DNA of 60,891 nt, taken from the NCBI GenBank assembly GCA_003021725.1, contig PXRA01000013.1, positions 1,481-62,371 of the forward strand. Direction: 5' to 3'. Under the pieces are notes generated by a model that saw only the letters and a list, made by a program, of their open reading frames with translations, had not been told where the DNA came from and searched no databases. The translations under genes and the position numbers were made by a program. Positions 1 to 60,891 of the stretch are shown here, piece after piece (position 1 is the stretch's first letter; each line of letters starts with the position of its first letter). The stretch is from Halobacteriales archaeon QH_8_64_26. Its GTDB lineage: Archaea > Halobacteriota > Halobacteria > Halobacteriales > Halococcaceae.

Positions 1-1
1 G

Positions 2-187
2 GAAAGCGAGGGCAGCGATAGGGACACCAGCGGGGGTGAGAACGGGGCCGACCTCGATGCCGACGGTGTCCGCTCGGCGCTACGGAGCCTCGAACGCAAG
101 GGCGTCGTCGAGGTCATCAGGCGCACCGTGCCGACCTTCCGGCTCGCGGTCGAGCGCGATTCGATCGAGGTCGAGCCGCTCGAATAG
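2..187 (+). CDS. C-terminal end of an unidentified protein (partial)
   Basis: The reading frame is open from the left edge and stops at TAG 185-187, giving the last 61 residues of a protein that begins outside the window. An acidic and glycine/serine-rich stretch is followed by a segment (VRSALRSLERKGVVEVIRR) that looks like the recognition helix and wing of a winged-helix domain, then a short beta-rich tail. The family is not recognisable from this piece. A DNA-binding role is only an inference from the helix pattern. Confidence 0.5.
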   Translation, partial: ESEGSDRDTSGGENGADLDADGVRSALRSLERKGVVEVIRRTVPTFRLAVERDSIEVEPLE

Positions 188-199
188 CGCCTTCAGCAC

Positions 200-1252
200 G
201 CCCCGATCGTCCGCTCCATGCTCCATCCCGCGTTCGGCTACCCTCCTGTTCTTCCTTCGCGTTCCTCGCCGGTTCGTCCCGCGGGACCCTCGGCCGACCG
301 CCGAGCGTCGAAGAAATCGGCACACGACCGCGCTCGAATCGCTTCGATTTCGGCTGCCGCTATCGCTCCCTCCGCTTCGACGTCGAGGGGTCGTCTCGCG
401 TACGGCACCCGGATCGATGTCGATCCCGCGGCGCTCGCCCCGACCGGCGATACAGCAGTGCTCGACCCGCGAACCCGGCCGCCCGATGATTCGGATCGCG
501 GTCCCACTCCGGGCGTTGCCGTGGGCGCTGAAACCGAGGACCTCGATCGGACTCGGCGTCGCCGCGGCGTAGATCGCTGGGAGTTGTGCTCCTCGAAGCG
601 ACAGTCCTCGAAGCAGATCGTCCCGCGACTCTCCGGACCGATCCACGCCGCGGGCCGTCGGTCCTCGCCGGAGCGATGAGCGGGGAAAAAGGCTCCCGTC
701 GGCGGCTCACACTCGTCGAAGGACGTCGATTCCGTGCTCCGCTTCGACACACAGTGGCATGCGCGAACCGCCGCCGGTCGTATCGCCGATCCCTCGGATT
801 CCGACGTCCTCGATCAGGAACGAACTCTCCACACTGACCCCGAGTTCGGGGTGGGCGCCCGGCGCGCGCTGATCGACGTCGATGCCCGCCAGCAGGGCGT
901 GTTCGACGTCGGCGATCCGGAGCAGCGAGCGATCGTAGTCCGCCGGCACCTCAAAATCACCTTTCCCACCCGCTTTCGCGACGATCCCGACCGACCGGGT
1001 TCCGCGGAGCACGATCGACGCCTCGACCCAGTAGGTGCCGGCGTCGAGGGCGAGCACCGTCCGTTCGCCGCGGCCGAAGAGTCCCTCGATCGCCTCGCTA
1101 CACTCCGTGCCGGGTTCGATCCCCGCCTCGCGCCCGTCGATGTGCTCGTCGAACGCGAATGCCGTCCGAGTCAGCGGTGCCGTCCGCCGCGCCGCCCGGT
1201 CGATCATCGTCGGGTGTCCTATCTCGCCCGTCGGCGACGCCCCGTCGCTCAT
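200..1252 (-). pseudogene. frameshifted right-handed beta-helix-like protein
   Basis: The gene starts at ATG 1252 (MSDGASPTGE) and is open to a TGA at 709-707. Protein-like sequence then continues in other frames: ESRGTICFEDCRFEE, then LPAIYAAATPSPIEVLGFSAHG and SRVEHCCIAGRGERRGIDID, which are back in the original frame. The repeated short strands with CRFEE and HCCIAG turns resemble haloarchaeal pectate-lyase-like or parallel beta-helix proteins. At least one in-frame stop and two frame changes are needed to join the pieces. A T-run followed by a C-run near 690 on the minus strand is a likely indel site. Either the gene is decayed or the assembly has indels. The 3' limit is approximate and the substrate is unknown. 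Confidence 0.55.
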
Positions 1253-1376
1253 CGTCGGAGTCCCTCGGTGCAAGGGGATGGCTCGTCCGGTTCGATCCGG
1301 CCCCCCGCCGATTCACCGGCGGGCCGACTCGACGACGCGTGGGAACGACTAACGGGGCCGTACCCGAGTGAAAACG

Positions 1377-1382
1377 CTTTAT
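1377..1382 (+). promoter_or_regulatory. TATA box of the GH32 gene
   Basis: CTTTAT is centred 27 bases before ATG 1407, the spacing expected for a leaderless haloarchaeal transcript. This favours 1407 over the upstream GTG at 1368, whose coding extension would contain the promoter. Confidence 0.6.
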
Positions 1383-1406
1383 CGCGGAGAGCGGTTGGTT
1401 CGGGCG

Positions 1407-3668
1407 ATGGTCTCCTCGTCGATGCGCGTCGGGTGCGTTCGTTCGGGCTCGTCCACCGCCGAACAGCGGGCGGCGTACGACTGGTGTGAGCGGACGTTCC
1501 CGCGGGCCGAACGCTTCCCCGTCGATGCGCTCGCCGAGGGAGACGTCGATCCCACCGTCTACGACGTTCTCTGGTGGCATGCCGACGACCCGATCGATCC
1601 CGGGACTCTCGCTGCCTGCCGTGGCCCTTTCGAGCGCTATCTCGACGGTGGGGGTGGACTCCTCTTGAGCCTGCACGCGCTGTCGGCCGTCGAGGACCTC
1701 GGAATCGACGCCGTAGCGCCTGACACGGTCGGCATCGAGCACCCGCCCGAGGCGAGCGGCTTTCTGGTGAAATCGCTGCACGCCGAACACCCGGCGTTCG
1801 AGGCCGTCGAGGACCTCCGAGTCGAAACGGTAGCAGCAGAGAGCCGACAGCCCTTCGCCCGCTACGAGCGCCTCGTTCCCGAACGGGGCGACGTGCTCGC
1901 ATGTGGCTATCGAAGGGGCGACGCGCCCCACCGGAAGACGCTCGTCTCCTGGGAGCACGGCGCGGGATCGGTTATCGGCGTGGGCGATTCCCTCGCGTTC
2001 GAGCCGAGCGTGGGCGGCGCCGGGGACGCCAGGGACGCCGCCGACTCCGACGAGTGGGCGGCGAACCGATCGCGGTTGGCCGAAGGCGTGCTGACGTTTC
2101 TCGCGGGCGAGGCGGCCCCGCCGCTTACGACCCGACCGCGTACCGACGAGGAGTTCGCCGCGCTGCGCCGTTCTCTGAGAGCCGATCCGAACCGACCGAC
2201 CTATCACCTCACGCCGCCGGCGAACTGGTGCAACGATCCCAACGGGCTGATCGAGCACGAGGGGACGTATCACGTTTTCTACCAGTACAACCCCGCGGGC
2301 CCGTTTCACGGGACGATCCACTGGGGGCACGCGGCCAGCGAGGACCTGGTTCACTGGGAGGACAGGCCCGTAGCGCTCGCCCCGTCGCCGGACGGCCCGG
2401 ACGCCGAGGGCTGCTGGTCGGGCTGTGCGGTTCTCGACGGCGGGACGCCGACGCTGATTTACACCGGCGGCCGGGACCGCCACCAGCTCCCCTGTCGGGC
2501 AACGGCCACGGACGAGGGGCTCGATTCCTGGCGGAAGGATCTCGAAAACCCGGTCATCGGGACGCCCCCCGAGGACCTCGATTTACTGTCGAGCGAGCAT
2601 TGGGAGGCGGAGTTCCGCGATCACTGTATCTGGCAGGACGGCGAGCGTTGGCATCACCTGATCGGCTCGGGGATCGCCGAGGTCGGCGGCACGGTTTTAC
2701 TCTACGAATCGCCGGACCTGCGCGAGTGGCGGTTCCGTTCCTCGCTTTTCGAGGGCGACTGGGAGGGTGCTGGTCGCGTCTGGGAGTGTCCCGAACTGCT
2801 CGATCTCGGCGACAAGGCGTTGCTTCACGTCTCTGACTACGATTCGGTCCCGTACTTCCTCGGTCGCTTCGACCCCGAGTCGGGGGCCTTCGAGCGCGAA
2901 CAGGAGGGTGATAGCGAGGACGGAGCCGAAAGCGAGGGCGAACCCACCGGGCTCCTCGATTACGGCGACTTCTACGCCCCCCAATCGATGCGGACCGACG
3001 ACGGACGGGTCCTCACCTGGGGCTGGGTCGTCGAAGCCCGCCCGCCCGAACGCCAGTGGGACGCCGGCTGGTCGGGCGCGCTGAGCCTGCCTCGTGAACT
3101 CTCCTCGTCCCCCGACGAACGTCTCGAACAACGTCCGGCCCGCGAACTCGAAGCCCTGCGCGACAGGCACGTCGGCCACGGCGATCTCGACCTCGGCGCC
3201 GAATCGAGGGATCTCGACGTCACGGGGACCAGCTTGGAGATCGCGGCCGAAATCTCCTTGGAGGAGGCCGAGTTCGAACTGGTAGTTAGGGAATCGCCCG
3301 ACGGCGAGGAACGGACGCCGATCCGCTACACCGGCGCGGAACTACTCGTCGATCGCGAGGATTCGAGCCTCGATCCCGAAGTCGCCGCCGACGCCCACCG
3401 AATCCCCCTCGAAAGCGAAGGTGAGGACGCGGACGACTCTCTCTCGCTCCGGGTGTTCCTCGATGGCTCGATACTCGAAGCCTTCGCGAACGACCGACAC
3501 TGCCTCACGAGCCGAATCTATCCCACGCGGTCGGACAGTACAGGGGTCTCGATCGGCGCGATCGGGGGGCGCGTCTCGATCGAAGCGCTCGACGTCTGGC
3601 AGCTAAAGAGTGCGTGGCCGGTCGAGGACGGCCCCGACGGACGACCGGCCCCGCGGTCGTCGCGGTAG
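1407..3668 (+). CDS. GH32 fructosidase (levanase/invertase type) with N-terminal ThuA-like domain
   Basis: A 753-aa glycoside hydrolase family 32 protein, expected to release fructose from sucrose, levan or inulin. Residues 1 to about 250 form a separate domain like ThuA/glutamine-amidotransferase-like folds (VLWWHADDP, GGGGLLLSLHAL). The GH32 five-blade propeller begins near residue 265. The nucleophile motif WCNDPNG places the catalytic Asp at 277, the RD motif is FRDH (R404, D405; His in place of the usual Pro), and the acid/base lies in WECPELL (E460). A beta-sandwich follows to the end. An acidic low-complexity insert (EQEGDSEDGAESEG) lies near residue 500. No secretion signal is visible, so it probably acts in the cytoplasm. 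It converges with the GH68 gene, suggesting joint fructan or sucrose metabolism. The exact substrate is not decidable from sequence. Confidence 0.88.
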   Translation: MVSSSMRVGCVRSGSSTAEQRAAYDWCERTFPRAERFPVDALAEGDVDPTVYDVLWWHADDPIDPGTLAACRGPFERYLDGGGGLLLSLHALSAVEDLGIDAVAPDTVGIEHPPEASGFLVKSLHAEHPAFEAVEDLRVETVAAESRQPFARYERLVPERGDVLACGYRRGDAPHRKTLVSWEHGAGSVIGVGDSLAFEPSVGGAGDARDAADSDEWAANRSRLAEGVLTFLAGEAAPPLTTRPRTDEEFAALRRSLRADPNRPTYHLTPPANWCNDPNGLIEHEGTYHVFYQYNPAGPFHGTIHWGHAASEDLVHWEDRPVALAPSPDGPDAEGCWSGCAVLDGGTPTLIYTGGRDRHQLPCRATATDEGLDSWRKDLENPVIGTPPEDLDLLSSEHWEAEFRDHCIWQDGERWHHLIGSGIAEVGGTVLLYESPDLREWRFRSSLFEGDWEGAGRVWECPELLDLGDKALLHVSDYDSVPYFLGRFDPESGAFEREQEGDSEDGAESEGEPTGLLDYGDFYAPQSMRTDDGRVLTWGWVVEARPPERQWDAGWSGALSLPRELSSSPDERLEQRPARELEALRDRHVGHGDLDLGAESRDLDVTGTSLEIAAEISLEEAEFELVVRESPDGEERTPIRYTGAELLVDREDSSLDPEVAADAHRIPLESEGEDADDSLSLRVFLDGSILEAFANDRHCLTSRIYPTRSDSTGVSIGAIGGRVSIEALDVWQLKSAWPVEDGPDGRPAPRSSR

Positions 3669-3776
3669 TCGAGCCGGCTCGTTTCCGTCCCGTTCGTCGC
3701 CTTCCGCCGGTTCCGTCGCCTTCCGCCGGTTCCGTCGCCTCTCGCTTCGTACTCCCGTTCCGTTTCGCTCGTCCGA

Positions 3777-5126
3777 TCACTCCTCGCGGGTATCGGTAGC
3801 CTCGGGGGTCCCGTAGCGGCCGTAGGACCCCGCGTCGGTCCGCTCCCGGTCGTCGAACGCCGAGAGCGCCGGGAGGTCCTCGGACTCGACCGGGAGATGT
3901 CCGTGCGCGAGTTTGCCCTTGATTCGGGTGCGGTCGCCGTCGATCGTCAGCCGGAGCGTGGGTGCGAGCGTCCCGCCGAACCGGCGTCGCTGTTCGGCCT
4001 CGGGCAGAAACGCGACGTCGTCCATCGAGGGGCGATCGTAGTCGTAGTAGTTGAAGAAGCTGCTCACGAGCAGCTCCTCGCCGTGGGGGAACGCGAGCCA
4101 GGAGTAGGCCTGAAACGGCGCGTTGGCGGGATTCGCGACCACCAGCCCCGTTCCGTTGAGCGGGCGGTACTCGCCCCGGAGGGAGTCGGCGACGAACCCG
4201 TAGAGCCCGTCGAACCCCGTGAGGCCGGGGGCGAACGTATGGGTATGGCTCGATACGAACAGGTAGTACCGACCGTCGTGGGTAACGATATGCGGGCGTT
4301 CGAGCTCTTGGTTCACGCAGACGGCGTCGAGCAGCGGGGGTTCTAACTCCCAGTCGGTCGGGTCGCCGGTCGGCGAGCGAGCGATCCCGACCGAGCCGTT
4401 GAACTCCTGTTGGGCCGCCTCGCCGCCACAGGCAGCCGATCCCTCGGGGGTAGGGGTATTGCCCTCGAACAGGAGGTAGGTCTCCCCCGACGCGGGGTCC
4501 TCGAAGAACCAGGGGTCCCGAAAGGTGTAGATCGGCCCGCGGGACTGGGATTCGGTCTCGTAGAGATCGCCGTCGGGCTCCAGCAGCACCGAGTGTTCCC
4601 ACGGGCCCGCGAGCCGAAGTTCCTCGGCGTTCGTCTCGACCTGCCCGCCCGCACCGACGGCGATGCGCTGGTCGTAGGTGAGGTGTTCCTCCTCGGCGTC
4701 GCCGGCCGCGGTGTAGTAGACGTACACCTGGCCGTCCTCGTCGTAGAGCGCCGACCCGGCCCAATGACGCGAGCCGAAGACGTTCGCCTCCTCGAAGACG
4801 CGCCCGCCGGTCCGCCAGTTCCGCCCGTCGCGCGAGTAGAAATACCGGATCGTTGCGACGTCGTGGCGCTTCCCGGGAAGCAACTCCGCGGCGGCTGTGA
4901 GCGAGAAGAAGACCCGCCAGCCGTCGATCTCGGCGATCGAGCCGTCGCGACCGCGGAGCAGCCAGGAATCCCAGACGTGCAGATCGGGATCGATCCTTTC
5001 GCTCGGTGGGTAGAACACCGGCGAGACGGTTTCGTCCGTCCGACGAAGCTCCGCTGCCTGTGCGCGCGTCCAGGCCGGCCTGTCGGGCGAGGCGTCCGAC
5101 GCTTCGTCCGGCGAGGGGTAGCTCAT
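3777..5126 (-). CDS. GH68 levansucrase/invertase family protein
   Basis: A 449-aa glycoside hydrolase family 68 protein. Levansucrases of this family split sucrose and transfer fructosyl units to make levan. Key motifs are present: VWDSW with nucleophile D53, the transition-state stabiliser in TFRDPWFFED (R203, D204), and the acid/base in ELERPH (E276). No signal peptide is visible, unlike most bacterial levansucrases but as in several haloarchaeal members. It ends about 108 bp from the end of the convergent GH32 gene, a fructan synthesis/breakdown pair. Start ATG 5126 gives MSYPSPDEASDASPD, an acidic leader typical of halophiles. Levan synthesis versus plain hydrolysis cannot be settled from sequence. 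Confidence 0.88.
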   Translation of the reverse strand: MSYPSPDEASDASPDRPAWTRAQAAELRRTDETVSPVFYPPSERIDPDLHVWDSWLLRGRDGSIAEIDGWRVFFSLTAAAELLPGKRHDVATIRYFYSRDGRNWRTGGRVFEEANVFGSRHWAGSALYDEDGQVYVYYTAAGDAEEEHLTYDQRIAVGAGGQVETNAEELRLAGPWEHSVLLEPDGDLYETESQSRGPIYTFRDPWFFEDPASGETYLLFEGNTPTPEGSAACGGEAAQQEFNGSVGIARSPTGDPTDWELEPPLLDAVCVNQELERPHIVTHDGRYYLFVSSHTHTFAPGLTGFDGLYGFVADSLRGEYRPLNGTGLVVANPANAPFQAYSWLAFPHGEELLVSSFFNYYDYDRPSMDDVAFLPEAEQRRRFGGTLAPTLRLTIDGDRTRIKGKLAHGHLPVESEDLPALSAFDDRERTDAGSYGRYGTPEATDTREE

Positions 5127-5267
5127 ATCTACCGATAACTGGATCGAGAGTCAAATGATTCCCGGTGTTCGGCCCCGATCGGTGCCCGATGCCGTCCATC
5201 GGTGCCGTCGGTCGTCGGCGATCCCGGTGCTCGATTCACCCTCCGTTCCCGCCAGCCGCGGACGCAC

Positions 5268-5909
5268 TCAATCGTCGCCGTTCAGCACGGCGTCCGTGAG
5301 CTTCGACTGTGCTGCCGCGAGGTGTTCGGCGAGCGTCGAGGGCGCTATTCCGAGCGCCGCGGCGACCGCCTCGGCGTTCGTCTCCCGCGGCCGCTCGAAG
5401 TAGCCCATCTCGAAGGCGACTCGCAAGACCTCGCGCTGGCGATCGGTCAGCACGCCGCGATCGACGATCACCGGATCGTGTCGGTCCGGCCCCTCGCCCG
5501 AACGCGTGAGACACAGCAGGCGAACACCGTCGAAGTTCTCCCGGAGCGCTTCGAGCATCCGTCGCGCTTCTCCAGTATCGGCAGCGTGACACGACAGCGA
5601 GAGCGCCCCCTCGTGGGCACGGAGGTCCGATACCGGACAGCCGAACTCCTCAACGAACTCACAGGCACAGCCCCGTCCGGCCTCGCGCCGGAACCGATAG
5701 ACCCGTTCGCTGTCGTATCGCATGACCTCGGTCATGTCCGCTCGGTCGAGCGTCGCCTCCGCCGGCAGCGCGAACTCCTCGGTGACGGTATCGCCGCCCG
5801 CCGTCCGGATCACCCAGTCGACGTCGGCGTTCGCCGTCTCGGAGACACCGGCGATCGGACACTCCCGCGGCGAACCGACCTCGATCGTCAGCCGCACGCC
5901 CCCCGTCAT
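5268..5909 (-). CDS. HTH-10 (Bat-type) transcriptional regulator
   Basis: A 213-aa protein with the haloarchaeal bacterio-opsin-activator arrangement. An N-terminal beta-rich sensor-like region is followed by a C-terminal HTH-10 domain (LTDRQREVLRVAFEMGYFE, then AAALGIAPSTLAEHL), which binds DNA. The N-terminal half contains Cys pairs (GCACEF, FGCP) that could bind a ligand or metal; this is inference. ATG 5909 (MTGGVRLTIEVG) is preferred over an upstream in-frame start at 5936. It lies 141 bp upstream of the levansucrase gene on the same strand and is divergent from coxA. Its target is unknown, and either neighbour is a candidate. Confidence 0.82.
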   Translation of the reverse strand: MTGGVRLTIEVGSPRECPIAGVSETANADVDWVIRTAGGDTVTEEFALPAEATLDRADMTEVMRYDSERVYRFRREAGRGCACEFVEEFGCPVSDLRAHEGALSLSCHAADTGEARRMLEALRENFDGVRLLCLTRSGEGPDRHDPVIVDRGVLTDRQREVLRVAFEMGYFERPRETNAEAVAAALGIAPSTLAEHLAAAQSKLTDAVLNGDD

Positions 5910-6046
5910 ACGCGATCGTAGTTGCAGCACTCCCAAAGAGCCTGGGGTCCTCGCCGATCGCTTGCTGGACGCTGGATCGTTCCTGCCGGCTTTTTCCGTC
6001 CGGCGCGACCTCCTTCGCGGCCCCGTATGGCGATGCCTCGCTCCGG

Positions 6047-6053
6047 TATAAAA
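6047..6053 (+). promoter_or_regulatory. TATA-like box upstream of coxA
   Basis: TATAAAA lies about 120 bases before the coxA ATG at 6174, in the gap divergent from the Bat-type gene. A second TATA-like site (TATAT, 6133-6137) lies 37 bases before the ATG. Which one is used cannot be told from sequence. Confidence 0.4.
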
Positions 6054-6255
6054 TCCCCCGCTATCGTGGTCCGACTTTGAGCATCGACCGGCGGCTACGC
6101 CCGGACACGAGTCGACGCGATCGGTCCGGGTGTATATCGACGGCCGACCGGGCCGGCGGCCGGCGAACCCAGTATGAACCTCACGTCACAGTCCGCGCTG
6201 ACAGTACTGATGGGAGCGTTCCTCCTCGCCGTCGCGGCCTATCTCACCCGCGTCG

Positions 6256-6260
6256 AGGAC
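6256..6260 (+). repeat. target-site duplication, left copy (AGGAC)
   Basis: AGGAC occurs directly before the left inverted repeat and again at 6606-6610 directly after the right one. Joining across one copy gives gtc gag gac tgg (Val-Glu-Asp-Trp), which restores the coxA frame. Confidence 0.85.
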
Positions 6261-6307
6261 CAGTACTTCACAAAGCTAGATCGCTGATGCTACCGTAATT
6301 ACTGAAG

Positions 6308-6315
6308 TTTTTACC
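6308..6315 (+). promoter_or_regulatory. promoter of the element-borne gene, overlapped by an internal repeat
   Basis: TTTTTACC is centred about 27 bases before ATG 6338, fitting a leaderless transcript. The repeat TACCGTAA (6312-6319) overlaps this box, so a protein that binds the repeat would block or modulate transcription. Self-regulation by the encoded protein is an inference. Confidence 0.45.
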
Positions 6316-6337
6316 GTAATCAGAGAGAAGATAGGCT

Positions 6338-6520
6338 ATGTCCCCGGAAGGTTATAGCACAATAACAGTACCTGACGAGGTGTTTGAGCAGGTTACGACG
6401 GTGATGATTGAGTACGACTGCGAAAGCATCGCCGACGCGGTCGCGACCGCGTCGGCAGTCGCACTCGAACGAGATGAAGCAGAGTTGGCACGGATCCTTG
6501 CCAGACAACTCGCCGAATGA
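6338..6520 (+). CDS. 60-aa ribbon-helix-helix-like protein carried by the element
   Basis: A 60-residue protein starting MSPEGYSTITVPDEVFEQV. The pattern is a short strand (STITVP), a helix (DEVFEQVTTVMIEYD), a turn, a second helix (SIADAVATASAVALE) and an acidic tail. This resembles the ribbon-helix-helix fold of small repressors and antitoxins, but the match is by pattern only. It lies wholly inside the inverted-repeat element and appears less GC-rich than neighbouring genes. No toxin partner is present. It may regulate its own promoter, or be an accessory protein of the parent transposon. Confidence 0.6.
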   Translation: MSPEGYSTITVPDEVFEQVTTVMIEYDCESIADAVATASAVALERDEAELARILARQLAE

Positions 6521-6605
6521 GGACTCAAAACCACAGTAGGGAACCATTACAGTAGATAGCCATGAATTTACGGTAATGTTAGGAAGGACACTTTGTGAAG
6601 TACTG

Positions 6606-6610
6606 AGGAC
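6606..6610 (+). repeat. target-site duplication, right copy (AGGAC)
   Basis: Right-hand partner of the AGGAC copy at 6256-6260. coxA coding resumes immediately after it with tgg (Trp). Confidence 0.85.
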
Positions 6611-8414
6611 TGGCGATCGTATACGCCGCTGGCCGGCGGCGGCACGAGTGCCGAGGAGTCGGGCTACGGCCACGAGGAGAAACCGGGTGGATTGATCCGT
6701 TGGCTCACCACCGTCGATCACAAGGACATCGGCATGCTCTACGGTCTGTACGCCGTCGTCGCCTTCGCGGTCGGCGGGTCGATGGTCATGATCACGCGAA
6801 CCGAGTTATTGGACCCGGCCGCGACGCCCATCGGTGCGGAGTTCTACAACGGATTGGTAACGAGCCACGGGATCACGATGCTGTTTCTCTTCGGGACGCC
6901 GATCATCGCGGCCTTCTCGAATTACTTCATCCCGCTCATCATCGGCGCGGACGACATGGCGTTCCCGCGGATTAACGCGATCGCCTTCTGGTTGCTCCCG
7001 CCAGGGGCGATACTCATCTGGGCCGGCTTCTTCGTTCCCGGACTCGCCCCCGCTCAGACCGCCTGGACGATGTACACGCCGCTGTCGGCCGGCGTCGGTG
7101 CGCACCCAGGGCGGCGCTGGCGTCGATCTCATGCTGCTTGGACTCCATCTCACCGGCGTCTCGGCGACAATGGGCGCGATCAACTTCATCGCAACCGTCT
7201 TCACCGAGCGCGCGGAGGGCGTCACCTGGGCGAACCTCGATATCTTCTCCTGGACGATGGTCACCCAGTCCGGTCTCATCCTGTTCGCCTTTCCCCCTGC
7301 TCGGCAGCGCGATTGTCATGCTGTTGCTCGACCGGAACTTCGGCACCACGTTCTTCGCGGTCGAGGGCGGATCACCGATCCTCTGGCAGCACCTCTTCTG
7401 GTTCTTCGGCCACCCCGAGGTCTACATCCTCGTGCTCCCCCCGATGGGGATCGTGAGCCTCGTTTTGCCGGAGTTCAGCGGCCGGAAACTGTTCGGCTTC
7501 AAGTTCGTCGTTTACTCCACGCTCGCGATCGGGGTACTCTCCTTCGGCGTCTGGGCCCATCACATGTTCTCGACCGGTATCGACCCGCGCATTCGAGCGA
7601 GTTTCATGGCGGTCTCGATCGCGATTGCGGTTCCGAGCGCCGTGAAGGTCTTCAACTGGATCACCACGATGTGGAGCGGCCGGGTGCGGCTCACCGCCCC
7701 GATGCTGCTCTGTATCGGGTTCGTCGCGAATCTCATTATCGGCGGCGTCACCGGAGTCTCTCTCGCGGCGATTCCGGTGAATATGGTGTTACACGACACC
7801 TACTACGTGGTCGGCCATTTCCATTACATCGTCATGGGCGCGATCGGCTTCGCCGTCTTCGCCGGGATCTACTACTGGTATCCGATGGTCACGGGCCGGA
7901 TGTACCAACGCACGCTCGCGAAGTGGCACTTCTGGCTCTCGATGGTCGGCACGCAATTCACGTTCTTCGCGATGTTGCTACTGGGCTACCTCGGGATGCC
8001 CAGACGGTACGCGACCTATGACTTCCCGATCGGACCGGTCGATGCGGTCACCGCGCTCAATCAGATCGCAACGCTTGGGGCCTTTCTCATCGCGATCGGG
8101 ACGACGATCTGGCTCTGGAACATGATTCAGTCGCAGTACGAAGCCCCGACGATCGAGGACGCCGACCCCTGGGATCTCGAAACGAGCAATCAACACACCC
8201 GGGAGTGGCAGTGGCACGAGCGCAGCCTCGAGACGGCGATCGCCGACGGTAGCGGCGAGGAAGAGGATTCCGATGAGGATGAGAACCCGACCCTCACGAC
8301 CGGTGATCGGGCCCGATACGGCCAGCACGGCCGAGAGGAGCGACTGACCGAGCCATCGGGCCGTCGCTAGCCGGATAGTTACTTGACCGTCCTCGTTCGT
8401 CAGTTGGGGAGGAA

Positions 8415-9593
8415 CTACGACCGGCCGGGCTCCGGCCGTCGTCGCCGTCGCCGCTCGGCAAGCAGTCGTTGCACCGCCGCTCCCGGACCCCCCTCGACCG
8501 GCCAGCCCCGCGACCGCCAGGCCGGCGGCTCGGGCTCGAACTCGGGACAGGAGCCACTACATTCGATGTCGCTCTGATGTGTACTCTTCGCATCGCAGTA
8601 CGGTAGGGGCTCACCTGAACCGGACGCGATCGTCCCGGTATCGTTCCTCACCTCGTCGTACGCCCCGCCGCCCCGATCGCGCCGCAGCGAGAAGTGTCTA
8701 CAGTCGGGGCGCATCGACTCGACGTAGGCTCGCCACCCGCGTTCGTAGGCCCGTTCGGTCAACGCGCGGCGCGTCTCCCGTTTCGCCGCCGGCTCGGTGT
8801 ACTCGAAACGAGCGGCCGAACGATCCGCCCGCCCGCCGGGCGGTCGCTCCGTGATCTCGGTGCCGGGGTCCTCGACCGCGAGCCGCCGAGGGTGCCAGAG
8901 TACTTCGATTCCTCCCTCCGAGACCGCGAGCACGCCGGCTTCAGTGGGTACGTTCTCGAAGAGGATCGGTTCGAGTCGTTCGTCGGTCGCTCGCGTCGCG
9001 ACCCAGACCTCATCGGCGAGGGCGAGGGCGACGTCGTGTTGTAGCTGCTCGGAGAGTGCGCGCGCCGCGCTCGCGTCGAGATCGGGCTTGTTCTCGATCG
9101 CGATGATCCGCTTCGCCCACTCGGGGTAGGGCCACCGCCGCCGGATCTCGATCCGGTTGCCTTGCTTTCCGGTTTCGAGAATCCCCCGATCGGCCGCCCG
9201 GTGAATGGCCTCGCGGACGTACCGCCAGGGATAGCCCGGATCGGGTAGGGCGTCGCGGTAGTACGCCCACTCGGCGGGTGCGTTGCGGACGACGTGTAGC
9301 AAGTCGCTATCGAGCCGGTCCGGTCCGAAGCGAGCCCGCTGTTCGAGCGCCGTGCGGTCGGCTTCGATCACGATCGTATCCCAGCGCCGCGAGCGCGTGC
9401 CGAGCTGTCGAGCGACGAGAACGGCAGTATCGGAGTCGAGCGTTCCCGACGGTGGCCAGTTCCGTTCGGCCCACGCACAGACTCGCAACTCGAAGACGAA
9501 TTCCGACTCCGCGGCCCCCGATCGCCTCACGGACGAGGCTCGATCGCCCAGTGAAGTAAGCGGTTCGGATGGCGAGCTGCTGGCCGAACCCAT
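8415..9593 (-). CDS. DUF5787 family haloarchaeal protein
   Basis: A protein of about 392 aa of the kind annotated as DUF5787 in haloarchaea. The conserved part starts at FVFELRVCAWAERNWPP (residue 32 of this frame), so the true start may lie downstream of ATG 9593, for example at the GTG encoding VRRSG. Visible features: a Trp/Tyr-rich winged-helix-like stretch (AEWAYYRDALPDPGYPWRYVREAIHRA), a core segment RIIAIENKPDLDAS reminiscent of the E-x-K part of PD-(D/E)XK nucleases, and a C-terminal Cys/His cluster (CRHFSL, PYCDAKS, CSGSCPEFE) that could bind zinc. The nuclease likeness is inference; the function is unknown. It is divergent from the glycosyltransferase gene at 9684. Confidence 0.7.
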   Translation of the reverse strand: MGSASSSPSEPLTSLGDRASSVRRSGAAESEFVFELRVCAWAERNWPPSGTLDSDTAVLVARQLGTRSRRWDTIVIEADRTALEQRARFGPDRLDSDLLHVVRNAPAEWAYYRDALPDPGYPWRYVREAIHRAADRGILETGKQGNRIEIRRRWPYPEWAKRIIAIENKPDLDASAARALSEQLQHDVALALADEVWVATRATDERLEPILFENVPTEAGVLAVSEGGIEVLWHPRRLAVEDPGTEITERPPGGRADRSAARFEYTEPAAKRETRRALTERAYERGWRAYVESMRPDCRHFSLRRDRGGGAYDEVRNDTGTIASGSGEPLPYCDAKSTHQSDIECSGSCPEFEPEPPAWRSRGWPVEGGPGAAVQRLLAERRRRRRPEPGRS

Positions 9594-9683
9594 CTAACTG
9601 AGCACAGCCCGCCAGGCGAGACGACGATCGAGAGGTGCACCTGCAAGCAAGTCCGGTTTACCCGCCAGGACACCAAGTCCCCT

Positions 9684-10742
9684 GTGAGTAGCTCGCCGAT
9701 CGAGCCGGGACTGTCGAACGCCGACGAGCCGGTGGTCTCCGTCCTCATCCCCGCGTACAACGAGGCGGCCTACCTTCCCGAGACGCTCCGCCGAATCCGC
9801 GATCTCGACACCGAAATCCCCTGCGAGAAGATCGTCATCGACGGCGGCAGCGAGGACGGTACTCGAACCACTGCGGCGGCCGCCGGGGCGATCGTGATCG
9901 ACCAGGAGGGCTCGGGCATCGGCGCGGCCCGCAACCAGGGAGCCGAGCGCGCCCGCGGCGAGTGGTTCGCGTTCGTCGATGCCGATACCGGGATCGACCC
10001 GACCTATCTCGAGGCGATGTACGGGTTCGTCCGCGAAGAGGGGCTTATCGCGGCGTCCTCCCGGTGTGAACTGACGGGTTCGCGCCGAGCGATCGTGCCC
10101 CAGTTCATCCATAACTACCTCTTTCCCCGGTCGGATCGCCCGATCCTGCTGGGCTTCAACACCTTCGTTCACCGCGAGGCCTACGAGGCGGCCGGGGGCT
10201 ATCGGAACCTCCCAAACGAGGACAAGGTCCTCAGTCGCCGCCTCACGGCCGTCGGGGAGACGGGCTACCACCCCGAAACGCTCGTTCAGCCCTCCGGGCG
10301 TCGGGTCGCCGAACAGGGGCTGTTCGGGATGACCCGACACTACCTCGAACTCGACGCACAGGCCATTACCCGCGAGGACGCCGGCGATCGGTTCCGGCCG
10401 GTCGCGCTCGCGGCACTTCTCTTGACCCTCCTGGTCGGCCTCGCCCAGGGCTATCACGGGTTCGGGCTCGGCCATCTCACCGCCGTACTGGGCGCGACCG
10501 GCTTCTTCGGCGGCGCACTGCTGTTCGTAATGGACATCTCCAGGCGACGGATCTTCCTGTACGGCGGGGTCGTCGTCGCGATACAGATCACCGTCTGGGT
10601 CTTTCAAGGCACGAATCACGGCCTCTTCGGCCTCGTGCTGTACGGTCTCGAGACCGTGCTCGCAGGGTTGTTGGTCGGGAACTACTTGCTGTACCGGAGC
10701 GACCGGTTCGCTCCCCCGATCGAACGGGCGAACATCGACTGA
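9684..10742 (+). CDS. family 2 glycosyltransferase with C-terminal membrane segments
   Basis: A 352-aa GT2 enzyme from GTG 9684. Residues 14 to about 230 form the GT-A fold, with VVSVLIPAYNEAAYLPETL, IDGGSEDGT, the metal-binding FVDADTGIDP and a later NEDKVLSRRL region that fits the catalytic-base segment. About four hydrophobic segments follow (PVALAALLLTLLVGLAQ; FFGGALLFVM; IFLYGGVVVAIQITVWV; LFGLVLYGLETVLAGLLVGNYLL), anchoring it in the membrane with the active site in the cytoplasm. Such enzymes transfer sugars to lipid carriers or glycolipids in the N-glycosylation and surface glycan pathways; donor and acceptor are unknown. It converges with the flippase-like gene, a plausible functional neighbour. 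Confidence 0.82.
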   Translation: MSSSPIEPGLSNADEPVVSVLIPAYNEAAYLPETLRRIRDLDTEIPCEKIVIDGGSEDGTRTTAAAAGAIVIDQEGSGIGAARNQGAERARGEWFAFVDADTGIDPTYLEAMYGFVREEGLIAASSRCELTGSRRAIVPQFIHNYLFPRSDRPILLGFNTFVHREAYEAAGGYRNLPNEDKVLSRRLTAVGETGYHPETLVQPSGRRVAEQGLFGMTRHYLELDAQAITREDAGDRFRPVALAALLLTLLVGLAQGYHGFGLGHLTAVLGATGFFGGALLFVMDISRRRIFLYGGVVVAIQITVWVFQGTNHGLFGLVLYGLETVLAGLLVGNYLLYRSDRFAPPIERANID

Positions 10743-10794
10743 GACGTTCTACCACGATTCGACCCCCGAAGTCGACCGACTCGACACGCCGACG

Positions 10795-11868
10795 CTATCG
10801 TCGGCGGCCGAACGCGACGAGCCCCGCGGTGAGGACGCCGCCGAGAAGCGTCCGGAGCCAGTGGGTCACCGCCCGCCAGAGCACGACCGCAGCGCCGATC
10901 GTCGCCGCTTCGAGCGAGGTAGTAACGGTGAGCAACGCGATCAGTGCGAGTTCCGTCCCCCCGGCACCGCCCGGAACCGGCGCGATGGCCGCGACCACGG
11001 CTGTCGGGACGACCGCTATCAGAACTGCGAGCCCGACCGGCTCGCCGACCGCCCGGAACGCCACCCACAGCGCGGCGATGCTCGCCCCGTGGGCGATCGC
11101 GACCAGCACGAGGACGGCGGCCGCCTCCCGAGGTGTCGCCCTACCCAGGCGATCGAGCGCGTCCCGGAATCGCTCGACGCGCGTTGCGATCGCCGATCGG
11201 CCGGGCGCGTCGAGCGGAGGGACGACTCGGCCGACCGCCCGGGATGCTCGCAGCAGGCTCTCGACGAGACCCTCGGTTACCGTCGATCGGTATCGCCAAA
11301 CCGTTGCGATCCTGCCAACGATCAGTGCGACCAGGCCGACGGTCGTCGCTGCCAATAGTCCATAACTCGGCCCCGCCGCTTCCGTACCCGGCCCCGCGGT
11401 CGCCGTCAGTGCCAGGAACCCGACACCCGCGAGGCCGAAGGCGAGCATGACTAGGTTCGCTAAGAGGCTGAGGGCGAAGATCGCTGCGAGGCCGATCTCG
11501 TAGCGCGCGTCGCCAGTGTAGGCGACGAGCAGCGCGCTGGTCGGTGCGCCGCCGGCCTGCCCGGAGGGCGTCACGTCGTTGAGAAACGCCGAGGCCACGT
11601 ACAGCGCGATCGATTGCACTGTCGATACCGACGTGCCCATGATTTCGAAGACGATCCGAAGCCCGATTCCGCGGGCGGTGATCGTCGCGAGTGCCATCGC
11701 GAGCACGCTCGCGACGTCGCGCGGGTCCGCTCGCGCGAGCGTTCGCAGTACCTCCTCGATGCCGATGAGGTAGAGCGCGAGGCCGACGACCGCGAGCGAG
11801 GCGAGGAACTACGTCAGGGGCTTAGCGATGGATTCGAGCGCGTCCGCCGGCCGGCCGAAGCCCCTCAC
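10795..11868 (-). pseudogene. flippase-like (UPF0104/LPG synthase transmembrane) protein with an early TAG
   Basis: A multi-spanning membrane protein of the lysylphosphatidylglycerol-synthase transmembrane / flippase-like family, about 358 codons from GTG 11868. Codon 20 is TAG (11811-11809), in the context KPLT-stop-FLASLAVVGLALYLIG, where a full first membrane helix follows the stop. A Trp codon (TGG) changed to TAG would explain it. Restarting at GTG 11706 would remove the first helix, so truncation is likely harmful. Downstream the frame is intact, with the family-like SAFLNDVTPSGQAGGAPTSA and PVPGGAGGTELALIAL segments. The family is linked to lipid or glycolipid export and often lies near GT2 enzymes, as here. 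It could be a recent pseudogene or a base-call error. Confidence 0.65.
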
Positions 11869-11978
11869 GACGCCGCTTGACCCCCGATCGGGCTAAGTGA
11901 TTCGGCTGCCGATCGGCTCTGCGCCCGTCCGCGCCCGAAGCCTTTTGATCGAATATCCGATAACATAGGCAGTATACG

Positions 11979-12398
11979 ATGTCCGTCGTCCCGGAGGAAT
12001 GGAGCGATCCCAGGTCACTCGGGGGCACGCTCTACGAGGTAGCGTGGGTGGGTCTTGCGATCGTCGCTGTCGGAGTCGTCGGCTACCAGTGGGGATGGTT
12101 CGGCGAAGCGACGATCGCCGACGGCTTCGTCGCGGTGGTCGTCGATCCGATTCTCGCCGTCGCCACCGGCTATCTGTTATTATTCGACGAGCGCGTGTGG
12201 GCGTTCTGGAGCGGACATGGCCGACGATTCGCAGCGCTGTTCGTACTGATTATGGCCGTACAAGGCTTACTATCGATCGCGCCCGTGGTGACGAGCCTAA
12301 CCATGAGTGTCTATCTCGCCGCGCTGTTTCCGGTTCGGATATACATGTACTTCCATGCTCGGCAGTACCCCTCGACGGCTCGGAATCGAGCGCCGTGA
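11979..12398 (+). CDS. small membrane protein of unknown function
   Basis: A 139-aa protein from ATG 11979, preceded by an AT-rich promoter-like stretch (GAATATCCGATAACAT). Four hydrophobic segments are visible: YEVAWVGLAIVAVGVVGY, GFVAVVVDPILAVATGYLLL, FAALFVLIMAVQGLLSIAPVV and SVYLAALFPVRIYMYF. Short loops between them and a charged C-terminus suggest an integral membrane protein. The family is not recognised. Translation stops 55 bp before the glutaredoxin gene, so the two may be co-transcribed. Confidence 0.6.
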   Translation: MSVVPEEWSDPRSLGGTLYEVAWVGLAIVAVGVVGYQWGWFGEATIADGFVAVVVDPILAVATGYLLLFDERVWAFWSGHGRRFAALFVLIMAVQGLLSIAPVVTSLTMSVYLAALFPVRIYMYFHARQYPSTARNRAP

Positions 12399-12453
12399 GG
12401 CCTGCCGTCGAAAGCCGAAGTCCGATACCCGCCGGGATCGAAGTTGGCGTGCA

Positions 12454-12708
12454 ATGCTCGAACTTTACCAAGCCGAAGGCTGTCCGTACTGCGAGAACGC
12501 CCGCGAGAAGATGACCGAACTCGGGCTTTCCTACACGATCCACAACCCCCGGACCGCCGAGGGTGAACAGCGAAACAGTCAGACCCACGAGGAACTCCGG
12601 ACGCTGGGCGGCGAGGATCAGATCCCCTTCCTCATCGACCACCAGCGCGGCGAGACAGTCTACGAATCCGACGACATCGTGAGCTACCTCGACGAACACT
12701 ACCGCTAG
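12454..12708 (+). CDS. glutaredoxin family protein
   Basis: An 84-aa protein starting MLELYQAEGCPYCENAREKM. The CPYC redox centre at residues 10-13 after a first beta strand, IPFLIDH (the cis-Pro substrate-binding loop), and the C-terminal YESDDIVSYLDEHY helix match glutaredoxins and the N-terminal domain of glutathione S-transferases. It would reduce disulfides in the cytoplasm. Haloarchaea use gamma-glutamylcysteine rather than glutathione, so the in vivo partner is an open point. ATG 12454 was chosen because upstream in-frame sequence does not resemble the family. Confidence 0.85.
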   Translation: MLELYQAEGCPYCENAREKMTELGLSYTIHNPRTAEGEQRNSQTHEELRTLGGEDQIPFLIDHQRGETVYESDDIVSYLDEHYR

Positions 12709-12778
12709 CGACGGTCGCTTAGGAGCCCTCTTTGCCCATCAACTCTCTTCACCGGCGAAGGAGGCCCTGCCGAACTGG

Positions 12779-13210
12779 TTAGTTTCCGTCGTCGTACTCC
12801 TCTAAGAACGCGTCGGCCGCTTCGAGGACCTCCCGCGGGCCGTCCTGAGTGATGGTGTTGATCGCCTGTTCGTAATCGCGCCACTGTAGGTCCCGGTGTT
12901 CTTCGGAGAGTTCCGCGCTCGCCTCGAAGGATTTCGCGACGAACAGATGCACCGTCTTGTGAATCGTCTTCCCGCCGGCCTGGAAGACGTAGTTGTAATC
13001 CCGACGGAAGCCATCGAGCAACCGGAAGTCGCTGATCCCTGCTTCCTCCTGTACCTCGCGGATCGCCGTCTGCTGGAGTTCCTCTTCGTCCTCGACGCCG
13101 CCTTTGGGGAACTCCCAGTCCCCGGGACGGCTCTTCAAGAGGAGGTACTCGCGGCGGCCCCTCGTGTTCCGAAAGAGGATAGCCCCCGCGCTGACCGCTT
13201 CTACTGACAT
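12779..13210 (-). CDS. NUDIX hydrolase (Ap4A hydrolase type)
   Basis: A 143-aa protein starting MSVEAVSAGAILFRNTRG at ATG 13210. The NUDIX box is complete: GGVEDEEELQQTAIREV followed by QEEAGI, which coordinates Mg2+ for pyrophosphate cleavage. The preceding RPGDWEFPKGG and following YVFQAGGKTIHKTVHLFVAKS are typical of bis(5'-nucleosyl)-tetraphosphatases. It likely clears dinucleoside polyphosphates or related nucleotides in the cytoplasm. The substrate assignment is by family resemblance only. Confidence 0.85.
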   Translation of the reverse strand: MSVEAVSAGAILFRNTRGRREYLLLKSRPGDWEFPKGGVEDEEELQQTAIREVQEEAGISDFRLLDGFRRDYNYVFQAGGKTIHKTVHLFVAKSFEASAELSEEHRDLQWRDYEQAINTITQDGPREVLEAADAFLEEYDDGN

Positions 13211-13392
13211 TACCGATACGTTACCCCGCGAGACATTAAGTGCGTATCGGAGCGCCCGCGAGAGCCCCACAGAGGGCGTCGATCGGGAACCCTGCCGCCC
13301 ACCGAGTAGTACGGAACCGCCGGAAAGTCGCGCATAGAACTAAGACAGCGCCCTGAGCAAGCCGGGTATGGGAAACCCCTTCGTCGGGCCCG

Positions 13393-14700
13393 GTGGTGCT
13401 CGTCGGCGGCGCGGTGATCACCGTCGACGACGACCGGCGGGTGCTCGATCCGGGCACGACCGTCGTCGAGGACGACCGGATCGCTGCCGTCGGCGACCGC
13501 GAGACGATACTCGAGGCGTACAGTAGCGTCGAGCGCATCGACCTACGCGAGTCGGCGTTACTTCCCGGCCTGATCGACAGCCACGGCCACGCCGGTCACG
13601 CTCTCACGAAGAACCTCGCCAGTGGCACCGGGGACTGGCTTGAGGTGGTTCGAGAGCTCTACTGTCGGCACGCCGGTGAGCGCTTCTGGCGGGCCGAGAG
13701 TCGCCTCGCCGCCCTCTCCCGGCTCCGGGCGGGCGTCACGACGTCGCTTTCCTACGTCGGTTCGGTGCCGCGGGTGGATAGTCCCGAGTACGACGTCGCC
13801 GCGGCCGACGGCTACCGCGAACTCGGCCTCAGACACGTCTGTGCGGTCGGTCCGCCGGGACCGCCCTATCCCCTCGACTGTCGGGACCCCCGGACGGGCA
13901 AGGAGATCGCCGTCGATCTCGATCGCGCGATCGAGACCACGCGGGCGGTGATCGATCGCCTCGATGGGGCCGCCGACGGTCGCCTCTCGGTGTGTGTCGC
14001 GCTCGCCGAACTCGTTCCCGAGTTCGAGGGCGACGGAGACGCGACTCCCCCACAAGCCAGCGAGCGCTCGATCGCGGGCCTAGAGCGGGTCGTCGAACTC
14101 GCCGCCGAGCACGACCTCCCGATCCAGGCTCACTGCTACGGCGGGCAGGTCGAAGCGGCGGCGAAAGCGGTCCCGGAGATACTCTCGCCGTCGCTCTCGC
14201 TCGCCCACTGTGCCGGCATCTCGGAGAAGGAGATCGAACTGCTGGCTGACAACGGGGTAGCCGCCTCGCATGGCCCGCTGACCCATGCCTACGCGACGGC
14301 CCGTTTCCCGGTGATCGAGGCCCTCGATGCGGGCCTCACCGTGGCGATCTCGACCGACGGGGCCGCACCGGACCGCTCGTTCGACCTGCTCTCCCAGGCC
14401 CGGATCGCCGCCCAGCTCCAACGCGTGCACTTCGAGGACACCTCGCTGTTGCCTGCCGGGAAACTCATCGAGGCGATGACGATCGACGCCGCGGCGACGC
14501 TCGGTCTCGACGGTGAAATCGGCTCGCTCGAACCCGGCAAGAAGGCCGACGTGATCGCACTCGACGCACGATCAGCACGATTGTGCCCTCGCTACGCCCT
14601 GGCTCAGCGCGTCGTCCACTACGCGACCGGTGGGGACGTCGCGTTCGCCATGGTAGGCGGCCGAGTTCGTCTTCAGGACTGGAATAACGTCAGATACTAG
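13393..14700 (+). CDS. amidohydrolase (TRZ/ATZ-type nucleoside or SAH/MTA deaminase-like)
   Basis: A 435-aa metal-dependent amidohydrolase from GTG 13393 (MVLVGGAVITVDDD). Features in order: an N-terminal beta-sandwich strand; GLIDSHGHAGHAL carrying the metal-binding HxH; LPIQAHCYGG; SLAHCAGIS; and AISTDGAAPD with the metal-binding Asp. The C-terminus SLEPGKKADVIALDARSARLCP closes the composite domain. Members deaminate S-adenosylhomocysteine, methylthioadenosine, guanine or similar bases; which substrate applies here is not clear. Another gene of this superfamily lies at 49388-50851, with different active-site surroundings (HAHLE). A promoter is not obvious. Confidence 0.75.
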   Translation: MVLVGGAVITVDDDRRVLDPGTTVVEDDRIAAVGDRETILEAYSSVERIDLRESALLPGLIDSHGHAGHALTKNLASGTGDWLEVVRELYCRHAGERFWRAESRLAALSRLRAGVTTSLSYVGSVPRVDSPEYDVAAADGYRELGLRHVCAVGPPGPPYPLDCRDPRTGKEIAVDLDRAIETTRAVIDRLDGAADGRLSVCVALAELVPEFEGDGDATPPQASERSIAGLERVVELAAEHDLPIQAHCYGGQVEAAAKAVPEILSPSLSLAHCAGISEKEIELLADNGVAASHGPLTHAYATARFPVIEALDAGLTVAISTDGAAPDRSFDLLSQARIAAQLQRVHFEDTSLLPAGKLIEAMTIDAAATLGLDGEIGSLEPGKKADVIALDARSARLCPRYALAQRVVHYATGGDVAFAMVGGRVRLQDWNNVRY

Positions 14701-14758
14701 TCATCCGGTAGTACCACCCGGGCCGGCACAGGGTTACGGAGGGCCGATCGTCTCGGAG

Positions 14759-16258
14759 CTACAGGACAAGCGTATCGACAACGATCGCGAGCAACACGAC
14801 ACCGAGATAGGCGTTCGAGGCGTGGAACGCCCGAAAGGCTGCTTGCGTGGTCCGCTCGCGGTGGAGCCGCACCACGGCCCAGAGGAAGACCCCGCCGACC
14901 GAGACCGTCGCCGCGGCATACACCCAGCCGAGGCCGGCCAGCGCGGCGAGTCCGACCGCCGCAAGCAGCGTCGCGCCGAGATACCAAAGGACGTGGCGGC
15001 GGGTCACACGTTCGCCCCGAACCACTGGTAGCATCGGAAAGTCCCCGCGCTCGTAGTCGTCCTTGTAGGCGAGCGCGAGATTGTAGAAGTGGGCAGGCGT
15101 CCAGAGGAAAATCACGACTGCGAGCAGGGCTCCGGGGAGATCGATGCCGCCGGTGACCGCCGCCCAGCCGATGAGTGCCGGCAGCGCGCCCGCCGCACCC
15201 CCGAGAACCGTGTTCTGGACGGTGTTGGGTTTGAGGACGAGCGTGTAAATCACGCTGTAGAAGACGATCGCGACGAACCCGAGGCCGGCCGCCAGGAGGT
15301 TTACCTGGAGGAAGACCCACAGCGAGGCGAGCGCGAGCCCGAAGCCAAACATCAAAGCGTTGGTGACTGAAACCTCATCGACCGCGAGGGGGCGATCCGC
15401 CGTTCGGTTCATCCGCCGATCGACATCGCGTTCGAGAACGTGGTTGAAGGTACCGCTCGCGCCGATCGCGAGCACGCCCCCCGAGAGCGTTAGGACCACA
15501 GTTCGGGGGTCGAGCGCCGGTCCCGCAGCCAGGGCCATCGCCGACGCCGCGACCAAGCACAACAACCACATCAATCGCGGCTTGGTCAGCGAGACGTACG
15601 CTCGAAGCGTTCGCGCGAACCGCGTCGACAGCCGGCCCGACCGACCATTGCCGGTGGTCGACGACGCGCTCGCGGGCGGTGACTCGACCGTTTCGGTACC
15701 GAGAGTCTCGGTCGCCCCGTTCGGCTCCGGATCGATGGGCTCGGTCACCGCTGGGGCCGTTTCGGCTCCGGCAGCCGAGGCGTCGGGAACGTCAGACAGG
15801 TCGGCTGTGTCGGGGGTATCAGCTTCGAGCGCCCAGCCGAGCGCGACGAGAACTCCGGCGAAGATCGTTATGCCGACTCCGAGGTGGGCTTCAGGCACCC
15901 AGCCGACCTCCCTGACGGCCGCCAGCGCGCCGATAGCGACCTGAATCGGATAGAGGCCGATCGGGACGGCGAGTGCCGCCTTCACCCGCCGGGACGCGCC
16001 GCTGCGCCAGGCGAGCAGGCCACAGAGAACGAGCAGCGTCCCGACCAGCCCCGCCACCACCCGGTGGCCCAGCGCGATCCACACTAAGGGGTCGCCGAGC
16101 CGTCCCTGAAAGGAACAGACCGGCCAGCCCGAGCAGGCGCTCGCGGCCTCGGTGAGTGCCGTCGTCGCGCCGATGGCCACGAGCAGGTAGACCCCGATCG
16201 CACAGGTAGCCAGCAACGTGGTGAGACGCCGGCGCTGGGTCGACGGTTGGAAACTCAC
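14759..16258 (-). CDS. ctaB: fused haem A synthase-like / protohaem IX farnesyltransferase
   Basis: A 499-aa membrane protein joining two haem-maturation domains. Residues 1 to about 150 resemble half of CtaA/Cox15, with four membrane spans and candidate haem-ligand His residues in LGHRVVAGLVG and PEAHLGVGI, plus a Cys pair (ACSGWPVC) on an external loop. A Pro/Ala/Glu/Thr-rich linker (about 155-215) follows. The remainder is UbiA-type CtaB, with the Mg-diphosphate motif ERDVDRRMNRTADRP and the second motif AYKDDYERGDFPM. It makes haem O, and probably supports haem A, for the aa3 oxidase. It is divergent from coxB across 141 bp. This fusion is known in other haloarchaea; whether the half-CtaA acts alone is unclear. 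Confidence 0.87.
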   Translation of the reverse strand: MSFQPSTQRRRLTTLLATCAIGVYLLVAIGATTALTEAASACSGWPVCSFQGRLGDPLVWIALGHRVVAGLVGTLLVLCGLLAWRSGASRRVKAALAVPIGLYPIQVAIGALAAVREVGWVPEAHLGVGITIFAGVLVALGWALEADTPDTADLSDVPDASAAGAETAPAVTEPIDPEPNGATETLGTETVESPPASASSTTGNGRSGRLSTRFARTLRAYVSLTKPRLMWLLCLVAASAMALAAGPALDPRTVVLTLSGGVLAIGASGTFNHVLERDVDRRMNRTADRPLAVDEVSVTNALMFGFGLALASLWVFLQVNLLAAGLGFVAIVFYSVIYTLVLKPNTVQNTVLGGAAGALPALIGWAAVTGGIDLPGALLAVVIFLWTPAHFYNLALAYKDDYERGDFPMLPVVRGERVTRRHVLWYLGATLLAAVGLAALAGLGWVYAAATVSVGGVFLWAVVRLHRERTTQAAFRAFHASNAYLGVVLLAIVVDTLVL

Positions 16259-16365
16259 GATTCGGTCCTGTTTGCTAGTACTGGCGGGGTCTACTTAGGG
16301 CCCGCGCTTCCACCCGCGAAGCGCTCCCTGCGGGCGATTTTCAGCTTCGATGGTGCTATTCAGCA

Positions 16366-16375
16366 GGTATTTACG
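16366..16375 (+). promoter_or_regulatory. coxB promoter element
   Basis: GGTATTTACG is centred about 30 bases before ATG 16400, inside the 141-bp gap divergent from the ctaAB fusion. It supports 16400 as the start rather than the upstream in-frame ATG at 16247, which would overlap ctaAB. Confidence 0.5.
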
Positions 16376-16399
16376 TTCGAGGACCCCGTCTCCTACTAT

Positions 16400-17275
16400 A
16401 TGGACCGCAGGCTAATCGGACTGGGGGCCCTCCCGTTTCTCGTCCTCGCGTTCGCGGTCGAACCGGTCGCAGCACAGTCGGTAACCGAGAGCCTCATCTC
16501 AGAACTCAACCAGACGCTCATCTACGTTGCACTGCCGATCACGCTGTTCGTCGAAGGCATCCTGATCTATACGGTCTGGCGATATCGTAACAACGACAAC
16601 CCCCAACCGACCGAGGAGAACCGTCGGTTGGAGATCACCTGGACGATCGCGACAGCGATCATATTGCTATTCGTCGGCGTCGCGGCCTACCAGGTGCTTG
16701 GCTACGACGTGGTCTCGCTGACGGCCGGGCCGGGCGTCGGTGCCGGCGCGGCCGGGTTCGCCGATCCGGGCGGGGGCGAAGCCCAGCCAATGAACTTCTC
16801 CCAGAACTACTCCGAGGGCGCTATCGCGCCGAGCGAGGAAAACGCCGTCCAGATCGAGGTTATCGCCTACCAGTGGGGTTGGGAGTTCCACTATCCCAAC
16901 GGCAAAGTCTCTCAGTCGACGTTAGCCGTGCCGACCGACAGGCCGGTGTACCTCCACATCACCTCCCGGGACGTGATCCACGCGGTCCACGTCCCACAGC
17001 TCGGGTTGAAGCAGGACGCCATTCCCGGTCAGTACAACACGATCAAGACGAACGTCACCCAAGCGGGCGAGTATCAGCTCTACTGTGCTGAGTTCTGTGG
17101 CTCGGGCCACTCGGCAATGCTCGCGACGGTCGATGCCATGCCCGATCAGCAGTACCAGCAGTGGCTGGACGAAGGCCAGTCCGGCGGTGGCGGCGGGAAC
17201 GCGACCGCCGGTACGAACGAAACGAATACCAACGCGACGAACGCGAGCGGCCGGCTCGTCGCTCCCATGACCTGA
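16400..17275 (+). CDS. coxB: cytochrome c oxidase subunit II
   Basis: A 291-aa membrane protein holding the Cu-A centre that takes electrons from halocyanin or cytochrome. It begins MDRRLIGLGALPFLVLAF with an N-terminal signal-like helix, followed by two membrane spans (LIYVALPITLFVEGILIYTVW; ITWTIATAIILLFVGVAAYQ). The external cupredoxin domain carries the Cu-A ligands: His in DVIHAVHVP, and CAEFCGSGHSAM, giving Cys, Glu, Cys, His and Met. The C-terminus is an Asn/Thr/Gly-rich tail, probably a flexible surface end. It would pair with coxA (interrupted at 6174-8370) and coxC (21903). Confidence 0.92.
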   Translation: MDRRLIGLGALPFLVLAFAVEPVAAQSVTESLISELNQTLIYVALPITLFVEGILIYTVWRYRNNDNPQPTEENRRLEITWTIATAIILLFVGVAAYQVLGYDVVSLTAGPGVGAGAAGFADPGGGEAQPMNFSQNYSEGAIAPSEENAVQIEVIAYQWGWEFHYPNGKVSQSTLAVPTDRPVYLHITSRDVIHAVHVPQLGLKQDAIPGQYNTIKTNVTQAGEYQLYCAEFCGSGHSAMLATVDAMPDQQYQQWLDEGQSGGGGGNATAGTNETNTNATNASGRLVAPMT

Positions 17276-17408
17276 TCACGATTCTTTTCCAACCGATCGC
17301 GGTTCATCGTCGGAGGACACTACTGTCGCTCCGTTGCTTCGCTCTCGTTGTGATTCGGTCGATCGATGGCCCCCTGAGAACGTGGGTCCATCGCGACGAG
17401 TCGGGCCG

Positions 17409-17415
17409 TTTTTAT
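17409..17415 (+). promoter_or_regulatory. TATA box of the DNA ligase gene
   Basis: TTTTTAT is centred 27 bases before ATG 17439, the spacing of a leaderless transcript, and selects that start codon. Confidence 0.6.
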
Positions 17416-17438
17416 CCGTACTCGTTCTATCAAAACCG

Positions 17439-19334
17439 ATGGAGTACGCCGCCCTCGTCGAGGTCTACGAGCGCCTCGAAGGGACCCAATCGACACTGGA
17501 GAAACGCGACGTGCTGGCCCAAGCGTTCGCCGATAGCGACGCCGAGCACCTCCCGCTGGTCGTGACGCTCGTCCAGGGCCATCTCTTTCCTGCCTGGCGA
17601 ACGGAGGAACTCGGCGTCTCCTCCAGTCTCACGAAGCGGGCGATCACGAAGGCCACCGGCGTCGAAGCGGCAGCGATCGACGAGCGTTGGCGCGAGACGG
17701 GCGATCTGGGCGACGCCGCCGCCTGGGCGAGCGAGAACGAAACCCAGCGAACGCTCGTCACCACTGATCTGACGGTCGAGGGGATCTGCACCACGCTTCG
17801 GGAGCTTGCGAACTACGAGGGCGAGGGCAGCCAGGAGAAGCGGATCGATGCGATCGCGCGGCTGCTCAGCGACGCCTCGCCATCGGAGGCGCGCTACGTT
17901 ACCCGGACGGCACTGGGCCACCTCCGCATCGGCGTCGGCGAGGGGCTCGTCCGTGATGGCATCGCCCTGGCCTTTCTCGACGGCAGCGACGGCGCGGATG
18001 CCGCCGGTCACGACGACGGTGATTCCGGTGTCGTCGGGCGATCGAACTCCGACGCCGGCGAGGGCAGCGACACTTCCGGTGCTGATAACATCGGTGACGC
18101 CGAGGCGACCAGCGTCGAGGGGAGCGATGGAACGGCAATAAAGGCCGTCGAACGCGCCTTCCAGGTCACGAACGACTACCCGCTGGTCGCCCGCACCGCG
18201 AAAGAAGAGGGCCTCACGGGGCTCTCCGAGTTGGGCATCGAACTCTTTCGGCCGGTGCGCGTGATGCTCGCCGAGAAGGCCGAGGAACTCGACACGGGAA
18301 TCGAGAGCGTCGCTGAGAAACCGAAAGACGTCCTTCTCGAGTCGAAGTACGATGGCGCGAGGATCCAAATCCACAAAGACGGCGAGGAGACCCGAGTGTT
18401 TACCCGCAAGCTCGAGGACGTCACCGAGGCCTTCCCCGATATCGTCCGAGCCGTCCGCGAGAACGTCGACGCCGAGCAATGCGTGCTCGACGGCGAGGCG
18501 ATCGGGTACGACCCCGAGACGGGAACTCCAGTGACCTTCCAGCGCTTCTCCCAACGCATCAAGCGCAAGTACGACGTTGAGAAACTATCCGAGGAGATCC
18601 CGGCGCTCGTCTACTGTTTCGACGTTCTCGCGCTGGAGGGCAAGTCGCTGCTCGATAGGTCCCTCGAAGCGCGTCTCGACGCCTTGGAGGGGGTTCTCGA
18701 TGCCGAGCCGGGCGCGATCGAGCGGGCCGAGAACGAACGAGTGACCGACGAGGAGAGCGCCCGGGAGTTCTACGAGAAGGCCTTGGAAGCGGGCCACGAG
18801 GGGGTCATGCTGAAGAACCTGAACGCACGCTACCAGCCGGGCCGTCGGGTCGGGCACATGATGAAGGCGAAACCCACGATGGAGACCTTAGACCTCCTCG
18901 TCACGCGGGCCCAGTACAGCGAGGGACGGCGCAGCGACTTCCTCGGGCGGCTCTTTCTTTCCTGCCGCGACGATACCGGCGAGGATTCTCAGGACGGAGC
19001 CGACGCCGGTGGGAGCGAGGACGACCGAACCGGACGGGAAAAAGACGGACAACGCTTCCGCGAAGCGGGTCGGCTCGCGACCGGCTACACCGACGAGCAG
19101 TTGCGCGAACTCACCGAGCGGCTCGAGGAGCTATTGGTCGAACGGGAGGGCCAGGTCTTCGACGTCGAACCGGAGATCGTCCTCGAAATCGAGTACGAGG
19201 CGATCCAGCCCTCCAGCAAGTACGACTCGGGCTATGCACTACGATTCCCCCGCTTCCTCCGGGTCCGTGAGGACCTCGCGCCCGCCGACGCCGATACGCT
19301 CTCGCGCGTCGAAGAACTGTACGACCAGCAGTGA
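17439..19334 (+). CDS. lig: ATP-dependent DNA ligase
   Basis: A 631-aa archaeal replicative-type DNA ligase. Residues 1 to about 290 form the DNA-binding domain (MEYAALVEVYERLEGTQS; TVEGICTTLRELANYEGEGS; LRIGVGEGLVRD). The adenylation domain follows with motif I ESKYDGAR (nucleophile K303), then motif III-like FDVLALEG, motif IV GVMLKN and motif V MMKAKP. An OB-fold domain completes it. Two acidic low-complexity inserts are unusual: residues about 185-230 (Asp/Gly/Ser-rich, within the DNA-binding domain) and about 508-535 (GEDSQDGADAGGSEDD). It seals nicks in replication and repair, in the cytoplasm. It lies just after coxB with its own promoter. Confidence 0.92.
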   Translation: MEYAALVEVYERLEGTQSTLEKRDVLAQAFADSDAEHLPLVVTLVQGHLFPAWRTEELGVSSSLTKRAITKATGVEAAAIDERWRETGDLGDAAAWASENETQRTLVTTDLTVEGICTTLRELANYEGEGSQEKRIDAIARLLSDASPSEARYVTRTALGHLRIGVGEGLVRDGIALAFLDGSDGADAAGHDDGDSGVVGRSNSDAGEGSDTSGADNIGDAEATSVEGSDGTAIKAVERAFQVTNDYPLVARTAKEEGLTGLSELGIELFRPVRVMLAEKAEELDTGIESVAEKPKDVLLESKYDGARIQIHKDGEETRVFTRKLEDVTEAFPDIVRAVRENVDAEQCVLDGEAIGYDPETGTPVTFQRFSQRIKRKYDVEKLSEEIPALVYCFDVLALEGKSLLDRSLEARLDALEGVLDAEPGAIERAENERVTDEESAREFYEKALEAGHEGVMLKNLNARYQPGRRVGHMMKAKPTMETLDLLVTRAQYSEGRRSDFLGRLFLSCRDDTGEDSQDGADAGGSEDDRTGREKDGQRFREAGRLATGYTDEQLRELTERLEELLVEREGQVFDVEPEIVLEIEYEAIQPSSKYDSGYALRFPRFLRVREDLAPADADTLSRVEELYDQQ

Positions 19335-19403
19335 GTCGGTGCCAATCGAAACTTCACTGACGATCGGAAACACCCATACCGGCCCGCCCCATACGACCGC
19401 TCA

Positions 19404-20407
19404 GTGACGGGATCGAACGTCGGGTCGCCGTCCGACACCGGGGTCCGGCTCAGGGACGGCATCGAGATCGAACTGGGTGATGGCACCACCATTGTCGCCG
19501 ACGGGACGCGATCGGCGGGCGACATCGCGCTTCTCAGCCACGCCCACGGCGATCACCTCTACGACGACCCGCCCGAGAGCGTCGTCTGCTCGGCGCTTAC
19601 TGCCGCCCTCGCCGAAGCCAGGCGAGAGGAGGGCGGTCCGCTCTCCCGCGAGACGGTCCCCGAGATCGACCTGCGACCCGCTGGCCACGTCGCCGGCTCG
19701 CGGGCCGCGCTGATCACCGACCCCGATACCGGAGTGCGGTACTGTTATACCGGCGATATCTCGACACGGGATCGCTTCTACCTCCCCGGGTTCGAACCGC
19801 CCGATGCCGACGTCCTGATACTCGAAACGACCTACGGGAGCCCCGAGTACGTCTTTCCCAACCAGTCCGAGATCGAAGCCGAGATCGTCGAGTGGCTCGG
19901 GAGGACGATGGATCGGCCGGTGCTCCTGTTCGGCTACTCGCTCGGGCGCGCCCAGAAGCTTCAACTCCTCGCCCGGCGGGCCGACCGCTCCCGCGTACTC
20001 GTCTGGAAGGCGATCACGAGGATCAACAGCGTGATGACGTTTCCTTCGACGCCGAGCGCTCGGGGCCCGAGACCGACCTGGAGGCCGGCGATACCCTCGT
20101 ACTCCCGACGGGAACGAACAACCTCGCGTTCGTCGATTCGATAATCGAGGCGACCGGAGCGCTCAAAGCCGGTTTCTCGGGATGGGCGATCGATTCGGCC
20201 TTCCGGTATCGCGGCGGCTACGACGCGACCTTCTCCCTCTCCGATCATCCCGATTTCACCGAGCTGGTAGGGGTAGTAGAGGCGGTCGATCCGGAACTCG
20301 TCTATACACACCACGGGTTCGCCGAGGAGTTCGCGACCCATTTGACCGGGCTGGGCTACGAGAGCCGAGCGCTCAAGGCCAATCAGACGGCACTCGGCGA
20401 GTTCTGA
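19404..20407 (+). pseudogene. metallo-beta-lactamase exonuclease-like gene with one frameshift
   Basis: Starts at GTG 19404 (MTGSNVGSPS). The metal-binding SHAHGDHLYDD (HxHxDH) and later RPAGHVAGS and YTGDIS are typical of MBL-fold RNA/DNA nucleases of the exonuclease or mRNA 3'-processing type. The frame is lost between about 20020 and 20045 (AITRINSV) and continues in another frame with DDVSFDAERSGPETDLEAGD through YTHHGFAEEFATHLTGLGYES to TGA 20407, where the final His motif HHGF is seen. A single one-base change would join them into about 334 residues. Either a recent loss or a sequence error; the reading on both sides is intact. Confidence 0.75.
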
Positions 20408-20587
20408 CCGACTGTAGGGTCCGGGAGCCCGTCTTCCCGACCGGTAGCGCCGGCCAGGTTCGCCCTCTCGTACCGTCCGACGCGTCCCGAACCGGGAGCG
20501 GGCCGAGCGTGCTCCTCGGAGCGGATAAATGCCCGGATATATCCATGCCGAACGTACTTGTAATCGTACTTCGTCATAACGGACGAG

Positions 20588-20752
20588 ATGGACCGACGAG
20601 AGGAAATCGAGATCAGGGACTGCGTCGAGTGCGCCTGGTCGGTCCACGCCGACGAGCACGATGCGGTCGGGCTCAGCCGTCTCGTTATCGAGCACGCCGT
20701 CGAGACCGGCCACGACATCGAAACCCGGTTCGTGCGGCCACACGTCTGGTGA
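20588..20752 (+). CDS. 54-aa Cys/His small protein
   Basis: A 54-residue protein from ATG 20588 (MDRREEIEIRDCVECAWSVH). It has a CxxC pair (C12, C15) with several His residues downstream (H20, H24, H36, H42), a layout like one-domain zinc-binding proteins common in haloarchaea. The acidic, balanced composition and stop placement support it as real. No partner or function can be assigned. Confidence 0.55.
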   Translation: MDRREEIEIRDCVECAWSVHADEHDAVGLSRLVIEHAVETGHDIETRFVRPHVW

Positions 20753-21020
20753 TCGCTTTCTCTCTATCGAAGCCTCTCTACATTCGAAGCCGATAGCACG
20801 CTCGCAACCGCCTCCCTTCCACGGGTGGTTTTGGCAGCGGGCGGCTATCAGCGCTGCTCCTTTTTGATGCAACGGTCGTTCCCGTTCGCTCGCATGGCTC
20901 GCTCACCTCTCACTCCCCGCTCTCATTCGCTCCCTGCGGTCGCTCACGAGAACAGATTTTTACTGCGCCCCTTAAGCGAGCGACCACAGGGGGCGAGCGG
21001 GACGCAGCAAAAAGGTGCAA
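20753..21020. other. intergenic repeat-rich stretch beside tRNA-Pro
   Basis: 268 bp with no convincing gene. It holds several CGCTC/GAGCG-type inverted motifs (for example TTCGCTCGCATGGCTCGCTC and CGCTCACGAG) and the phrase GCGCCCCTTAAGCGAGCG close to the 3' end of the tRNA gene on the opposite strand. These are short haloarchaeal-style palindromes. No attachment-site duplication of the tRNA end was found within the window. Confidence 0.4.
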
Positions 21021-21093
21021 TGGGACCGCTCGGATTTGAACCGAGGTCACGGGCACCCAAGGCCCGAAGTATACCAAGCTAACCCACGGTCCC
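21021..21093 (-). tRNA. tRNA-Pro (anticodon TGG)
   Basis: A 73-nt cloverleaf on the minus strand. The acceptor stem GGGACCG pairs with CGGTCCC and is followed by discriminator A at 21021. The anticodon stem CGGGC pairs with GCCCG around the loop CTTGGGT, giving anticodon TGG (proline, CCA codons). The T-arm is CTCGG-TTCAAAT-CCGAG. No intron is needed, and CCA is not encoded. The T-arm, anticodon arm and acceptor pair fully; the D-arm was not checked base by base. Confidence 0.9.
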
Positions 21094-21174
21094 GACGGTC
21101 GTTACTGTCGGAACCGATCGCCCGTGTGTCGACCAGCGGAATACATATACCGCCTTCGGCGTAAATCGGATTGA

Positions 21175-21495
21175 ATGGTGACCGCCGTCGAACTGGGCGC
21201 GATCGCGGTCGTGCTCGTCGCGTTGCTGCTGCTTGCACGCCTCCTCAGCGTTGTTCGACCGCTGCTTGTCAATACAGTCGTGGGACTCGCCGCGTTCTTC
21301 CTCGCGAGTCTCTTGGGAGTCGAAGTCGCCGTGAGCGCCTTCGTGATCGCCCTCGTCGCCCTCGGCGGGCTACCGGGCGCGCTCGTCGTCATCCTGCTTT
21401 CGTTGCTCGACGTGGCGTTCGTCCCGACGGTGCTTGCCGTCCTTTCCGAGATGGCGTCGACCCGGTCCTGGCAATGGGTTCTCCCGATCCGATGA
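21175..21495 (+). CDS. BofA-family (pro-sigmaK processing inhibitor-like) membrane protein
   Basis: A 106-aa very hydrophobic protein (MVTAVELGAIAVVLVALLLL). Pattern: an N-terminal span, then PLLVNTVVGLAAFFLASLLGVEV, then a Gly-rich third span, ending LDVAFVP. Haloarchaeal proteins with this LVNTVVGL...LGG.PGA layout are usually annotated as BofA family, although archaea have no sigma-K and the role is unknown. It meets the convergent zinc-finger gene end to end at 21495/21496. Confidence 0.65.
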   Translation: MVTAVELGAIAVVLVALLLLARLLSVVRPLLVNTVVGLAAFFLASLLGVEVAVSAFVIALVALGGLPGALVVILLSLLDVAFVPTVLAVLSEMASTRSWQWVLPIR

Positions 21496-21783
21496 CTACC
21501 CGAACACCGAGTACGCGAACAGAAGCAGGAAATACAGCGCCATAAGCGCGAGCAGTGCTTTCAGCCGGAACAGCCGAAGGTTTTCCTCCTCGCTGGCGTA
21601 GGCCGCCTCGAAGGCCTCGCGCTCGCCGTTGGTCAGTCGCTCGGAATGGGAAAGCCCGCGATGTAGCGCGAGCAGGTCGCCCTCGGTGAATCGTCGGTCA
21701 CAGTACTCACACCGGATCGGCCCTCCGGTGTCGCCTTGCCCGGGCTCTTCGATGGCGCTTCCGGTGACGTCGGCGGTGCTCAC
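21496..21783 (-). CDS. C2H2 zinc-finger protein with C-terminal membrane helix
   Basis: A protein of about 95 aa. A single C2H2 finger, CEYCDRRFTEGDLLALHRGLSH, is followed by a short helix (ERLTNGEREAFEAAYASEEENL), a basic patch (RLFRLKALL) and one membrane span (LALMALYFLLLFAYSVF), so the finger would face the cytoplasm. GTG 21783 (VSTADVTGS) is taken as start by comparison of the N-terminus with the short Ser/Thr/Ala leader usual in such proteins. An in-frame ATG at 21816 is the alternative. Function unknown. Confidence 0.65.
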   Translation of the reverse strand: MSTADVTGSAIEEPGQGDTGGPIRCEYCDRRFTEGDLLALHRGLSHSERLTNGEREAFEAAYASEEENLRLFRLKALLALMALYFLLLFAYSVFG

Positions 21784-21873
21784 GACCGGTCTTTCGGGAC
21801 CAATACCAATAGGCACGGCGGTCGAGACCGCTGGGGGCTACCCACCGACGAGGAAGGCGGTGAGTCGGGAGGG

Positions 21874-21880
21874 TTTTTAC
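21874..21880 (+). promoter_or_regulatory. coxC TATA-like box
   Basis: TTTTTAC is centred about 26 bases before ATG 21903, supporting that start over the GTG at 21891. Confidence 0.5.
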
Positions 21881-21902
21881 TGACGGGCGCGTGACCTCCG
21901 AT

Positions 21903-22763
21903 ATGGGAATCGCGGACGATACGGAAGACCACGGTGGACACCACTTGCCTGCCACCGAGGACTGGCCCCAGGGGTTCGGCGAGGCGAGCTGGTGGCCCTT
22001 CGTCGCCGCGCTGGGTGCGGCCGGCATCTACGTCGGGGCGGCGCTGTTTATAATGACCAGCGGCGGGAGCAATCTCGTGCCATCGATTGCCGGCCCGGCG
22101 GTAGTCGTCGCCAGTATCGGACTCTTCCTCGTCGGTCTCTATGGATGGCTCTATCACGCCTTCGTCGCCGCCTTCTGGTCGCATGGAACCGAGGAACACG
22201 GCTCGCGGTCGCTTCGGTTCGGGATGTTGTTGTTCCTCGGTTCCGAAATCTCGACGTTCGGCGCGGGCTTTATTTACTACTTCTTCATCCGCGCCGGAGC
22301 GTGGCCACCCACCGAATTGCCACCGTTGGTCAGTTCGCTCGTGCTTGCGAACACGGCGCTGCTGGTACTCAGTTCCATTACGCTACATTACGCACACGTT
22401 GGCCTCCGGAAGGGTAATCGGCGGCGCTTTATCGGTCTGCTCGGGGCGACGTTGCTGCTCGGGGTGGTCTTTATCGGCGGTCAGGTACTGGAGTACTACG
22501 AGTTCATCGTCCACGAGGGCTTTACCCTCACCGACGGCATCTTCGCGAGTGCCTTCTTCGGGCTCACCGGCCTGCACGGTCTACACGTCACGATGGGGGC
22601 AGTGCTGCTGGGCATCGTCTTCATGCGGGGGCTGTTCGGCCAGTACTCCGCGGAGCGACACACCTCCGTGAGTACGGTCTCGATGTACTGGCACTTCGTC
22701 GACGTGGTGTGGATCTTCCTCGTCGTCGTGCTCTATCTCGGCGCGGCGATCACCGCCATCTGA
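21903..22763 (+). CDS. coxC: cytochrome c oxidase subunit III
   Basis: A 286-aa membrane protein of the haem-copper oxidase. It begins MGIADDTEDHGGHHLP with a His/Asp-rich cytoplasmic leader, then WPQGFGEASWWPF and about seven hydrophobic spans. The family's glutamate-containing helix is seen at FLGSEISTFGAGFIYYFF, and the final span carries HFVDVVWIFLVVVLYL, a hallmark of subunit III. It stabilises subunits I and II. It is separated from coxB by DNA ligase and other genes, so the cox genes are not one operon here. Confidence 0.92.
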   Translation: MGIADDTEDHGGHHLPATEDWPQGFGEASWWPFVAALGAAGIYVGAALFIMTSGGSNLVPSIAGPAVVVASIGLFLVGLYGWLYHAFVAAFWSHGTEEHGSRSLRFGMLLFLGSEISTFGAGFIYYFFIRAGAWPPTELPPLVSSLVLANTALLVLSSITLHYAHVGLRKGNRRRFIGLLGATLLLGVVFIGGQVLEYYEFIVHEGFTLTDGIFASAFFGLTGLHGLHVTMGAVLLGIVFMRGLFGQYSAERHTSVSTVSMYWHFVDVVWIFLVVVLYLGAAITAI

Positions 22764-22893
22764 GGGTGGTCGTCGCGTTCGTCTCGCTCTCGTTCTTCTC
22801 CGCCGGTTGCTCTCCGGGTTTTTCGGTTCCCGTCGGTCTCCGGGAGGCGAGCCGTCGATAGGACGTGTTCTGTGGTCGCTCCGGTCGTAGTCG

Positions 22894-23127
22894 TTAGTGG
22901 TCCCCTTTCCACTCCGCGATACACTCCTCGTCACAGAAATGCAGCGCGTCGTCGTATCCGGCGTCCCCAGCGTCGTTGAGAGCGCCGGGGTCGTCGGTCT
23001 CGTTCTCGATCGTTTCGCTATCCAGAGTCTCCCACTCCATCGGGGACAGGGAGTTCCCGCAGTTCTCACAGGTCACGCTCTCGGTGTCGCCGCTCGGGTT
23101 CGGCGTCGTATCGGAGGGTTCGTGCAT
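22894..23127 (-). CDS. small zinc-ribbon protein
   Basis: A 77-aa acidic protein starting MHEPSDTTPNPSGDTESVTCENCGNSL at ATG 23127. Four cysteines form two pairs (CENC; FCDEEC), with His in LHFCDEEC and the terminal WKGDH. This matches single-zinc haloarchaeal proteins of the DUF7576 kind, a family name given with moderate confidence. It is convergent with the coxC gene end and its start is 252 bp from the divergent mcm gene. No function known. Confidence 0.7.
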   Translation of the reverse strand: MHEPSDTTPNPSGDTESVTCENCGNSLSPMEWETLDSETIENETDDPGALNDAGDAGYDDALHFCDEECIAEWKGDH

Positions 23128-23230
23128 ACCCGATATGGTGGTCGGCGAACACATAGAATCACGGCTTGCGGTCGCCGAAGCCCTGGCGACTCGCTTCGGT
23201 CCCGGACCGATTCGGCTGTGGGGTGTCGAC

Positions 23231-23264
23231 GGTTACGGCGATCCAGGGGTTACGGCGATTCAGG
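23231..23264 (+). repeat. two 17-bp tandem repeats upstream of mcm
   Basis: GGTTACGGCGATCCAGG (23231-23247) is followed at once by GGTTACGGCGATTCAGG (23248-23264), one mismatch apart. A third degenerate copy (GGTCACGGCGAT) starts at 23265. The block ends about 100 bp before the mcm start. It may be a replication-type repeat or a protein-binding array; no evidence decides. Confidence 0.6.
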
Positions 23265-23379
23265 GGTCACGGCGATACCGAGGGTCCCGGCGGCCCGCAG
23301 CTCCGGTAGTCATGCTGGCGTCGTTCACTTCCGGTCCGGGGTACCAAGGTTGATACGGGACGCCGAAGTACTGTACCTA

Positions 23380-26300
23380 ATGGCAACTGCGGAGAGCACC
23401 GAGTTGGTCGATCGCTTCGAGGAGTTCTACCGCACCTACTACCGCAACGAGATCGGAGAACTAGCTCAGAAATATCCCTCCGAGCAGCGCTCGCTGTACG
23501 TAAACTGGAACGATCTCTACCAGTTCGATCCCGACCTCGCGGAGGACTACCAGTCCCAGCCCGGCCAACTACAGGAGTACGCCGAGGAGGCCCTGCGAGT
23601 CTACGAGCTGCCGATCGACGTCGGGCTCGGCCAGGCTCACGTTCGGATCGATCTGAACAATCCGACCGAGATCAGGGAGATCCGCGCCCACCATCGCGGT
23701 CAGTTGCTGTCGGTGCGTGGCATCGTTCGGAAGGCAACCGACGTTCGCCCGAAGATCCAGGAAGCGGCCTTCGAGTGCCAGCGCTGTGGCACCCTCACTC
23801 GTATTCCTCAAACCGGCGGGGACTTCCAGGAACCCCACGAGTGCCAGGGCTGTGAGCGCCAGGGTCCCTTCGAGATCAACTTCGATCAATCCGAGTTCGT
23901 CGACGCCCAGAAGCTACGCGTCCAGGAATCCCCCGAAGGACTCAGGGGCGGCGAGACTCCCCAAAACATCGACATCCACATCGAGGACGACATCACGGGG
24001 AAGGTCACCGCGGGCGATCACGTCCGGGCAAGCGGTATCCTGCATCTCGACCAGCAGGACGACGGCCAGTCGAAGTCACCGATCTTCGACGTCTACATGG
24101 ACGGTCTCACCGTCGAGATCGAGGACGAGCAGTTCGAGGACATGGACATCACCGAAGCCGACAAGGGCGCGATCGTCGAACTATCTTCGGAACCGGATAT
24201 CTACGAGCAGATGGTCGCGTCGATCGCCCCGTCGATCTACGGCTACGACCAGGAGAAACTCGCTATGCTGCTCCAACTCTTCTCGGGGGTTACCAAACAC
24301 CTCCCAGACGAGTCGCGCATTCGGGGGGATATGCACCTTCTCTTCATTGGAGATCCTGGGACTGGCAAATGCGTCGCGGGCGATACGAAAGTAACGCTCG
24401 CTGACGGTTCGGAGAGAGCGATCGGCGAGATCGTCGAGTCGAATCTCGACGACCCCGTTCCAGTGGACGACGGCGTCTACGGCGAGGTGGACTTCCGGGT
24501 GCCCTCGCTCGACTCGGACGGGAGGCTCACGCATCGACGGGCGAGGAAGGTCTGGAAGCGAGAAGCACCAGCCGAGATGTATCGCATTCGAACCGCCAGC
24601 GGCAAAGAGGTCGAGGTTACGCCCTCTCATCCGCTGTTCGTCCAGCGCGAGGGTCGCTTCGAGGGAGTAAAAGCCGCCGATCTGGGCGAGGGGCAGTTCG
24701 TCGCGACGCCTCGTCGAATCCCGACCGAGGGTGACGATACCCTCGACATCGAGTACCGGGACTCGCGCTCGCCGAACGCCGTCCGGCTCGACCTGCCTGA
24801 AGAGTGGACACCCCGACTCGCACGACTCGTCGGCTACGTCATCGCGGAAGGCTACGTCGTACTAAGGGATGATCACACCGGCGACGTACGGATTACCAAT
24901 AACGACCGGGAGATACTCGAGGACGTAACGGACGCGTTCGAGGGCCTCGGTCTGAACTACACCGAGCGGGCGTCCCGTCCCGGGAAGAGCGCACGCGAGA
25001 TCATGTGTACATCCGGCGAGTTCGCGAGTTTCCTCGCCGCGCTCGAACCGTCGATCCTCGAACGCTCGGCTCAGCAGCGAGTTCCGGACGCGCTCATGCG
25101 TGCGAGCCCCACGATCAAGAGCGCGTTCGTGAAAGCGCTCGTCGAAAGTGAGGGACACGTTTCGACCACCGAACGCGAGATAGCGGTCGGATCGACGAGC
25201 TTCGAGTTGCTCGACGGCGTTCGCAGCCTGCTGCTCGCACTCGGTATCGGCTCGCAACTAAGGGAGCAGGCCGGCGGGAGCTTTCGACTACGGATCAGTG
25301 GTACCGACTTCGAGCGCTACGTCAAGGAGGTCGGATTCGTCACTGATCGGAAGTCGGTCGCGTCGCGAGCGTTCGACGGAACGAACTCGAATACTAACAC
25401 CGATGTCGTAGCGAACGTCGGCGAAACGCTGCAGCGTATCAGGGAGGCGCTCGCGCTCTCGCAGTCGGCGTGTGGTCTCCCGCGAAGCACCTACCAGCAC
25501 TACGAGCGCGGCGACAGGAATCCGGGCCGCGAGAGCCTTCATACTGCACTCACCACGTTCGAGCGTCTCGAGTTCCTACGGGAGAGGAAACGGCGGATCG
25601 AGAACGGCAACGGCGGGTGGGACGCAATCGAGACTGTCAGAGGAGAACTGAGTATTCCACAGCGGCGGCTAGCCGACGGGATCGGCGTCACGCAGACGGC
25701 CATCAGCTACTACGAGTGCGAGGGAGTCGTCCCGGACGGGGGCCGCGTCCGCGGCGCAAAGGAGGTCGTTCTCGACCGAATCGACGACGCCCTCGCCGTC
25801 GAAGATACTATCGAACGACTCCGCGCGGTAGCCGGCAGCGACGTCGCGTGGGACCGGATCGAATCGATCGAACCGATCGAACCGACCGACGAGTGGGTGT
25901 ACGACCTGGAGATCGAGGGCACGCACAACTACCTCACGAACAACGTCCTCTCGCACAACTCCCAGCTCCTACAATATATTCGACACATAGCTCCACGATC
26001 GGTGTATACCTCCGGTAAGGGGTCGTCGAGTGCTGGCCTCACGGCTGCTGCGGTTCGCGATGATTTCGGCGACGGACAGCAGTGGACCCTAGAAGCGGGC
26101 GCGCTCGTCCTCGCCGATCGCGGGATCGCCGCCGTTGACGAGATCGATAAGATGCGACCGGAGGATCGCTCGGCCATGCACGAAGCGCTCGAACAACAGT
26201 CCTATCACCCGAATTCGGAAGTCCTCCTCGCGGATGGACACCGAGTCGAGATCGGCGAGTTCGTCGACGAACGGATGGCCGACCGTTCCGACGACGTAAT

Positions 26301-28632
26301 CGACGGGATGAACTGCGAAATACTACCTATCGATGACGAACGGGTTCACTCGGTCGATTTCGAGGCGAACGAGACGACCAAGCGGTCGATAGATCGCGTA
26401 AGCCGACACGAAGCACCCGAAGAGTTCGTCCGCGTCCAGTTCTCTAACGGTCGGGACGTACTCGTAACGCCCGAACACCCGATGTTCGTCGCCGGAGAAG
26501 ACGACATCGGTACCGTCGAAGCTCGCGAGGTGGAACCTGGTGCGTTCGTCCCAGCGCCGCGTAAGCTCCCGAACTCCAGTGCCTCAGTCGCACTGCAGGA
26601 CGAATCACACGTCGGTACGGAACGAGACGTTTCGTTGCCCGACGAGTTGAGCGAGGATCTGGCCGAGATCCTGGGACTGTTGACCGCGGAGGGCCACTCC
26701 TACGCCGGGTCGTCCCACGAGATCGGTTTCTCGAACCAGGACGAACGGCTGCTGAACCGAGCGGCAACTCTCGTCGGAGACGTCTTCGATTTGGAGAGCA
26801 CGGACACGACCAACGCTGCCGGAACGGTCACGAAGCGATGGATCTCGACGAAGCTCTATCGCTGGTTCGAACGGAACTTCCCCGAAGTGATGGGCACTGC
26901 ACGGGAGAAACGGGTTCCCGCTCGCGTGCTCGGGGCTTCCGAAGAGCACATCCGTCGGTTCCTCGTCGGCGCTTTCGCTGGCGATGGCAGCGTCGAAAGC
27001 GAGGCGATGGCCCTTTCGACAGCGTCGGCGGGACTAGCGGAGGACTACGCCGATGCGCTCGCCAAGCTCGGCGTCGCTTCCCGTCTCCATCACGACGACA
27101 CCGAAGACACCTGGAAGACGTACGTAATGGGGGATTCGGTCGGGCGCTTCGTCGAAGAAGTGGTCGAACCGGCCGACGATCGATACGAGCGGGCTACGGC
27201 CTTCGCCGAACAGAGCTCGGAAACGCCCCGCCATCATGACGTGCTACCGACGGGTGCGGCCCGAGAACTCCGCGCTCTCAGGAAACTCGTCGGTCTCGGC
27301 CTCACTGGTCGTTTCCGAACACACTTGGACGAGAAGTTTGGGGTACAGGTGGCGACCGTCGAACGCCAGCTGGCGTCGATTCGCGACCGTATCACTGAGG
27401 TCCGAAACGCCCTGGATATGGCGGCTGATCTCGCGGACGTGCGGGCGGCGATCGACTGGTCCAGCCGAGAACTGGCCGACCGACTCGACGGCATGACGAG
27501 TAGTGGAGTTCATTACGCCGAAGGCGGCGGCTACGACGCGGCGAAGCGGAAACGGCTCGCTGAGCGCGCTCGACTCGCGGTTCGCGCTGCCCTCGAAGAC
27601 GCCGAACACCGCGCCGACGCACTCGAAAGCCAGTGTGCCCTCCGGTACTACCGCGTCACCAACGTCGAAACGGTTCCTAACGACGGCGAGTTCGCAACCG
27701 ACTGGGTGTATGACGTGACCGTCGAGCCGACGAATACGTTCGTCAGTCAAGGCGTCGCCCTTCACAACTCCATTTCCGTCTCGAAGGCCGGCATCAATGC
27801 CACGCTCAAATCCCGCTGTTCGCTGCTCGCCGCGGCGAACCCCAAATACGGGAGGTTCGACCGCTACGAGTCGGTCGGCGAGCAGATCGACCTGGAGCCG
27901 GCGCTTATCTCCCGGTTCGACCTGATCTTCACGGTGACCGACGAGCCAGACCCCGAGGAGGACGCCAACCTCGCCGACCACATCCTCAAGACGAATTATG
28001 CTGGTGAACTCAACACCCAGCGCACGCGGATGACCGCCGCGAACGTCAGCCAGAAGGCCGTCGACGCGGCCACCGAGGAGGTCGCGCCGACGATCGATCC
28101 GGACTTACTGCGGAAGTACATCGCCTACGCCAAGCGGGAAGTCTTCCCGACGATGACCGAGGAAGCGAGGGAAGCGATTCGGGACTTCTATGTCGATCTG
28201 CGTGCCCAGGGGGCCGGCGAGGACGCTCCGGTGCCAGTCACCGCCCGGAAACTCGAAGCGTTGGTCCGATTGGCGGAGGCGAGCGCTCGGGTTCGCTTGT
28301 CGGACGCGGTCGAGTTAGAGGACGCCGAGCGCGTAATCGGGATCGTCCGCTCGTGTCTGAAGGACATCGGCGTCGATCCCGAAACCGGGGAGTTCGACGC
28401 CGACGTAGTCGAGACGGGGACTTCGAAGTCCCAGCGCGACCGCATCAAGAACATCAAGGCACTGATCGAAGACGTCGGCTCGGAGTACGACGAGGGCGCG
28501 CCGATCGATGAAGTGTTGGGTCGGGCGGACGAAGTCGACCTCGATCGCGAGAAGGCAGAACACGAGATCGAGCAGCTAAAGCGCAAGGGCGAGGTCTACG
28601 AACCACGAACCGACCATCTCAGAACGACTTGA
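23380..28632 (+). CDS. mcm: replicative helicase MCM containing two inteins
   Basis: A 1750-codon frame encoding the MCM ring helicase. The mature extein is 697 aa after removing inteins of 530 and 523 aa. The N-terminal domain (MATAESTELVDRFEEFYRTY) carries a zinc ribbon (CQRCGTLTRI...CQGCERQG). The AAA+ domain has Walker A GDPGTGK|S, split by intein 1, and Walker B ALVLADRGIAAVDEIDKM, lying in the 80-residue middle extein. Intein 2 splits EALEQQ|SISVSKAG (pre-sensor hairpin region). Later, KSRCSLLAAANP (sensor 1) and SRFDLIF lead into the arginine-finger region, and a winged-helix tail (SKSQRDRIKNIKALIEDV) ends the protein. ATG 23380 was chosen because MATAESTEL starts the family homology; the frame is open further upstream but does not look coding. 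No TATA box is obvious. Confidence 0.93.
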   Translation: MATAESTELVDRFEEFYRTYYRNEIGELAQKYPSEQRSLYVNWNDLYQFDPDLAEDYQSQPGQLQEYAEEALRVYELPIDVGLGQAHVRIDLNNPTEIREIRAHHRGQLLSVRGIVRKATDVRPKIQEAAFECQRCGTLTRIPQTGGDFQEPHECQGCERQGPFEINFDQSEFVDAQKLRVQESPEGLRGGETPQNIDIHIEDDITGKVTAGDHVRASGILHLDQQDDGQSKSPIFDVYMDGLTVEIEDEQFEDMDITEADKGAIVELSSEPDIYEQMVASIAPSIYGYDQEKLAMLLQLFSGVTKHLPDESRIRGDMHLLFIGDPGTGKCVAGDTKVTLADGSERAIGEIVESNLDDPVPVDDGVYGEVDFRVPSLDSDGRLTHRRARKVWKREAPAEMYRIRTASGKEVEVTPSHPLFVQREGRFEGVKAADLGEGQFVATPRRIPTEGDDTLDIEYRDSRSPNAVRLDLPEEWTPRLARLVGYVIAEGYVVLRDDHTGDVRITNNDREILEDVTDAFEGLGLNYTERASRPGKSAREIMCTSGEFASFLAALEPSILERSAQQRVPDALMRASPTIKSAFVKALVESEGHVSTTEREIAVGSTSFELLDGVRSLLLALGIGSQLREQAGGSFRLRISGTDFERYVKEVGFVTDRKSVASRAFDGTNSNTNTDVVANVGETLQRIREALALSQSACGLPRSTYQHYERGDRNPGRESLHTALTTFERLEFLRERKRRIENGNGGWDAIETVRGELSIPQRRLADGIGVTQTAISYYECEGVVPDGGRVRGAKEVVLDRIDDALAVEDTIERLRAVAGSDVAWDRIESIEPIEPTDEWVYDLEIEGTHNYLTNNVLSHNSQLLQYIRHIAPRSVYTSGKGSSSAGLTAAAVRDDFGDGQQWTLEAGALVLADRGIAAVDEIDKMRPEDRSAMHEALEQQSYHPNSEVLLADGHRVEIGEFVDERMADRSDDVIDGMNCEILPIDDERVHSVDFEANETTKRSIDRVSRHEAPEEFVRVQFSNGRDVLVTPEHPMFVAGEDDIGTVEAREVEPGAFVPAPRKLPNSSASVALQDESHVGTERDVSLPDELSEDLAEILGLLTAEGHSYAGSSHEIGFSNQDERLLNRAATLVGDVFDLESTDTTNAAGTVTKRWISTKLYRWFERNFPEVMGTAREKRVPARVLGASEEHIRRFLVGAFAGDGSVESEAMALSTASAGLAEDYADALAKLGVASRLHHDDTEDTWKTYVMGDSVGRFVEEVVEPADDRYERATAFAEQSSETPRHHDVLPTGAARELRALRKLVGLGLTGRFRTHLDEKFGVQVATVERQLASIRDRITEVRNALDMAADLADVRAAIDWSSRELADRLDGMTSSGVHYAEGGGYDAAKRKRLAERARLAVRAALEDAEHRADALESQCALRYYRVTNVETVPNDGEFATDWVYDVTVEPTNTFVSQGVALHNSISVSKAGINATLKSRCSLLAAANPKYGRFDRYESVGEQIDLEPALISRFDLIFTVTDEPDPEEDANLADHILKTNYAGELNTQRTRMTAANVSQKAVDAATEEVAPTIDPDLLRKYIAYAKREVFPTMTEEAREAIRDFYVDLRAQGAGEDAPVPVTARKLEALVRLAEASARVRLSDAVELEDAERVIGIVRSCLKDIGVDPETGEFDADVVETGTSKSQRDRIKNIKALIEDVGSEYDEGAPIDEVLGRADEVDLDREKAEHEIEQLKRKGEVYEPRTDHLRTT
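24370..25959 (+). other. intein 1 of MCM (in Walker A), with LAGLIDADG and HTH-like segments
   Basis: A 530-residue intein (residues 331-860), from Cys1 (CVAGDTKVTLADG) to terminal His-Asn (NNVLSHN) before extein Ser. Block B is seen at EVTPSHPLFV. Homing-endonuclease LAGLIDADG helices appear as LARLVGYVIAEGYV and FVKALVESEGHV. Between the endonuclease and the C-terminal splicing block are two helix-turn-helix-like segments, IREALALSQSACGLPRSTY and RRLADGIGVTQTAISYYE, which could guide DNA binding. Insertion is between Lys and Ser of GTGKS, so unspliced MCM cannot bind ATP. Splicing motifs look complete. Confidence 0.9.
26200..27768 (+). other. intein 2 of MCM, Ser-initiated, with LAGLIDADG domain
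   Basis: A 523-residue intein (residues 941-1463). It begins with Ser1 (SYHPNSEVLLADGHRV) rather than Cys and ends FVSQGVALHN before extein Ser. Block B is seen at VTPEHPMFVAGE. Endonuclease motifs are LAEILGLLTAEGHSY and FLVGAFAGDGSV. A long helical tail (RELRALRKLVGLGL; ELADRLDGMTSSGVHY) precedes the final splicing block (DWVYDVTVEPTNTFVS). Insertion sits 80 residues after intein 1, just before the pre-sensor hairpin, so the two inteins bracket Walker B. Confidence 0.88.
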
Positions 28633-28639
28633 GACCGAC

Positions 28640-28658
28640 GGCCGGATCCGATCCGGCC
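28640..28658 (+). terminator. hairpin just after mcm
   Basis: GGCCGGATC and GATCCGGCC pair as a 9-bp perfect stem around a single base, starting 8 bases after the mcm stop. There is no T-run after it, so transcription end is only suggested. Confidence 0.35.
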
Positions 28659-28720
28659 TGATCCGGTCCTAAGCCCAGCCGCCGGTCAGTTCGTTGTCGG
28701 CCGAAATCGACCCTCGCTTC

Positions 28721-29587
28721 TCAGTCCTCGATCAGGTCGTAGTAGGCCGTCCGGAGGGTAACGGGGGTAACACCGGCGACGGAAGCGGCCTCGCGCTGGG
28801 TGAGGTCGTGGCCGGCTTCGATCGCCGCGGCGTACAAGCAGGTGGCGGCGAAGCCACTGGGATTGCGGCCGTTGATCAGCCCGCGATCGCGTCCATCGGT
28901 GACGAACTCGCGCGAACGGGCTTCGATGTCCGCCGAGACGTCGAGTTCACTCGCGAACCGACCGATGTACTCGGCGGGATCGATCGGACCGGTCGGCAAG
29001 CCGAGTTCACGATTCAGCGCGTCGTAGGCGGCTTTGAGTTCGGCCTCCGAGGCACGAGCGACGTCAGCGATCTCACCGACCGTTCGGGAGACCGCAGCGG
29101 TCCGACAGACCGCATATACCGACGCGGCGGCGAAGCCCTCTAGCGAACGGCCCCGTAGTAGGTCCGCGGACTGGGCGGACTCGAAGAGCACACAGGCCTG
29201 ATCGCGGATGCTCTGGGGCAGTTCGAGGCTGCTGACCAGCCGGCGGATCTCGGTGAAGGCATACACTCGATTGCGATCGGCCTTCGAGGCGATGCGCGCG
29301 CGGTTGTGCTGGCGGCGCATTCGAGCGAGCTGGCGGCGCTTTCTGCTACTCAGGTCCTTCGACCGGCCGATCTCCGTCGAGAGCCCGCGATCGTGTCGGG
29401 CCCGGGTGAGGGGCGCGCCGGTTCGCTCGCGGTTCTCGCTCTCGTCATCGAACGATCGCCACTCGGGACCCCGATCGAGGTAGTCCTCGGCGACGACCAG
29501 CCCACAGTCGTTACAGAAGGTCTCCTCGCCGGCTTCGAGCCGCCCGTTGCACTCGGGACAACTCCTAACTGTCTGTGCCCGACTCAT
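28721..29587 (-). CDS. tfb: transcription initiation factor TFB
   Basis: A 288-aa TFIIB homologue. The N-terminal zinc ribbon CPECNGRL...FCNDCGLV (residues 10-32) recruits RNA polymerase. The B-finger/reader region is WRSFDDESENRERTGAPLTR. Two cyclin-like repeats follow (RQHNRARIASKADRNRVYAF...; then RFASELDVSADIEARSREFV...), with the DNA-facing HTH near LTQREAASVAGVTPVTLRTAYYDL. Haloarchaea encode several TFBs, so the number cannot be assigned. It converges with mcm. On the minus strand, CTTATTGT about 32 bases before ATG 29587 is a possible TATA box. Confidence 0.9.
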   Translation of the reverse strand: MSRAQTVRSCPECNGRLEAGEETFCNDCGLVVAEDYLDRGPEWRSFDDESENRERTGAPLTRARHDRGLSTEIGRSKDLSSRKRRQLARMRRQHNRARIASKADRNRVYAFTEIRRLVSSLELPQSIRDQACVLFESAQSADLLRGRSLEGFAAASVYAVCRTAAVSRTVGEIADVARASEAELKAAYDALNRELGLPTGPIDPAEYIGRFASELDVSADIEARSREFVTDGRDRGLINGRNPSGFAATCLYAAAIEAGHDLTQREAASVAGVTPVTLRTAYYDLIED

Positions 29588-29788
29588 TACATTTACTTAC
29601 CAGTTAGAGTAATACAATAAGCTTTTACATCGTATCGAACCGCGAAAAATACTGCCCAGTAATGCGGCTTCCTCGGTAGCCAGCGGGATGCTAACGGACG
29701 CTTTCGGGATTTCAGGACGAAGCTATGAGTAGCTCACGGGAGAGCCCACGCGGTGCTATCGGCGTTCGATCGTGGGGCAGTCTCGCTA

Positions 29789-30211
29789 TCAGTGCTCGCG
29801 GATCCGATCGGCGATACCATCCAACTCCTCGTCGTCGAGATCCGGTCTATCACCGAAGGCCGCGTGGATCGGTCCCCCGCTGTCCTCGGCGAAGCGCGGA
29901 ACGATATGACAGTGGAGGTGGGGTACCTCCTGGCCGGCCGCCGGGCCGTTGTTGAACGCGACGTTCGTCGCGTCGGCATCGACCGCCTCCTCGATTGCCG
30001 GCACTAGGTCATGGATCACTCGGTAGAGGTCCTCTGCCTCCTCATCAGGGACGTCCTGCAGTCGCTCCATGTGGTCGTTGGGAACGGCGAGGACGTGACC
30101 CGGTGCCAGTGGATTGACGTCGAGAAAGGCGGTGACGCCCGCTCCCTCCCGTACTATTCTCCCCGGCACGTCGCCGTCGACGATCGAACAGAAGATGCAA
30201 TCGCTGGACAC
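29789..30211 (-). CDS. HIT family nucleotide hydrolase
   Basis: A 140-aa protein from GTG 30211 (MSSDCIFCSIVDGDVPGRIV). The HIT motif HLHCHIVPRF (catalytic His triad) is present near residues 98-104, after NNGPAAGQEVPHL. N-terminal CIFC may bind zinc, as in Hint-type proteins. It likely cleaves AMP from nucleotide conjugates such as adenylyl-lysine or Ap4A in the cytoplasm. A TATA box (CTATAACG, minus strand 30240-30233) lies 26 bases upstream, supporting a leaderless start. Confidence 0.88.
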   Translation of the reverse strand: MSSDCIFCSIVDGDVPGRIVREGAGVTAFLDVNPLAPGHVLAVPNDHMERLQDVPDEEAEDLYRVIHDLVPAIEEAVDADATNVAFNNGPAAGQEVPHLHCHIVPRFAEDSGGPIHAAFGDRPDLDDEELDGIADRIREH

Positions 30212-30232
30212 GGCCGGAGAATCGCCCGGGAT

Positions 30233-30240
30233 CGTTATAG
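30233..30240 (-). promoter_or_regulatory. TATA box of the HIT gene
   Basis: CTATAACG on the minus strand is centred 26 bases before GTG 30211. Confidence 0.55.
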
Positions 30241-30325
30241 AACCCAGGGCCGGGGCGCGATCGCACCCCGATCCCTCCGACCGCCCGACCGTCGCGGCGA
30301 CGTCCCTCTCAGACGGCGCTGCCGG

Positions 30326-31030
30326 CTACGCCGTCCGGTTCGTCTCCCAGGCGTCGAGCGCGTCCGCCAGGTCGTGGAACGTATCGATCGTGAGGTCGGG
30401 TTCCTCGAGATAGTGCGGCCAGGGCGAGTCCTTCCGGTCGGCCCAGACGCCCTGCATGCCGGCGTGTCTCGCGCCGGGGACGTCCCACCAACCGGCGGCG
30501 ACGTGGGCGAGTTCCTCGGTCGGTGTCCCGATCCGGGAAGCGGCGTGGCGATAGAGATCGACGTGGGGTTTGAACGTCTCGATCTCGTCGGCGCTGATCG
30601 TATCGGCAACGAGGTCCTCGATCTCGGCGTGCTCGACCAGCGAGGAAAGCATGTCGGGATCGCCGTTCGAGAGAACGTAGAGACCGTAGCCCGCCTCGGC
30701 GAGGCGTTCCATGCTCCCGCGCACGTCCTCGAAGACCTCGAGTTCGTGATACACCGAGAGGATCTCGTCGCGCTGTTCAGCCGAGACGTCGACGTCGTAG
30801 GCTTCCAGTGCGTACTGCAAGGCGTCGCGGTTCATCTCGTAGAATGGCTGATAGGTGTCCGTGAAGGTGGCGACCATCGCGAACTGCAGGGAGCGATTGC
30901 GCCAGAGGGTAGAGACGTCCTCGGTGCGGTCGGTGTACTCCGCGAGCGCTTCGGTCGCGGTCTCGACATCGACGAGCGTGCCATACGAGTCGAAGGTTAG
31001 GTCCGTAACGCGTTGGGCGTCGAAGCTCAC
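30326..31030 (-). CDS. haloacid dehalogenase type II-like HAD hydrolase (paralogue 1)
   Basis: A 234-aa HAD enzyme, MSFDAQRVTDLTFDSYGTLVD. Motif I is FDSYGTLVD (nucleophile Asp), motif II LSNGD (Ser/Asn), with a helical cap (LWRNRSLQFAMVATFTDTY; FYEMNRDALQYALE) characteristic of L-2-haloacid dehalogenases. HVDLYRHAASRIGTPTEELAHVAAGWWDVPGA carries motif III/IV features. Members hydrolyse 2-haloalkanoates or related substrates. It is followed by a close paralogue upstream on the same strand (31135-31821), about 105 bp apart, so the pair arose by duplication. The natural substrate is unknown. Confidence 0.82.
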   Translation of the reverse strand: MSFDAQRVTDLTFDSYGTLVDVETATEALAEYTDRTEDVSTLWRNRSLQFAMVATFTDTYQPFYEMNRDALQYALEAYDVDVSAEQRDEILSVYHELEVFEDVRGSMERLAEAGYGLYVLSNGDPDMLSSLVEHAEIEDLVADTISADEIETFKPHVDLYRHAASRIGTPTEELAHVAAGWWDVPGARHAGMQGVWADRKDSPWPHYLEEPDLTIDTFHDLADALDAWETNRTA

Positions 31031-31134
31031 GGTCGTATAGCAGTGCTCATCCGGTTCAAGAGTTCGGCTTGCGCTGCATCGTTCGGGCGTCTACGGGGTC
31101 CTCGGAACCCCCTTCTCGTGCTCGCCGAGCGGGC

Positions 31135-31821
31135 TTAGACGCCGAGTTCGTCGGCCAGTTCGTGGAAGTCCGTGACGGCGGTATCGGGCTCCCGTCCGGT
31201 AAAGGATTCCCAGGGATCGTTCTCCCGGTCGAGCCAAGCCCCCTGGGCACCGGCGTTCATCGCGCCCAGCACGTCGAAGGCCGGCCCGGCGGTATGGACG
31301 ATCCGGTCGATGGGCGTGTCAGTCCGCTCCGCGGCGTGGTGATAGATCGTGGGAACCGGTTTGAACCTCTCGATTTCCCCGGCGCTGATCGTGTCGGCGA
31401 TGAGATCGCCGATCCCCGCGTTCTCGACCATCGAGTCGAGCATCTCGGGGTTACCATTGGAGACGACATACACCGGATAGCCGCCCTCGCGCAGCCGCGA
31501 TATCCCTTCGCGAACGTCCGCGAAGACGTCCAGGTCGTGATACACCTCCAGTATTAGGTCGCGGTCCTCAGTCGAGATATCGACGCCGTGGACGTCGAGG
31601 GCGTACTGGAGGGCGTCGCGGTTCATCTCGTAGAACGGTTGGTAGAACTCGATGGCGTTGCCGACCATGGTGTATGCGAGCGAGCGCGAGCGCCATAGAT
31701 CCGAGATCGGTTTCGGCTCCTCGACCCGGTCGGCGAGGACTCGCTCCGCGGCGCTCGGATCGACGAGCGTGCCGTAGGAATCGACCGTCACCGTTTCCAC
31801 GCGCTCGACATCGAGTATCAT
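31135..31821 (-). CDS. haloacid dehalogenase type II-like HAD hydrolase (paralogue 2)
   Basis: A 228-aa HAD enzyme from ATG 31821 (MILDVERVETVTVDSYGTLVD). It shares with the neighbour the nucleophile motif VDSYGTLVD, the cap LWRSRSLAYTMVGNAIEFYQPFYEMNRDALQYALD, motif II VSNGNPEMLD and the end IVHTAGPAFDVLGAMNAGAQGAWLDRE. The similarity to the 30326-31030 gene across the cap and core indicates a tandem duplication. A TATA box (CTTATATCC) is 25 bases upstream, so it has its own promoter. Reading upstream of this start gives sequence with no homology. Confidence 0.82.
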   Translation of the reverse strand: MILDVERVETVTVDSYGTLVDPSAAERVLADRVEEPKPISDLWRSRSLAYTMVGNAIEFYQPFYEMNRDALQYALDVHGVDISTEDRDLILEVYHDLDVFADVREGISRLREGGYPVYVVSNGNPEMLDSMVENAGIGDLIADTISAGEIERFKPVPTIYHHAAERTDTPIDRIVHTAGPAFDVLGAMNAGAQGAWLDRENDPWESFTGREPDTAVTDFHELADELGV

Positions 31822-31841
31822 GTGCGCCGTACTCCTGGTCC

Positions 31842-31850
31842 GGATATAAG
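31842..31850 (-). promoter_or_regulatory. TATA box of the second haloacid dehalogenase gene
   Basis: CTTATATCC on the minus strand is centred 25 bases before ATG 31821, fitting a leaderless transcript and ruling out upstream start codons. Confidence 0.65.
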
Positions 31851-32041
31851 CGTTGGCTGGTGTTGGCCGGTTCGGGCCCGCTCGCACGTCGCTGCCCGCT
31901 ACGACGCGGGGAACGGTCATTGACCTGCTCGGAATCGAGCCACGACGGCCATCGTAGGTCCGTACTACCAACTCGTGGCGATCATTATAATTCAGCATTA
32001 GGTGGCTCGTTACTAACAAATAAGGGATTAAGATCCGAACG

Positions 32042-33283
32042 ATGTCGAAGAACACGGATTCGACGCGGCGTCGGTTCCTCGGGGCTACTGCCGGGGCGAT
32101 CGGCGCAGTGACGACAAGCGCTGGAGCGTTGATCGTCTCGGGCTCAGGCGAGCGGACGGGATCGCGTTCCCCGATTGCACCCCAACAGGCGGGCACTGCT
32201 GGGACGACCGGCCACGTACTGATCACCTTCGATCACGCTGCCCCGTCGGTCTACGGGACTGCCTTCCCGATCCTTCGGGAATTCGGGTATCCGGCGCTAC
32301 TGGCCGTCGTCGCCGACCGGATCGGGCCGACCCAGGACTCGCTGCTGGGACTGCCACAGCTAGAGGAACTACAGTCGGCCGGCTGGGAGATTGGCAGTCA
32401 CAGCATGAGCACCCATCCGGATCTCATGTCGCTCTCGAACGCGGAGATCAGATCCCAGTGTCGCGAGGCGAAACAGTGGCTGCTCGATCAGGGGTTCGCT
32501 ACCGAGGCGGCGGCGATCGCCTACCCGTACGCGAGCGCCAACGAGCGCGTCGCGGACGTCGCCCGGGAGTACTTCGCGATCGGGTTCGGCGGTCCGTACC
32601 GGCACGGGACGGCGATCACCGACCCGCTGTTGGTCGGCCGCGTCAACGGCGACGACGTCGAGGCGACCGGGGAGGCGATCGACGCTGCGGCGGCCAACGG
32701 CCAGGTACTCGCGATCATGTACCACACCGTTGGTGCCGACAACGATCGCGTCACCGCGGCCGCGTTCCGCGAGACCATGGCACGGATCGAGAGCAAGGGG
32801 GAGGAGTTGCAGGTGATAACGCCCTCGACGCTCGATCGGCTGTTGGCCGGCGAGGGAACCGAGTCGTCGGCCGGTCGGACCGCGAACGGCACTCAAGCGA
32901 CGACCGAGACGGACGCTCCGGCTGCCTCCTCGACGAATACGGCCGAGACGTCCACAACGACTCGAACGGGGACGTCGGGGACGCCAGCCGACTCGCCCGC
33001 TACGACGATCGGTTCGCCCGCCGGGAGAACCGACGCCTCGTCGAGGACCGAGACGGGTACCGCTACTGATTCGCCCTCCCCAACTACCGACACGCCGTCG
33101 GCGACGCCGACGACCACTCCTACCGACTCGCCCCCGGCGTCGGCCGCCGACTCGACCGCGGAGAGCGACCCGACCGACACGGACACGCGAACGGCGGTCG
33201 ATGGGCCGGGATTCGGCGTACTGGCCGCCCTCTCCGGACTCGCCGGCTGGGGTGCCTACCGGCTACGGACGAACGACGAGTAA
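32042..33283 (+). CDS. Tat-exported, PGF-CTERM-anchored polysaccharide deacetylase
   Basis: A 413-aa surface protein. The Tat signal STRRRFLGATAGAIGAV is at the N-terminus (twin Arg near residues 9-11). The NodB/CE4-type domain follows (residues about 55-265): LITFDHAAPS with the catalytic/metal Asp, GWEIGSHSMSTHPDL (metal His pair), AIAYPYAS and IMYHTVGADN. Residues about 275-388 are Thr/Ser/Pro/Asp-rich, probably an O-glycosylated wall-spanning stalk. The C-terminus GPGFGVLAALSGLAGWGAYRLR carries a PGF-type motif and hydrophobic helix recognised by archaeosortase A. It probably removes N-acetyl groups from cell-surface polysaccharide. An AT-rich promoter region lies upstream (31985-32035). 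Confidence 0.88.
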   Translation: MSKNTDSTRRRFLGATAGAIGAVTTSAGALIVSGSGERTGSRSPIAPQQAGTAGTTGHVLITFDHAAPSVYGTAFPILREFGYPALLAVVADRIGPTQDSLLGLPQLEELQSAGWEIGSHSMSTHPDLMSLSNAEIRSQCREAKQWLLDQGFATEAAAIAYPYASANERVADVAREYFAIGFGGPYRHGTAITDPLLVGRVNGDDVEATGEAIDAAAANGQVLAIMYHTVGADNDRVTAAAFRETMARIESKGEELQVITPSTLDRLLAGEGTESSAGRTANGTQATTETDAPAASSTNTAETSTTTRTGTSGTPADSPATTIGSPAGRTDASSRTETGTATDSPSPTTDTPSATPTTTPTDSPPASAADSTAESDPTDTDTRTAVDGPGFGVLAALSGLAGWGAYRLRTNDE

Positions 33284-33474
33284 TTCGTTCGTAGGCCTCC
33301 CGACGGAAGACGGGGACCTGCCCCGCCCACCGATCGTCCCCGGTCGTCCCCGATCGTCGAACGGCGATCGGTCGGTCCCCTCGTTCGATCACGGGGGCGA
33401 CCGCTCGGTTCGTCGCTTGTCCTTAGCAAGACGGCTGCCGGCGAGCCGGCCGACCGAGAGCCGTCCCGCAAGGG

Positions 33475-33480
33475 CTTTAT
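33475..33480 (+). promoter_or_regulatory. TATA box for the gene at 33504
   Basis: CTTTAT is centred 26 bases before ATG 33504, indicating a leaderless transcript. Confidence 0.6.
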
Positions 33481-33503
33481 CGTTATTTTCCGATCGAACG
33501 GAC

Positions 33504-34256
33504 ATGAACGTACTCGATTACACGTTCGAGGCCTACGGGCAGCTCCTCGACGCTGCGCTCGATGCCGGGTGCACCGTTCTCACGGTGCGGGAGTTCCTGC
33601 AAAGAAAGGAGCTGCCCGATCGGTTCGTCCTGCTTAGACACGACGTCGATCGTCGGCCGGCTAACGCGGTCAGGATGGCGGCTCTGGAGAGCCGCCGGGG
33701 CGTCGCGGCGACGTACTACTTCCGGACCGGGACGTTCGATTCCGAGACCGCGCGAGCGATGGCCGAGCGGGGCCACGAGATCGGCTATCACTACGAGGAC
33801 CTAGCACGGACGGACGGCGATGTCGAGGCGGCACACCGGCGTTTCGAAAGAAATCTCGAACGATTCGGGCGATCGGTCCCGATCGAAACGGTCTGTGCTC
33901 ATGGGAGCCCGCTTTCGCCCCATCGCAACACCGACCTGTGGGAGGAGCGCTCGCCGGCGGAGTACGACTTGCTCGGCGAGGCCTACCGCTCGATCGACGT
34001 CGGTCCCGACGCCCCCGGTGGGCTCCGCTATCTCTCCGATACGGGCCGCACGTGGCGGACGCCCGGGTCGGGTAGTGAGGCGATCGCGACGACCGGCGAT
34101 CTCGTCGCGGCGATCGAGTCGGGAGCGTACCCGCGAGTGTACCTCCTCGCCCACCCCTGTCGCTGGGCGGACGGCCCGCTGGAACTCGCCGGCCGGATCG
34201 CGTGGGACCTCGGTGCCGAATCCGCGAAGTTAGCCGTCGGGAGGATCCGGGGCTAG
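33504..34256 (+). CDS. polysaccharide deacetylase-like protein (cytoplasmic)
   Basis: A 250-aa protein starting MNVLDYTFEAYGQLLDAAL. RFVLLRHDVDRRPANAVRMA carries the HDVD metal-binding motif, and YYFRTGTFD...GHEIGYHYEDLART and CAHGSPLSPHRNTDLW match deacetylase-like (NodB-related) motifs, with a final LLAHPCRW. It has no signal peptide, so it differs from the exported deacetylase just upstream. It might act on a nucleotide-sugar or lipid-linked sugar during surface polysaccharide synthesis; this is inference. The next gene is a GT2 glycosyltransferase, supporting a surface-glycan theme. Confidence 0.7.
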   Translation: MNVLDYTFEAYGQLLDAALDAGCTVLTVREFLQRKELPDRFVLLRHDVDRRPANAVRMAALESRRGVAATYYFRTGTFDSETARAMAERGHEIGYHYEDLARTDGDVEAAHRRFERNLERFGRSVPIETVCAHGSPLSPHRNTDLWEERSPAEYDLLGEAYRSIDVGPDAPGGLRYLSDTGRTWRTPGSGSEAIATTGDLVAAIESGAYPRVYLLAHPCRWADGPLELAGRIAWDLGAESAKLAVGRIRG

Positions 34257-34586
34257 TTCGGTTCGACCGATAGCCGAGCGACCGTCCGCTGGTGCGCCGG
34301 CTCGGTCGAACCGGCAATGGCCCTCCGTGGCCGGCCGCGCCGCTACCCTATCGACCCAGTACGATCTATCTACCGCTATGTTTGCTGTAAATAATTAATT
34401 ATACCCCGAAATTGGAAGTCACCATGAACGGAGTGATACCGGGCGACCCGATCGAGTGCCGTCCTGAAAGCCGGACGCTCACCGCTCCGGTGTGGTCCTT
34501 TCGGTTCGGTTCGTTCGGGCCGGCCGGGGGACTCGATCGCCGATGGTCGGTACTGACGTCGAGCGGGTTTCGACGGGTGAGGCGGC
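34257..34586. other. 330-bp AT-rich intergenic region
   Basis: Between the deacetylase-like gene and the GT2 gene. It contains an AT-rich core (AAATAATTAATTATACC near 34390-34406) that may be a promoter, about 180 bp before the GT2 start. A 56-codon frame from ATG 34424 overlaps the GT2 start, with no homology visible. No other feature is supported. Confidence 0.4.
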
Positions 34587-35597
34587 ATGTATAAGGGATC
34601 GACGGTCGGTGTCGTCGTGCCGGCGTACAACGAGCAGGGCTTCGTCGGGACCGTGATCGAGACGATTCCGGCGTTCGTCGATCGGATCTACGTCGTCGAC
34701 GACTGCTCGACGGACGGCACCTGGGCCGAGATCCAGCACCACGCTGCGACGGCCGACCCGGTAGCCAACGCCACGTTCGCGGTGCCCGACGGTGGGGCGG
34801 CGTCCGTTCGTCGTGTCGTCCCGATCCGCCACGACCGCAATCGCGGAGTCGGCGGAGCGATACGAACGGGCTACCGGCGCGCACGCACGGATGGGATCGA
34901 CGTCACAGCGGTCATGGCCGGGGACGGGCAGATGGATCCCGATCGACTGGACCGGTTGATCGATCCCGTCGTTGACGGAGCGGCGGACTACGCGAAGGGC
35001 AACCGACTACTCCACCGTCCTCACCGCGAGGCGATGAGCTCCTGGCGTTGCTTCGGCAATAGCCTGCTTACCCTTCTCACGAGAGTAGCGAGTGGTTACT
35101 GGCGGACCGGCGACCCTCAGAACGGCTACACCGCTATCTCACGGGAGGCGCTTTCGAGCTTGGATCTCTCGGCTCTCTACGAGGGCTATGGATTCCTCAA
35201 CGACTTGTTGATCCGGCTCAACGCCCGCGAGTTGCGTGTCGCCGACGTCGGGATGCCCGCGGTCTACGGCGAGGAACGGAGCACGATCAACTACTCGCAG
35301 TTCGTCCCTGCGCTCTCGGCGTTGTTGCTGCGGGGCTTTCTGTGGCGAATGAAGCGCAAGTACGTCGATCGCGGGATCCATCCGGTCGCGTTGGCTTCCC
35401 TGTTCGGCGTGCTCGGGGTCGGTAGCGGCACCCTACCCCTGGTGCGCTCGCTACTCTCGACCGACGACTCGGAACCACGCGTTCTCCGGATCGGCGCTGG
35501 GGTCCTCGCTGTTCTCGTCGGCTGGGCCTGCTTCCTCCTGGCGGCGACGTTCGACCGATGGGAAAGCGAGGAGATCGAGGAGGAGCAATACCGCTGA
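34587..35597 (+). CDS. family 2 glycosyltransferase (dolichyl-phosphate sugar synthase-like)
   Basis: A 336-aa GT2 enzyme from ATG 34587 (MYKGSTVGVVVPAYNEQGFV). The GT-A motifs are GVVVPAYNEQG, IYVVDDCSTDGTW, the GGAIRTGYRRARTDGIDVTAVMAGDGQMDPD donor and metal site, and NGYTAISREALSSLDL. The C-terminal end has two hydrophobic spans (LASLFGVLGVGSGTLPLV; RIGAGVLAVLVGWACFLLAATF). Similar enzymes charge dolichyl phosphate with a sugar for N-glycosylation. The exact sugar is unknown. It follows two deacetylase genes on the same strand. Confidence 0.82.
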   Translation: MYKGSTVGVVVPAYNEQGFVGTVIETIPAFVDRIYVVDDCSTDGTWAEIQHHAATADPVANATFAVPDGGAASVRRVVPIRHDRNRGVGGAIRTGYRRARTDGIDVTAVMAGDGQMDPDRLDRLIDPVVDGAADYAKGNRLLHRPHREAMSSWRCFGNSLLTLLTRVASGYWRTGDPQNGYTAISREALSSLDLSALYEGYGFLNDLLIRLNARELRVADVGMPAVYGEERSTINYSQFVPALSALLLRGFLWRMKRKYVDRGIHPVALASLFGVLGVGSGTLPLVRSLLSTDDSEPRVLRIGAGVLAVLVGWACFLLAATFDRWESEEIEEEQYR

Positions 35598-35710
35598 GCC
35601 ATACCGGGTACTCCCGATCGGACGGTAGCGAGGGACCGCCTATCGACCGGCCGAAGGGAGGCTGCTACTGCCTGCAGTGTGTTCATACCTCCCCCGTGTT
35701 GCTTACCAGC

Positions 35711-35875
35711 ATGGCGTCGGAATACCGACAGCACGACACGAGCGACGTATGGCACTTCTGTAGCAACTGCTCGGACTGGCCGACGGCGGACTTCAGTCGG
35801 GAGCCGGACAAGCCCGAAGGCCGGGCGCTCTGCAGCGAGTGTCAGAGCAAACGGGACAGCGACAACTGCGAGTAA
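35711..35875 (+). CDS. 54-aa zinc-ribbon protein
   Basis: MASEYRQHDTSDVWHFCSNC from ATG 35711, with two CxxC pairs: C17/C20 in FCSNCSD and C41/C44 in LCSECQS. The layout predicts one zinc ribbon. Haloarchaea have many such short proteins, mostly of unknown role. It ends 49 bp from the convergent uracil-DNA glycosylase gene. Confidence 0.65.
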   Translation: MASEYRQHDTSDVWHFCSNCSDWPTADFSREPDKPEGRALCSECQSKRDSDNCE

Positions 35876-35923
35876 CTCGCTCCTCGCGGCGGAATTCCCT
35901 CTCCCGCCCCTCGATGGGGAACA

Positions 35924-36598
35924 CTACTCGATTCCTTCCGCTCCGAGCGCCTCGCCGATCGCTGCCAAGTATTCCTCGTAGGAGTGTCCAAGCCGCGAGA
36001 TCCACACTTCCTGGTAGGAGGGGTGGAGAATCGGCAACACCGGCACCCCAAGCGTCGGACAGCGCTGAGTATCGAGCACGAGATCGAGGAAGCTATCGAG
36101 GGTCCGACCCTCGATTGCGAGCAGCGATCGGGTGGCGTGCTTTCCGGTCGCTACCACACAGTCGGGGTCGATTCCCTCGATCTCCCGGCGGAGGTAGGGC
36201 CGGCAGTTCGCCCGCTCCTCGGCCGTCGGCTCGCGGTTGTCGGTTTCGGCCGGTGGCTTTTGACAACTCCTCTCAGCGGGTTCGATCGCGGCACTCGGAA
36301 AGCATTTGACCGCGTTCGTGAAATACGCATCGTCGATACCCAGTTCCTCGATCACGCCTCTGATCTTCCGGCCCGAGCGCCGGCCGGTGTAGGCTATCCC
36401 GGTCCAGTTGCCGCCCTGCCAGCGCTCGACGTCGGGTTCGCCCGCGGCGGGTGCCTCGCCGACGACGAGCACCGAGGCCTCCCGTGGACCGACGCCCCAA
36501 CAGATCCGCTCGCGAGCAGCAACGAGCGCCGGACACTTCCGACAGTCCTCCGCCAGCGGGTTCCGTAAGTCGGGATCGGGGAACTCGGGATCGGACAC
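35924..36598 (-). CDS. udg: uracil-DNA glycosylase, iron-sulfur type (family 4/5)
   Basis: A 224-aa enzyme from GTG 36598 (MSDPEFPDPDLRNPLAEDC). Motif A is GEAPAAGEP and motif B is LHPS, which together form the uracil pocket. Cysteines typical of the 4Fe-4S cluster are visible: CRKCPALVAARERICWG, then PSAAIEPAERSC and ERANCRPYLRREI. It removes uracil from deaminated DNA, in the cytoplasm, at the start of base-excision repair. The frame is open further upstream to 36751 but the extension is Arg/Ser-rich without family features. Confidence 0.83.
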   Translation of the reverse strand: MSDPEFPDPDLRNPLAEDCRKCPALVAARERICWGVGPREASVLVVGEAPAAGEPDVERWQGGNWTGIAYTGRRSGRKIRGVIEELGIDDAYFTNAVKCFPSAAIEPAERSCQKPPAETDNREPTAEERANCRPYLRREIEGIDPDCVVATGKHATRSLLAIEGRTLDSFLDLVLDTQRCPTLGVPVLPILHPSYQEVWISRLGHSYEEYLAAIGEALGAEGIE

Positions 36599-36713
36599 GA
36601 ACACCCCTCGCGCCCGTCGGTCAAAAGGAACCGGATAGACGGCTCGCCCCTCGCGCTCGCTGCGCGGCGGTAGCCGTGTGTTCTCCGACCTGCCCAGCGG
36701 TGGCGACCGTCGC

Positions 36714-38312
36714 TCAGCCTTTCCCTGGCCTGCCCGTCGCCTCGATGGCACCCTCTAGCGTCGGGACGGCGAGCACGGAGGGCTGACCTTCGGAGTGTTT
36801 GAGCACCACGCCAGCGGGCGCGTCACTGTCGACGTAGAGCCCGTCCTCGAAGGGGACGCTCTCCTCGACCAGGCCGTCGTCAACCACCGCGAGCGTCAGC
36901 CGGAGGGCGTGATCGGCCGGCAGGTGGTGTTCGACGCCGATGAGGTCGAAGGCCACCAACCCCTCACGCTCGACGCGCGTCGCCGCGACCTGCTCTTTGA
37001 TGAGCGTCGCCTCCCCGTCGGGGGAAACGTCCTCTAAGCCGCCGAAAAGGGCCGTCCCCTCGCCGCCCGTCGGCGCGGCGCTCAGCCACAACCGCGGGAC
37101 GCCAACCAGATCGACGGCCTCCTCGAAGTCGAACTCGAAGCTCACGGATTCCTCGCTACCCGCCTGTAGCCGGGAGGCTCCCGTCTCGGTCGCCGTCGTG
37201 AGGGAGAGGGCGTCGGCGCTTTCCGGCAGCGACTCGTACTCCTCGAATTCCTCCGATTCGGCGCGATAGAACGTCACCGGCGCGATGTCGGCCTCGTTCT
37301 CATCTTCACCTCCGCTCTCGCCCTCGCTCTCGTTTTCACTCTCGCTTTTTAGGTGTGCGTCCATCCAGGCGAGCGCCGAGCGGTCGGCGTACTCGGTCTG
37401 GAACTCCGGACCGTCGCCCTCGAACTCGGCGTAGTCGTGGCCGTAGTTGTACATCAACAGGCGCGCCTCGGTGCTATCGGCGAGGCCCCGGTAGTTCGCG
37501 AACGCCTCGTTCGGACTGAAGAGCCGATCGTCCCATCCCGAGACCAGCAGCGTCGGAACGTCGATCGCGCCGAGTTGGTCGACCGGGGAGCGCGAGCGCC
37601 AGAACTCACGCAGCTCCTCGCCGGCATCCCTGTCCGGAATGGCGTTCTCGGAAAGTGTAAGGAACTCCTCATCGAGCGTACCGCTCTCGACGCCCGAGAG
37701 ATACAGGCCGTAGAACCACGCCCACTTGAGCACGCGGTTCGGGTCGTTCGAGAACCGCAGGTCGTGCCAGCCCTACCGTGGGACGAGCGCGTCGAGACGG
37801 TCGTCGGCGATCGCGGTCATGAGCTGGATGCCCGCGCCGTAGGAGTAGCCGTCCATGCCGACCCGCGGATCGCCCTCGCCGTCGGTGCGCACGCTCTCCC
37901 GGTCAGCGAGCCACGTTAGCAGCCGCTGTGCGTCCCCGACTTCGTTCGGGCCGTCGATGCCGACCGCCCCGCCCGAATCGCCAAAGCCCCGCGAATCGTA
38001 GGTGAGGACGACGTAGCCATTCGACGCGTACAGCTCGGCCAAGGGCTCCCGGTCGGCTCGGGTGCCGCCCCAGCCATGGGTCATGAGGATCGCCGGTTGC
38101 GGGTCCCCGCCCGCCGGTTCGTACAGGCTCGCCTCGATGGTGGTGCCGTCGAACGAGTCGATCGTGAGCGTCTCGGTGACGTCGTAGTCGTACTCGCCTT
38201 CGAGCGAGGCGGCCGCACCGACCGCCCGAGCAGCGACTGCACTACTCCCGATCCCGGCGGCGACCGTCGCGGCGGCGAACCTACCCAAGAACGCCCGTCT
38301 CGATGTAGGCAT
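36714..38312 (-). pseudogene. Tat-exported CocE/NonD S15-type hydrolase with in-frame TAG
   Basis: Starts at ATG 38312 with a Tat signal (SRRAFLGRFAAATVAAGIG). The alpha/beta-hydrolase core has ILMTHGWGGT, a nucleophile elbow GMDGYSYGAG, then a TAG stop at 37775-37773, in the context LVPR-stop-GWHDLRFSNDPN. The same frame then continues uninterrupted to 36714 with the acid and lid regions (DQLGAIDVPTLLVSGWDD; LLMYNYGHDYAEF) and the C-terminal X-Pro/CocE-like beta-sandwich (VGVPRLWLSAAP). Normal length would be about 532 aa. An acidic insert (SESENESEGESGGEDENE) is near the middle. It would cleave peptides or esters outside the cell if intact. A single base change could explain the stop; readthrough is not expected. 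Confidence 0.8.
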
Positions 38313-38512
38313 CGTGCCCCACCCACCGATCCCTCGCTAATAGTCGTACCGACGTACGGTATCACATAGCGATTAAGACCGATCGAAAGCCGATTCCACG
38401 GGACGAACACCGGAGTCGAGCGACCGAGCGGTGGCGAGTCCGCAGTCCGTTCTACCGGCCGTCCGCCGGGTTCGTTTTCCGACTAATCTAGTGCATACTA
38501 ACTCGAAACAAG

Positions 38513-38520
38513 TTATATAC
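38513..38520 (+). promoter_or_regulatory. TATA box upstream of the 50-aa gene
   Basis: TTATATAC is centred about 60 bases before ATG 38576, implying a short leader of roughly 30 nt. It lies in an AT-rich stretch. Confidence 0.45.
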
Positions 38521-38575
38521 GCTATCGAGTCGGAGAAACAATTGCGAGTCGGCGACACTCGATGGAGCAGTTCCA

Positions 38576-38728
38576 ATGACCGAGCAAGATCCCACCCGCG
38601 ACAGCCCGCCCGAGGCGGACGAGACCTATGAGGAGTTCGAACTCGACGACGATCGGCTCGTCGTCTACAACGCCGACAACCCCGATGCGTGGCTCGCCTC
38701 CGACGCCCGCACCGACGTCGACCAGTAA
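38576..38728 (+). CDS. 50-aa acidic protein (DUF7331-like)
   Basis: MTEQDPTRDSPPEADETYEE followed by FELDDDRLVVYNADNPDAWLASD, ending DVDQ. The short ...LVVYNADNPDAW...SDA core recurs in haloarchaeal proteins of the DUF7331 kind (family name with moderate confidence). Strongly acidic and soluble. No function known. Confidence 0.6.
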   Translation: MTEQDPTRDSPPEADETYEEFELDDDRLVVYNADNPDAWLASDARTDVDQ

Positions 38729-38837
38729 CGACAGCCAACCGATAGATCGTCCGCGACCTACCGGTAACCGTCCTCCGATCCATCCGAAACGAGGGGAAAG
38801 CGCCGTCGCCGACGGCCGGACCCGCCCGATCGATCCC

Positions 38838-38845
38838 TCTTTACC
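38838..38845 (+). promoter_or_regulatory. ileS TATA-like box
   Basis: TCTTTACC is centred about 26 bases before ATG 38867, supporting this start over the in-frame start at 38852. Confidence 0.5.
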
Positions 38846-38866
38846 GTCGGAGTGACATCTCCGGAT

Positions 38867-41800
38867 ATGACCCGATTCGAGGCAGTCGCGGACCGCTACG
38901 ATCCCCACGCGGTCGCCGACCGCGTGTTCGACCACTGGGAGACGGTCGACGCCTACGAACGAACGAAAGCCAACCGCGAAGGGGCCGAACGGTTCTTCTT
39001 CGTCGATGGCCCCCCCTACACGAGCGGGGCGGCCCACATGGGCACGACCTGGAATAAGACGCTGAAGGACGCCTACATCCGGTATCTGCGAATGTCCGGC
39101 TACGACGTCACCGACCGCCCGGGCTATGACATGCACGGGCTGCCCATCGAGACGAAAGTCGAGGAAGAACTCGGCTTCGAGAACAAGAAAGACATCGAGG
39201 CCTTCGGCATGGAGGCCTTCATCGAGGAGTGTCAGCGCTACGCCGACGAACAACTGGCGGGCTTACAGGAGGACTTCGAGTCCTTCGGCGTTTGGATGGA
39301 CTGGGAGAACCCCTATCGAACTGTTACCCCCGAGTACATGGAGGCCGCCTGGTGGGCCTTTTCCCAGGTCGCCGATCGGGATCTCGTCGAACAGGGGAAG
39401 CGCTCGATCAGCCAGTGCCCCCGCTGTGAGACCGCGATCGCGAACAACGAGGTCGAGTACGAGGACGTCGAGGACCCCTCGATCTACGTCGAGTTCCCCT
39501 TGCGGGACCGGGACGGTTCGCTCGTCGTCTGGACGACCACGCCCTGGACGATCCCGGCGAACACCTTCGTCGCCGTCGATCCCGACCTCACTTACCGGGG
39601 CATCCGTGCGTGGCGCGAGGACGGCGGCGATACCGACAGGGAGAACAGGGACAAGGAACACGAGAGCGTCGAGATCGAGGTCACCGACGGTGGAAGCGAA
39701 GGCGAGAGGAAAACCAAGGGCGAACACACCGATCCGGACGGCGAATCGGACGTTCTCTGGATCGCCGCCGAGTGCGTCGAGGAGGTCCTCGAAAAAGGCG
39801 GGTACGACGATTACGAGACGATCGAGGAACTCACCGGCGAGGAGATGACCGGCTGGGCCTACGACCATCCCTTGAGCGAGGAAGTCCCCGAGCATGCCGC
39901 GGGCAACGGCGCGCTCGAAGTCTACAGTGCCGAGTACGTCGAGGCCGATCGCACCGGACTAGTACATTCCGCACCGGGCCACGGCGAGGAGGACTTCGAG
40001 CGCGGGACCGAGTTGGGCTTCGAACCGTTTTGTCCGGTCGATGCCGATGGCGTTTTCGGCGAGGCCGCCGGGAGGTATTCGGGACAGTTCGTCCGCGAAG
40101 CGAACCCCGAGATCACGGCGGACTTGGAAGCGAACGGCTACCTCCTGGCCGGCGAGCGTTACGTCCACTCGTACGGTCACTGCTGGCGCTGTGGGACGGG
40201 GATCGTCCAGATCGTCACCGACCAGTGGTTCATCGGCGTCACCGAGATCAAAGACGAACTGCTCGCGAACATCGAGGACAGCGAGTGGCACCCCGAGTGG
40301 GCCCGCGAGAACCGGTTCCGGGATTTCGTCGAAAGCGCGCCGGACTGGAACGTCTCCCGGCAGCGCTACTGGGGGATTCCCCTGCCGATCTGGGTACCTG
40401 AGGACGCCGATTCGGGCGATCTAGACGACGAAGCCATCGTGATCGGCACTCGGGAGGAACTGGCCGAGCGCGCCGACGGCGAGATCGATCCCGGGACGAT
40501 CGACCTCCATCGGCCGACCGTCGACGGGATCACGATCACCGAGGGCGACACCACCTACCACCGGGTGCCGGACGTCTTCGACGTCTGGCTCGACTCCTCG
40601 GTCGCCTCCTGGGGCACGCTCGATTATCCGAGCGAGGAAGGCGAGTTCGAGCAACTCTGGCCCGCCGACCTGATCATGGAAGCCCACGACCAGACCAGAG
40701 GGTGGTTCTGGTCCCAGCTCGGGATGGGTACCGCCGCGCTCGGCGAGATTCCCTACGAAGAGGTGTTGATGCACGGTTACACGCTCATGCCCGACGGCAG
40801 GGGGATGTCCAAGTCGAAAAACATCACCGTCGAGCCGGGGGAAGTCTTGGAGGAACACGGCCCGGACGCGATGCGGCTGTTCCTTCTTTCGGTGAGCCCG
40901 CAGGGCGAGGACATGCGTTTCTCCTGGGAGGACACCGCCGAGATGGAACGCCGGCTCAACATCCTCTGGAACGTCTTTCGCTTTCCGCTTCCCTACATGC
41001 GCCTGGACGGGTTCGACCCGGAGGCAACGACGGAGGAGTACCGCCAGGACCGGGCGCTTGCGGCGCTGCTCGATTTCGTCGTCGAAGACGTCTCGCGGTT
41101 CTACGTCCAGGTCGTCCGCGAGCGGATGTGGGAGGAGGCGAACAGCAAGGGCAAGCAGGCGGCTTACGCGACGCTCTATCGTCTCCTCCGGGAGGTCGTT
41201 GCGCTGCTCGCGCCGTATGCACCCTTCGCCAGCGAGGCGATCTATACCACGCTCGCCGGCGAGGACGACCCCGTTACCGTCCACATGCTCGACTGGCCGA
41301 CACCTGATGAACAGTGGCGTGACGCCGATCTCGAAGCCGAGATGACCGTCCTCCGCGCGGTCGAGGAGGCGGGCTCTACGGCCCGCCAGCAGGAGAGCCG
41401 GAAGCTGCGGTGGCCGGTCCCTCGGGTCGTGATCGACGCCGCCGACGAGGAAAGCGCGGCGGCGATCGAGACCCATCGTGATCTGATCGCCGACCGGCTC
41501 AACGCCCGCGAGATCGCCGTGTTCGGCGAGGACGAAAGCTGGGCGGAGTTGCGCTACAGCGCCGAGGCCGACATGAGTCTCGTGGGACCCGAGTTCGGCG
41601 AGCGCGCGGGCGAGGTCGCGAGCGCGCTCAACGATGCCCGGGTCGAGGACCGCTCGCTCGCCGCGCTCGAAGGCGTCGTCGAGGAGGCCGCCGGCCCGCC
41701 GGCCGGGCTCACCGAGGGGATGGTGACCTTCCGTCGGGAACCCCCGGAGGGCGTCGCCGCAGCGCCCGTCTCGATCACCGGCGAGGAGGAGCGAGGAACG

Positions 41801-42121
41801 GTCTACGTCGATACGAGCCTGACCGCGGACATCGAGGCCGAGGGCTACGCCCGGGAGGTGATTCGGCGAGTGCAGCAGATGCGAAAGGAGCTCGATCTCG
41901 ACCTCGAAGAGCGGATCCGTCTCGGGGTCGAGGTCGCGGACGACCGAATCGAGAACCTCCTCGGCGAGTACGCAGAGCTGATCGAAAGCGAGGTGCGCGC
42001 CGAGGAGATCGTCGATCTCGACGAGTTAGAGGACCGCGCCGATGGCTATCGCCGCGAATGGGACGTCGAAGGTATCTCGATGACGATCGCGATCGTTCCG
42101 CTCCGGGAAGCGACCGCCTGA
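38867..42121 (+). CDS. ileS: isoleucyl-tRNA synthetase
   Basis: A 1084-aa class I synthetase charging tRNA-Ile. It begins MTRFEAVADRYDPHAVADRV. The HIGH signature is PYTSGAAHMGTTW, followed by PGYDMHGLPIETKVE. The editing CP1 domain includes VVWTTTPWTIPANTFVAVDPDL. A Zn site SQCPRCETAIANNE and CWRCGT is present, and the KMSKS signature is GRGMSKSKNITVEP. The C-terminal anticodon domain and a long tail follow. A lineage-specific charged insert sits in the editing domain (residues about 250-290: DGGDTDRENRDKEHESVEI and following). Cytoplasmic and essential. Confidence 0.95.
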   Translation: MTRFEAVADRYDPHAVADRVFDHWETVDAYERTKANREGAERFFFVDGPPYTSGAAHMGTTWNKTLKDAYIRYLRMSGYDVTDRPGYDMHGLPIETKVEEELGFENKKDIEAFGMEAFIEECQRYADEQLAGLQEDFESFGVWMDWENPYRTVTPEYMEAAWWAFSQVADRDLVEQGKRSISQCPRCETAIANNEVEYEDVEDPSIYVEFPLRDRDGSLVVWTTTPWTIPANTFVAVDPDLTYRGIRAWREDGGDTDRENRDKEHESVEIEVTDGGSEGERKTKGEHTDPDGESDVLWIAAECVEEVLEKGGYDDYETIEELTGEEMTGWAYDHPLSEEVPEHAAGNGALEVYSAEYVEADRTGLVHSAPGHGEEDFERGTELGFEPFCPVDADGVFGEAAGRYSGQFVREANPEITADLEANGYLLAGERYVHSYGHCWRCGTGIVQIVTDQWFIGVTEIKDELLANIEDSEWHPEWARENRFRDFVESAPDWNVSRQRYWGIPLPIWVPEDADSGDLDDEAIVIGTREELAERADGEIDPGTIDLHRPTVDGITITEGDTTYHRVPDVFDVWLDSSVASWGTLDYPSEEGEFEQLWPADLIMEAHDQTRGWFWSQLGMGTAALGEIPYEEVLMHGYTLMPDGRGMSKSKNITVEPGEVLEEHGPDAMRLFLLSVSPQGEDMRFSWEDTAEMERRLNILWNVFRFPLPYMRLDGFDPEATTEEYRQDRALAALLDFVVEDVSRFYVQVVRERMWEEANSKGKQAAYATLYRLLREVVALLAPYAPFASEAIYTTLAGEDDPVTVHMLDWPTPDEQWRDADLEAEMTVLRAVEEAGSTARQQESRKLRWPVPRVVIDAADEESAAAIETHRDLIADRLNAREIAVFGEDESWAELRYSAEADMSLVGPEFGERAGEVASALNDARVEDRSLAALEGVVEEAAGPPAGLTEGMVTFRREPPEGVAAAPVSITGEEERGTVYVDTSLTADIEAEGYAREVIRRVQQMRKELDLDLEERIRLGVEVADDRIENLLGEYAELIESEVRAEEIVDLDELEDRADGYRREWDVEGISMTIAIVPLREATA

Positions 42122-42199
42122 CCGTCCGTACGCGCCTTCCTTCGCTGTCCGGGCTGTTTTGCGGTACGATTCTCCATCGATTCCGTTACCGAACCTTCG

Positions 42200-43096
42200 T
42201 TACTTCGGACTCCAAAGTTCCTTAGAGATCGTCGGTGCGACGCTCACCGCGCTCGCCGGCCGTTCTACCGTATCGGTGCCGTAGATCGCCTCGACGCCCG
42301 CGTTGACCAACCGGGTGTAAGCGCCGTTTGCGAGCACCGGGTGGATACAGGTCCCATAAACCCGCGCCGCGTCTCGCTGCCGGAGAAGCGCGACCGTCCC
42401 GGCCATCGTCCCGCCGGTAGCGACGATGTCGTCGACGAGCACGACGTCCCGGCCCTTGACATCGGTCTCATGGGGTGAGATCTCGATTTCCTCGCCCGAT
42501 CGGCGGGTCTTCTCGAAGTAATCGGTCGTCCCTACGCCGTAGGCCTCCCTGACTCCCTCGGCCAACCCGATCGCGCCGGCGTCGGGGGCGAAAAATACCG
42601 GTTCGCTGAGATCGGGTAGGGGCTCGGCCAGCCGAGGGGCGGCGTCGAGAACTCGACAGGGAACGTCGAAGAAGTCCGCGACGCTCCCCTCGTGTGGGTT
42701 AACGAGGAGCACTCGATCGGTGCCGATCCCGATCGCGCGTGCCATCGCGCGCGCGGAGACGGGCTGGCCGGGCTCGAACGCCCGGTCCTGGCGGGCATAG
42801 CCCATGTAGGGGAGGATCGTCGTGATCTCCCCGACGCCCGCCTCGCGCAGTGCGTCCTGGAGCTGGAGGACTTCGACGAACGCGTCGGGCGAGGTCGTCG
42901 CGGCGACGAGCAATGCCCGCCCCTTCTCGCCGGCGCTCACGATATCGGGGTCGCTGTTGGAGCCGGCCTCGATATCGAGATCGACGCGGACCTCGCCGTC
43001 GGGAAAGCGGGTTCGGTTGGTCTCTACGAGCGCTTCGTCGAGGTCGGCTGCGAGCGCCGCCGCGAGCGATTGGGACGCACGGCCGCTAGCGATCAT
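42200..43096 (-). CDS. prs: ribose-phosphate diphosphokinase (PRPP synthase)
   Basis: A 298-aa enzyme making PRPP from ribose 5-phosphate and ATP, feeding purine, pyrimidine and histidine synthesis. ATG 43096 (MIASGRASQSLAAALAADLD) fits the family start; GTG 43108 is an alternative. Motifs: RFPDGEVRVDLDIEAG, ILPYMGYARQDRAFEPGQPVSARA, the PRPP-binding loop DVVLVDDIVATGGTMAGTV and the end VSVAPTISKELW. It lies close to the beta-propeller gene on the same strand, an arrangement shared by other haloarchaea, and hisI is a few kilobases away. Confidence 0.92.
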   Translation of the reverse strand: MIASGRASQSLAAALAADLDEALVETNRTRFPDGEVRVDLDIEAGSNSDPDIVSAGEKGRALLVAATTSPDAFVEVLQLQDALREAGVGEITTILPYMGYARQDRAFEPGQPVSARAMARAIGIGTDRVLLVNPHEGSVADFFDVPCRVLDAAPRLAEPLPDLSEPVFFAPDAGAIGLAEGVREAYGVGTTDYFEKTRRSGEEIEISPHETDVKGRDVVLVDDIVATGGTMAGTVALLRQRDAARVYGTCIHPVLANGAYTRLVNAGVEAIYGTDTVERPASAVSVAPTISKELWSPK

Positions 43097-43211
43097 AGCG
43101 GGGGCCACAACGGCCGGCGCTAAACACCTTTCCGATCCGGACTCCGGTCGTCGGCGCGTCTACACGGACAGTCCCCCTCGAACGGAGCCGGCACCGCCGA
43201 TCTCGCCGGAA

Positions 43212-44045
43212 CTACCGGGAGGTGATCGCCAGCGCGTGGACCTCCCGCAGGCCGAGGGGGTGTGTTCGCCACACCCCTTCCGCTTCGTTGTCCGCGATCA
43301 GCAGAGTTCCGCGTTCGGTCACGGCAGAGACCGTCTCGCCGTAAGCGACGTCTACCACTGGCTCCTCGGTCGGCAGCGCTCGTCGCTGCCAGTCGCCCTC
43401 GGCGTGTGCGTACAGTCCCTCGGTGCTCGCCGCGTGTGCCCGCCCGAGCGCTCCCGGGCTCGACGTTCCGGGGTCGGCACTCACCGTCGCGAACTCGCCA
43501 TCGAGTTCCTTTAGCCAGCCGTTCCCGAGCGCATAGAGGCCAGCGTCCGTTGCCGCACGTGGCGTTCCGACGCTCGTGACGTCCCTGGCCGCCTCCAGTC
43601 CGCTGTACCGTAGCTCTCCGCTCGCGATCCGATAGACGCCTGCGGCGCTCGCGATCAGATCGCCCTCGATCGCACGGCTCTCGCCTGCTGGCTCGTCCGA
43701 CCTGACTTCGAGCGAGCGCCACTCGCCGTTCTCCCGGCGCGCGAGCCCTCTCCGGCCGGCGGCGAGCACCCGGCCGCGATCGTCGATCGAGACGGCACTC
43801 GCCGGGCCGTATCCGAGCGTTTCGGCCTCTCCTCCGTTGAGTTCGAGGACCTCCTTCTCGCTCGCGACGACGACCCGGCCGTTGCTCGTCGCGACGTCAG
43901 CGGCGGGCTCGCGGTGGGCCAGCGAGACGCTGCCGACGCGCCCGCTTGCGATTGAGAGGAACGCTACGCCGGTCCCGCTCGCGACGACCGCCCGTTCGGG
44001 CTCGGAATCCGGGTCATGGATGCGCTTCTCATCGAGGCTGCTCAT
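43212..44045 (-). CDS. beta-propeller-like protein (HVO_0234 family)
   Basis: A 277-aa protein starting MSSLDEKRIHDPDSEPERAV. It consists of about seven repeated short strands of the form GTGVAFLSIASGRVGSVSL, GRVVVASEKEVLELN, DRGRVLAAGRRGLARRENGEWR, GVYRIASGELRY and so on, the pattern of a beta-propeller. Haloarchaeal homologues next to prs are known as the HVO_0234 family (recalled, moderate confidence). No signal peptide. A role in protein or nucleotide sensing is conceivable but unproven. It is transcribed toward prs, with 115 bp between them. Confidence 0.65.
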   Translation of the reverse strand: MSSLDEKRIHDPDSEPERAVVASGTGVAFLSIASGRVGSVSLAHREPAADVATSNGRVVVASEKEVLELNGGEAETLGYGPASAVSIDDRGRVLAAGRRGLARRENGEWRSLEVRSDEPAGESRAIEGDLIASAAGVYRIASGELRYSGLEAARDVTSVGTPRAATDAGLYALGNGWLKELDGEFATVSADPGTSSPGALGRAHAASTEGLYAHAEGDWQRRALPTEEPVVDVAYGETVSAVTERGTLLIADNEAEGVWRTHPLGLREVHALAITSR

Positions 44046-44227
44046 GGGACCGGTGGACGGTCACGAAACAAAGCTCCCGGGGATCGTCGTCCTCGTTGGC
44101 GTCCTCCATCGACGCCTCCTCCCGCTTCTCGAGACGAGTGGTGAGTGCGCGCAGCACCATCGGGGAAGTGGTTCGACGACGAGGTCGTCGCAATCGATTT
44201 GACCATTGGGAACGAAGGAGCACTCGA

Positions 44228-45592
44228 ATGGAGTTGTTCGGGTCGAGTGGTGTCAGGGGGGTGGCGAACGAGGACCTCACACCGGAGTTCCTGATTCGAG
44301 TAGCGACGGCAGTCGGGACGGTCTGGGGGGCGGAAGGAGCCGCCGTGGCCCGCGATACGCGAACGACCGGGCGAACCTTCGCCGACGCGGCGGCGAGCGG
44401 ACTCGCGAGCGCCGGCATCGACGTCCACCGCCTGGGGATCGTCCCGACGCCGGGCGTACAGGCCTACGCCGCACGCGAAGGGATTCCTGGGCTAGTGATC
44501 ACCGCGAGTCACAACCCCCCGCAGTACAACGGCATGAAGGTCATCGGTGAGGACGGAATCGAGCTCCCCGTCGCCGACCTCGAACGGATCGAGTCGGTGC
44601 TCCGAACCGAACGGTTCGCCCGCACACAGTGGAACGAAACCGGCGAACAACGGCGCGTCGAGGGAGCCCGCCGGGCCTACGTCGAGGAACTGCTCGATTC
44701 GGTCGATCGAGCGCGGATCGCGGAGGCGAACCCCACCGTTGCGATCGACCCTGGTCACGGTGCCGGCTCGCTCACCAGTCCGGACTTTTTCCGGCGACTG
44801 GGCTGTCGCGTACTCACGCTCAATGCCCAGCCCGACGGTACCTTTCCGGGTCGCGATCCCGAACCCGTCCCCGAGAACTTAGGCGAGTTGGCCCGACTCG
44901 TTCGGACGAGCGACGCGGATCTCGGCATCGCTCACGACGGCGACGCCGACCGGGCGATCTTCTTCGACGAGCGCGGCGAGTACGTCGAGGGCGATGCCAC
45001 GCTCGCCGCGCTGGCGGCCGCCGAACTCGACGCCGGCGATACGGTCGTCTCGGCGGTGACGGCCTCCCGACGGCTGAGCGAGGCGGCCGCGGCGGCGAAC
45101 GCGACCCTGGCGCTCACGCCCGTTGGGAGCACGAACATCGTGACCGCGATCCGGGATCTGGCGAGCGAGGGCGCGTCGGTTCCGATCGCCGGCGAGGGAA
45201 ACGGGGGGATCTTCTTCCCCGACTATCGCCTGGCGCGCGACGGGGCCTATATCGGTGCGCGTTTCCTCGAACTCGTTACCGAGCGGCCAACCTCGGCGGT
45301 GCTCGGGGCTTTCGATGGCTACCACAACGTCAGGCGAGCGATCGAGTACGGCGAGGGAGGCGAGCGCGAGGCGATCATGGCGGCCATCGAAGAGCGGGCG
45401 ACCCGGGCCGACGCGGAACTCGATACTACCGACGGCTACCGCCTCGATTACGACGATGGATGGGTCCTGGCCCGTCCCAGCGGCACCGAACCCCTCGTCC
45501 GGGTCTACGCCGAAGCCCGCGAGCGCGACCGTGCCGAGGAACTCGCAGCGGGGATGAAACGCACGCTCGAAAGCGCCGGAGTCCAGGTCTGA
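44228..45592 (+). CDS. glmM: phosphoglucosamine/phosphohexose mutase
   Basis: A 454-aa alpha-D-phosphohexomutase from ATG 44228 (MELFGSSGVRGVANEDLTPE). The phospho-serine loop TASHNPPQYNGMKV, the metal-binding DGDADRAIFFDE, the sugar-binding GEGNGGIFFPDYRLARDG and the phosphate-binding RPSGTEPLVRVYAEA are all present. It interconverts hexose 1- and 6-phosphates, probably glucosamine phosphate or mannose/glucose phosphate, for nucleotide-sugar synthesis. The GlmU-like gene at 51039-52220 would use its product. Substrate choice between glucosamine and other hexoses cannot be settled. Confidence 0.85.
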   Translation: MELFGSSGVRGVANEDLTPEFLIRVATAVGTVWGAEGAAVARDTRTTGRTFADAAASGLASAGIDVHRLGIVPTPGVQAYAAREGIPGLVITASHNPPQYNGMKVIGEDGIELPVADLERIESVLRTERFARTQWNETGEQRRVEGARRAYVEELLDSVDRARIAEANPTVAIDPGHGAGSLTSPDFFRRLGCRVLTLNAQPDGTFPGRDPEPVPENLGELARLVRTSDADLGIAHDGDADRAIFFDERGEYVEGDATLAALAAAELDAGDTVVSAVTASRRLSEAAAAANATLALTPVGSTNIVTAIRDLASEGASVPIAGEGNGGIFFPDYRLARDGAYIGARFLELVTERPTSAVLGAFDGYHNVRRAIEYGEGGEREAIMAAIEERATRADAELDTTDGYRLDYDDGWVLARPSGTEPLVRVYAEARERDRAEELAAGMKRTLESAGVQV

Positions 45593-45693
45593 CCTCCTCG
45601 GGCGTGACCAGCCGTCGATCGGATTCGAGCACTCTCTCCGATGAGTAGGAACCCGACGAGCACCGGTAGCCGGCCCAGCCCCCGGCCATTAGC

Positions 45694-46860
45694 TCAGGCC
45701 GCCGGGTAGGTAGACAGCGCCTCTTCGAGACGGTCGCGCTGGGCTCGTGCTTCCCGGAGGTCGCGGTCTACCTCTCCGCTCGCCAGGCGTTCCCGGGTTT
45801 CCGCGTCGAGCGCGGTCCGGGCCCGGGCGGCCCCGCGTAAGTGCTCGTAGCGCTCCTCCTTTCTCGCCAGTGCCCTGACTGCCCGCAGTTTCTCGATCGC
45901 TTCCTCGGACCCGAACCGGCCCAGCATCGAGAGGAGTTCACGAGCGCGCCACCACAGTTCGTCGGCGGGCGGGGGCGGCCAGCCGATCGAAAGCGGCTCG
46001 CCGTCGACGTTCGCCAGGTAGGTCCGGTGGGTCGCGACGTAGCGCTTCAGCTCCCGGGGGGACTCGACGTAGTGATCGAGCTTCGAGTCGGAGTACTCGC
46101 TGTAGGTAAGCAACTCGGGGATCGACTCGGTGCCCGCCTCGCTTCCCTCGACGTACTCCCGCAGGTCCGCGGGCGGCTGATCGAACGGGACGAGCGGGAA
46201 GGCCGCCGTCGCAGCGAGAAAGTCCAACACTATCCGTGCGCTCTCCTCACGGCGAAAGGCCCCGAATTCCTCGCGTATCGCCTCGTCGTAGGCGACGATC
46301 GGTTCCCTGAGTTCTTCGACCGGGGCATCGAGGTCGGCCTGTCCGTACCGCTGGACCTGCTCTAATTCCTCGATCCGATCGCTTAGCGCGTCCCGGCGTT
46401 CGAGGAGTGCCCGCCGGGCGTCCCGATAGCGTTCGTGGGCAATCCGCCGTTCATCGAGCCTGGCTACGGTCTCCCGGACCTCCGAGAGCGTCTCGCGGGC
46501 GCGCTCGAAGTCCGTCGTCGAGAGCCGGCGCTTATCGAAGCGCTCGGCGGCGCGCTCGAAAGCCCCTCGGTGGGGCAGATCCTCGGGTAGTGACTCGGCG
46601 TGATCGGTGAACTCGCTTTGGAATCGGACGAACGCCTCGAAGTCGCCGCTGCCGGTCGCCCGGTCCTCGTAGCGATCGAGCAGGCTTCTCGCCCGGTCGT
46701 GTGCCCCGGCGAGTTCCTCTAACTCGCTCTCGCCGATCTCGCTCACTCGCTCGCGGGCACTCTCGTAGGACTCGTGGGCTTCGGCGAGTGAATCGATCAG
46801 GGTCTCGATTTCGGCGTCGGTATCGCCATCGGGATCGGTTCGCTCGCTCGTCTCCGCCAT
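45694..46860 (-). CDS. coiled-coil haloarchaeal protein of unknown function
   Basis: A 388-aa acidic protein (MAETSERTDPDGDTDAEIET). Residues 20 to about 180 are long heptad-like helices rich in Glu, Arg and Ala (EAHESYESARERVSEIGESELEE; ETLSEVRETVARLDERRIAHERYRDAR), followed by a hydrophobic mid-part (VLDFLAATAAFPLVPFDQPPADLREYV) and a Trp/Pro segment (IGWPPPPADELWWRARELLSML), then more helix. No family name is certain. It overlaps the 3' end of hisI slightly, with the start near the stop, so the two are probably one transcript. Confidence 0.65.
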   Translation of the reverse strand: MAETSERTDPDGDTDAEIETLIDSLAEAHESYESARERVSEIGESELEELAGAHDRARSLLDRYEDRATGSGDFEAFVRFQSEFTDHAESLPEDLPHRGAFERAAERFDKRRLSTTDFERARETLSEVRETVARLDERRIAHERYRDARRALLERRDALSDRIEELEQVQRYGQADLDAPVEELREPIVAYDEAIREEFGAFRREESARIVLDFLAATAAFPLVPFDQPPADLREYVEGSEAGTESIPELLTYSEYSDSKLDHYVESPRELKRYVATHRTYLANVDGEPLSIGWPPPPADELWWRARELLSMLGRFGSEEAIEKLRAVRALARKEERYEHLRGAARARTALDAETRERLASGEVDRDLREARAQRDRLEEALSTYPAA

Positions 46861-46862
46861 GC

Positions 46863-47342
46863 TCACTCGTCGTAGACGGCGGGGTCGAAGACGCGATCGC
46901 CGACGACTTCGGTCGCGACGGTGAGCGCCTCGGGGCTGCTCGCGTCCGCCTCGTTCCCCTCGTCGCCGTCTCCGATGGAGTCCTCGCCCGGAATCGCCTC
47001 GACCGACCGGTAGAAACAGGTCTCGTGGCCGGTATGACAGGCCCCGCCCTCCTGGGAGACGTGATACAGAAGCGTATCGCCGTCACAGTCGATCCTGACC
47101 TCCGCTACGTGCTGGACGTTTCCGCTCGTATTTCCCTTCTGCCAGAGTTCCTCCCGGCTGCGCGAGTAGTAGTGGGCCAGCCCCGTTTCGATGGTGTGGG
47201 TTATCGCTTCGGCGTTCGCATACGCGAGCATCAACACCTCGCCGGAGTGGTGCTCTTGGGCGATGACAGGGACCAGTCCATCCGTGTCGAACTCGATAGC
47301 GACCTCGGGCGCGGCTGTGGCCGTGGCGTCCGCTTCGCTCAT
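46863..47342 (-). CDS. hisI: phosphoribosyl-AMP cyclohydrolase
   Basis: A 159-aa enzyme of histidine synthesis (third step). [46 protein letters not shown], and the metal-binding [28 protein letters not shown], with its catalytic Cys and zinc/Mg-binding residues, are diagnostic. An acidic insert ([17 protein letters not shown]) lies near the C-terminus. ATG 47342. The stop meets the start of the coiled-coil gene, suggesting translational coupling. Confidence 0.92.
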
Positions 47343-47588
47343 GGGCCACGGTAACTCGGTTCCGTCTATAGGCCTTTTCGTGGGGCTGCGAGCGATGAGC
47401 CCGGTTCACGGGTCGATACCTCTTACAACATCAGGAGGATACGAGAGAGCGGTAATGCGATCACACGGCGAGCGAGACGGGTTGGTCGGAGCCGGGTCGA
47501 GACGCCCGGGAACCGGCCCGCGGTGCCAACGACTGTCGACGAAAGCGCGAAACGGGAGAGGAAGCGGAGTCGGTAGCGGTGTGCTCGA

Positions 47589-48793
47589 ATGACGGCGGCC
47601 GATCCGTCCTTGCTCATCGTCGCCGTCGCGGTGATCGCGAGCCTCTCGATGGCCTGGGCACTAGGGGCCTCCTCTAACTCGCCGCCCTTCGCCCCGGCGG
47701 TCGGTGCCAACGCAGTGCCGACGATGCGGGCGGCCTTCCTTGTGGGGACCTTCGCCGCGCTCGGCGCGATCGCTCAGGGGGGTAGTATCTCCGAGACGGT
47801 CGGCAACGACCTGATCAGCGGCGTCTCGATCACGCCGCTCGCCGCCACGGCCGGGTTGCTCACCGCAGCGGCCTTCATCGCCGTCGGCGCCCGAACCGGC
47901 TACCCGATCCCTGCCGCCTTCGCGGTCACCGACGCGGTTATCGGCGCTGGCCCGAGCCTCGGGGGCAACCCAGCTATCGGTACCTACCAGCGCCTCGCGG
48001 CCTTCTGGGTTGCCGTGCCCTTCGTCTCCGTCTCGATCGCCTACGGCACCGCGACACTGCTCCGACGCGAGGACATGCCCGAAGAACTCGGGGTGCCCCT
48101 GCATGCAGGAATCGTCGGGTTCGTCCTTGCGAACGTCCAGCTCGCGGTCTTTCCGGCGGCGAGCGGCGGCACCTTGGCAGGGTTCGTTGCGGCACTCTTC
48201 GGACTCGAAATCACTCTCTTCGATTCCTACACCCTCCTCGCGCTCGTCGCGAGTCTCGCCTTCGGAACGCTCGTGTTCTACGCGATGTACCGGTCGATGC
48301 TCCGGTCGGTCAAGGGAGGGATCCGGCAGTTCCTGATCGGGCTCGGGGCGGTCGTTGCCTTTTCGAGTGGGACAGTCAGGTGGGACTCGCGACGGGCCCG
48401 CTCGAACCGCTCTTCGACTCGTTAGGGACGCCGGGCTTCCTCCTGTTGTTGCTCGGCTCGATCGGCATCCTCTTGGGCGCGTGGATGGGCTCGCCCCGGC
48501 TCCTGCAAGCGGTTTCCCGTGAGTACTCCCAACTGGGAGTCCAGCGGTCGATCGCCGCCTTGGTACCGGGCTTTATCATCGCGCAGGTCGCGATCGCGCT
48601 GGGCATCCCGATCTCGTTTAACAACATCATCATCTCCAGTGTGATCGGCAGCGGCCTCGTCGTCGGCTCGGCGGGCGTCTCGGGCCGGAAGATCGGTGTT
48701 ACCGTCGCCGCATGGCTCGTCACTCTGGTGGCATCCGCGGGGGTCGCCTTCGGGCTCTATCGCGCGCTCGCGCTCGTTTCGGGCGGTGCCTGA
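47589..48793 (+). pseudogene. PiT-family inorganic phosphate transporter with one frameshift
   Basis: A membrane transporter starting MTAADPSLLIVAVAVIASLS at ATG 47589. The first half has the signature GASSNSPPFAPAVGANAVPT (first PiT repeat) and many hydrophobic spans to VVAFSSGT. Near 48372-48380 the frame changes; the next frame continues QVGLATGPLEPLFDSLGTPG, MGSPRLLQAVSREYSQLGVQRS and ALGIPISFNNIIISSVIGSGL, the second PiT repeat, to TGA 48793. One missing base rejoins a protein of about 401 aa, of normal length and organisation. It may be a recent frameshift or an assembly error. If functional it would take up phosphate with cations. Confidence 0.8.
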
Positions 48794-48871
48794 GAACTGC
48801 TGGGTTCGCTTCACTCGGGTGCACTGCCTCTCGTCCTCGACCTCGATCGAGGCTGATTGCCTACCGGTCCC

Positions 48872-49303
48872 CTACTCCGACTCGGCGATCGTTCGGGCGA
48901 AGTCCTCGACCGGGATCACCGAGTAATCGACGCTCATGGTGTCACTGGTGGCCCGGATCTTCCCGACGAACGTCGATATCTCCTCCAGAGCCCCATCGAG
49001 GATGAACAGTTCCATGCAGTAGTGATCGCCGACGTGGCTATGGAAGTTCGAGGCGACGAGGTGCTCGTGTTCGTGGCGCAGCCCCATCATCCGCTCCTCG
49101 ACGCTCGTCGTCTCGTAATCGAATAACACGGTGACGATCCCCAGTAGTTCCCGGTCTTCGAGCCGGCGGTCCTCGAACTCCCCTAACAGATCGCGGGCGG
49201 CCTCGCGCATCACTTCGCTGCGGCCGGTGTAGCCGTGTTCCTCGGCGAACCTATCGATCCGGCCCAGTAGTTCCTCGGGCATCGAGATGCTCACGACAGT
49301 CAT
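48872..49303 (-). CDS. nikR: nickel-responsive regulator NikR
   Basis: A 143-aa repressor from ATG 49303 ([20 protein letters not shown]). The N-terminal ribbon-helix-helix DNA-binding domain (residues 1-45: [22 protein letters not shown]...[12 protein letters not shown]) is followed by an ACT-like metal domain. Nickel ligands typical of NikR are present: His near residues 77-81 (RHEHEH), H88 and H90 (FHSH), and C96 (HYCMEL). It binds Ni2+ and represses nickel-uptake genes; here a palindrome resembling the NikR operator lies just upstream, so self-control is likely. No nickel transporter lies in the window. Confidence 0.88.
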
Positions 49304-49324
49304 GTACTAACACGACGACCCGCG

Positions 49325-49355
49325 AGTATCAGTCTTTAGCAACAGCACTAATACT
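49325..49355. promoter_or_regulatory. candidate NikR operator (palindrome)
   Basis: AGTATCAGT (49325-49333) and ACTAATACT (49347-49355) are inverted repeats, one mismatch, 13 bases apart. The inner GTATCA...TAATAC layout resembles the GTATGA...TCATAC sites of bacterial NikR. It lies 22-52 bases before the nikR start, over the expected promoter, and so could give autorepression. Confidence 0.6.
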
Positions 49356-49387
49356 CGGCGGTCGAGGATTGGGTTCGACGACCGATC

Positions 49388-50851
49388 TCAGAACTCGAGT
49401 TCGTCCTTCACTGACTGGGTGGCTATCCGAGCCAGAAGTCGTGCCGGCCCGCGCTTCGGGAGATCGGTAACGATTTTGCCGGTACTCGGCGGGTCGCTTC
49501 CACCGATGCCGATCTCCCAGCCGGTTTCCTCACAGAAACGCTCGACCGCCCGCGTCGCTCGCTCCCGGATCGCCTCGGTATCGAGGCGGGGAATTGTACC
49601 CTCTCCCATTAGAACAGTTCCGTCGACGACGACGGTCTCGACGTCGGCACTCGTCGCGTTGTTGACGATCTGGGCCGGGACGTTCGTCAGTGGCGTGAAC
49701 TTCGGTTTGTCGACGTCGAGAACGAGAAAGTCGGCCCGTTTACCGGGTTCGAGGCTGCCGATCTCCTCGTCCATCCCGAGGGCTTCCGCGCCCTCGATCG
49801 TAAGCATCCGCACCAATTCTATCGAGGAGAACTGTTTGGCTCCTTTCTTCAGGTTCGCTGCGAGCCGCGCTTGCCGTGCCTCGCCGAACAGATCGTAGGA
49901 GTCGTGCCAGTAGTAATCGTCGAGTCCGAGCCCGGTCGCCACGCCGGCTCCACGTAGTTCGGGAACCGGCGTCCAGGGCGCTGATCCGTCGGGATTGAAG
50001 TAGCAGAATATCGATGGACAGTGAGCGACGCCCGAACCGGCGTTCGCGATCCGTCGAATATCCTCCTCGTCGGCGAGGCGGACGTGTGCCGCGAGGAGCC
50101 GTTCGTCGAGTAGACCGACCTCCTCTACGAGCCCCAGTGAGTCCTTCGCGCCGTACGAGCGGGCGAGCGTGTTACTCTGGTCGAGTTCGAGGAGGTGCGT
50201 ATGGACCGGCAGCGTCGGATACTCATCGGCGAGCCTCGCAACCCGCTCCCAGAGGTCACGGCTGACCGACCAGTCGTCGTGGGGACAGATCGCTGCTCGA
50301 ACCCGTCCGCCGTAGCTCCCGTGGCAGGTCTCAACGAACGAGCGAGCACGTTGTAGCTGCTCGTCGACCGGAACGTCCCAGAAGAGGTCGGTGATCGTCG
50401 AGCCGAAGACGCCTCGGAGTCCGGCCTCGCCGAAGACCTCCGCTCCGTACGTTGGTCGAACGTCCATCGAGTTGGTAGTCGTGACACCGCCGACGAGGAA
50501 GTTGAGCGCGGCGAGTTCGTAGCCTGCCTTCACGAGATAATCGTACTCGCCGCGCCCAAGTTGGTTGTACACGGCTGTCATGGTTGCGAATAGCTCGCCG
50601 ACGCCGAACTCGCTGAACGCACCGATGAGCGCCGTCAGTTCGAGATGTGCATGGGCATTAACGAGGCCCGGTAGCACCAACTTGCCTGTCCCGTCGATCA
50701 CGTGATCGGCATCGAGGGTAGCGTCCCCATCGTGTGTCTTCCGGACCTCCCTAATAACCCCGTCCTCGCTGACGAGCGTCCCGCGCTTGAAGAGCCGATT
50801 CCGATCATCGACAGTAAGCACGAACGCGTCGTGGACGACGATCCTCGTCAT
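49388..50851 (-). CDS. amidohydrolase (deaminase-like, TRZ/ATZ superfamily)
   Basis: A 487-aa metal-dependent hydrolase from ATG 50851 (MTRIVVHDAFVLTVDDRNR). Metal-binding HxH in PGLVNAHAHLELTALIG, VHTHLLELDQ, LLAAHVRLAD and the Asp in GLGLDDYYWHDSYDLFGEAR are visible; the tail SLEPGKRADFLVLDV closes it. The WHDSYDLF segment resembles deaminases acting on guanine-like or SAH-like substrates. It is distinct from the gene at 13393 in active-site surroundings. An AT-rich promoter-like stretch (GATTATTATTCT, minus strand) lies upstream. Substrate unknown. Confidence 0.75.
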   Translation of the reverse strand: MTRIVVHDAFVLTVDDRNRLFKRGTLVSEDGVIREVRKTHDGDATLDADHVIDGTGKLVLPGLVNAHAHLELTALIGAFSEFGVGELFATMTAVYNQLGRGEYDYLVKAGYELAALNFLVGGVTTTNSMDVRPTYGAEVFGEAGLRGVFGSTITDLFWDVPVDEQLQRARSFVETCHGSYGGRVRAAICPHDDWSVSRDLWERVARLADEYPTLPVHTHLLELDQSNTLARSYGAKDSLGLVEEVGLLDERLLAAHVRLADEEDIRRIANAGSGVAHCPSIFCYFNPDGSAPWTPVPELRGAGVATGLGLDDYYWHDSYDLFGEARQARLAANLKKGAKQFSSIELVRMLTIEGAEALGMDEEIGSLEPGKRADFLVLDVDKPKFTPLTNVPAQIVNNATSADVETVVVDGTVLMGEGTIPRLDTEAIRERATRAVERFCEETGWEIGIGGSDPPSTGKIVTDLPKRGPARLLARIATQSVKDELEF

Positions 50852-51038
50852 TGTTCTCTCGTTCGATCAGTATCGACTCCGGTTCGCAGTTCACCTACAT
50901 CAGCCAACATGAAAAACGATTAGCTACTCGAGAATAATAATCGGTTCGAAGCGAACGGCCTATTGCGCGAACGCTGAAACACGGTGTGGCAAGTCAACCT
51001 TCGTTCTCCTCTTCTCGCTCGGAGATTCGAAACGGGAC

Positions 51039-52220
51039 TCACCGGTCGCGCGGGACGGTCTCGCCTGGTTCGGTGCGCACGCCCGCCGAGAGCACGACGC
51101 CCGGATACAGCGTCGTGTCGATGCCGGTCTTCGCTCGATCACCGACGACGACGCCGTACTTCCGGCGGCCGGTCGAGACCCGTTCGCCCTTGACTGTTTG
51201 GCGTACCGCCTCGTCGTCGTGCCGGAGGTTCGCGACGGTCGTCCCCGCGCCGAAGTTGACTGACCGGCCGAGCACGCTGTCGCCGACGTAGGAGAGATGA
51301 GGTATCGCGGAGTCGGCCATCAGGACGCTGTTTTTGATCTCGACGGAGTGGCCGACTTCGGTGTCCTCGCCCAACAGGGTCGCCCCCCGAACGTAGGCGT
51401 TCGGCCCGACGTGGGCCCCGGCCCGAATCAGGACGGGGCCCTCGATCACGACGCCCGGTTCGATTCTCGCGCCCTCCTCGACGACGACCGCGCCCCGGAG
51501 GTCCGCCTCGGCTGCCACCTCGCCATCGATCGCACGCTCTAACTCGGCGAGCTTCCACTCGTTGGCTTCGAGCAGTTCCCACGGCCGCCCGACCCCGAGC
51601 CAGCGCTCGATCTCGGTGTAGGACACCTCCCATTCGTCGATAACGCGAGCCAGGACGTCGGTGATTTCGCGCTCGCCCCGTTCGCTCTTCTCGACATCGA
51701 GGTACTCCCGGGCCGCCGCGGGAAAGGCATACGCGCCGGCGTTCACGAGATCGGTGTCGGGATCGGCCGGTTTCTCGACGATGCCCGTCATTCGCCCTTC
51801 CTCGACCGACAGCACGCCGTAATCGGACGGGTTCGGCGCGCGGTAGGCCCCGACCGCGGGTGCGGAGTCGAGCAGCGCCGCGATACTGCCGGGATCGTAG
51901 AGGTCGTCGCCATTGAGGACGCAGAACTCGCCCTCCAAGTGCTCGCGGGCGGCGGCCACCGCGTCGGCGGTTCCCTCCTGTTCGTCCTGGACGGCGTAGC
52001 TGACCGGCGTGCCCCGGTACTCCGCGCCGAAATAGGAGCGCACGACCGCGGCCTCGTAGCCGACGACGAAGATCAGCTCCTCCGTGCCGGCTTCGACGGC
52101 GGCGTCGGCGGTGTGGGAAACGAGCGGCCGGTCGGCGACCGGGAGCATCGGCTTCGGCAGGTCCGCCGTGAGCGGGCGCATCCGGGTCCCTTCCCCGGCG
52201 GCGAGGAGAACGGTCTGCAT
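51039..52220 (-). CDS. glmU: GlmU-like sugar-1-phosphate nucleotidylyltransferase/acetyltransferase
   Basis: A 393-aa bifunctional enzyme. The N-terminal nucleotidyltransferase motif is LLAAGEGTRMRPLTADLPKPMLPVADRPL, followed by the metal site NGDDLYD. The C-terminal left-handed beta-helix is seen as hexapeptide repeats (GARIEPGVVIEGPVLIRAGAHVGPNAYVRG; VEIKNSVLMADSAIPHLSYVGDSVLG). It makes an activated amino-sugar such as UDP-GlcNAc from sugar 1-phosphate, using the product of the hexose mutase at 44228. Haloarchaea have several paralogues, so the precise sugar is uncertain. Confidence 0.82.
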   Translation of the reverse strand: MQTVLLAAGEGTRMRPLTADLPKPMLPVADRPLVSHTADAAVEAGTEELIFVVGYEAAVVRSYFGAEYRGTPVSYAVQDEQEGTADAVAAAREHLEGEFCVLNGDDLYDPGSIAALLDSAPAVGAYRAPNPSDYGVLSVEEGRMTGIVEKPADPDTDLVNAGAYAFPAAAREYLDVEKSERGEREITDVLARVIDEWEVSYTEIERWLGVGRPWELLEANEWKLAELERAIDGEVAAEADLRGAVVVEEGARIEPGVVIEGPVLIRAGAHVGPNAYVRGATLLGEDTEVGHSVEIKNSVLMADSAIPHLSYVGDSVLGRSVNFGAGTTVANLRHDDEAVRQTVKGERVSTGRRKYGVVVGDRAKTGIDTTLYPGVVLSAGVRTEPGETVPRDR

Positions 52221-52409
52221 ACCTGGGGAAGCGGTGTCGAGCCCAAAAGAGCTACCGAACCGCTCCGAGGGTAGCGTCGAGCGACGAAAAGTAATTGTCC
52301 ACGGCCACTCCTCGTCGTGGAGGAGCGATCGATTCCTTCTCCCGGCGGCTGGACCGACTGGATCGGCTAGACCGACACTGGGATTTCACCACCGTTCGAA
52401 TAGCGGGTC

Positions 52410-52604
52410 ATGGAGTACGTCGTCTCGGCCCTCGCTCTGTGTACCGGCCTCCTCACTGGCGCGCTGTTTCGCTTCCTCGGCGTGCCGATCCCGGCCCCGC
52501 CGAACGTTCCCGGGGTACTGGGAATCGTCGGAATCTATCTCGGATTCGAACTGATCGAATATCTGGGAGTCGGGATCGACCTGCTAGATCTGGTCGGGCT
52601 CTGA
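52410..52604 (+). CDS. XapX-domain membrane protein
   Basis: A 64-aa protein MEYVVSALALCTGLLTGALF, with two hydrophobic spans separated by the conserved FLGVPIPAPPNVPGVLGIVGIYLG, which is the XapX (DUF1427) signature. Function unknown; found next to various genes in bacteria and archaea. Confidence 0.82.
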   Translation: MEYVVSALALCTGLLTGALFRFLGVPIPAPPNVPGVLGIVGIYLGFELIEYLGVGIDLLDLVGL

Positions 52605-52793
52605 GATCCTCGAACCGGACGGACGTGTCGGTACTCGCCGACCGGCGGTCACCGTCGAATGTGAAGGGCGAAAACGACGAGAACAGCCAGAACGACGAGA
52701 GCGGCGCGAGCGACGGAGACTCGAACTCCTTCGGGAAAACGGCGAGGAATGATCACGATCCCCTACCGGGAGCCGATCGTCGGTGGTCGGTAG

Positions 52794-55034
<2,241 letters not shown>

Positions 55035-55283
55035 CTAATCCGTAACGAAGTTCGTCGCAGCCAAAGCACTCTCTCGGATATGCGCTTGCTTTTCGACAGT
55101 GGGTGTGCACTTCCCATCCGGCGGGCCTCCGGGAAGTCGTTCCCTTCGAGCGTGCCTTGGAGGCCATCGTTTCGGGCGTGGACGAGTCGGGAATCCCGGG
55201 CGAGCACCGGATGACGGCGGTCGGCGGCGGAACCTGCCCGGCGCAGGTAAAGGATACTTTCGGTTCCGAGCCCTCGGTCGGAT

Positions 55284-56643
55284 ATGGACGAGCGCCTGCC
55301 GATCGAGAAGCTCCACTTCGAGGCCGCGCCGAGCGTCGATACGGTGCCAGGCCCACGCTCGCGGGAGCTCCGCGAGAAACAATCCCGTATCGAGAGCAAC
55401 GCGGTCGTCTATCCGACCGACATCCCGCTGGCCTTCGAGGAGGGCCGGGGCGCGACCCTGAAGGACGTCGATGATAACTACTACCTCGATTTCTTCGCGG
55501 GCATCGGCGTGCTCAACGTCGGCCACCTCACCCCTGGGTCACCGCAAGCGTCGCCCAGCAGGCAGGCACGCTCTCACAGACGCTCGATTTCCCGACGGAA
55601 GCCCGCCTCGAACTGATCGAGAAGCTAGACGAGATCGCCCCCGGCGACCTCAAAGGTAACAATCGCGTCGTCTTCGGCGGGCCGACCGGCAGCGACGCGG
55701 TCGAGGGCTCGATCAAGCTCGCGAAATACAACACCGGCAACGACGGGCTGATCGCCTTCTACGGAGCCTTCCACGGTGAGACCGCGGGGGCCTATAGTCT
55801 GACCGCCGATACGAAGTACAAACAGCCCTACACCCCTTTGCTGGCCGAAGTCGAACACCCCCTATCCCGACCTCCTTCCTCCAGGACAAAAGCGACGAAC
55901 AGGCAGTCACGGATGCCTTAGAGGCCGCTCGCCGGGTGTTAGAGGATCGCTTCGGCGCAATGGCCAACCCAGCGGGCGTCTGGGTCGAACCTATTCAGGG
56001 TGAAAACGGTATCATCGTCCCCCCGGGGGGCTTCCTCTCGGGGCTGAAGGACCTCACCGACGAATACGACGTCCCCTTGATAATCGACGAGATCCAGACC
56101 GGGATGGGCCGCACCGGCAAGTGGTTCGCCAGCGAGTACGCGGGCGTCACGCCAGACATCATGCCAATGGCCAAGGCACTGGGCAGCGGGCTGCCGCTCT
56201 CGGCGACGATGTACCACGAGGATCTCGATACCTGGAACCCCGGCGGCCACACAGGCACTTTCCGGGGATTCCTGCCGGCGATGCGCGCATCGACCCGGGC
56301 CATCGAGTACATACAATCCCAGGAGCTACTCGCTCACTCCCGATCGGAGGGCGAGTACATGATCGAGCGCCTCCGGGAGGCCACCGACTCGAACCCCGCG
56401 GTCGGGGAGGTCCGAGGCCGGGGGATGTACGTCGGTATCGACTTCACCGATAGGGAGGAGCGTTCGAGCCAGGACTTCGTCGGGGCCGTCCAGACGGCCT
56501 GCTACGAGCGGGGGGCGCTCGTCTGGACCGGCGGGGACGACGATACGATCCGTCTGATCCCGCCGCTGGTGATGACCCACAACCAGGTCGAGACCGGCCT
56601 GGACATCCTTATCGAGGCCATCGAGAGCGTGACCGTAGCCTGA
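55284..56643 (+). pseudogene. class III aminotransferase with three frame changes
   Basis: A PLP-dependent aminotransferase (about 450 aa expected) starting MDERLPIEKLHFEAAPSVDT at ATG 55284. Coding is interrupted near 55526-55534 (IGVLNVGH, then HPWVTASVAQQAGTLSQTLD in another frame) and again around 55858-55868 (LLAEVEHP, then YPTSFLQDKSDEQAVTDA). The C-terminal part is intact to 56643, with IIDEIQTGMGRTGKWFASEY, the PLP-binding Lys in DIMPMAKALGSGLPLSA, and GGHTGTFRGFLP. The later changes fall in a CCCCC run and a CCC run, in opposite senses, which points to sequence error as much as decay. Substrate unclear (4-aminobutyrate, ornithine or diaminobutyrate type). Confidence 0.8.
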
Positions 56644-56696
56644 TCGCCGATATGGCGGCGCTCGGCCCGAGGCGAGCGTAGATTGAAGGCCGCCGG

Positions 56697-57446
56697 ATGT
56701 GGAAAGAGACCATATCGAATCTCGATGACGGGAGCGTTATCGTGACGGGTGCGAGCCGCGGCCTCGGACGATCGATGGCCGAGCGCTTCGCCAGGGAGGG
56801 TGCTAAGGTCGCGCTCACCGCACGCGACCAAGACCGCCTGGAGGACGTGGCCGCCGACCTGCCCGGCGAGTCGTTAGTCGTGCCCGCCGACGTCCGGGAC
56901 TCGGAGGCAGTCGAGGACGTCGTCACACGGACCGTCGAGGAGTTCGGCGGTATCGATACGCTGGTCAACAACGCCGGGGTGAGCCTGCTCGGACTACATG
57001 ACTCGCGCACGCCGCTGACAGACATCTCCGAGGAGGGGTGGGATACGGTGCTCGAAGTGAACCTCAAGGGCGTGTTCCTGTTCACCCACGAGACCCTCCC
57101 CCATATGCACGAGCAGGAGGTGGGCAACGTTATCAACGTCTCTTCGGGACTTGGCCGGCAGGCTATCGGCGGTGCGGGTCCATACGTGAGTTCGAAGTGG
57201 GGATTAGAGGGGCTTACCCGCGTGAGCGCTCTCGAAGGCGAGGATCGTGGCGTGAACGTCAATGCGCTCGATCCCGGTGGCCGCGTCGATACCGACATCT
57301 GGGCGCACCTCCCCGAGGAGGAGCGCGAGGAGATCCTCGATCCGGACGTAATGGACGACGCCGCCGTGTTGCTCGCCGCGCAGGGTCCCGGAGGAGTGAC
57401 CGGCGAGTCGATGACCGCCGAGGAGTGGGAGACTCGACTCGAGTAG
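56697..57446 (+). CDS. short-chain dehydrogenase/reductase
   Basis: A 249-aa SDR. The cofactor loop VIVTGASRGLGRSMAERFA, NNAGVSLLGL, the Ser-Tyr-Lys catalytic residues in INVSSGLGRQAIGGAGPYVSSKWG, and the end GGVTGESMTAEEWE are present. TGASRGLG is the NADP/NAD-binding Gly-rich motif, with Arg after it suggesting NADP. It starts 53 bp after the aminotransferase. Substrate unknown. Confidence 0.85.
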   Translation: MWKETISNLDDGSVIVTGASRGLGRSMAERFAREGAKVALTARDQDRLEDVAADLPGESLVVPADVRDSEAVEDVVTRTVEEFGGIDTLVNNAGVSLLGLHDSRTPLTDISEEGWDTVLEVNLKGVFLFTHETLPHMHEQEVGNVINVSSGLGRQAIGGAGPYVSSKWGLEGLTRVSALEGEDRGVNVNALDPGGRVDTDIWAHLPEEEREEILDPDVMDDAAVLLAAQGPGGVTGESMTAEEWETRLE

Positions 57447-57552
57447 CTGCCGAGTCGAGGAGGTGACCACGGAGGGGTGCTACCCGCTGAAGCTAACCCC
57501 CTACTCGCGAGCGTCCTCAGTTCCGTTGTTTCCGGTCCTGATCCTTAATCGC

Positions 57553-58344
57553 CTACGCGATCTGTGAACCACCGTCTACCTGGAGCTGCTCGCCGGTGAC
57601 GTAATCGGCCTGCTCGCTCGCGAGGTAGAGATAGGCCCCGGTAAGGTCTTCGGGCTGGCCGGCACGCGTCGGCGGGGTCGTCGGACCCTCGTCCTCCTCG
57701 GAGCCGACCGACTCAGCGGCGCGCTCTGACCACCCTTCGGTGATCTCCGTTGCGATCGGGCCCGGGGCAACGCTGTTGACCCGGATGCCATGCTGGGCGA
57801 GTTCGAGCGCCGCGCTGCGCGTGATCATGCGGATCGCGCCCTTCGTCGCCGCGTAGTGGGAGTGTTCCCACTCGGGATCAATGGCGGTCGTCGAGGCGGT
57901 GTTCAAAATTACGCCCGGTTCATCGCGCTCGATCATGTCCTCGGCCGCGGTCTGCGTGCCGAAAAAGACCCCGCGGGAGTTGACGTCCCGTACCGTCTCG
58001 AAGTCCTCGCGACTCACCTCGCGGAACTCTCGGTTGACGTGGACGCCGGCGTTGTTGACCATTACGTCGACGCCGCCGAACTCGTGGGCCGCTGTGACGA
58101 CCGCTTCGAGCTGGTCGGGTTCGGAGACATCGGTTTCTACGTACTCGGCTTCGCCGCCTCGCTCCTCGATCGCTTCGTGGGTCGGGGCCTCGCTGTCGAG
58201 GTCCTTCGGGTCCGATCGGACGTCGGCGTTGAAAACGGTCGCGCCCGCTTCGCCGAACGCCAGCGCTACTGCACGACCGATACCCGAACTCCCGCCAGTG
58301 ACGATAACCGTCTCGTCCTCGAAATCGCCAGTAATGGATCCCAT
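57553..58344 (-). CDS. short-chain dehydrogenase/reductase (glucose-dehydrogenase-like)
   Basis: A 263-aa SDR from ATG 58344 (MGSITGDFEDETVIVTGGSS). GGSSGIGRAVALAFGEAGA binds the cofactor, with NADVR after strand two (Asp, suggesting NAD). NNAGVHVN, the catalytic Ser region (NTASTTAIDPEWEHSHYAATKG, with Tyr and Lys) and the end YVTGEQLQVDGGSQI follow. It is convergent with the neighbouring SDR but clearly separate. Substrate unknown; a sugar or alcohol is plausible. Confidence 0.87.
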   Translation of the reverse strand: MGSITGDFEDETVIVTGGSSGIGRAVALAFGEAGATVFNADVRSDPKDLDSEAPTHEAIEERGGEAEYVETDVSEPDQLEAVVTAAHEFGGVDVMVNNAGVHVNREFREVSREDFETVRDVNSRGVFFGTQTAAEDMIERDEPGVILNTASTTAIDPEWEHSHYAATKGAIRMITRSAALELAQHGIRVNSVAPGPIATEITEGWSERAAESVGSEEDEGPTTPPTRAGQPEDLTGAYLYLASEQADYVTGEQLQVDGGSQIA

Positions 58345-58415
58345 CGGCCGAGACGAACCGTTCCGGCGGTTTAATCACCTGGATCGCAGCCTAACGGTCG
58401 CGGTGATCTTCTCGA

Positions 58416-59468
58416 TCAGGGAAACCGAATCGATACGGTCGACGGGTCTATTTCGACCTCGCCGCCGATCGGGATAGGACAGGTCGGGTAGGTATGACCG
58501 AACTCACAGTCGAACACGAGCGGTGCTTCGGGATTGTACGTCTCGAAGACGCTTGCGATGGCCTCGCGCTGGCGCTTTCGGTAGTCCGCTCGCCACTCCG
58601 GGGGATTGTCCTCGACGTGTGAGCGCGCGGCGGCGCGCCCGATCAGCACGCCATCGAAGCGTTCGAGCAGTCCCCGCTCGCCGAGCGCTCGGAGGTTCGC
58701 GCCGACGGCGGCCGGATCGGGGATCAACTCGCTCGTCTCCAGTGCGAGGACGATACCATCGAGCGTATCGGGGTCGGGGAGGTAGCGATCAGCGAGGAAC
58801 TGCTCGATGAGGATCTGATAGCACCCGCCCCAGACCCGGCCCGAAATCCCGTCCTCGCCACCGAGCCAGAGGTGGCCATCGGAGTCCTCGATACCCCGTC
58901 TGGTCTCGATCGATTCGGGCTCGGTCCAGTCGCCGGCCTCGTCGGTGAAGACGTCCGCCTCGTCCCACTCGCCGATCGAGTTCTTGAACAGCGCGCGGCC
59001 GAGGTACTCCTCCGTGTAATCGAACATCTCGCCGTCCATTGCGTATTCGAGCAGCGTCGAGCCACCGTAGTAGGAGACGATGCCCTGGTTCCAGAGAAAG
59101 AGGGCTAGATTCGTGTTGTCCGAATACCCGTAGAACCGCGTCGGGTGCTCGCGGAGTACCTCGCCATCGAGATGGGGGAGTATCCCGATCTGGTCGTTAC
59201 CCCCGATGTTCGCGATCACCGCGGCAATGTCGGGATCGCGGAAGGCGTCCATCACGTCCTCGGCGCGGGCTTTCGGGTTCTCGGCGAGCCACTCCGGATC
59301 GGCGGTCGCGGTCGGGTACTCGACCGGTTCGAGGCCGAAGACCGCTTCCATTCGTTCGAGACCGAGTTCGTAGACGTGCCGAGCGAACGCCGGTGCGTTC
59401 GACGCAGGGGCGACGACCGCGACCCGATCACCGGGACGGACGGGCGGGGGTATGACGAACTCGGGCAC
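58416..59468 (-). CDS. S66 family peptidase (LD-carboxypeptidase/MccF-like)
   Basis: A 350-aa protein starting at GTG 59468 (MPEFVIPPPVRPGDRVAVVA). The nucleophile Ser lies in FYGYSDNTNLAL (S116). Later, the segments GGCYQILIEQFLAD, VLALETSE and FDCEFGHTYPT match the MccF/LD-carboxypeptidase family (GH-like Ser-Glu-His triad). Archaea lack murein, so a detoxifying or peptide-amidase role is more likely than wall recycling; this is inference. A TATA-like box (GGATTTATGT, minus strand) lies 28 bases upstream. Confidence 0.85.
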   Translation of the reverse strand: MPEFVIPPPVRPGDRVAVVAPASNAPAFARHVYELGLERMEAVFGLEPVEYPTATADPEWLAENPKARAEDVMDAFRDPDIAAVIANIGGNDQIGILPHLDGEVLREHPTRFYGYSDNTNLALFLWNQGIVSYYGGSTLLEYAMDGEMFDYTEEYLGRALFKNSIGEWDEADVFTDEAGDWTEPESIETRRGIEDSDGHLWLGGEDGISGRVWGGCYQILIEQFLADRYLPDPDTLDGIVLALETSELIPDPAAVGANLRALGERGLLERFDGVLIGRAAARSHVEDNPPEWRADYRKRQREAIASVFETYNPEAPLVFDCEFGHTYPTCPIPIGGEVEIDPSTVSIRFP

Positions 59469-59490
59469 GAATCGTGTGAGTCACGATATG

Positions 59491-59500
59491 ACATAAATCC
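59491..59500 (-). promoter_or_regulatory. TATA box of the S66 peptidase gene
   Basis: GGATTTATGT on the minus strand is centred 28 bases before GTG 59468, so the transcript is probably leaderless. Confidence 0.55.
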
Positions 59501-59765
59501 CACCGGTTATCGATGTAGTGATCTCGGTCTGCAAGGCCACATCGCAAACTCGATCATTGGAGGTTTACCTGCGATCGGCCTCGGTATCGAGTATGCAGGG
59601 TCAAATACGACCCAATCAAGCAAGAACGTCGCACCAGCATCCTCGAAAACTACTGTTGCGAGCCAATCAACCGGTAGAGCATCTATGCCCCACCCGCGAG
59701 TGAGCCGTCGAGGACGGCGAACGAGCGGCTTTTCAGTGGAGGTTTTTGGAGGAGTGGTGGGCGAG
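59501..59765. other. intergenic region without a confident gene
   Basis: About 265 bp, more AT-rich than its surroundings. On the plus strand a short hydrophobic frame (IANSIIGGLPAIGLGIEYAG) and on the minus strand another (LLDWVVFDPAYSI) can be read, but neither has a clear start or family, and both may be remnants of a lost gene. Confidence 0.35.
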
Positions 59766-59831
59766 CGAACGAAGTCGTTCGAGAGAGCGAAGCTCTCTCG
59801 TGATGACGAAAGACGCCGAAGGCGTCTTTCG
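59766..59831. repeat. three consecutive hairpins (nested palindromes)
   Basis: Three perfect inverted repeats in a row: CGAACGA/TCGTTCG around AG (59766-59781); CGAGAGAGC/GCTCTCTCG around GAA (59780-59800); and CGAAAGACGCC/GGCGTCTTTCG around GAA (59807-59831, 11-bp stem). They lie 38-103 bases past the sdhA stop on the minus strand and may terminate that transcript. Similar palindrome strings are seen between genes in other haloarchaea. Confidence 0.65.
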
Positions 59832-59868
59832 AACCATGAGCGAGCGCACCCGGTGAGAAAAAGGTCCG

Positions 59869-60891
59869 TCAGTAGGACCGTTCTTTCGGCTCGTAGGTCT
59901 CGTTCTCGCCTTCGAGTATTACCGGTTTGTAGTAGAGGTCGGGCTGGCCGCCGTTCCAGGCGAGCAGGGTGTGTTTGATCCACTCCTCGTCTTTGCGTTC
60001 CTGGTGGGCTTCCCGCCAGTGCGCACCCCGGAACTCGGTGCGGGCGAGCGCCGAGAGGGTGATAGCTTCGGCGAGATCGATGAGATTGCGGGTCTCGATC
60101 GCGTGAGTCAATTCGGTGTTGAACGTCCGGGAGGGATCGAAGACCGCGACGTCGGTGTAGGCCTCTCGGGTCTCCCGGATGTCTTCTAGAGCCTGCTTCA
60201 GGCCCTCCTCGTTGCGAAAGACGTTGACGTTTTCAGTCATCGCTTTCTGGAGGCGGCTGCGGATGGTGGCGTGTTTCACGCCGTCGTCCCGTTCGAGGAG
60301 TTCGGTGATGCGATCGTGTTCGCGCTCGACCGCACGCGAGACGGTCTCGCTCGCGCCCATGACCTGCGCGCCGCTATCGGCCCGCGTTTCGCCTCCTGCT
60401 CCCGGCCCGCCGTCGGCGACGACGCTACTGCTCTGGGATCGAGGGGCGATCGCGCCGGGTTCGACGGGCGTATCGAGTTCCGGTCCTCCAGTGCTCGCGC
60501 CGGGGCCGGTCTCGATCTCGGCGGTTTCCATCTCCCGGCCGGCGGCGTGCCAGCCCGCTCGCCCACCGAAGACGATGAGCTCGGGCAGGGCATTACCCCC
60601 GAGTCGGTTCGAGCCGTGTACCGACACACAGGCACACTCGCCGGCCGCATACAGCCCCGAAACACAGGTCTCGCCGTTCTCGTCGACCTCGATGCCGCCC
60701 ATCTCGTAGTGCTGGCCGGGCTTGACCGGCATGGGTTCTTCGAGGCCGTCCACCCCTTCGAAGTCACGCGCGAGATGCAGGATGTTCTCCAGGCGATCGG
60801 TGATGCGTTCCTCGCCGAGGTGGCGCATGTCGAGGTGGACGTACTCGTCCTCGATGCCCCGACCCTGGTTCACCTCGGTGAGTTCCGACCG
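59869..60891 (-). CDS. sdhA: succinate dehydrogenase flavoprotein subunit, C-terminal part
   Basis: The frame is open to the right edge, so the N-terminal FAD-binding half lies outside. Visible here: HLDMRHLGEE and KPGQHYEMGGIEVDENGE (substrate-binding His/Arg region), GLYAAGECACVSVHGSNRLGGNALPELIVFGG (FAD-binding C-terminal motif), then HDRITELLERDDGV and SRLQKAMTENVNVFRNEEGL leading to the helical and C-terminal domains. It ends at TGA 59869 after YEPKERSY. An Ala/Gly/Pro/Ser-rich insert (about 110-165 of this fragment) interrupts the conserved fold. It oxidises succinate in the membrane-bound complex II. Confidence 0.92.
   Translation of the reverse strand, partial: RSELTEVNQGRGIEDEYVHLDMRHLGEERITDRLENILHLARDFEGVDGLEEPMPVKPGQHYEMGGIEVDENGETCVSGLYAAGECACVSVHGSNRLGGNALPELIVFGGRAGWHAAGREMETAEIETGPGASTGGPELDTPVEPGAIAPRSQSSSVVADGGPGAGGETRADSGAQVMGASETVSRAVEREHDRITELLERDDGVKHATIRSRLQKAMTENVNVFRNEEGLKQALEDIRETREAYTDVAVFDPSRTFNTELTHAIETRNLIDLAEAITLSALARTEFRGAHWREAHQERKDEEWIKHTLLAWNGGQPDLYYKPVILEGENETYEPKERSY

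Follow-up and report, generated by a model that had tools for sequence, protein, structure and literature searches.

A conserved element at the start site of haloarchaeal nikR genes as a putative NikR half-site, and a palindrome over one nikR promoter as a probable by-product

The closest described operators are those of bacterial NikR. In the available text of PMC7055735, the NikR operator of E. coli nikABCDE is given as GTATGA-N16-TCATAC. The NikR signal of the delta-proteobacterial nikMQO operons is reported as GTGTTAC-N13/14-GTAACAC (PMC545781, available excerpt); in the same excerpt, the NikR consensus shifts between lineages while the inverted layout of 27-28 bp, which the known signals span, stays. 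Basal haloarchaeal promoters are described, in the available part of PMC4983044, as a BRE (CGAAA), a TATA box (TTWT) and a WW element at -10. A literature search in which subscription journals were thinly covered returned no study of a haloarchaeal NikR operator.

We analysed a stretch of 60,891 nucleotides (the window) from the draft genome of Halobacteriales archaeon QH_8_64_26 (3.05 Mb, 116 contigs, 88% complete). A palindrome lies over the promoter of a nikR gene in this window, and the first-pass annotation had read it as a NikR operator. The palindrome resembles the E. coli operator in its place over a promoter by a NikR gene and in its outer form, GTATTA-N17-TGATAC. It differs from that operator, as the latter is given in the available text, in having a spacer of 17 instead of 16 and one mismatch in each hexamer, in being unconserved, and in being absent from the nikR and nikM genes of relatives. 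The resemblance held for the outer form and not for the exact half-sites or spacing. The features of the locus are as follows.

48872-49303, minus strand: nikR, 143 amino acids, with a ribbon-helix-helix (RHH) DNA-binding domain and a NikR_C nickel-binding domain (Pfam and PDB matches).
49304-49311, minus strand: start-site block GTTAGTAC, in which TTRNYAY immediately precedes the ATG; putative half-site for NikR.
49326-49331, minus strand: TATA-box position, TGATAC here and TTAATA in the order, conserved at -29 to -24; possible inverted partner of the start-site block (TGATAC-N15-TTAGTA).
49336-49341, minus strand: BRE-position element, TGCTAA here and TRNYAA in the order; alternative inverted partner (N25).
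49325-49333, plus-strand letters: gene-proximal arm of the palindrome, AGTATCAGT, which coincides with the TATA position, is identical in the sister genome G012, and has at least 2 mismatches in the other upstreams.
49347-49355, plus-strand letters: distal arm of the palindrome, ACTAATACT, which is mismatched at 4-7 positions in all 80 upstreams besides that of the window (of 81), and at 5 of 9 in G012.
49316-49364: full inverted repeat, with 18-nt arms (15 of 18 positions paired) and a 13-nt spacer.

The nikR product scored above the Pfam cut-offs for RHH_1 (34.8 bits) and NikR_C (75.2 bits) and matched the NikR structures from P. horikoshii, H. pylori and E. coli in the PDB. Its best scores against the NCBIfam NikR models were below the cut-offs (79.6 of 111, 79.3 of 83 and 78.8 of 105 bits), as was its score against TIGR02793 (67.8 of 175.45 bits). 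Judged by its sequence, the product is a NikR-family regulator and, by the NCBIfam models, a divergent member of the family. The presence of the nickel ligands, as annotated in the first pass, was borne out by alignment: H77, H88, H90 and C96 correspond to H76, H87, H89 and C95 of E. coli NikR, which we take to be the nickel ligands of that protein. H77, H88 and C96 were invariant across 18 sequences, and H90 was substituted in two paralogues. In the RHH strand, the alignment placed V3, S5 and S7 against R3, T5 and T7 of E. coli NikR, which presumably contact DNA. The E. coli half-site is therefore not expected here, and a different half-site would be no surprise; the delta-proteobacteria already deviate as well. 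The closest product in a collection of named organisms, from which the source genome was possibly left out, was 96% identical and came from the uncultured Halobacteriales archaeon QS_3_64_16. The nikR protein had matches in all 18 genomes of the family, and a NikR-family match at E <= 1e-20 was found in 191 of the 194 genomes of the order, a few of these being more distant NikR-family matches. Many of the genomes behind the genus- and family-level counts are incomplete. A PHO4-family transporter gene of the window is split into two overlapping open reading frames (47589-48425 and 48380-48793) that both match PF01384 over consecutive parts of the profile; the split (47589-48793) is either a frameshift or an error of the draft.

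The palindrome itself, AGTATCAGT-13-ACTAATACT, is present at 49325-49355, 22-52 bases upstream of the nikR ATG, and 8 of the 9 bases of its 9-nt arms pair. The pattern GTATSA-N14-18-TMATAC, which was written after the site had been seen, has a single occurrence in the window, where 0.01 would be expected. Inverted repeats with 9-nt arms, at most one mismatch and a spacer of 8-20 are frequent, with 284 in the window; 493 of 3577 sampled 85-bp stretches (14%) contained such a repeat, as did 183 of 3000 sequences (6%) obtained by dinucleotide shuffling of the nikR upstream gap (49304-49388). Fewer repeats have similarly AT-rich arms (14 placements across the window, including three for the nikR palindrome), and the 18-nt form has 4 placements at 3 places of the window, compared to a mean of 0.6 in five first-order Markov simulations. 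The palindrome is a real, mildly unusual inverted repeat, and this is not by itself evidence of function.

The conservation of the palindrome was followed in the upstreams of related nikR genes. The tblastn matches that included a start numbered 126; 85 of them were at least 70% identical, and 81 of these were distinct in the last 60 bases before the ATG. Some of the 81 belong to second nikR copies next to nikM, and one region was left out, its match starting only at residue 9. The arms were complementary with at most one mismatch, shifts of 3 bases being allowed, in only one of the 81 upstreams, that of the window itself. The next-best arms had 3 mismatches (5 upstreams). In a second set, the best 80 of 339 named nikR loci (own genome excluded, organisms overlapping with the 81), complementary arms were found in none. 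The sister genome G012, whose NikR is 96% identical, retains the gene-proximal arm and has lost the distal one. From TGCTAAAG through the ATG it differs from the window by one base, and farther upstream the two are unrelated. This divergence is in keeping with a change of gene content immediately before the nikR promoter (49388-51039): an amidohydrolase gene lies between a nucleotidyltransferase gene and nikR in the window, and another, short open reading frame occupies this place in G012.

The layout was also searched for elsewhere. GTATNA-N14-20-TNATAC occurs at two places in the source genome, the nikR palindrome and a site on contig C80 (position 17333, gap 15) that precedes a gene with an NTP_transferase (Pfam) match, a nucleotidyltransferase. 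Because the C80 site has the same letters in G012, we regard it as kept sequence of another promoter, with no nickel gene as far as seen, and rejected it as a second copy of the operator. Among the 18 family genomes, GTATNA-N15-18-TNATAC was found at 22 places and the reversed control at 20; this is no excess, and none of the 22 places fell at nikR or nikM coordinates except the nikR of the source genome. The palindrome had also been put forward as a genome-wide probe for NikR targets. It is unsound as such, because it has no copies at the nickel genes tested and is not conserved. That it is a NikR operator, perhaps newly evolved in this lineage, is very improbable. Its position over the promoter, its hexamers that are each one letter off the E. 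coli consensus GTATGA/TCATAC, and the rarity of its 18-nt form compared to chance speak for this reading. Against it stand the occurrence in 1/81 and 0/80 upstreams, the lack of an excess in the family genomes, the loss of the distal arm next to an almost identical protein in G012, and the altered RHH residues. We rejected the palindrome as an operator. It probably arose as a by-product, in which an arm supplied by the TATA region met a distal arm that is absent at the same place in the relatives examined.

The nikR upstreams share a different set of signals. In a profile of 64 of the 81 upstreams, less than 70% identical to each other, three blocks were anchored to the ATG: AT.YAA at -39 to -33, TTAATA at -29 to -24, and TTRNYAY at -7 to -1. 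The first two were named BRE and TATA box by their distance to a start presumed leaderless. Their spacing from the start is the one that a leaderless gene should have, as in the basal haloarchaeal promoter, although their letters (TRNYAA and TTAATA) differ from the general consensus as given in the available part of PMC4983044. Compared to that promoter, the nikR upstreams have TTRNYAY in addition. The block carries 0.5-2.0 bits per position and reads TTAGTAC in the window (49304-49310). It stands directly before the ATG in 70 of the 81 upstreams and was found in 74 of the 80 in the second, overlapping set. The exact form is absent from 11 of the 81, including a genome of the same genus (G013, CTAGCAT) and several of the same family (TTCACAC).

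A basal function of the start-site block, as an initiator, a melting region or a leaderless translation signal instead of a NikR site, was considered and appears unlikely. A leaderless gene should indeed begin its transcription where the block lies, next to BRE and TATA, and the WW element proposed at -10 for haloarchaea (PMC4983044, available part) would suit such a function. This reading is opposed by the two control families used, in which no counterpart of the block was seen (at most 0.38 bits per position at -7 to -1) and TTRNYAY preceded 0/30 and 0/29 starts (0/59 in the two families). In one of them, PRA-CH (hisI), for which 29 of 30 loci gave a start and several starts are uncertain, the BRE and TATA signals lie at nearly the same places as in nikR. 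Within the window, TTRNYAY precedes 1 of 856 ATGs, that of nikR. On the genome-wide scale, the start-block patterns were specific to nikR, which likewise speaks against a basal function. TTAATA-N15-17-TTAWTAYATG occurs at 58 places in 57 of the 194 genomes, compared to 2 for the reversed control, and 56 of the 58 places are nikR (28 of 30 that were translated, 2 more that were translated, and 26 by nikR coordinates); the remaining two are followed by frames of 33 and 35 codons. This strict pattern has no match at the nikR of the source genome. The degenerate pattern TRNYAN-N15-TTRNYAYATG has one place in the source genome, which is nikR. As the two patterns had been drawn up from nikR upstreams, it is their near absence elsewhere that is informative. 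These observations suggest an unusually conserved extra promoter element of nikR and its autoregulation. The autoregulation by nickel proposed in the first pass is thus partly supported as an idea, by this element, and not through the palindrome, which is present in 1 of 81 upstreams.

The same type of element recurs at nickel transporter promoters. CbiM/NikM matches were found in 6 of the 18 family genomes and in 58 of the 194 genomes of the order. They fell into a high-scoring and a lower-scoring group, and the latter was called nikM because it adjoins nikR. G011 has nikM and nikR in divergent orientation on one contig, and urease is also present there; the genomes G131, G181, G162, G052, G156, G189 and G113 have a nikR copy ~0.2-4 kb upstream of nikM, with both genes on one strand. 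In G002 (contig C3), several nikR copies stand side by side near nikM, and one of these copies is interrupted by a stop codon. The nikM upstreams (27 distinct) contain TTRTTAYC from TATA-31, RGCAA, the TATA box TTATTAT, and ATTRNYAAC from TATA+20. TTRNYA is found at TATA+21 in 25 of the 27 and at TATA-31 in 18 of the 27. The letters of the nikM element (ATTRNYAAC) differ from those of the nikR block, and it lies one base nearer the start of the TATA box. The distance from the TATA start to the ATG varies (29-35) while the TATA offset is kept, so the nikM element is tied to the promoter and not to the start codon. This argues further against a basal function of the block. Thus, a start-site element is conserved at nikR (70/81) and common at the promoters of the nickel transporter gene nikM (25/27).

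No CbiM/NikM match was found in the draft source genome, and its only urease match (contig C7) was below the cut-off. With the draft 88% complete, some NikR targets may have escaped either the assembly or the searches. In many genomes, a distant NikR-like protein (24-30% identical) is encoded beside CbiM of the high-scoring group. By eye and uncounted, AGTATTAC/GTAATACT often stands ~50-60 bases before the gene of this protein and is perhaps a different operator.

A second NikR-family regulator (MRTSLNI...) is encoded in the source genome itself, on contig C85 (about 1226-1665 of the locus). Its N-terminal part is in one frame and its NikR_C part in another, and the coding region seems to change frame. 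Such a paralogue was found in at least 7 of the 18 family genomes (G000, G005, G006, G011, G012, G013 and G017). Upstream of its start, the source genome carries the palindrome GTTGTTATG-N16-GGTAATAAC; this type is kept in 6 of 8 loci, as TGTTATG-N16-(C/G)GTAATAAC, and two loci have diverged. The palindrome lies 67-69 bases before the paralogue start, and its arms are of the GTTRTTAY type, like the half-site proposed for nikR. Since the paralogue's own promoter holds such half-sites, the start-site block of nikR could be the site of another regulator, for example this second NikR-family protein controlling nikR. We consider this distinctly unlikely, because NikR-family matches extend to 191 of 194 genomes and most nikR upstreams have the block, compared to at least 7 of 18 family genomes for the paralogue.

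The geometry of a possible operator was examined by pairing the start-site block with upstream positions. Inverted pairing was best with -28 to -23, which gives a 27-bp dyad, TRNYAN-N15-TTRNYA. With the TATA position, the block of a given sequence paired better in that same sequence than across sequences, and 0.2% of shuffles did equally well; this and the other pairing values are uncorrected for relatedness and for the several offsets tried. In an 8-mer test, the BRE position was about as good a partner as the TATA position (0.6% and 1.4%, respectively). Both positions are expected to be conserved anyway as parts of the core promoter. A direct repeat of the start-site block and the TATA position was rejected, as within-sequence pairing was no better (35% of shuffles as good).

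The reading that we favour, and hold to be rather likely, is that the palindrome is a by-product, that the start-site block is a NikR half-site, and that nikR is autoregulated through its start-site element. Autoregulation through the block is inferred because the block is conserved in 70 of 81 and 74 of 80 upstreams, is nearly specific to nikR, and is shared by nikM. In the proposed mechanism, GTTRNYAY (GTTAGTAC, 49304-49311) would serve as the putative half-site, and a nickel-loaded NikR tetramer would bridge this half-site and a partner in inverted orientation at the TATA or the BRE position (here TGATAC-N15-TTAGTA or TGCTAA-N25-TTAGTA). The bridging NikR would then cover the TATA box and the transcription start and repress nikR. 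At nikM promoters, ATTRNYAAC, 20 bases after the TATA start, could play the same role. The proposed haloarchaeal dyad resembles the delta-proteobacterial nikMQO signal, as described in the available text of PMC545781, in its length (27 bp) and its occurrence at a nikM-type transporter. It differs from that signal in the letters of the half-site, in the position of the element on the TATA box and start site, and in having two candidate partners.

On the same comparative grounds, we propose tentatively that haloarchaea may have an ancestral NikR code, in which GTTRNYAY half-sites placed on the TATA box and the start site provide near-universal autoregulation of nikR, are reused at nikM, and would allow a direct block of TBP/TFB binding and promoter melting. 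If this is true, nikR would be autoregulated also where a CbiM/NikM transporter was not found. The analysis replaces a misleading operator consensus by a testable one, which, if true, would provide haloarchaeal NikR with a sequence code. A further question that it raises is why an apparently autoregulated nickel sensor is so widespread (191 of 194 genomes) compared to CbiM/NikM (58 of 194).
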